Source: a virus. From it: a stretch of DNA of 28,112 nucleotides. The position numbers and the translations under genes were made by a program. Location: positions 1 through 28,112 of the IMG/VR virus record IMGVR_UViG_3300048124_000287, one strand, 5' to 3'. The notes beneath the pieces are model-generated. The model saw nothing but the letters and a program-made list of their open reading frames with translations, ran no database searches and had not been told where the DNA came from. Numbering within the stretch: the stretch's first letter is position 1; each line of letters begins with the position of its first letter. This document shows, piece after piece, positions 1-28,112 of this stretch.

Positions 1-2
1 TT

Positions 3-2417
3 GAAAATTTTGAAGTAGAAAAAATCAACGTAAGCGCAGAGAGAGCGTGTAAAGATATCTCAGATGTATCTCCTAGCGAAATCATACTGGATGCACAATT
101 ACAGCTTTATGATAAAATAACAACAAAGGAGATAGATACAGCATTAATTCTCTCAGCTAGAGAAAAAATTGAAAAAGAACCTAATTATTCATTCGCGGCA
201 GCCCAACTATTATTAAATACTGTATATAAAGAAGTCTTTAAAGAGGGTGTAGATTCAGATACTTTCAAACTTCAATACAGAAAAAACTTTATACAAAATA
301 TTAAAAAATTAGTTAAACTAAATAGGTTAGACGAAAGATTATTAGACTTCGACTTAATTAAACTATCAGAAGCTATTAAAATACGTCGAGACAAGAACTT
401 TAAATATTTAGGTATCCAAATACTAGCTGACAGATATTTTATAAGGGAAGATAAAAAAATAATGGAAGCCCCTCAAAGTTTCTGGATGAGAGTAGCAATG
501 GGATTAGCTGTTAACGAACAAGACAAAAACGAAAAAGCTATCGAGTTTTATAATTTAATCAGCAGTATGCTGTATACCCCCTCAACCCCAACTTTATTTA
601 ACAGTGGCACAACTCATTCCCAACTCAGCTCTTGCTACCTTAACACTTTTGATGACAGTATTGACGGTATCTTTGACGGTGCTTGGCAAGAAGCTCGCAA
701 GTCAAAATACGCTGGTGGCCTTGGCCTTGATGTTACCCCTTTTCGCTCTACAGGCTCTCATATTCAGGGAACTAATGGTATCTCTAGCGGGCTTGTACCT
801 TGGCTTAAAATATATAACGATCTTTTAGTTGCTGTCAATCAAGGCGGCAAGAGACCAGGTGCAGGATGCGCTTATCTAGAACCTTGGCACTTAGACTTTG
901 AAGATTTCTTAAACTTAAGAAGAAACACTGGAGATGATAGGTTGCGTTGTCATGACATGAATACAGCATCTTGGGTTCCAGATGAATTTATGCGTAGAGT
1001 TCAAAATGAAGGCGCTTGGTATTTCTTTGACCCTAGAGATACAGTTGGTAAAGACGGTAAAACCTTACATGATTGCTTCGGTCAAGACTTCGATGATCGC
1101 TATAATAAACTATGTAAGCAAGCTGACGAAGGTTTAATTAAAAACTACAGAGTTATTCCTGCAAAAGAATTATGGAAAAAGATGCTTAAAGTTTTGTTCG
1201 AAACCTCTCACCCATGGAATACATTTAAAGATCCATGCAATATTCGATATACAAACCAACATGAAGGAACAGTCAGGAGCTCTAATTTATGCACTGAAAT
1301 TACCCTGCACACTAAATCTTCTAAATACAAAAGTGGAGAAAAAACTGAAGTTGGCGAAACCGCAGTTTGTAATTTAGGTTCAGTTAATTTAACTAATCAC
1401 TTAATCGAAAAAACAACCCACGGTGCTTCTAGTTATGCAATTGACTACAATAAACTTAAATCAACCATTCATACCGCAATCAGAATTTTAGATAATGTAA
1501 TTGATATAAATTTTTATCCAACTAAAGAGGCGGAAAATTCCAACCTCAGACATCGGCCAATTGGATTAGGTATGATGGGACTACATGATATACTTCATGC
1601 ACTGAATATCCAAATTGATAGCGATGAAGCTATTAAATTCAACGATAAATTATTCGAGTTCTACTCCTGCCATGCCATTTATGCTAGTTCAAAATTAGCA
1701 AAAGAAAAAGGTTGTTACAAAACCTATGAAGGCTCCCTATGGAGCCAGAACATCCTACCAATCGATTCTTTTAATAATTTAATGGAATACAGAAAGAGCC
1801 AGAAAAAAAGCTCTGAAACAATTAAGGATTGGGAAAAAGTCAGAAAGCATATCTCTGAATTTGGAATGAGGAATTCAAATGTTATGGCTATAGCTCCGAC
1901 AGCAACAATTGGTTATATTAATGGAATTGAACAAAGCATTGAGCCTAATTTTTCTGTACTTTTTGTTTATGAAAATAAAAGTGGCAACTTTTACATCACC
2001 AACCCTCATTTCGTTAAAGACATGAAAGATCGAGATCTCTGGTCTCCAGAAATATCAGCTCTAGTTAAAAATGTAGATGGTGATCTTTCTTTACTAAACG
2101 GATCAATCCCTGAAGATTTAAAGACTAAATACAAAACTGCGTTTGATAGAGATATGATTAAACTAATCGAATGTAACTCTGTCCGTCAAAAATGGATAGA
2201 TCAAGCGGTCAGCTTTAATTTATACAACAAAACTACATCTCTTAAATATCTGAATGATATATATATGGCGTCCTGGGAAGCTGGACTCAAAACAACATAT
2301 TATCTAAGGAATAGGGCTGCAAGTAAAGTCGAAAAATCAACAGAAGAATCAAAAGAGCCATCAGCTTGCAGTATCGAAGCAATGAAAAATGGTGAAGCTT
2401 GTGAAAGCTGCCAATAA
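3..2417 (+). CDS. nrdA: Ribonucleoside-diphosphate reductase, alpha subunit (class I), 5'-truncated by window edge
   Basis: This is the large catalytic subunit that reduces ribonucleoside diphosphates to deoxyribonucleotides together with NrdB. The frame is open from base 3 with no stop, and the part before the first internal ATG (462) is already clearly NrdA: the end of an ATP-cone (allosteric activity site) and the alpha-helical domain. The true start is therefore outside the window. Counting base 3 as codon 1, 804 residues are visible. Catalytic features seen: the redox cysteine in SSCYL (C211), the NLCTE active-site loop (N428, C430, E432), the partner cysteine in AVCNLGS (C456), the radical-transfer tyrosine pair in TTYYLR (Y766-Y767), and a C-terminal shuttle CESCQ (C800, C803). 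The Nudix gene overlaps its stop by one base. Oddity: about 600-850 uses CTT, CGC and GGC/GGT codons unlike the surrounding TTA/AGA/GGA. Identification is secure. Confidence 0.97.
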   Translation, partial: ENFEVEKINVSAERACKDISDVSPSEIILDAQLQLYDKITTKEIDTALILSAREKIEKEPNYSFAAAQLLLNTVYKEVFKEGVDSDTFKLQYRKNFIQNIKKLVKLNRLDERLLDFDLIKLSEAIKIRRDKNFKYLGIQILADRYFIREDKKIMEAPQSFWMRVAMGLAVNEQDKNEKAIEFYNLISSMLYTPSTPTLFNSGTTHSQLSSCYLNTFDDSIDGIFDGAWQEARKSKYAGGLGLDVTPFRSTGSHIQGTNGISSGLVPWLKIYNDLLVAVNQGGKRPGAGCAYLEPWHLDFEDFLNLRRNTGDDRLRCHDMNTASWVPDEFMRRVQNEGAWYFFDPRDTVGKDGKTLHDCFGQDFDDRYNKLCKQADEGLIKNYRVIPAKELWKKMLKVLFETSHPWNTFKDPCNIRYTNQHEGTVRSSNLCTEITLHTKSSKYKSGEKTEVGETAVCNLGSVNLTNHLIEKTTHGASSYAIDYNKLKSTIHTAIRILDNVIDINFYPTKEAENSNLRHRPIGLGMMGLHDILHALNIQIDSDEAIKFNDKLFEFYSCHAIYASSKLAKEKGCYKTYEGSLWSQNILPIDSFNNLMEYRKSQKKSSETIKDWEKVRKHISEFGMRNSNVMAIAPTATIGYINGIEQSIEPNFSVLFVYENKSGNFYITNPHFVKDMKDRDLWSPEISALVKNVDGDLSLLNGSIPEDLKTKYKTAFDRDMIKLIECNSVRQKWIDQAVSFNLYNKTTSLKYLNDIYMASWEAGLKTTYYLRNRAASKVEKSTEESKEPSACSIEAMKNGEACESCQ

Positions 2418-2830
2418 TGATTAGACGCCGAGCTGCAGGAGTTGGCATAACTCATAATGGAAACGTTCTTTTAGCCAAAAGGGTAAAGTACTATGAAGGG
2501 CAAAAAATTGCATTCGGCGGTTATTGGTCTATATTTAGTGGTAGCATAGAAGGTGCAGAAAAATCAAGTGAATGTGCCTCTAGAGAATTATGGGAAGAGG
2601 CCCAGATTAAGGTTAATGCAAAAGATTTAAATTTTGTTCATACAATCAAAAGAAAAGATTTAGATCTAGACATTTTCTTTATTAAATCTAATGATATGAT
2701 TTTCCCCATATTAAATGAAGAACATACAGAATACGGTTGGTTTGTCATTAAAGACTTAAAAAGCTTTCCTTATAAATTAGATGAAGAAATAAGGTTTTGT
2801 ATTAAAAAATGGCATGATATGAGCAAGTAA
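2417..2830 (+). CDS. Nudix hydrolase
   Basis: A 137-residue protein with a Nudix box at residues 42-64: G42, E48, then R56-E57-L58-x-E60-E61. This fits GX5EX7REUXEEXGU except that the last Gly is Gln63. Nudix enzymes hydrolyse nucleoside diphosphates linked to another moiety, often damaged or excess (d)NTPs. Next to a ribonucleotide reductase, nucleotide-pool cleaning is the natural inference, but the substrate cannot be read from sequence. The N-terminal strands (residues 5-22) fit the fold. The start ATG shares its A with the nrdA stop (TAATG), so the two are probably translationally coupled. The Glu cluster that binds Mg2+ (E57, E60, E61) is intact, so it should be active despite the Gly-to-Gln change. 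Confidence 0.9.
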   Translation: MIRRRAAGVGITHNGNVLLAKRVKYYEGQKIAFGGYWSIFSGSIEGAEKSSECASRELWEEAQIKVNAKDLNFVHTIKRKDLDLDIFFIKSNDMIFPILNEEHTEYGWFVIKDLKSFPYKLDEEIRFCIKKWHDMSK

Positions 2831-2868
2831 TGTATTTGTAAAAAAATTAAAAATATTATAAATTTAAA

Positions 2869-2903
2869 TTGACTTTTTATTACCTCCATGTTATTCTTAT
2901 AAT
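2869..2903 (+). promoter_or_regulatory. Sigma70-like promoter in front of the secreted W/Y-repeat gene
   Basis: TTGACT at 2869-2874, a 17-nt spacer, then TATTCT at 2892-2897; a second TATAAT (2898-2903) directly abuts the ATG at 2904. With the TATTCT -10, transcription would begin about at the ATG, giving a leaderless message. There is no Shine-Dalgarno. The same TTGACT-N17 layout occurs in front of three other genes in the window. Confidence 0.6.
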
Positions 2904-4019
2904 ATGAAGTTAATTAATGTATTATTATTTTTTCTTACAGCTCAGCTAGTATTTGGCTTCGCTCCTGAATCGTTAAATGGATCTAAATTTAAAGTTAAAG
3001 GCTCTTATACTTTTATACATATTTTACATCCAGATTATTATGATGTAATAACAGAAGGTGTTGATTTTGAATACTCCGCAGAATTTAGTCAGAACAAAAT
3101 ATCCTTAATAGTACCAAATTCTTTCACATACACATATGATTATAATTACCAAAAACAAAGTAATACGTCCGCCTCCATAACGATTTTCACCACTTACGAT
3201 ACAACAATAGAAGGCACCCTCACTTTCGACAAGGAAACAAAAGGCTCTTTTTCTTCTAATGAGTTTTTTGTATCAAAAGAGATTGCCGCCAGCTATGAGT
3301 CCTATTTTACATTCTCCCAACCACTAGATACAAATAATCCTAATAACTGGTATCTCTTAGGAAATTACTGGCATCAACCTTCATCTAATAAGTATGTACA
3401 TAAGGATACATTTTTAAATGGAGAAAATTATATTAAACCAAATGAGAGAAAGATAATAAATGACACTACTATTCCAGCAGATCATTTAAGGTGGTATAAG
3501 TTTGCTAATGAATATTATTGGCAACAAGCTAACGATATATATCTGACAATAGAAGATTATACAGAAGGGAATTTCAATAATGTATTCAAAATGTCTCCAG
3601 AAGAAGTTAATATGATTTTAAATAAAGATACTTCTTGGTATAAATTTGGAAACGAATATTATAATCCAAAATTAAACGTAAGAATAAATGAGAATGAAGT
3701 TGATTCTTCTCAATACGCAGATTTAATTAAAACATACTTTAGCAATGAAATACGATCACCATATTATGGGTATAAATCACAAAATAAAAATCAAGAAGTA
3801 ATAGCCGACCCTAAGTATACTCCAGTAGAAAAAAAATCAGGGTTTTTCTTAAGTGGCGGATGGCTTTACTCCCCTAAGCATGGATGGATTTTTACTAATT
3901 CCCAGATCTATCCATATTTCTGGTTAAATAAAACTCAATCATGGTATTGCTATAAAACTGGAGAAGGTTCCACAATGGTTTACGATTACAAGCTAAATAA
4001 CTGGATTCTAGATTTTTAA
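2904..4019 (+). CDS. Secreted W/Y-repeat protein with bacterial-type W/Y-rich C-terminal tail
   Basis: 371 residues with an N-terminal signal peptide: K2, a hydrophobic core at 4-18, and likely cleavage near residues 18-20. A beta-rich, Thr/Tyr/Ser-rich region follows (about 25-140). Three repeat units then begin with Trp-Tyr at W149, W197 and W245, exactly 48 residues apart; the second and third share WYKF-x-NEYY. The C-terminal 55 residues are rich in Trp, Tyr and Gly (GWLYSPKHGWIF; YPYFW; SWYCY; W367) and, from memory, resemble W/Y-rich tails of exported Verrucomicrobiota/Lentisphaerota proteins. Function is unknown; export to the periplasm or cell surface of the infected host is the inference. 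It has its own promoter and a hairpin immediately downstream, the layout expected of a moron. A minor structural protein or superinfection-exclusion factor are alternatives. Confidence 0.75.
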   Translation: MKLINVLLFFLTAQLVFGFAPESLNGSKFKVKGSYTFIHILHPDYYDVITEGVDFEYSAEFSQNKISLIVPNSFTYTYDYNYQKQSNTSASITIFTTYDTTIEGTLTFDKETKGSFSSNEFFVSKEIAASYESYFTFSQPLDTNNPNNWYLLGNYWHQPSSNKYVHKDTFLNGENYIKPNERKIINDTTIPADHLRWYKFANEYYWQQANDIYLTIEDYTEGNFNNVFKMSPEEVNMILNKDTSWYKFGNEYYNPKLNVRINENEVDSSQYADLIKTYFSNEIRSPYYGYKSQNKNQEVIADPKYTPVEKKSGFFLSGGWLYSPKHGWIFTNSQIYPYFWLNKTQSWYCYKTGEGSTMVYDYKLNNWILDF

Positions 4020-4024
4020 GTGTA

Positions 4025-4047
4025 TAATTAACCACCGAGGTTAATTA
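4025..4047 (+). promoter_or_regulatory. Perfect 9-bp hairpin overlapping the ribosome binding site of the 40-aa gene
   Basis: Arms TAATTAACC (4025-4033) and GGTTAATTA (4039-4047) pair perfectly around a 5-nt loop (ACCGA). GAGG at 4037-4040, the only convincing Shine-Dalgarno I found in the window, lies partly in the loop and partly in the 3' arm, 9 nt before the ATG at 4050. The hairpin could end the upstream transcript, though it lacks a U-tract, or hide the ribosome site until it is opened. It starts 6 nt after the upstream stop codon. Confidence 0.6.
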
Positions 4048-4049
4048 TT

Positions 4050-4172
4050 ATGAAGGAATGGGTAAGAATATTTTTTAGTTTATTAATTTTTCTACTTTCC
4101 TTATTAAGTTTTTACACAGCAGTTATAGGCATAAGCATTTTAGTAAAAGAAATTAACAGTCTCTTCTCATAA
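4050..4172 (+). CDS. Small single-pass membrane protein (40 aa)
   Basis: A short reading frame with ATG at 4050 and TAA at 4170-4172. The product begins MKEWVR, has a strongly hydrophobic segment at residues 7-33 rich in Leu, Ile and Phe, and ends with a short polar tail (KEINSLFS). This is one transmembrane helix with a positively charged N-terminus. It is preceded by GAGG at 9-nt spacing and fills the gap between two larger genes. It lies a few genes upstream of the holin and spanin candidates, so a lysis role (small holin, antiholin or accessory) is possible but unproven. The hydrophobic composition and ribosome site argue that it is real. Without homologues the function stays open. Confidence 0.6.
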   Translation: MKEWVRIFFSLLIFLLSLLSFYTAVIGISILVKEINSLFS

Positions 4173-4173
4173 A

Positions 4174-4187
4174 GTGTAATATTCTAT
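4174..4187 (+). promoter_or_regulatory. GTGTAA-type start-proximal element (copy 1)
   Basis: GTGTAATATT followed by four bases and the ATG at 4188. The same ten bases at the same distance precede the ATG at 22731, and close variants precede the start codons at 25023 (+) and 22664 (-). It is probably a phage promoter element. It lies just after the stop of the 40-aa gene. Confidence 0.55.
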
Positions 4188-5339
4188 ATGAGTATTGTGA
4201 GATTTAGCGACTTGCCGCAAAAAAATAATCCTGAGACAGGAGATTTTCTAGTTGGTCACGAGAATACATCTTTTGTTGATGAAAAAAAATATTCAATCAA
4301 AGATATTTTTTCTTTATACTCAGCGCTAGATCAAGAGGTTTCTGGTAAAAGAATTTTTCACGACATAGAATATGCAGGAGGTCTCACTATAGATAATATT
4401 TCTGGTATTGAAAAACAAGTCTCTTCAATAATTAAAAGAAACCCTATAGAATTTATAGGTAGCCCTGGAGACCATTCTACCCCCAGAGTATGGATAAATG
4501 AAATACACTACGATAATAGATGTATAGACGTTAAAGAGTTTGTTGAAGTTTGTGGCCACACAGGAGTAGATCCAAAAAGGCTCACAATTATACATTATAA
4601 CTCTGATGGATATATGCATAGATTACCTGATTTCTGCGAAAAAGATGGCTGCCTAGAGCCGCAACCCCTAACATATACATTAACAGGAGACGTATTCTCA
4701 AATCAAGTAGGCGACTTTGGTTTTGAAATAGCCCCAATGAGTGGTCTATCAAATGACAAGGATTACGGATTTGCATTGGTATATGACTATGAGCAGTCTG
4801 GAGAAAAAATCATACAACTAATTAGTTATGAAGGTAGCGGACACCAATTATCGTTTGTAGGAAAAGATGGCCCAGCTTCAGGATTAAGATCGCACGACAT
4901 AATTGTACATCAAGATCCAGATATGCAAGAAATTTTGTGTGAAGATTTAAGAACACTACAATTGTTTGGAACAGGCAACAGATATTCTGACTTCGAATGG
5001 AGATTCCCCACTTTAAGCCAAACCGAAACCAGTGGTTACTTAAACCACGATCAAGGTTTTAGATTCATAGACGGGGATGTAGATAAAAAACCTCTAGAAT
5101 CAAGATTAGGAGTAAATACAAAGCATCCATTAGATACATTACATGTAAAAGGCGGAATAACTGCAGAAGGTAATTTATTAATTTATGGACCAGATTCAGG
5201 TCATTATGGAGAACATAGAAATACAATTGTCAGAATAGAAAATTTACCATCCGAATTAGATTTTCATGAAATACCTCCAAATACTTTATATAGAAGTGGC
5301 CACCACTTAATGGTAAAACCAACAGATTTAAGAGATTAA
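4188..5339 (+). CDS. Tail-fibre-like protein with a lamin-tail domain (LTD)
   Basis: 383 residues, no signal peptide. Residues 1-45 (RFSDLP ... GDFLVGHEN ... KKYSIKDIF) match the short adaptor found at the start of many phage fibre proteins. Residues about 100-292 fit a bacterial-type lamin-tail domain: VWINEIHYDN, EFVEV-x-G-x-x-G-x-D, LTIIHYN, then FGF, DYGFALVYD, LQLFGTG-x-x-Y-x-DF-x-W and a final G-x-L-N-x-x-Q-x-F. Residues 306-332 (LGVNTKHPLDTLHVKGG) are a fibre motif typical of trimeric beta-prism shafts. The gene has a GTGTAA element 14 nt before the ATG, and the holin-like gene follows after 2 nt. The inference is a virion fibre whose LTD sheet domain binds the host or another fibre. 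An actual structural role needs virion proteomics. Confidence 0.75.
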   Translation: MSIVRFSDLPQKNNPETGDFLVGHENTSFVDEKKYSIKDIFSLYSALDQEVSGKRIFHDIEYAGGLTIDNISGIEKQVSSIIKRNPIEFIGSPGDHSTPRVWINEIHYDNRCIDVKEFVEVCGHTGVDPKRLTIIHYNSDGYMHRLPDFCEKDGCLEPQPLTYTLTGDVFSNQVGDFGFEIAPMSGLSNDKDYGFALVYDYEQSGEKIIQLISYEGSGHQLSFVGKDGPASGLRSHDIIVHQDPDMQEILCEDLRTLQLFGTGNRYSDFEWRFPTLSQTETSGYLNHDQGFRFIDGDVDKKPLESRLGVNTKHPLDTLHVKGGITAEGNLLIYGPDSGHYGEHRNTIVRIENLPSELDFHEIPPNTLYRSGHHLMVKPTDLRD

Positions 5340-5341
5340 TT

Positions 5342-5776
5342 ATGGGTCCAATATTAAATACTATATTAGGAGCAGGAATTAAAATAGGAGTAAACCTTTT
5401 AAATGCTTGGTTAATGCAAAAACATCAAGCGCAGTTATTAATGGCCGCTAGAGATAAGTCAATTATAGATGCTTTATTAAAAAACCAATCAGAACAAGCA
5501 AAAGATCCTTTTGTGAAAATAACTCGAAGAATACTATTTATGAGTATTACTTTTACAATGTGCTTCCTAATGATATATTATGCATTCAATCCAGATATAT
5601 CATACGACGTAATTGTCCCAAAAGGCGAAGGTGCCAGATGGGGCATATTTTCCTGGATATTCGGAGGGAAAGAATGGGAAATGGTTCAGATGACAGGAGG
5701 CTTACTATTAAGCTCTTTTTTCGATCTTTGTTTTATGGTGGTAGGTTTTTATGCAGTACCCAGTAAAATGAGATGA
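5342..5776 (+). CDS. Probable holin (GTA-type / three-helix membrane protein)
   Basis: 144 residues. The N-terminal 25 residues are a hydrophobic/amphipathic helix. A charged helix (26-55) leads to a first clear transmembrane segment at about 63-82 (after FVKITRR) and a second at about 117-139 (GGLLLSSFF onward), with a short basic end (KMR). Size, topology and the basic motif before the first segment resemble the three-helix holins of gene-transfer agents and marine phages. Its place directly in front of a probable spanin supports a lysis role: permeabilising the inner membrane at a set time. The start is 2 nt after the fibre stop, and the stop overlaps the next start as ATGA. I do not see an endolysin beside it. 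It could instead be another inner-membrane protein. Confidence 0.5.
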   Translation: MGPILNTILGAGIKIGVNLLNAWLMQKHQAQLLMAARDKSIIDALLKNQSEQAKDPFVKITRRILFMSITFTMCFLMIYYAFNPDISYDVIVPKGEGARWGIFSWIFGGKEWEMVQMTGGLLLSSFFDLCFMVVGFYAVPSKMR

Positions 5777-6084
5777 AATATTTAATTATTATAACATTAT
5801 TACTTTCATCTTGTTTTTCAGCTAACATAAAAAATAGCAACCATTATGATAGTAAAAAAATAATTCCAATACAAAAAATAGACACTAATAGCGATGGCAA
5901 TATATCTATATCAGAAATAAATTCATTCAAAACGAAAAACTTAAATAAAATAGATACAGAAAAAACAACACCTTTTAAAGTTTTTATTATATTAATGATT
6001 TCTGTACTTTTTATATCAGCAAGCCCTTACCTGCTAAACGTAATTCAAAATAAAAATGTCTTTAAGAATAAACAGAAGGAATAA
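5773..6084 (+). CDS. Probable unimolecular spanin with an EF-hand
   Basis: 103 residues with a lipoprotein signal peptide at residues 1-14 (lipobox LSSC, Cys14), a soluble middle (15-66), a transmembrane segment at about 68-91, and a basic tail (KNKNVFKNKQK). A lipidated N-terminus plus a C-terminal membrane helix is the topology of u-spanins such as T1 gp11, which link outer and inner membranes and fuse them in the last step of lysis. Unusually, the periplasmic part holds a canonical EF-hand loop at residues 37-48 (DTNSDGNISISE: D37, N39, D41, N43, S45, E48), predicted to bind Ca2+. It overlaps the holin candidate (ATGA), and the giant gene starts 29 nt before its stop. It implies a Gram-negative-type host with two membranes. 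Confidence 0.65.
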   Translation: MKYLIIITLLLSSCFSANIKNSNHYDSKKIIPIQKIDTNSDGNISISEINSFKTKNLNKIDTEKTTPFKVFIILMISVLFISASPYLLNVIQNKNVFKNKQKE

Positions 6085-9000
6085 TTTCTTAGAGATTAAA
6101 GAAGGCTCTAATTTAAAAATATTTAAATCCATTCCTAAATATTTAAAAAGTGAAATACCTGACCATGATTTCCCTTATCACTTAGGTTATTGCGGCGAAA
6201 CAAACTATGGCCTATATTCAGAGCCATCTTTTCATCATAATCAAGACACGTCTTTTCTAACAAGCTCAGCCGTTAAATTTAATGGTAATGAGTTCCTAGA
6301 AACCAATGAAATTAGCTTGGTTGATAAAAATAATTTTTCAATATCTGCCTGGGTCAAAACAAGCTCGAATCTAGAAGAAGTCTTAATAACCGACACAAAT
6401 TATGAAAACAGCGGTTCTTTTCAATTAAAGTCTAACAATGAAAACAATAGGCCAGAATTTTCCGTTTTTGATGGTACTGGATTTATATCCGTTACAGGAA
6501 ACTCTGGCATCAATGACAATGATTGGCACTTCCTAAATGTAAATTTTTCATGCGACCAAAACACCAAAAATTCTAGTATCGAAATATATATTGACTCAAA
6601 ATTACAAAACTCAAAAAACATAACAGGATTCATAGAGCTAGATAATATAGAAACAAGCGGATCTTTTAATTCTCAAAAAAGTCAACTATACAAACTTTTC
6701 GATAAAGACCACGCCACTTATATAGAAATGTCTGGAAGTCAAGACGAATCCGACTTTTACTTCTCGAATCCAATAACAGGCGGTATAGATAAAATTAGAT
6801 ATAGAGCTATAAATGACAGCGCTGCCTATGGCGAAGTTAAAGCGTCACTAATACTCAAAGACAAAATAACTGAAGAGGTATCAATATTTGATTTTCAATC
6901 TTTTGTATCTTCAAATTTCGACAGTAACAAAGGGGTTAGTAATATAAGTACTATCGCTAAAACACAAACTCCAGCCCCTAACGCTATACCCGAATATGGA
7001 ATTTCCTATAGTCCTGTTAATTTTCTTTTTTCAACTGGCTGCCCAACAGACTGTACTTATTTTAACTTACAAAATAAGACGTGGTTCCCTTTACAAGAAT
7101 ATAATATAGATTATAACCATGAAAACACATACAACAGAGGGTTCTACCCCTTAAGGCCCCAGGATGAAATAGATTACGAAACCGATTCAAATGGCGACAT
7201 TATCGAAAATGAACCGAAGAATATTAAAGCAAACTTCAACACATGGCAGACATACGCTCCATTTCTTTACGGTAGAGATTGGGATACCACCCAATTCCTA
7301 GACAAAGAAATCATAGGTTTCCGTTATAAATATTCTCCTAGTACAACAGAAAACGCAACATTCGGAATGGATTTCTCTAGAATTATAGAGTTTGGCTTGT
7401 ACTTAAAAAATAGCGAATATAATTTACTAGAGACCTCACCACTAAATGGTTTTAGCGGCCTAGTATCTAATCACAATAAATCATTTAACCTCACAATAGG
7501 CTCAACAGCTTCAGAAAATAAAACAAATTTTCTTAATGGATCGATAGATCAAATATTACTTTCTGACAAAACATTAACGCAAGACGAAATAGATTCTTTC
7601 TACTCAGAAAGAGATTCGATCTCATATAGCAGCGAACTGGCCGATGAACTAAAACTTATTTCATGGTATGATTTTTCTAACACTAATATAATTGGGTGGG
7701 ATAGACATAGCAAAGTCACAACCGAACAATTAGTCAGACTTTACAATTTTAATAATACAAGAGAAGATTCCAGCCCTTATGCTATAAAACCCGAACTTTT
7801 CGGCGATCTAAGTTTTTCGACGGAGGTGGTTAAGTTTCCAGGATACGCCGCCTTCTTTAATGGGTCAACTTATTTATTTGATCCAGGAGGCAGAGAGATG
7901 GACTTTCAGTCTAATTTTACAATAGAGTGCTTTATAAACTTTTCTACAGCGCCAAATAATAAGCAAACTATATTATCTTCAAAAAATTTCCAGTCAGATA
8001 GTACATCCATGGAGTATTACTTCATGAATGACAAAATGTATTTTGATATTTATCAATTAGATAATAAAATTATAACTATAGAAAGTGAAAAGCTAAATAT
8101 ATCAACCAACCAATACTACCATATAGCTGTATGTAGAAACAGAAATACAATTAACTTATTTTTCAATCAATCCTTATGTGGCGTAGCAGAACTTCCATTC
8201 TATGTTCCGATTTCTGATACACAAAATGGGTTATATATATCAGATGGGCTTCATGGGTATATTCAAGACTTGAGAATCATTCAAGATTCTGCTTTATATG
8301 AGCCTAATTTATATATAGATGATTTTTATAAAAGGTTAGACAACCAATTTACTGAAAGACATAATTTATATACAACTTCTCATTACCCTCTACATGAATC
8401 AGTAACCATGAGCGATAGTCGGGGAATATATATACCACAAGGACATTACCTAGAAACCGCCAATGATCATAAAGCTTTTAACTTCCACAAGAGAAGTTTT
8501 TCTATTTGTCTTTGGTTTCGATTAGAAAACTTAAATAAATCGGGGTTTGTATTAGGGTCGTGGAATGATGAAGGAGGGTACAGTCATAGTTACGCATTAA
8601 GATATGTTAAAAATTTTAGAAACCAAGTTAATACTTTAGTCTTTCTAGCTTCCGAAGACGGCACCAATTTTAGATCAGTTAAAACCGCTAAGTTAGAAAA
8701 TAATATAATTTCGCCCGAAACCTGGTACTTTACCTCAATTACATATAATGAAGATGATAAATCTCTAAATATGTATTTGTATAACGATACAGAATACATA
8801 GGCTCCACAAGCATGAAAGTTAACTCATTCTTCACAATATCAAGGCGAGATGATTTCCAAATAAATGGAGTAAAACATACAGAGTCTAGCAACACTTTCT
8901 TAGATTTATCGCTCAGTCAATTATTTTTCTCCCATAGAACTTTTTCATTCATAGATGTTCAAAATTTCTGGAACTCAGGAGTTGGAATAACATATGACGA

Positions 9001-12000
9001 AAATAATACAAACTTTAATAGAGACTTAATCGCTTGGTTTGATTTTAGCGAAGGCTCAATAAACGATGTTAATGGTAATAAAAACTTATCTTCTTCGTCA
9101 GCATTTTCTATCGTCGAAGGCAGAAAAAAATTAGAGTCAATCGATGATGGATCTGAAATATTTTTAGGCAAAATAACTGGAGGGGATAACCTACTTTTTA
9201 ACATGTCTGGCAATAGACCTACATATAAAATTTCTGGCATAAACAGCCTACCAAGCATCGAATTTGATAAAGATAATTTATCTTTTTTAGATTCTAATTT
9301 TGAGTTAGATTTCGTCAGTAGCTTTACTCTTTATTTCTGCTTCCAAAGCTTAGGCCAAAACAATGATTTTGCTCCCATCATTGATTTCTCAAATTCCGAA
9401 TCTGAAGGTTTATCGATACTTTGGAAAGATACTCCAGGTCAAGAGTACCTTGGCGAACTAAAACTTTTAGTTAATGGAGAAGAATTAATTTTAAAAGAAG
9501 AAAATTTCATTAGAAATATTAACGTAGTTTCTCTTGAATGGAACGTGCATAAAGAAAAGTTATTTATAACAATTAATAATTCCAGACTTTCATCCAGTCC
9601 CAGAGTTTTACACAAAACAGGGCTACAAACTAATTTTGCTAAAACCCCTTTATCTTTAGGTAAATTTTATTATGACTTTAACAATGAGCTTATTACTTTT
9701 AACGGCTTGTTATCTGAAGTACTTTTAAACAAAAACTATTCAGATCCTAATATATTGGAATATTTTTCATGCAAGTATAATTCAATACATCCAGGCTATC
9801 CAGTAGATTATATATATGATGATGAAACCCCTTCAATACTTTTTGATCTTAAAGAATTAAATCAAACTATCGGAGAAGGCACCACATCTCTTGGCAGACT
9901 TAAATGTGATTTACAGAATCCAATTTTCTCTATTGTAGATAGTGATGACTTTACTATAAATTCAGATGGTTATATTTCGTTAACATCACCAGCGGATAGA
10001 GAAACAGAAGCGTATACATTTACAATATTAGTCGAAGATGAAGACTCTGATCTAAGTGAAACGGTTAGTTTTATAAGTTATGTTCAAATAGATAACATCA
10101 TCGCAATTATTGACACCTCCAACCTAACAAAGTATATCTCTTCAGGAAATAAATCCGCGGGGAAACAATTAGGCCGAGTAACAACAACCGAAGCTGTAGA
10201 CTGGTCAATTTTTTCAAGTACAGACGCCAGTATCTCTATTACCTCTTCAGGATATATTGAACTAGCAGAAGATGTCTCAGAAGGGGTAAGCTCTTTTAGT
10301 TTTGTAATTTCAGCCACAGATTATCAAGAGAACATAACATCAACAACCCATACGGTGGAAATAGTTAATTTAGATGGTCATACAGAGATAGAATTTACCC
10401 CTAGATCAAATAACTACATTGATATTGAGACTATATTTTTACCGAATTCTACATGGATAGAGTTTGAATCAGAAGGAGAATCAGAAATTTTCCCTCTTCC
10501 AACCAATAATGGCGTTTTCACTTATCTCATAAATTCAAATAGTTTAAGGACGGAATCAAGTTTTAATACCCCAAGAACATCTCGATACTCACATCCTCTT
10601 TATGATTTTTATGATTCCGACAACTTAAGTTATAGGAGTGCCTTAAACCCTATAACCTCTACAAACTCAGAGCATTCTTATCTAGATAGTGAAACATTAA
10701 GCGCTAACTCATCAAATCCCCAAAGTTATGATCAATATGTTTCAGGCTACATTAACGCCTTTGAAGAATCCGATAACCCGTCATATTACTATGACAACCC
10801 AACAGAACTTAGAATCCACTTAACTAATAATAAATTCGATTCAGAACAACCTAACTCTTCCACCTATTTTGAATCATCAATAATTGAAAATACCGAGCTT
10901 GCTGCCTGTAAAAAAGTTTTAGATAACTTAAAATATATCGCTGATAGTAACCCATACTCAGTAGATCCTCCAGATTTTTCTATTGCGAATAATACTCATC
11001 GAATCTTCAGGATCTATACATCCTCTAACCAAAACAATAAGCCATGTAAGATTAGGCTCAAGACAGTTTCACTTTCAATAAAATCTTCAAATTCATCAAC
11101 GCCTCCCGATATTAAAATAAAAGCCGATCAAGATTCCTTTCTGCAACACTTGTCATTTGGCTACACGAGCGACTCTCCCACGCAATCCTTTATAAATAAA
11201 TTAACATTAGATTGTGAAACAGATCAATTAATTAGCTTAAGGTCTTTTTTCAACAATTTAGGAGCTTGTAATGAAATTGAAAAAATAAACTTTAATACTA
11301 AAAATGTAATTACTTTACATGATGCATTCGCCAATATAATCAGAAACGACGCCATTAATGATAATATTAAGAATTTTTTAAGCTCATTATCTTTCGAAAA
11401 CTTAATTACAGCTGAAAAGTGTTTCAGAATGTCCCACTTCACAGGTACTAGTGATTTAAATCTCTCGAACTGGAACACTTGGAATCTTCAAATAATTGAC
11501 AAGATGTTTGAAGATTCTAAATTCTATCAATGTCAATTAAAATTTTTATCCGAAGATATCAATACCATAACTCCGCCAAGACATTATGGCTCTTCGAATG
11601 ATTTTGATGATGTAGAGCCCGATTCATATCTGCCAAACAATTCATATATAACCTATTTTAATGGCATAATGAATTCAACTTTTTATACCAAAAAAATAAG
11701 AAGCGCCAGAGAATGTTTTCGCAACATTATAATTTCATCACAAACATTAACTACTACCGATGTGCACCAACCCACCAGGCACATCACGATAGATAATACT
11801 CCAACTAAAAATAAAAATGGAACAGATTATCTTGTTGCAACTCGAACACCTGAGTTATATTCTAGATACGCTGCAACTGTTCTAAACCAAATAAATTATG
11901 AGTATGAAGAGCTAGGTAATTTAGATTGTTTTTTAAATACAGAATTGAATTTAAATTGCTTTGAATTAGATTTGTGTTGCGCATCAAAAAATATGTTCTA

Positions 12001-15000
12001 CGCTTCTAATGTCGAAAAAATTAAAATTAGAAATTTAAACTTTACTCGAAAATTTGATTTAAGTTATTTTTTTTATAATTCAGAATTTTTAAGATTCGTA
12101 GAATTTCCTGAGGCTACACCAATAAAACCTACTGAAAGTTTAGCTTACAGTACGCGTAGCATGTTTCAAGATTGCTTATTTTTAGAAAATTTAGGCATTC
12201 AGACTTTCGCAGGGCAGTACGCTCAGTTTGAAAATCATAAGTCATTTATAGATGGATTTTCATTTTTTAACCTTGATCACTGCGTGGATGCGAGCTCTAC
12301 ATTTCAAAACTGCTATGTAATAACAAATATATCAATACCTAGGTTTACAAACATAATAAACTTAGCTCAGTTTGCTCAAAATTGTAGAAGCTTATCAAAA
12401 GTTGAAGGCTTCTCTACTCACGCAGAAAATAATCCTAAAATTATATATTTAGCTAAAAAAGCCGATGGAGAGCTTGATGGAATGAATGAAGCCGAAGAAA
12501 TGGACTGGATTATTGAAAATAATCTTCATTTACAAACTTGCAATACTAAAAATTTACGCAGCCTATCACTAGCTTTCAACAATTGTGAGAGAATTAGAAA
12601 ATTAGTTTTTAGCGGTTTATCTACAAACAAAGCCAAAAACTTGAGTAAGGCATTTTCAAATTGTCGAACATTGCGTGAAATTAGAATAGGGCTAGAGTAT
12701 CATACTAATAACTACAGAAATGGAGTTATTGCCACAGATAGACATAATATACAAGAATACTGGGATAATGCTGCAGTTCCTGCAGAGTCTATTGATTTTG
12801 GGGCATCTTTTGGCTCCAGCGGCAAGGGTAATGTAAAAATAAATGGGAAAGGGAATGTTTACGCAGAGTCAATCGGAGGAGCAGGAGTTAAAGTTTTTGA
12901 ATATGATGCGGCACTAGATCAATGGAATCAAAGAGGTGAAACAATTAATGCTCCATCAAATTCTTATAATAAATTTGGTCATGCAATCGAAATCGATGAA
13001 AATGGAGAAAGAATTATTGTATCAGATTTTCCAGATTCTGGCTCCACAGGCTCAGGTTATGTTCAAATATTTGAATGGAGTGGCGGTTCCTGGGGTCAGT
13101 TAGGCGACACTATAGTATCTAAAGAAAGTTCAAATGATACCTTCGGAGCAGATGTATCGATAAGTAAAGATGGTAATATAGTTGCAATATCCACAGAGGG
13201 AGATCCATTAACTCGAAACGCATCGCACCAAGTCGAATTCCAAGTACTAACATTCGCCAATCAACCAGGCGGATTTTTAACTTTATATTTATCTGAGACA
13301 TATTCTTCATACACAACCTTTGTTATTGAATTTTCTGCGCCCGAAACAGATCCAACAATAACGCAAAATGACACTACCTTAACTTTAAACTTCCCATATA
13401 ATAACTATGGCGTCTACTACCCTTACATAATCGATATAATAAACTGGCTCAACCTTCAGCCAGGCATTAGCGCAGAAGCATCCAGCGCCGTAAACTTAAA
13501 TAACTCAGGATTAGAGCAAAGTGAATCAGGGCAGACAGCCTACATTTCGCCCATCACCCTTACTAAAGGCACAAAAATCTTTTCTCTGGAAGATTCAAAC
13601 TGGGTGCAGTTAGGTGAAACTATATCCGCTGGACAATCAATAAATTTAAATAATAATGGAAGCATCATTTCAATAGGAGATCCAGAATATAATACAGACT
13701 CGGCTAATAATGTCGGCAAAGTCGAGGTTTTTGAATTTGATTCAAGCACATGGATTAAATTAGGCTCAACAATTACAGGGCCCGACACTAGCCCCGTATT
13801 AACAAAAACAGTTGCTAATATTGCTACAACTGACGGCGGAGCTTCCGAAGATCCAGCGAGAGTCATTGAATTAGACTTAACAGAAGAATATTTAAATGTA
13901 GAAAATTTTTCTTTGAATTTTTATCAAAATGCAAGTGAGGCAGTCTTAAGTAATGGAGGATTAGATTTAGCAATCAATGTAGATTTTTCTGCGGCAGATG
14001 TTAGTGAAGACTTTTTCTTTACAATACCTGTTCAAAGAAGAGAGAGCGGCCCACAATGGTGGGGACCAAATTATGTCTATCAGCGTGGAGGTACCATTAC
14101 AGTTTCTGGGGCTGGACTGAACGTAAACACCACTTTCACACTAACATTTACTGCAGCAGGAACCCCAGCAACCTTCGATCATGATATTGACAATAATACA
14201 GTAACCCTAACATACCCAAGGTTTTCATCTAATCAGACTTTTAGAGTCTGGACTACAGGTGGAGGTTCAACGTATTTAAGCATGGGCAAAGATCCCTCTG
14301 TGATAAGTTTGGTTAATTTTATAAATAATCAGAGTGGATTTAGCGCGACAACTACAGCAGCGACATCGTTTGAAAACCGATCTCCTCCTGGAACATTGCA
14401 AGGAACATACAATTCTACTTATTCTGGAGAAGGTCAAGGCCCCTATGTTGAACAATTTGTAAATTGGATCAATAATTCAGTTGAAAATATCTCTGCCAGA
14501 ATTACAGTTCCTTATGATAGTGAAACAAACTCAGGTATTGAACTAGATCAGTTTTTAAGACCTCAAGACAGATCTGATATTGTAAAATCTTACACAGATG
14601 CAGACGATAATAGGTTTGGCTACAATGACATAAATTTTAATGGCAACAGGGTTATTGTCGGCGCTACTCATAGCAATACAGAGGTTGGAGAAGACTCTGG
14701 CTTAGTTAAAATTTTTGATTACAACGGCACTGAATGGACTCAAGTAGGCACCACCATAAATGGGCACGAGTCATTAGCTAAAGAAGGTTTAGTTTCTATC
14801 AACAAGGTCGGAAACATAATAATTACTGGAGGAATAAATAAAAGAAACTTTAGAATTTTTAAAGAAATTAATAGTGAATGGATCGAGCAACATTCAGAAT
14901 CTCACATAATTTCTTCCACAAAAGAAGTTTCGATAGATATGGATTACTCAGGAGACAACACAATATCAATACAGTCATCTGATGCAGTAGTTCGAACTAG

Positions 15001-18000
15001 AAAAGAAAGAGAAATACAAATTTACAATGTTAATGGCTTCTTTGATACTAGAGAATGTAGAGATTTTAGTTCAATGTTCCAAAATTGCCTGATGTTAAAT
15101 CATTTTGGCGGCAAACTACTCCCGACTCCTGAGCTCTCATCATCAAATGATGTTTTTGGCATAATTGATGACAAAATTTTTGATTCCTTAGCATTCAATT
15201 ATAAGAGTGCGGTAAACTTAGAACAGATGTTTTCTTCAGTCTTTTCCGATTATTTATCTAATTTTATAAGTGACGTTAAAGCAATGCAGCAAAATTTCAG
15301 GATCTTTGGATCTTCAACATATTATGTAGAAATTAGACAAATGTTTGAAGTTGAGACGACACAAGAAATAGAAGAACTTATGTCTATATATTTCGATCTT
15401 GACGATCCCTTAGATCTTCCTGCTATAAATACTGCAACGTCTTTATTTTACAGTTCCCTAGGAGTTGAAAGTTTAGGTTCGCCCAAGCGATTATATTCCG
15501 CAATTAACGCTGGCCAAGCAAATGATATAATTGCGTGGAGTAAAAATTCCTCAAGCTCAACCATCCCAGATGAAAGCATTGACACTGCTTTATCAGTTTT
15601 ACAAAGTGAAGCATTTGATGTTATCCCAGAGCATAAATCTTTTTTCTTTAATTTTTATGATAGAGAAATAGATTCTGAAATTTCTTTAAAAAGTGTTTTT
15701 ATAATGAATGAAAATATTGAAAGCGTTAGGTTCTTAAAAAACCCAAATTTCAAAAATAAAATTAATAATATTTCAAATTCTTTTAATATTTGCAGAAGAT
15801 TGAGAGACTTCATAGATTTAAGAGGGTTTAATTTAAAGTCTGTAGAGTCAGCGGATTCTGTTTTTAGAGATTGTTATCATATTAAAAATATATATTTTGA
15901 CGATACATTTTTAAGCGAAGACAACGCAACCATCGACATTTCATTTATGTTTTATAATTGTTATTTCCTACAATCTATAAACAGTAGCAATTGGATAGGT
16001 GATAAACTGTATACAATGCGTTATGTTTTTTCGAATTGCCACTCCATTGAATCCATTAATCTCTCTAAATTAAATCCAGAAAATTGCTTATCTTTTGCAC
16101 AGGCATTTTATGAATGCAATTCAATAAATGAATTAAACTTAAATAATTTTTCAACTAAATTGGGGATTGATTTTTCGCAAATGTTTGAAGGGGTAGGGGG
16201 AGCTTATCCTGTATGGGAATTTATATACGAACCATATGGCCCAGAAGGCAGTTCTGGTACAGTATCAAATCGCCAGCCCGATCATCTTTATCGTCATGCT
16301 AGAGGAATTTATACATATTTCATGAATAATTATATAAGAGATAATTCTAACAATATAATTCCTCCAAGCTCTGATTTTACATTAAATGTTTACCAAGATA
16401 TAACTTACCTAAGTTGGTATTCTCTCTTTTTTGGATCATTCGCGACATACGACATGTCACAACCATACGAAAGTCCATCAGCTTATTTATATTTTGATTT
16501 CCTAAGAGACAACTTCTTCACAGAAGCTCAATCAACTATGCCTACGCAAGCAGAATACGATGCCTACATCAATGGCAAATGGGACAACTCAGAAGGTTTA
16601 GATTCTATAGACCTAACAAGTTTCGATATTTCCAATGCCTGTGAAACCAGCCACTATAACTATAGTAGTTACAGTATGACTCCCGCTATAAATACGACTT
16701 ACCGTGAGTTTTTTGGCGATAAATACTTACCGAGACTTAGCGTCTCCTCCTCCGTTATGCAACAGCCACCAACGACTAATATAGCATTAAGTCCATTTTT
16801 CTTAAAAGCGAAAGAGTCAGCTAATCTATATTATTTCGAAAAAATTAACGAGTCAGATCATCCACTTGATTATACTGATCGACTATTTAATGAATTCGAA
16901 AAAGCTTACGAAGGAGATGAAGAAATTTACAGTCGAAATTTTAATTTTCTAGCCGATCCCTACAGTCAACTTTTTTTTAGTTTTAGAGGTAGATTAAGAG
17001 GGGGAGTATCAGACATGTTTAATAATTTATCTATAAATACCTTAACCATACCCGAAAATTTCAAAATAAGCAATCATTCTAAAAAATTTATAAATTCAAA
17101 TTTAGTGGGCAGCTCAGTAGGATTCATTAAACAGTTAATGCAAAACGCAAGTTCTAAATTATTTTATACTCAAGATGAAATTTTAAATTTCATGAATGAC
17201 CCTAATTATGAGGATATACAGAATATTGGCACGTCGAATAACCCTAACCCTCTGTACGGATCTTTCGAGATAGCCCTTTCACCTTCTTGCGACAATCTAT
17301 TTGAAGACCTTAGAGCAAATGAATTAAATATTTCCGATAATTTTTTAGAAAGTTTATCGGCGACTAGAGATATAACTAACCTATTTAATTCTGCATCCTC
17401 TAGAAATATCAACGAACATTGGTCGTATGAAGAATATTCGCCTGGGCAAATACTCGGTGGGGCAATTAAAACAAATTCAACCAACTTTTCAAAACTAAAC
17501 ACAAGCTCAGTCGTATTTTTTCATAGAGCCTTTTCAAAAGCAATGCTCGAAAATTTAGACTTATCGACGCTAAATACATCTAAAGGTCTTGACCTCTCAT
17601 ATATGTTTAACTATTGGGACTTAAGTTTAAATCCTCTAGTTCTATCTAATATGGATACGTCTAGCGCGCGCACGATGAGTTATATGTTCTCTGAGATCAA
17701 AGATCATAGTTCGCAAACAGCAATACCTTCTGCATTAGATTTATCTTCTCTAAGTTTTAAAAATGTCACGAATATTCAAGGAATATTCGAAAACACTAAC
17801 ATTAATATCGTAACAATTCCTACTTATTCAAATTTATTCAAAACTAGCAGTGATACTAATTTAATAAACATAAGTAATGCTTTTAGGCAAACTACTGAGG
17901 GAGTAAGTCCTAGCGAATCGGTCCACCATAATAACATTAAAGAAAAAATTGACAAAATCAACTCTTTAATAGCGAATTTATCAAAAGGAGACACTTCTGA

Positions 18001-20902
18001 CCTTTTCTTTGTTTCTGGGTTATTTTATAGCGCATTCCCTTCTTTAGGGAGCACCGTATCTTTTATTTACGGAAGACTTACATCTTTAAATGAAAATCAA
18101 AGTGATTATAATACGGCAGTAAATCCAAATTATGCGTCACGTGATGATTTTTTAAGTCAAGAATACTCGCATAGATATACAACCAATGGAAATTTCTTTT
18201 ATAACGATAATTTAGAAGACCTTTCAAACCAAGATTATATATTAGATATAAGCCCTCTCAATATGGGAGGATTTAGAAAATCCACCTATTCGACCATAGA
18301 TTGGCGTTATATGTTTTATTTTATTTCAGTAAAAGGGATTAAAGGAATAAATGACATCAATTTTGATATAAGAAATGTTCAAGGTTTCGCAAATTATCAA
18401 CTCTCAAATATGTTTTACGGGTTCAGAACATACCACGAAGAAGCTACTAGAGTCTATAACAATACAGCAAACGCCACGAATGGCCCAATAGCTACAATAG
18501 GCTCATTCAACACTGCATTACTGCATACAATAGACTTATCAGATTGGTGCACAGAAGGAACATCCAGACCAAGTCGTTTTTCTTTTGCAAACCAGACAAC
18601 ACTCGAACACGAGATTACCAAAGATAATGTATCATACATCATGTTTAAAGAGCCAGACTGGGGTATTAACTGTGATCTAAATTTAGAATATACAATCTCG
18701 AATATTACTCCAGGCTCGAGAGTTCAAGTTTTTAACTTGACTCGTTATTATGAACTTTACAACGATATAGTAAATTCAACTTCACTTGTTGATAATTTTG
18801 TTTCCTCTGAAATACAAGAAGGAGACTTATTAAGAATAAGAGTATCTTTCAATAATGGGTCTAGCGCCGAGCTTCCGCAAGAAAAAATAGTTGAATTAAG
18901 CTATCCTGGATTAAATATCGCAATGAACCCAGAATCCTCCTCAGTTTACACAGAGATAGGTGTAGACGGATCTGCAGTAAATGAGTTTTCTCTAAATAAA
19001 GTCAGAAATAGCCCTCCTGCTTATCAAATAAAAATAGACGACTCTAATGATGAAACGTTCGTTGAAAGATTCATTGCTTGGTATCTTAGTGAGGTGACTA
19101 CGGAAATTGGTATTCATGTTTTATTTGGTGCTTATGAAATCATAAATAAAAATCAAGCAAAATTAAATACTGATTACAATTATAATGTCGAAATTACATT
19201 CAGCACAGTAAGCGATTTATCTCCAGCAATTAAACTGAATAACGTTAATAGCAACATTTTATATTTCAGGGATGGTATAATAAATACTTCAGATGGCTCA
19301 TCAATAAAAAGTGAAATTGTAGAAAACGGCTTTGGCGACGGATCGTCCCCAAGTAATGAAATTATATTTGATGACATTGTGCTCGATTTATCTACCGTTG
19401 ACGCCTCTTATGGTGGAACTGATATTGAATTTGTTTTAATAGAGACTGGCAGCTTTGAAGCTAATATGACTACTGGATGCATAGACTGTCTCGGAAGCGA
19501 AGAAACTCAAGAAGTTTTTATAACAGAAGAATTTTATCTAGCTAAAACAGAAGTGACTCAAGCTCAATATGAACTTATCGCTCGCAACAATTCAATAAAT
19601 CTTGCAACAAACCCAAGCACATTCACAGGTCCGAATTTACCAGTTGAAACAGTCTCTTGGTTTGATACTGAAAAGTTTATAGGCATAATGAATACAGAAT
19701 TTACAGGATTGATACCTGTGGGATGGAGCTTTAGCTTACCATCTGAAGCAGAATGGGAATTTGCTGGAAGAGCTGGCTCTACAGGTTACTACCACTGGGG
19801 TAATAGCATCTCATCTTCAGACGCCAATTACAATTGGGATGAAGGACAAAACGATGGATCTGATGAAAATCAAACGGTAGATGTAACAGGTTATAGCCCT
19901 AATAATTCAGGAATATATGATATACATGGAAATGTTTCAGAATGGGTGCTCGATTCAGCCCAAGAGCAATATCCAGGCGAGTCAACCATCGATCCTGTCA
20001 TAGTTGCAGAAGAATACCCTCCAAATTCTGTAGTTAATCCTTTTTCTTTTGCTTCTGACGTAGAAAAAATTATTAGAGGCGGAGCATGGAACAGTGAAAG
20101 CGATAAATTAAAGTTTGGATATAGATCTAAAGCAGAATCTATTGCTAAAAGTAGGGCTGTTGGTTTTAGGCTAGCGATTAGAAAAACTCCCTTAGTTCAA
20201 TTTAATAGAGACACATTCATACTAGTGACTTTTGACTCCTCAGGCTCAATGAGTGGTGCAGAGCCTGAAATATTAGCTGCCCTTTCTGGAGGATACTTTA
20301 AATCTGGAAGTACTACTGAACGAAACCCAGAATCACTCAGAGCAATTTTACAAGATTTTTATGCAACAGCTGGAACAGAATTTTCTGGAAACACAAATCC
20401 TGCTACTAACGGAAGAGATGAGTATGATAAAAAAGTTAAATTCCTTGCGAACGGCAGTGAAAGACACTGGGAATATATAAGAAATGCTTATGGAACAGGA
20501 GGGTTAGGGGTAGGAACAGGAGATGATTTCGAAGGAGCCAAAGCTATTATATCTTTAGCATTCCAAGACGAGTCTTCGCCCTATTCTAATAATCCTACCA
20601 ACACACAGAGTCAAGCCGATATTACTCAACTAAAAGCAGATGTTTCCGCCTTACCAGCTGGCGTATTATTCTTTGCTCACTCTTTCCATGTAACAGGTAC
20701 GCCAGCCTTCAAGAGCTACCTACAAGGCATAGAAAGTGGAGTAGCTGGATTAAGTTCTAACTTCACTCTAGAAACAGAACCCTGGTCTCAAATGTTTGGA
20801 TTCTCTTATGACTTAGATGAAAATGAATCTACGCTTTATTTCAGAAACAAGATGCTTGACGCAATCGAAAGCAAAGGGTATAAACTACCCTCAGTCTTTT
20901 AA
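6056..20902 (+). CDS. Giant multidomain adhesin / receptor-binding protein (4948 aa)
   Basis: One uninterrupted frame of 4948 codons plus TAA. There is no signal peptide (it starts MSLRINRRNN), which favours a virion component over a secreted protein. Approximate residue order: LamG/concanavalin-like modules 67-1245, two cadherin-like domains 1256-1437, a Ser/Asn/Tyr-rich stretch to about 1715, BspA/DUF285 repeats 1716-2212, a beta-propeller interrupted by extra modules 2245-2992, more DUF285 repeats 2995-4168, an all-beta module 4196-4439, an FGE-sulfatase-fold domain 4446-4712 and a C-terminal VWA domain 4716-4948 with an intact DxSxS MIDAS (D4727, S4729, S4731). Nearly all of these families bind glycans or proteins in other settings. 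The gene overlaps the spanin by 29 bp and follows fibre and lysis genes. Inference: a very long tail fibre or host-adhesion protein. A decoration protein is an alternative. Confidence 0.85.
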   Translation: MSLRINRRNNFLEIKEGSNLKIFKSIPKYLKSEIPDHDFPYHLGYCGETNYGLYSEPSFHHNQDTSFLTSSAVKFNGNEFLETNEISLVDKNNFSISAWVKTSSNLEEVLITDTNYENSGSFQLKSNNENNRPEFSVFDGTGFISVTGNSGINDNDWHFLNVNFSCDQNTKNSSIEIYIDSKLQNSKNITGFIELDNIETSGSFNSQKSQLYKLFDKDHATYIEMSGSQDESDFYFSNPITGGIDKIRYRAINDSAAYGEVKASLILKDKITEEVSIFDFQSFVSSNFDSNKGVSNISTIAKTQTPAPNAIPEYGISYSPVNFLFSTGCPTDCTYFNLQNKTWFPLQEYNIDYNHENTYNRGFYPLRPQDEIDYETDSNGDIIENEPKNIKANFNTWQTYAPFLYGRDWDTTQFLDKEIIGFRYKYSPSTTENATFGMDFSRIIEFGLYLKNSEYNLLETSPLNGFSGLVSNHNKSFNLTIGSTASENKTNFLNGSIDQILLSDKTLTQDEIDSFYSERDSISYSSELADELKLISWYDFSNTNIIGWDRHSKVTTEQLVRLYNFNNTREDSSPYAIKPELFGDLSFSTEVVKFPGYAAFFNGSTYLFDPGGREMDFQSNFTIECFINFSTAPNNKQTILSSKNFQSDSTSMEYYFMNDKMYFDIYQLDNKIITIESEKLNISTNQYYHIAVCRNRNTINLFFNQSLCGVAELPFYVPISDTQNGLYISDGLHGYIQDLRIIQDSALYEPNLYIDDFYKRLDNQFTERHNLYTTSHYPLHESVTMSDSRGIYIPQGHYLETANDHKAFNFHKRSFSICLWFRLENLNKSGFVLGSWNDEGGYSHSYALRYVKNFRNQVNTLVFLASEDGTNFRSVKTAKLENNIISPETWYFTSITYNEDDKSLNMYLYNDTEYIGSTSMKVNSFFTISRRDDFQINGVKHTESSNTFLDLSLSQLFFSHRTFSFIDVQNFWNSGVGITYDENNTNFNRDLIAWFDFSEGSINDVNGNKNLSSSSAFSIVEGRKKLESIDDGSEIFLGKITGGDNLLFNMSGNRPTYKISGINSLPSIEFDKDNLSFLDSNFELDFVSSFTLYFCFQSLGQNNDFAPIIDFSNSESEGLSILWKDTPGQEYLGELKLLVNGEELILKEENFIRNINVVSLEWNVHKEKLFITINNSRLSSSPRVLHKTGLQTNFAKTPLSLGKFYYDFNNELITFNGLLSEVLLNKNYSDPNILEYFSCKYNSIHPGYPVDYIYDDETPSILFDLKELNQTIGEGTTSLGRLKCDLQNPIFSIVDSDDFTINSDGYISLTSPADRETEAYTFTILVEDEDSDLSETVSFISYVQIDNIIAIIDTSNLTKYISSGNKSAGKQLGRVTTTEAVDWSIFSSTDASISITSSGYIELAEDVSEGVSSFSFVISATDYQENITSTTHTVEIVNLDGHTEIEFTPRSNNYIDIETIFLPNSTWIEFESEGESEIFPLPTNNGVFTYLINSNSLRTESSFNTPRTSRYSHPLYDFYDSDNLSYRSALNPITSTNSEHSYLDSETLSANSSNPQSYDQYVSGYINAFEESDNPSYYYDNPTELRIHLTNNKFDSEQPNSSTYFESSIIENTELAACKKVLDNLKYIADSNPYSVDPPDFSIANNTHRIFRIYTSSNQNNKPCKIRLKTVSLSIKSSNSSTPPDIKIKADQDSFLQHLSFGYTSDSPTQSFINKLTLDCETDQLISLRSFFNNLGACNEIEKINFNTKNVITLHDAFANIIRNDAINDNIKNFLSSLSFENLITAEKCFRMSHFTGTSDLNLSNWNTWNLQIIDKMFEDSKFYQCQLKFLSEDINTITPPRHYGSSNDFDDVEPDSYLPNNSYITYFNGIMNSTFYTKKIRSARECFRNIIISSQTLTTTDVHQPTRHITIDNTPTKNKNGTDYLVATRTPELYSRYAATVLNQINYEYEELGNLDCFLNTELNLNCFELDLCCASKNMFYASNVEKIKIRNLNFTRKFDLSYFFYNSEFLRFVEFPEATPIKPTESLAYSTRSMFQDCLFLENLGIQTFAGQYAQFENHKSFIDGFSFFNLDHCVDASSTFQNCYVITNISIPRFTNIINLAQFAQNCRSLSKVEGFSTHAENNPKIIYLAKKADGELDGMNEAEEMDWIIENNLHLQTCNTKNLRSLSLAFNNCERIRKLVFSGLSTNKAKNLSKAFSNCRTLREIRIGLEYHTNNYRNGVIATDRHNIQEYWDNAAVPAESIDFGASFGSSGKGNVKINGKGNVYAESIGGAGVKVFEYDAALDQWNQRGETINAPSNSYNKFGHAIEIDENGERIIVSDFPDSGSTGSGYVQIFEWSGGSWGQLGDTIVSKESSNDTFGADVSISKDGNIVAISTEGDPLTRNASHQVEFQVLTFANQPGGFLTLYLSETYSSYTTFVIEFSAPETDPTITQNDTTLTLNFPYNNYGVYYPYIIDIINWLNLQPGISAEASSAVNLNNSGLEQSESGQTAYISPITLTKGTKIFSLEDSNWVQLGETISAGQSINLNNNGSIISIGDPEYNTDSANNVGKVEVFEFDSSTWIKLGSTITGPDTSPVLTKTVANIATTDGGASEDPARVIELDLTEEYLNVENFSLNFYQNASEAVLSNGGLDLAINVDFSAADVSEDFFFTIPVQRRESGPQWWGPNYVYQRGGTITVSGAGLNVNTTFTLTFTAAGTPATFDHDIDNNTVTLTYPRFSSNQTFRVWTTGGGSTYLSMGKDPSVISLVNFINNQSGFSATTTAATSFENRSPPGTLQGTYNSTYSGEGQGPYVEQFVNWINNSVENISARITVPYDSETNSGIELDQFLRPQDRSDIVKSYTDADDNRFGYNDINFNGNRVIVGATHSNTEVGEDSGLVKIFDYNGTEWTQVGTTINGHESLAKEGLVSINKVGNIIITGGINKRNFRIFKEINSEWIEQHSESHIISSTKEVSIDMDYSGDNTISIQSSDAVVRTRKEREIQIYNVNGFFDTRECRDFSSMFQNCLMLNHFGGKLLPTPELSSSNDVFGIIDDKIFDSLAFNYKSAVNLEQMFSSVFSDYLSNFISDVKAMQQNFRIFGSSTYYVEIRQMFEVETTQEIEELMSIYFDLDDPLDLPAINTATSLFYSSLGVESLGSPKRLYSAINAGQANDIIAWSKNSSSSTIPDESIDTALSVLQSEAFDVIPEHKSFFFNFYDREIDSEISLKSVFIMNENIESVRFLKNPNFKNKINNISNSFNICRRLRDFIDLRGFNLKSVESADSVFRDCYHIKNIYFDDTFLSEDNATIDISFMFYNCYFLQSINSSNWIGDKLYTMRYVFSNCHSIESINLSKLNPENCLSFAQAFYECNSINELNLNNFSTKLGIDFSQMFEGVGGAYPVWEFIYEPYGPEGSSGTVSNRQPDHLYRHARGIYTYFMNNYIRDNSNNIIPPSSDFTLNVYQDITYLSWYSLFFGSFATYDMSQPYESPSAYLYFDFLRDNFFTEAQSTMPTQAEYDAYINGKWDNSEGLDSIDLTSFDISNACETSHYNYSSYSMTPAINTTYREFFGDKYLPRLSVSSSVMQQPPTTNIALSPFFLKAKESANLYYFEKINESDHPLDYTDRLFNEFEKAYEGDEEIYSRNFNFLADPYSQLFFSFRGRLRGGVSDMFNNLSINTLTIPENFKISNHSKKFINSNLVGSSVGFIKQLMQNASSKLFYTQDEILNFMNDPNYEDIQNIGTSNNPNPLYGSFEIALSPSCDNLFEDLRANELNISDNFLESLSATRDITNLFNSASSRNINEHWSYEEYSPGQILGGAIKTNSTNFSKLNTSSVVFFHRAFSKAMLENLDLSTLNTSKGLDLSYMFNYWDLSLNPLVLSNMDTSSARTMSYMFSEIKDHSSQTAIPSALDLSSLSFKNVTNIQGIFENTNINIVTIPTYSNLFKTSSDTNLINISNAFRQTTEGVSPSESVHHNNIKEKIDKINSLIANLSKGDTSDLFFVSGLFYSAFPSLGSTVSFIYGRLTSLNENQSDYNTAVNPNYASRDDFLSQEYSHRYTTNGNFFYNDNLEDLSNQDYILDISPLNMGGFRKSTYSTIDWRYMFYFISVKGIKGINDINFDIRNVQGFANYQLSNMFYGFRTYHEEATRVYNNTANATNGPIATIGSFNTALLHTIDLSDWCTEGTSRPSRFSFANQTTLEHEITKDNVSYIMFKEPDWGINCDLNLEYTISNITPGSRVQVFNLTRYYELYNDIVNSTSLVDNFVSSEIQEGDLLRIRVSFNNGSSAELPQEKIVELSYPGLNIAMNPESSSVYTEIGVDGSAVNEFSLNKVRNSPPAYQIKIDDSNDETFVERFIAWYLSEVTTEIGIHVLFGAYEIINKNQAKLNTDYNYNVEITFSTVSDLSPAIKLNNVNSNILYFRDGIINTSDGSSIKSEIVENGFGDGSSPSNEIIFDDIVLDLSTVDASYGGTDIEFVLIETGSFEANMTTGCIDCLGSEETQEVFITEEFYLAKTEVTQAQYELIARNNSINLATNPSTFTGPNLPVETVSWFDTEKFIGIMNTEFTGLIPVGWSFSLPSEAEWEFAGRAGSTGYYHWGNSISSSDANYNWDEGQNDGSDENQTVDVTGYSPNNSGIYDIHGNVSEWVLDSAQEQYPGESTIDPVIVAEEYPPNSVVNPFSFASDVEKIIRGGAWNSESDKLKFGYRSKAESIAKSRAVGFRLAIRKTPLVQFNRDTFILVTFDSSGSMSGAEPEILAALSGGYFKSGSTTERNPESLRAILQDFYATAGTEFSGNTNPATNGRDEYDKKVKFLANGSERHWEYIRNAYGTGGLGVGTGDDFEGAKAIISLAFQDESSPYSNNPTNTQSQADITQLKADVSALPAGVLFFAHSFHVTGTPAFKSYLQGIESGVAGLSSNFTLETEPWSQMFGFSYDLDENESTLYFRNKMLDAIESKGYKLPSVF
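6250..9790 (+). other. LamG / concanavalin A-like module array in the giant protein
   Basis: Residues about 67-1245 hold about four beta-sandwich modules recognisable by the LamG_3 pattern: a marker such as VKFNGNEFLE, AAFFNGSTYLF or YIPQGHYLE; then FSISAWVK, FTIECFI, FSICLWF or FTLYFCF; then WHFLNV, YYHIAV or WYFTSI; and a closing LNGSIDQILLSDKTL-type strand. The first module is split: between about residues 199 and 470 lies an insert beginning LFDKDHATYIEM that loosely resembles a discoidin-type strand pattern. These folds usually bind glycans. Boundaries are by eye. Confidence 0.65.
9820..10370 (+). other. Two cadherin-like domains in the giant protein
   Basis: Two consecutive units (residues about 1256-1347 and 1348-1437) show the bacterial cadherin pattern: FSIVDSDDFTINSDGYISL ... 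YTFTILVEDED, and WSIFSS ... ISITSSGYIELA ... FSFVISATDYQ. Such domains act as rigid Ca2+-stabilised spacers. Confidence 0.55.
11180..12700 (+). repeat. BspA-like (DUF285) repeat block 1
   Basis: Protein-level repeats with the DUF285 signature M-F-x-x-C-x-x-[IL] and a following strand. Examples: RSMFQDCLFLENLGI, SSTFQNCYVITNISI, SLAFNNCERIRKLVF, SKAFSNCRTLREIRI. About ten units are visible between residues 1716 and 2212, with irregular spacers. BspA-like repeats form curved leucine-rich-like solenoids used in adhesion. The DNA itself is not obviously repetitive, so the units are old. Confidence 0.7.
12790..15030 (+). other. Beta-propeller (FG-GAP/integrin-alpha-like) interrupted by inserted modules
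   Basis: Five to six blade motifs are readable: VKVFEY ... W-x-x-RGETI, VQIFEW ... W-x-QLGDTI, TKIFSL ... W-x-QLGETI, VEVFEF ... W-x-KLGSTI, VKIFDY ... W-x-QVGTTI and a degenerate FRIFKE ... WIEQ. Between them come F-G-x-x-[VI]-x-[IL]-x-x-[DN]-G-x-x-[IV] segments typical of these propellers. Blades 2/3 and 4/5 are separated by foreign modules (about 13215-13560 and 13800-14580), so the propeller has to close around two insertions. The whole propeller splits the DUF285 region in two. Confidence 0.6.
15040..18560 (+). repeat. BspA-like (DUF285) repeat block 2
   Basis: About seventeen further units (residues about 2995-4168), from SSMFQNCLMLNHF through DSVFRDCYHIKNIYF, SFMFYNCYFLQSINS, RYVFSNCHSIESINL and AQAFYECNSINELNL to LDLSTLNTSKGLDLSYMFN and LSNMFYGFR. 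Early units keep the Cys; later ones lose it (SYMFNYW, SYMFSEI, QGIFENT). Long Asn/Ser/Tyr-rich spacers separate some units. It continues the solenoid begun in block 1 after the propeller insertion. Confidence 0.7.
19391..20190 (+). other. FGE-sulfatase (SUMF1/C-type-lectin) fold domain without catalytic cysteines
   Basis: Residues about 4446-4712 follow the formylglycine-generating-enzyme pattern from end to end: FVLIETGSF, FYLAKTEVTQAQYE, LPVETVSWFD, FSLPSEAEWEFAGRAG, GIYDIHGNVSEWV (GNVSEW at 4625-4630), RGGAWN (4674-4679) and VGFRLAIRK (4702-4710). The segment after RGGAWN, where true FGE has its two active cysteines, contains none (SESDKLKFGYRSKAES). A binding rather than enzymatic role is therefore expected. 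This is the same broad fold used by variable proteins of diversity-generating retroelements. Confidence 0.85.
20201..20899 (+). other. C-terminal von Willebrand factor A (VWA) domain
   Basis: Residues about 4716-4948. The first strand TFILVTFDSSGSMSG carries the MIDAS triad D4727-x-S4729-x-S4731. A Gly-rich loop with a TGDD segment follows, then a helix-strand stretch (FEGAKAIISLAF; PAGVLFFAHSFHV). MIDAS sites bind divalent cations and acidic ligands. It ends the giant protein, so it may lie at the distal tip or at an anchoring point. Confidence 0.8.
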
Positions 20903-20918
20903 TTAACACAATTTAATA

Positions 20919-20947
20919 TTGACTTTGATCTTTATTCAATCTATAAT
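20919..20947 (+). promoter_or_regulatory. Sigma70-like promoter of nrdB
   Basis: TTGACT (20919-20924), exact 17-nt spacer, TATAAT (20942-20947): a near-consensus promoter in the 60-base gap after the giant gene. The ATG at 20963 is 15 nt after the -10, so the leader would be about 8 nt, with no Shine-Dalgarno. nrdB can therefore be transcribed independently of the upstream gene. Confidence 0.75.
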
Positions 20948-20962
20948 CGTTATATATAAATT

Positions 20963-21976
20963 ATGAAAGATAAAACAGGAGAACTACTAACAAAAAATAT
21001 TGCAGGAGTAAATAGAATTTTACCTCATAAACATAAATACGCTTGGGATTTATTTCTTAAAAGTTGCGCCAATAATTGGATGCCAACAGAAATCTCAATG
21101 CAGAATGATATTCAACAATGGAAAAACAATGAAATTACAGAAGATGAAAAACTACTTGTTAAACGCTGTCTTGGATTTTTTGCTGGATCTGAGTCTTTGG
21201 TTGGTAATAACCTTTTGTTATCTGCTTTCCGCTTTATCACAGATGCTGAGTGCCGCCAATACATACTTCGTCAAGCTTTTGAAGAGAGCCTTCACAATCT
21301 TACGGTAGTCTATATATGTGACAGTTTAGACCTAGAAATAGAAGAAGTATTTGCTGCATATGAAAATATACCAAGCATCAAGGCTAAAGATGACTTCTTA
21401 ATGTCTATCACGAACGATATTAGTCGTCAAGACTTCAATCCACACACGAAAGAAGGTAAGCAAGAAATATTAAGAAACTTTCTTACTTATTGGATTGTAT
21501 GTGAAGGTACATTTTTCTTTAGCGGCTTCGCTATGTTACTAGCTCTTGGCAGACAAAACAAACTCCAAGGAATCTCAGATCAAATAAAATACACACTGAG
21601 AGATGAAAGTTCTCACATTGCATTTGGAACTTATTTAATTAACACATTAATTGAGCAAAATCCATCAATATGGACTAAAGCAATTCAAGATGAATTTATC
21701 GAGCATATAAAGAAAGCTGTAGAGCTAGAAATTGCATATGCACATGATGTACTTCCAACTGGAATTTTAGGATTGAATGCAGAAATGTTCGTCGATTACA
21801 TGCACTATATAGGCAACAGAAGGCTAGAGGCAATAGGCTTAGACTATCGCTTTCCTAGTGACAAAAACCCATTTCCTTGGCTAGGAGAAGTTGTTGACGT
21901 TCAAGCTATGGGCAACTTCTTTGAGAGAAGAGTAAGAGAGTACCAACAAAGTGGATCGTTAGAAGACGACTTCTAA
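20963..21976 (+). CDS. nrdB: Ribonucleoside-diphosphate reductase, beta subunit, class Ic-like (no radical tyrosine)
   Basis: 337 residues; the radical-generating subunit that pairs with NrdA. The di-metal site is readable: E77 (FFAGSESLV), E108 and H111 (AFEESLH), E181 (VCEGTFFF), E215 and H218 (RDESSH). E. coli NrdB has Asp84 at the first ligand and Tyr122 as radical. Here the first ligand is Glu77, and the residue seven after E108, the radical position, is Val115. Glu plus Phe/Leu/Val at these places defines class Ic (chlamydial type) reductases, which use a Mn(IV)/Fe(III) cofactor instead of a tyrosyl radical. W39 and Y327 (REYQQSGSLEDDF tail) fit the radical-transfer path. It has its own promoter and is about 18.5 kb from nrdA. 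Bases 21160-21310 show a CTT/CGC-rich codon patch like that in nrdA. Confidence 0.96.
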   Translation: MKDKTGELLTKNIAGVNRILPHKHKYAWDLFLKSCANNWMPTEISMQNDIQQWKNNEITEDEKLLVKRCLGFFAGSESLVGNNLLLSAFRFITDAECRQYILRQAFEESLHNLTVVYICDSLDLEIEEVFAAYENIPSIKAKDDFLMSITNDISRQDFNPHTKEGKQEILRNFLTYWIVCEGTFFFSGFAMLLALGRQNKLQGISDQIKYTLRDESSHIAFGTYLINTLIEQNPSIWTKAIQDEFIEHIKKAVELEIAYAHDVLPTGILGLNAEMFVDYMHYIGNRRLEAIGLDYRFPSDKNPFPWLGEVVDVQAMGNFFERRVREYQQSGSLEDDF

Positions 21977-21977
21977 A

Positions 21978-22664
21978 TTACTTTTCTTTCTTTTTCTTAC
22001 TAGATTCTTGAGCTTTTTTTAAGGATTTGGGGTCTGGGTAGTCTTTATCTCCAGGTTTTGCTGGTTTATAGTTTTTACCCATTCTTTTTTTCTTGTTTCT
22101 AATATTTTCCCAAAGCCCAGGTTTTGAAGCATCTGATTCTTTTTCCTTACTAGGAGTTTTATCTTTTTTATCGTCCTTAGTGTTTTTACCCTTTTTTTGT
22201 AAAATTTTCTTTTGAAGAGCTGGAGGTAATTTTTTTTGCTCTTTTGTTAGTTCGGCATCTGATTCATCTAGAAAAGACACCATTTCTTCTTCAGCCTGTT
22301 GTTCTCCTTTAGTCATTTTAGTGACGCTTTTTTTACTCCACATTTTACAACTCCAATATTTAGCTTTTGTCTTAGGTCCAGGATTATCGCAACCATGTCT
22401 AGCTCTAAAACTCTTACGCCTTGCAGGATCGTCTCGCTTGATGGACATATTCGGATCGCCGAAATTAACCTTAACAACATTCCCCTTATCATTTTTCACA
22501 TAAACAGAAAACTTTTTAGGCCCTCCAGGAGTTCTAAATGGCTTATTTAATTTCTTGCCTTTATTTTTTTCAGCAGCCCATGCTTCTTCAGTAATTAATT
22601 CTTCATTACCTTGTTGTGCTAATAATTGATCCTTAATTTGTTGAGTAAAATCTAATTCTTTCAT
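21978..22664 (-). CDS. Lys-rich phage protein with a conserved domain of unknown function
   Basis: 228 residues; the only reverse-strand gene. Its stop is one base from the nrdB stop (convergent). Residues 40-109 form the compact conserved part: FRTPGGPKKFSVYVKN, VKVNFGDPNMSIKRDDP, SFRARHGCDNPGPKTKAKYW and SCKMW. H90, C92 and C106 are candidate metal ligands. I recall this segment from many T4-like marine phages, where its function is unknown. The C-terminal ~90 residues are extremely Lys-rich and look disordered, with a GLWENIRNKKKRMG motif that I also associate with phage proteins. Binding to DNA or other polyanions is plausible from composition. The start is the ATG at 22664, 14 nt after a GTGTAA element on the same strand. 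Being head-to-head with 22731, it shares a short divergent control region. Confidence 0.75.
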   Translation of the reverse strand: MKELDFTQQIKDQLLAQQGNEELITEEAWAAEKNKGKKLNKPFRTPGGPKKFSVYVKNDKGNVVKVNFGDPNMSIKRDDPARRKSFRARHGCDNPGPKTKAKYWSCKMWSKKSVTKMTKGEQQAEEEMVSFLDESDAELTKEQKKLPPALQKKILQKKGKNTKDDKKDKTPSKEKESDASKPGLWENIRNKKKRMGKNYKPAKPGDKDYPDPKSLKKAQESSKKKKEK

Positions 22665-22678
22665 ACTAAGTTTTACAC
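22665..22678 (-). promoter_or_regulatory. GTGTAA-type start-proximal element (copy 2, reverse strand)
   Basis: Read on the minus strand: GTGTAAAACT, then TAGT, then the ATG at 22664. The spacing to the start codon is identical to the three + strand copies. It forms half of a divergent control region with the copy at 22717. Confidence 0.5.
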
Positions 22679-22716
22679 ATTATTTATTTAATAAATAAAA
22701 CTTTTTATATTTTTGT

Positions 22717-22730
22717 GTGTAATATTGACT
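22717..22730 (+). promoter_or_regulatory. GTGTAA-type start-proximal element (copy 3)
   Basis: GTGTAATATT, then GACT, then ATG at 22731; the ten bases are identical to copy 1 (4174). The element supports ATG 22731 over an in-frame TTG at 22713, which would put the element inside the coding region. Confidence 0.55.
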
Positions 22731-23126
22731 ATGGAATACAGTAAACAAGGAGTACCAGGCAAACTCATTAATACTCAAGTAGCTTCAGCTAATCTTGGAG
22801 AAGTCACTGAGTTTAAGGGGCAAAGAATTCAATCTGCTTATTTTTCAACTTGCGGAGATACAATAGGAATACAGGCGCCAGAAGGTAGATCTATTGTAAT
22901 AACTGACGTAATTCATGGAGCTACAGGAGGCACGACTGGAGATAGCACTGATTTAGAACTTTGTTACAAAGACTCAAAATCCTCTTTAGCTTCAACCAGA
23001 GTAGTCTTCTTAGTTATGCCAGCAAGGACAACACACGCTTTTTTTACTCCGATTTTAGTACCTGCAGGTAAATTTGTTAATTTTAGAGCTGGATCTGACC
23101 TTACACTTTGTTATTATATAGTTTAG
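22731..23126 (+). CDS. Small beta-rich protein, possible structural/decoration protein
   Basis: 131 residues from the ATG at 22731. An in-frame TTG at 22713 is less likely because the GTGTAA element would then be coding. There is no signal peptide or membrane segment. The sequence is a run of short hydrophobic strands and Gly/Thr/Ser turns (HGATGGTTGDST, then VVFLVMPARTTHAFFTPILV, then VPAGKFVNFRAGSDLTLCYYIV), consistent with a single beta-sandwich. I do not recognise the family. Size, composition and sharing the GTGTAA element with the fibre gene suggest a virion component such as a head decoration or tail protein, but this is inference. A sigma70-like promoter for the next gene starts 2 nt after its stop. 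Confidence 0.7.
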   Translation: MEYSKQGVPGKLINTQVASANLGEVTEFKGQRIQSAYFSTCGDTIGIQAPEGRSIVITDVIHGATGGTTGDSTDLELCYKDSKSSLASTRVVFLVMPARTTHAFFTPILVPAGKFVNFRAGSDLTLCYYIV

Positions 23127-23128
23127 TC

Positions 23129-23157
23129 TTGACTTTTATGCAAAGATCACCTATAAT
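23129..23157 (+). promoter_or_regulatory. Sigma70-like promoter of the recombination genes
   Basis: TTGACT (23129-23134), 17-nt spacer, TATAAT (23152-23157), then only CAT before the ATG at 23161. A start point 6-7 nt after the -10 would fall inside the annotated codons, near the in-frame GTG at 23164. Either the start codon is that GTG on a leaderless mRNA, or transcription starts unusually close to the -10. Confidence 0.7.
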
Positions 23158-23160
23158 CAT

Positions 23161-23499
23161 ATGGTGATTAAAAATAAAAATAAAAAAGACATTCTTGCCA
23201 ACATAGTAGATATTCCTAAAACTCAAAAACGAGCATTTTGGGCGCGTGAATTTAAGATCTTAAATGACTTAATGAACTTATTCCCGAGCGAGTCTTTCTG
23301 GAATCTAATTAACTTTAAAGAAAAAAAAGATTCTTTGATATTTTATAAATCAGAACACGGAATAAAAGTACTTAAAACATTATATAATGAATATAATTAT
23401 CAACCTAGAGTCACTCCTAAAATTGAGTTAGGCGAAAAATTTGGTGAAGATAAGATTATATCAAGCAATAAAAACACAATTAAAAACTTTTTATCATAA
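23161..23499 (+). CDS. 112-aa protein of unknown function upstream of uvsX
   Basis: A Lys- and Asn-rich protein (112 residues; possibly 111 if the GTG at 23164 is used). The central part (residues 22-70) is richer in hydrophobic and aromatic residues (AFWAREFKILNDLMNLFP, ESFWNLINF, DSLIFYKSEHGIKVL), so a small globular domain is likely. No catalytic motif, membrane segment or signal peptide is seen. Its stop overlaps the uvsX start (TAATG), so the two should be co-translated. Its position suggests an accessory role in recombination, such as a mediator or DNA-binding partner, but I do not recognise it. Confidence 0.75.
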   Translation: MVIKNKNKKDILANIVDIPKTQKRAFWAREFKILNDLMNLFPSESFWNLINFKEKKDSLIFYKSEHGIKVLKTLYNEYNYQPRVTPKIELGEKFGEDKIISSNKNTIKNFLS

Positions 23500-24605
23500 T
23501 GACAGAAACACAATCAAATACATTTTTAAAATCTTTTCTTAAAAACAATAAAGAGTATCACTATAATTTTGAAGAAGAGATAGATTATAAAGTCTCAAGC
23601 GGCAGTCTTAGGATGGACTTTGAGCTTGGAGGAGGATTCGGCCCAGGGCTGCACAGGTTTGTAGGAATGAATGAAGGGGGCAAAACATCCGAATCTCTAG
23701 AAGTTATGAAAAACTTTTTAAATACGCAAGAAAAAAGTAAAGGTTTCTTCATTAAAGCGGAAGGGCGGTTAAGTCCTGAAATGAGGTTACGCTCAGGAAT
23801 AAATTTTGTATTTTCTGAAGATGAATGGGTAGAAGGAACTTGTTTTGTTTTCGAAAGTAACGTTTATGAAACAGTTTTAGAGGTCATGAAGATGCTAATA
23901 TTAAACAATGACGACGGAAACAAATACTGCTTTGTACTTGATTCTCTAGATGGACTAATCACTAAAGATGACTTAAATAAATCTTTTGAAGATGCTCATA
24001 AAGTTGCTGGAGGAGCGCTGCTTGGCGCAAAGTTCATGCAAAGAATGAGTATATCTTTAGCGAAAAGAGGTCACATGGCGATATTCATATCTCAAGTGAG
24101 AGCAGACATCAAGATAGACCCATACTCAAAAGCACCAGTAAGGCAAACTAGCGCAACTGGAGGTAATGCTTTATTACACTTTGCAAATTTTATATTAGAA
24201 TTTCAGCCTAGGTTTAAAAAAGATATTATATTAGAAGATCAAGCTAAACCAGTTTGTCCAGATAAAAATCCTATGCTCGGGCATCTAGTAAGTATCGCAG
24301 TTAAAAAATCTCCCAACGAAAAAACAAACTATACATTAAACTACCCAATTAAATATGGAAGACAGGGAGGTAATTCAGTGTGGGTTGAGAGAGAGATCAT
24401 AGATATGCTTTATTTATGGGGTTATGTAAATAAAAAAGGAGCATGGATTAGTGTCGAAGAAGATTTTATTAATATTTTAAAAGATAATAATTTTGATTTT
24501 CCTGAAAAAATACAAGGAGATTCTAAATTAAATAACCACCTAGAGGAGAATCCTGAACTAGTCACATTTTTAATTAATCATTTTAAAGAAGTTATATCTA
24601 AGTGA
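23499..24605 (+). CDS. uvsX: UvsX/RecA-like recombinase
   Basis: 368 residues. RecA-family ATPase core: Walker A GMNEGGKT at 56-63 (K62, T63), the catalytic Glu in FIKAEGRL (E88), Walker B CFVLD at 144-148 followed by SLDGL, and the DNA-binding L2 segment QTSATGGNALLHFANFILEF, preceded by ISQVRADI. The family coats single-stranded DNA and drives strand exchange for recombination-dependent replication and repair. The short N-terminal region and a roughly 370-residue length fit phage UvsX-type proteins better than bacterial RecA. It sits in an overlapping operon between the 112-aa gene (TAATG) and the Vsr-like nuclease (GTGA). The gene symbol is by family; orthology to T4 uvsX is likely but not proven. 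Confidence 0.9.
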   Translation: MTETQSNTFLKSFLKNNKEYHYNFEEEIDYKVSSGSLRMDFELGGGFGPGLHRFVGMNEGGKTSESLEVMKNFLNTQEKSKGFFIKAEGRLSPEMRLRSGINFVFSEDEWVEGTCFVFESNVYETVLEVMKMLILNNDDGNKYCFVLDSLDGLITKDDLNKSFEDAHKVAGGALLGAKFMQRMSISLAKRGHMAIFISQVRADIKIDPYSKAPVRQTSATGGNALLHFANFILEFQPRFKKDIILEDQAKPVCPDKNPMLGHLVSIAVKKSPNEKTNYTLNYPIKYGRQGGNSVWVEREIIDMLYLWGYVNKKGAWISVEEDFINILKDNNFDFPEKIQGDSKLNNHLEENPELVTFLINHFKEVISK

Positions 24606-25009
24606 AGTTTAAAACTACCTCTGGAGTTATTAAGCGAGCAAAAACTCCTAAAAAATATTTTATTAATTGGGGCGCAGAAAGCAAAAGTAAATTCCAAAAA
24701 AACGTAAAAGATTTTCTTTTTGATTTTTGGCGCTACGATGTAGTGCTTGAAGAATTCCCTATTCCTGGAAGTAGGCTTTCAATAGACTTTTTCAATGTAA
24801 ATAAAAAAATTGCAGTCGAAGTTCAAGGGGATCAGCATATTAAGTATGTGCCTTATTTTCATCAAACAAAAGGCAATTACTTACATCAATTAAGGAAAGA
24901 TAAAGATAAAGAAAATTTCTGTAAAATAAATGATATAATTTTAGTAGAAATATTTACTGATGATATTGTATCTAAAGATTTATTTAAAAAGTATAATATA
25001 GATTTATAG
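24602..25009 (+). CDS. Vsr/DUF559-like PD-(D/E)XK endonuclease
   Basis: 135 residues, starting at a GTG that overlaps the uvsX stop (GTGA). The nuclease core is visible: LEEFPIPGSRLSIDFF (D62), then KKIAVEVQGDQH (E73, Q75), then a helix LRKDKDKENFCKINDIILVEIF. This is the D...ExQ arrangement of very-short-patch-repair-like and DUF559 nucleases. H79 and the HQ at 87-88 may add to the active site. Overlap with uvsX suggests a role in processing DNA during recombination, for example nicking or junction trimming. It could also be a relic of a mobile endonuclease domesticated next to uvsX. Confidence 0.8.
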   Translation: MKFKTTSGVIKRAKTPKKYFINWGAESKSKFQKNVKDFLFDFWRYDVVLEEFPIPGSRLSIDFFNVNKKIAVEVQGDQHIKYVPYFHQTKGNYLHQLRKDKDKENFCKINDIILVEIFTDDIVSKDLFKKYNIDL

Positions 25010-25022
25010 TGTAAAGTTTTTT
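25009..25022 (+). promoter_or_regulatory. GTGTAA-type start-proximal element (copy 4)
   Basis: GTGTAAAGTT, then TTTT, then ATG at 25023. The first G is the last base of the upstream TAG stop. Spacing to the ATG is identical to the other copies. Confidence 0.5.
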
Positions 25023-25280
25023 ATGAGAGATTTCGATCCAAACAATTTAGGGCATTTTGATATGCCTGACGAAATATTTGAAAAAATATATGAGCTTTCT
25101 GGAGGCGTAGAAGAGTCTTCCAAAGGTTTTCTTTTGGCTTATGTAAACAGTGAAGGAGAACCAATAATACATTCTAAAGCCCCAAACCAAATAGTGCATA
25201 TGGGCTTAATTAAGGCTATCGAGCAATTCCTTATTCAGATGGAGTCGCAAGAAGATATGCCACCTCCATCAGAAGATTAA
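25023..25280 (+). CDS. 85-aa acidic protein of unknown function
   Basis: An acidic protein with a mixed alpha/beta look: a helix around residues 14-25 (MPDEIFEKIYEL), a strand-turn-strand (GFLLAYVNSEGEPIIHSKAP), a helix (QIVHMGLIKAIEQFLIQME) and a Pro/Glu/Asp tail. There is no motif I can name, no membrane segment and no signal. It lies inside the recombination/replication cluster but has its own GTGTAA element, so it may be expressed on a different schedule from its neighbours. It ends 2 nt before the helicase promoter. Confidence 0.7.
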   Translation: MRDFDPNNLGHFDMPDEIFEKIYELSGGVEESSKGFLLAYVNSEGEPIIHSKAPNQIVHMGLIKAIEQFLIQMESQEDMPPPSED

Positions 25281-25282
25281 TC

Positions 25283-25311
25283 TTGACTTTTAAAGAGTTT
25301 ATTGATATCAT
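25283..25311 (+). promoter_or_regulatory. Sigma70-like promoter of the helicase-primase operon
   Basis: TTGACT (25283-25288), 17-nt spacer, TATCAT (25306-25311), then 7 nt to the ATG at 25319. The predicted start of transcription is within a base or two of the ATG, so the helicase message is probably leaderless. Confidence 0.65.
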
Positions 25312-25318
25312 TTAAAAT

Positions 25319-26833
25319 ATGATATCGTCAAACGAACTAGAACAACATGTATTGGCTGGATTAATAAGGTATCCAGATATATTCCACGACATCGAATATT
25401 TTATAGATGAAAAAGACTTTTATGATGAAGATTCTATAGTACATAAAACTATATTTAAAATCATAAAACAATTAGCGAATGCATCTGAGCCTATAGACCC
25501 AGTCATTATAGCAGAAAGAATTAATTCAATCGGAATTAGTTTTGAAGATAATATAAATGTGTCTGATTATGTGCAAGCTCTGTCAATGCGTAGAGTCGCT
25601 AAAAATCAAGTCATGTCTTCTTGTAAAGAACTCAAGAAGTTAACAGTTAAAAGAGAAATTTGTAACTCAGCTAAAGAAGTTATTTCTTCGGTCAAAAGAA
25701 TGCCAGCAGAATCATCCTATTCAGAAATAGTAGGAGAAGCTGATGCGGTATTTAATAAAACCATTAATGTATTCGACTCAGGACAAGATGCTCCCATTAA
25801 CATCTATGAAAACATGGAATCTATGGTTGAAGAGCTTGGGAATAATCCTGTAACTGATTTTGGAATGAAAGGGCCTCACAAGAAATTACATGATCTTTAT
25901 GGATCACTTCTTAGACCAGGGAACATTACTGTCATAACGGCTAGATCTGGAGTAGGTAAGACTCAATTTTGTATGGACTTTTGCACTAAAGTATCAGCCC
26001 AGCATAATGTACCCGTTTTACACTTCGATAATGGAGAAATGAGTTTTGAAGAGCTTACAATGAGGCAGTGTGCAGCACTAAGTGGAGTACCTTTACATCT
26101 CTGCGAGACAGGCAAATGGAGAACTGCTGGAGAAGAAGTATGTAATAAAATCAGATCAGTATTCCCTAAAGTTAAAGGTCTACAGTTTTATTATCAAAAC
26201 GTTGGAGGCCTTTCTGTCAACGAAATGATTAGTTTAGTTAAAAGGTTTTACTATGGCAAAATCGGTAGGGGCAATCCACTAATATTAAGCTTTGATTACA
26301 TCAAGACTTCTTATTCAGAAAATAGTTCTAACATGAAAGAATGGGAGCAAATAGGCAAAATGGTTAATGATTTCAAGAAATGCATCCAGCGAGATATTGT
26401 TGTCGATGGAAAGCCAGTTATCCCTATGATTACTAGCGTTCAAACCAATCGAATGGGAATTAGCCAAAATAGAAACTCAGATGCTGTCGTAGAAGATGAA
26501 AGTGTAGTATCATTATCAGATAGAATTACTCAATTTTGTTCTCATATGTTTTTCTTAAGGCCTAAAACCACCGATGAAGTTGAGTCAGACATGGGATTTG
26601 GAACTCATAAATTAATTAATTTAAAATCGAGACACTTAGGTGACGATGTATTCGGAGCTCTAGAGCCCGTGAAGATGCCTGACGGAAGATTAAAGAAGAA
26701 TTATATAAACTTAAATTTTGACAACTTCGGTATAACAGAAGTAGGAGACTTGCGAGATTTAGTCGAACATCTGGAAGCTGCAGGAGAGCCAATGATGGAC
26801 GGAGATTCAGAACTACCTGATCTATTTTCTTGA
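25319..26833 (+). CDS. dnaB: Replicative DNA helicase, DnaB/gp41 type
   Basis: 504 residues. An all-helical N-terminal DnaB domain (about 1-115, starting NELEQHVLAGLIRYPDIF) is followed by a linker and the RecA-like motor: Walker A ARSGVGKT at 208-215, Glu240 in DNGEMS, Walker B LILSFDY at 320-326 (D325), and the SVQTNR motif at 372-377. The arginine-finger region follows (LINLKSRHLGDD). DnaB proteins form hexamers that unwind the fork 5'-3' on the lagging strand and recruit primase, which is the next gene (2 nt later). The full-length N-terminal domain is typical of bacterial-type phage helicases. There is no intein in the P-loop, a common insertion site. Symbol by family. Confidence 0.92.
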   Translation: MISSNELEQHVLAGLIRYPDIFHDIEYFIDEKDFYDEDSIVHKTIFKIIKQLANASEPIDPVIIAERINSIGISFEDNINVSDYVQALSMRRVAKNQVMSSCKELKKLTVKREICNSAKEVISSVKRMPAESSYSEIVGEADAVFNKTINVFDSGQDAPINIYENMESMVEELGNNPVTDFGMKGPHKKLHDLYGSLLRPGNITVITARSGVGKTQFCMDFCTKVSAQHNVPVLHFDNGEMSFEELTMRQCAALSGVPLHLCETGKWRTAGEEVCNKIRSVFPKVKGLQFYYQNVGGLSVNEMISLVKRFYYGKIGRGNPLILSFDYIKTSYSENSSNMKEWEQIGKMVNDFKKCIQRDIVVDGKPVIPMITSVQTNRMGISQNRNSDAVVEDESVVSLSDRITQFCSHMFFLRPKTTDEVESDMGFGTHKLINLKSRHLGDDVFGALEPVKMPDGRLKKNYINLNFDNFGITEVGDLRDLVEHLEAAGEPMMDGDSELPDLFS

Positions 26834-26835
26834 TA

Positions 26836-27888
26836 ATGAGTCCAGATACCATTAAATCTGTTTTAAATGAGCTAGGCTACAACCTAGTTGATCGAGGCTC
26901 TTATTGGCAAACTAATGCTATCTTTCGCAATGGAGATAATTCTACCGCTATTCAGATATATAAAAACTCTGGAGTATGGAAGGATTACGTTTCAGGCACT
27001 TCTTTCATGCCTTTTAAAACCTTAGTTCAAGCCACGCTTAAAACTAATGATAAAGAAATCATAAATAAATATTTAAAAAATGTTGACACCCTTGACTTAG
27101 ATAGTGTCGAACGTCAATATAAACCGACTCAAAAAATTATGTCAGAAGAAATATATCCTAAATCAGATATAGATAAATTTTTACCTCATTATAAATTTTA
27201 CGAAAATAAAGGTATATCTAAATCTATCCTACAAAAACTAAAGTCAGGCTTTTGCACAGAAGGCAAGATGCACAATCGATTTGTATTTCCTGTTTTTAAT
27301 GAAAGCGGAATGATCCATGGATTAGCTGGCAGAGACATGCTTAAAGATGCCCCAAATAGACCTAAATGGAAACACATGGGGCAGAAAAACAACTGGATAT
27401 ATCCCTTATATGACGAAGATTCTTTAGCCAGGGAGCATATAAACAACAAAGAGGAAGTTATTTTAGTTGAAAGTATAGGGGACTTATTATCCTTGCATGA
27501 GTCAGGTATATATAATTGCCTTGTAACTTTTGGTCTCTCTGTTTCTCCTAAAATGATATGCGCCTTAGTCTCTCTAGCTCCTAAAAAAATAATATTATCT
27601 TTTAATAATGACTCGGACAAAGAAGAGAATAGAGGTGCAGATGCCTGCGTCAAAAACTATTTAAAGCTATTAGATTATTTTGACCAAAATTCACTATGCA
27701 TATGTTTGCCTACAAAAAATGATTTTGGAGATATGAATATAGACGAAGTATCACAATGGCAAATTAAATTATCCAATATAGACCAACCAAAACAACAACA
27801 ATATATTTTAAAAAGATCAAGCGAATTAAGATCTAATAAAAAATTAGCTGAAAGCTTATACAAAAAAACAAAAAAAATAAAATTATGA
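26836..27888 (+). CDS. DNA primase with Toprim domain, lacking zinc-ribbon cysteines
   Basis: 350 residues from the ATG at 26836, two bases after the helicase stop; an in-frame TTG at 26830 would overlap the helicase and is less likely. The N-terminal ~65 residues have the layout of a primase zinc-binding domain (RGSYWQTNAIFRNGDNST, then GVWKDYVSGTSFMPF) but contain no cysteine. The middle holds the RNA-polymerase-domain motif NRFVFPVFNESGMIHGLAGR (147-166). The Toprim part has E212 (VESIGD) and D259/D261 (NNDSD). Together with the DnaB-type helicase it should synthesise lagging-strand primers. Loss of the zinc ligands may mean a different template-recognition mode. The next gene overlaps its stop (ATGA). 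Confidence 0.88.
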   Translation: MSPDTIKSVLNELGYNLVDRGSYWQTNAIFRNGDNSTAIQIYKNSGVWKDYVSGTSFMPFKTLVQATLKTNDKEIINKYLKNVDTLDLDSVERQYKPTQKIMSEEIYPKSDIDKFLPHYKFYENKGISKSILQKLKSGFCTEGKMHNRFVFPVFNESGMIHGLAGRDMLKDAPNRPKWKHMGQKNNWIYPLYDEDSLAREHINNKEEVILVESIGDLLSLHESGIYNCLVTFGLSVSPKMICALVSLAPKKIILSFNNDSDKEENRGADACVKNYLKLLDYFDQNSLCICLPTKNDFGDMNIDEVSQWQIKLSNIDQPKQQQYILKRSSELRSNKKLAESLYKKTKKIKL

Positions 27889-28112
27889 AACGTGATGTTA
27901 GATTATCCGCCAGTAGAATTAGTACATTAAAAAAATGCAGTTGGACATATTGGGTAAAGTACGTACTCAAGCTCCCTGACACAACCAATGCTGGAGCAAG
28001 TAGAGGTTGGATCTGCCACTTGATCTTTGAAATTCTTGGTGAGCCGCGACACAAAAAAGTTTATGATCGGCTTTTAGTAGCTAAAGATATTTTTGAGGTT
28101 GAATCAATCAAG
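27885..28112 (+). CDS. RecB/Cas4-like PD-(D/E)XK nuclease, 3'-truncated by window edge
   Basis: 76 codons are visible from the ATG at 27885, which overlaps the primase stop (ATGA). The sequence LSASRISTLKKCSWTYWVKY ... GASRGWICHLIFEIL matches the start of RecB/Cas4-type nucleases: an S-x-S-x-[IL] opening, one Cys followed by aromatic/basic residues, then G-x-x-x-H. The catalytic D/E-x-K lies beyond the window. In phage replication clusters such genes usually act in end processing or recombination. The single Cys seen so far could be one iron-sulfur ligand, but the rest cannot be checked here. Confidence 0.75.
   Translation, partial: MKRDVRLSASRISTLKKCSWTYWVKYVLKLPDTTNAGASRGWICHLIFEILGEPRHKKVYDRLLVAKDIFEVESIK

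Follow-up and report, generated by a model that had tools for sequence, protein, structure and literature searches.

Tyrosine-less class I ribonucleotide reductases (RNRs) have been described before. R2c forms with Leu, Ile or Val were noted in PMC3824934 (2013), PMC6370689 (2019) counts proteins with Phe, Leu or Val as NrdBzc, and a recent preprint (PMC12918982; bioRxiv, February 2026) names a virus-borne subclass Ic-like from 269 GOV 2.0 alpha sequences that form a clade nearest NrdAz. As reported there, the beta subunits of the group lack the radical tyrosine and have isoleucine or valine in its place, the metal is left open, and the viruses are anti-correlated with modelled iron, although single trace metals fail to explain their distribution. 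The absence of the tyrosine is therefore not a new finding.

We analysed positions 1–28,112 of the IMG/VR record IMGVR_UViG_3300048124_000287, hereafter the window (28,112 nt). Its NrdB, matched by description, is a further member of the Ic-like group, as its IMG/VR relatives also are by virus-borne origin and Ile or Val at the radical position, and it has one extra unusual residue near the metal site, Thr211. The accessible text of the preprint makes no mention of a Glu first ligand, of Thr211 or nearby residues, of an ATP cone or of a host guess. New in the present analysis are the Thr211 feature, the full check of ligands and transfer residues, the codon evidence and the anatomy of NrdA, which broaden the sequence and genomic record of a virus group that was named recently and is known by sequence.

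The nrdB gene and its metal site

The ORF at 20963–21976 (+) has a stop-free translation of 337 aa and encodes an intact NrdB; its coordinates, strand and residue numbers agreed in full with the preliminary description of this DNA. A phmmer search against the PDB matched C. trachomatis (Ct) R2 (1syy/2ani/4d8f; E about 7e-112, within about 1e-111 to 1e-112 across these entries). Because the alignment runs ungapped between residue 8 and about residue 290, query residue n corresponds to Ct n+12 at a constant offset, and MAFFT alignments gave the same columns for the ligands and the radical site. NCBIfam model NF005550 scored 450 bits (cut-off 309), placing the protein in the NrdBz family with Ct R2 as the nearest solved chain, and Pfam PF00268 scored 257 bits, well over its cut-off, as expected of a class I RNR beta subunit (NrdB/R2) with a ferritin-like fold and two carboxylate/EXXH motifs. 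The features of the gene are as follows.

20963–21976, + strand: nrdB, radical-generating subunit of class I RNR, NrdBz family (class Ic-like), 337 aa (phmmer, NF005550, PF00268, AlphaFold2 model)
21077–21079, + strand: Trp39, radical transfer, equivalent to E. coli Trp48 and Ct Trp51 (alignment, relatives)
21191–21193, + strand: Glu77, first metal ligand, equivalent to E. coli Asp84 and Ct Glu89 (phmmer, MAFFT)
21284–21286, + strand: Glu108, bridging metal ligand, equivalent to Ct Glu120 (alignment, relatives)
21293–21295, + strand: His111, metal ligand, equivalent to Ct His123 (alignment, relatives)
21305–21307, + strand: Val115, at the position of E. coli Tyr122 and Ct Phe127 (phmmer, MAFFT, codon comparison)
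21503–21505, + strand: Glu181, metal ligand, equivalent to Ct Glu193 (alignment, relatives)
21590–21592, + strand: Tyr210, equivalent to Ct Tyr222 (alignment, relatives)
21593–21595, + strand: Thr211, equivalent to Ct Ile223 and E. coli Ile234; invariably Thr in the phage clade, at the Glu-4 offset that the Thr of class Id also has (85/85 Thr versus 101/101 Ile)
21602–21604, + strand: Asp214, radical transfer, equivalent to E. coli Asp237 and Ct Asp226 (alignment, relatives)
21605–21607, + strand: Glu215, metal ligand, equivalent to Ct Glu227 (alignment, relatives)
21614–21616, + strand: His218, metal ligand, equivalent to Ct His230 (alignment, relatives)
21941–21943, + strand: Tyr327, radical transfer in the C-terminal tail, equivalent to E. 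coli Tyr356 and Ct Tyr338 (alignment, relatives)

The equivalent of Tyr210, Ct Tyr222, serves as an electron relay in activation of the Ct cofactor. Both phmmer and MAFFT comparison with Ct R2 confirmed the earlier placement of Val115 in the Tyr122/Phe127 column, with no Tyr in that column, and of Glu77 in the Asp84 column; the five other ligands, previously called intact, are all present in the Ct R2 alignment. The sequence shows that the phage NrdB has a full ligand set and an intact transfer chain without a radical tyrosine, alongside a NrdA with an intact active site.

The AlphaFold2 model of NrdB, built on an alignment of 43 sequences from the window and fetched loci, had a pLDDT of 82 and a pTM of 0.83, with low confidence in the C-terminal tail. 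Its best structural match was the Ct Mn/Fe NrdB 4d8f (TM 0.87, 1.6 A, 51% identity), indicating a predicted fold the same as that of Ct NrdB, a comparison that speaks to fold and not to metals. Class Ic Ct NrdBzc (1syy/4d8f/4m1i) shares with the phage protein the Glu first ligand, the non-Tyr radical site, this fold and the equivalents of Trp51/Tyr222/Asp226/Tyr338. In contrast to the Ct enzyme, the phage protein has Val/Ile for Phe, and Ct Ile223, Tyr220, His125 and Met192 are replaced in it by Thr, Ile, Leu and Cys, respectively; its C-terminus ends in DDF, and its NrdA has one ATP cone, against three in Ct NrdA. Two sequence features of class Ic (NrdBzc) were found in the window NrdB: a non-Tyr residue at position 122 (V115; Phe, Leu or Val per PMC6370689) and Glu as first ligand (E77).

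Conservation and phylogeny of the phage clade

In the best 81 IMG/VR viral relatives of NrdB (89–98% identity), Glu77 was present in 81/81, residue 115 was Val in 69 and Ile in 12, and the metal ligands together with W39, Y210, D214 and Y327 were invariant. The dereplicated set of 85 distinct phage proteins, reaching down to 82% identity, showed the same pattern, with Glu as first ligand in 85/85 and a radical site occupied by Val in 60 proteins and by Ile in 25. A codon-pattern scan retrieved at least 119 stretches encoding non-Tyr proteins with the QAFEE..H motif and 15 with the Tyr version of the pattern. Codon 115 varies synonymously (GTA/GTT/GTG/GTC for Val, ATT/ATA/ATC for Ile), and this variation, with the relatives, ruled out chance or sequencing error at the codon. 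On a phage tree with the column masked, Val and Ile were exchanged at least 10 times; therefore, an aliphatic residue is retained at 115, but no particular one.

The median dN/dS of nrdB was about 0.025 (29 pairs unsaturated at synonymous sites), indicating strong purifying selection. This value and the invariant ligand and transfer residues of the best 81 relatives argue against a dead or regulatory subunit. A metal-free class Ie-like subunit was rejected, since class Ie lacks three of the Glu ligands (PMC8463856) whereas all six metal ligands are intact here, and no Tyr is available to become DOPA; either version of this explanation is highly improbable.

The two traits are fully coupled: among 186 aligned NrdBz-type proteins, a fetched set rather than a random sample, 114 were Glu77/non-Tyr, 72 were Asp77/Tyr and none was mixed. 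The 80 bacterial relatives fetched comprised 23 Glu/Phe, one Glu/Leu and 56 Asp/Tyr proteins, with Val or Ile at the radical site in 0/80. The idea that Val is the rarer variant did not hold here, as Val/Ile is the rule within the phage group.

Cultured-phage members of the family include Pseudomonas phages Peetri, Lauda and others (42–43% identity), of which Peetri, the sole one read, is Asp/Tyr. Such class Ia-type NrdBz proteins (Peetri, proteobacteria) belong to the same family at ~42–50% identity, but differ from the phage clade in having an Asp first ligand and Tyr. Among INPHARED phages, NrdB identity did not exceed 46%. The top INPHARED match, Acinetobacter phage MD-2021a (45%, Asp/Tyr), was set aside because its locus resembles a bacterial chromosome contig; the nrdAB flanks of this entry (L082, CAKLQH020000007.1) carry rstAB, LysR and TetR genes and look bacterial-chromosomal. 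Separately, a few IMG/VR candidate viral contigs (L167/L290, L169, L170, L203, L231, L244; one of 436 kb, one of 176 kb) carry an ordinary class Ic-type Glu/Phe NrdB, whereas PMC12918982 reports no class Ic in GOV 2.0.

The preliminary description had proposed an NrdB phylogeny as a check, and the outcome was divided. When both trait columns were masked, maximum likelihood (ML) placed the phage clade as a single, very long branch (2.2 changes per column) amid bacterial Glu/Phe sequences, those of Chlamydiae, Planctomycetes and Verrucomicrobia included, with a support of 81/74. Neither Phe as one clade (p 0.33) nor a grouping of the phage proteins with the Asp/Tyr set (p 0.34) was rejected by the AU test, and rooting on phage NrdB of other families was unusable owing to very long branches. 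Derivation of the phage clade from the class Ic side would be the better reading.

Thr211 and the probable cofactor

We set the 85 phage proteins against 101 others, of which 29 are Glu/Phe-or-Leu and 72 are Asp/Tyr. The results revealed Thr at column 211 in 85/85 of the phage clade versus Ile in 101/101 of the other aligned proteins. Fixed clade differences close to the ligands in sequence comprised G75, S76, S109, N112, L113, V/I115, C180, F186, I208, T211 and I219, and, V/I115 aside, these residues are rare or absent among the Glu/Phe proteins in the comparison. The radical pocket is described as lined by three hydrophobic residues, one of them an Ile (PMC3824934), and we infer, by matching columns to the numbering of that paper, that Thr211 would stand in the place of this Ile.

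A threonine at this offset is known from class Id. In L. blandensis NrdB, Thr294, four residues before ligand Glu298, hydrogen-bonds the tyrosine and keeps it off the metals (PMC6754362), and Thr191 of F. johnsoniae has the same role (PMC8463856). The phage proteins combine an Ic-type pair of ligand and radical site with this class Id residue. Class Id NrdBi likewise has a Glu first ligand and carries a Thr at position -4 from the Glu of its final E..H motif, but unlike the phage clade it keeps the Tyr, has Lys71 and is di-Mn, at ~20% identity. Membership in class Id was rejected because the phage NrdB, despite Thr211 and Glu77, has neither the Tyr nor the Lys that the characterised class Id subgroup has at first ligand +4 (Gly81), and because identity is about 20%. 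Since the tyrosine is absent, the role of Thr211 must differ from that of the class Id threonine; as a guess, it might hold a water where the aromatic ring would otherwise be. Ser occupies column 211 in two Asp/Tyr phage proteins (L310, L312), so a polar residue there is not diagnostic by itself.

The pair Glu77 and Val115 had been taken as the signature of R2c and, with it, of Mn(IV)/Fe(III). The class Ic-like part of that claim stands (Glu, non-Tyr, NrdBz, 4d8f nearest), but these two residues by themselves do not establish Mn(IV)/Fe(III), because the clade has about ten fixed near-ligand differences, notably Thr211. A Mn/Fe cofactor in the phage NrdB is likely, though not certain. Given the Glu first ligand, the missing radical Tyr, the NrdBz scaffold and a closest solved structure that is the Mn/Fe Ct NrdB, the protein is probably a class Ic-like radical generator of the NrdBz family, with a metal-only oxidant and paired with the phage NrdA. 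The gap-free alignment of the metal motifs, NF005550, the Glu/non-Tyr coupling, the invariant ligand and transfer residues, the intact NrdA residues, purifying selection and the ML placement count for this reading; the clade-fixed near-ligand residues, the AU p of 0.34 for the Asp/Tyr grouping and the branch length of 2.2 count against it.

We infer the metal identity, the oxidant and the activity of the enzyme as follows. The dimetal centre, which most likely has Mn at site 1 and Fe at site 2, would be oxidised by O2 or peroxide, and the high-valent centre itself, without a tyrosyl radical, would take an electron to start nucleotide reduction. The electron would pass along Trp39/Asp214, Tyr327, NrdA Tyr767/Tyr766 and NrdA Cys430 (numbering of the truncated window NrdA). 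Val/Ile115 would fill space without taking part in redox chemistry. Thr211, together with the remaining near-ligand residues specific to the clade, would probably retune or re-solvate the metal site, and the RNR would supply the phage with dNTPs for replicating itself.

The same residues bear on another metal-only oxidant, Mn2(IV,III) formed class Id-style via superoxide or peroxide on the NrdBz scaffold. The Glu first ligand with Thr211 at the offset of L. blandensis Thr294 (Glu298-4) and F. johnsoniae Thr191 fits such a centre; a Thr at Glu-4 next to a water-filled space from the missing ring would favour it, class Id also couples Glu with a non-radical site, and PMC12918982 found no single-metal explanation of virus distribution. 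However, Glu77+4 is Gly81 rather than the class Id Lys, the tyrosine held by the class Id threonine is missing, the Ser of the two Asp/Tyr phage proteins means that a polar residue alone decides nothing, and the protein is overall nearest Ct R2c (51%), with class Id structures at 18–20%. We consider this centre unlikely. It is conceivable, if doubtful, that the phage clade represents a cofactor subclass of its own, a cross of Ic and Id in which a second shell of Val/Ile115 and Thr211 on the NrdBz scaffold would steer to a non-chlamydial metal pair or oxidant, e.g. Mn2 and superoxide. A tyrosine-less Fe/Fe enzyme with the iron centre as oxidant would be compatible with every ligand, but is very unlikely, as maximal Ct R2c activity requires Mn and Fe (PMC8463856) and a Glu first ligand is common to the Mn-using classes Ic and Id.

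The Val/Ile115–Thr211 pair offers a sharp handle on how the second shell of class I RNRs sets the choice of metal and oxidant. If the enzyme does use Mn, phage replication would be tied to oceanic trace-metal supply. Resistance to NO, peroxide or iron limitation, proposed in the preliminary description for a radical-free cofactor, is a hypothetical benefit.

The NrdA partner, host and genome context

The catalytic subunit is encoded at the start of the window.

3–2417, + strand: nrdA, catalytic subunit, with ~12 N-terminal residues lost at the contig start, one N-terminal ATP cone and all catalytic residues present (profile matches, relatives)

The truncated NrdA scored 866 bits against its best NCBIfam model, NF005544 (cut-off 965). 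Full-length NrdA in relatives measured 807–832 aa and bore a single ATP cone at its N-terminus (44 bits against a cut-off of 25.8). The equivalents of C225/N437/C439/E441/C462/Y730/Y731/C754/C759, which take in the catalytic and radical-transfer residues and the C-terminal cysteines, were kept in 13/13. A cognate NrdA was found on 16/17 contigs searched, which argues against the view that NrdB is no RNR subunit but an R2lox-type enzyme, a two-electron oxidase that carries a Val-Tyr cross-link. The Mn/Fe-type ligand set and the absent radical tyrosine would suit such an oxidase, and the protein has a Val at Glu77+3 and a Tyr at Glu181-5, though Ct R2c has both too. R2lox models, however, scored at best 74 bits against a cut-off of 194, and the C-terminal Tyr327 is invariant whereas R2lox has no such Tyr (PMC3824934). 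R2lox identity was rejected on these three grounds and is scarcely credible.

In the window, nrdA and nrdB are non-adjacent, separated by a NUDIX gene, a number of small genes and an ORF of 4948 aa; in relatives, their spacing and relative strand are variable. The large ORF (6056–20902) has LamG-like, DUF285 and C-terminal FGE-sulfatase domains and probably encodes a giant protein of the tail or for adhesion. The end of the window carries a RecA/UvsX-like recombinase, a DnaB-like helicase and a primase, and the window is therefore a phage replication region. A small HNH/homing-endonuclease-like gene (24602–25009) immediately follows the recombinase gene.

The longest contigs of the lineage reach ~200 kb. 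The phage is large, uncultured and probably marine, its habitat being judged by the match to the description in PMC12918982. Helicase, RecA-like and terminase proteins of the lineage showed <30% identity to any INPHARED phage and gave no pointer to a host. DUF1501 was present in 11/17 clade contigs, and it also matched two control genomes outside Planctomycetota/Verrucomicrobiota. The families DUF1501 and DUF1549/DUF1553 are typical of Planctomycetota and Verrucomicrobiota. A host from these phyla, which would fit the closest Glu/Phe NrdBs, is a guess from sequence.

Several further genes were seen in relatives. In G001, a 203 kb relative, DUF1549/DUF1553 and DUF1501 genes lie adjacent (L331:4263-6533 and L331:6951-8243). 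Spermidine synthase adjoins nrdA in the same genome, which also has S-adenosylmethionine decarboxylase (L327:7531-8433, L331:15155-15559), and the arrangement recurs upstream of nrdA in L314; the phage thus appears to encode a polyamine pathway. G001 additionally encodes two UvdE-type UV endonucleases in a single phage genome (L330:8389-9489, L332:38-1048).
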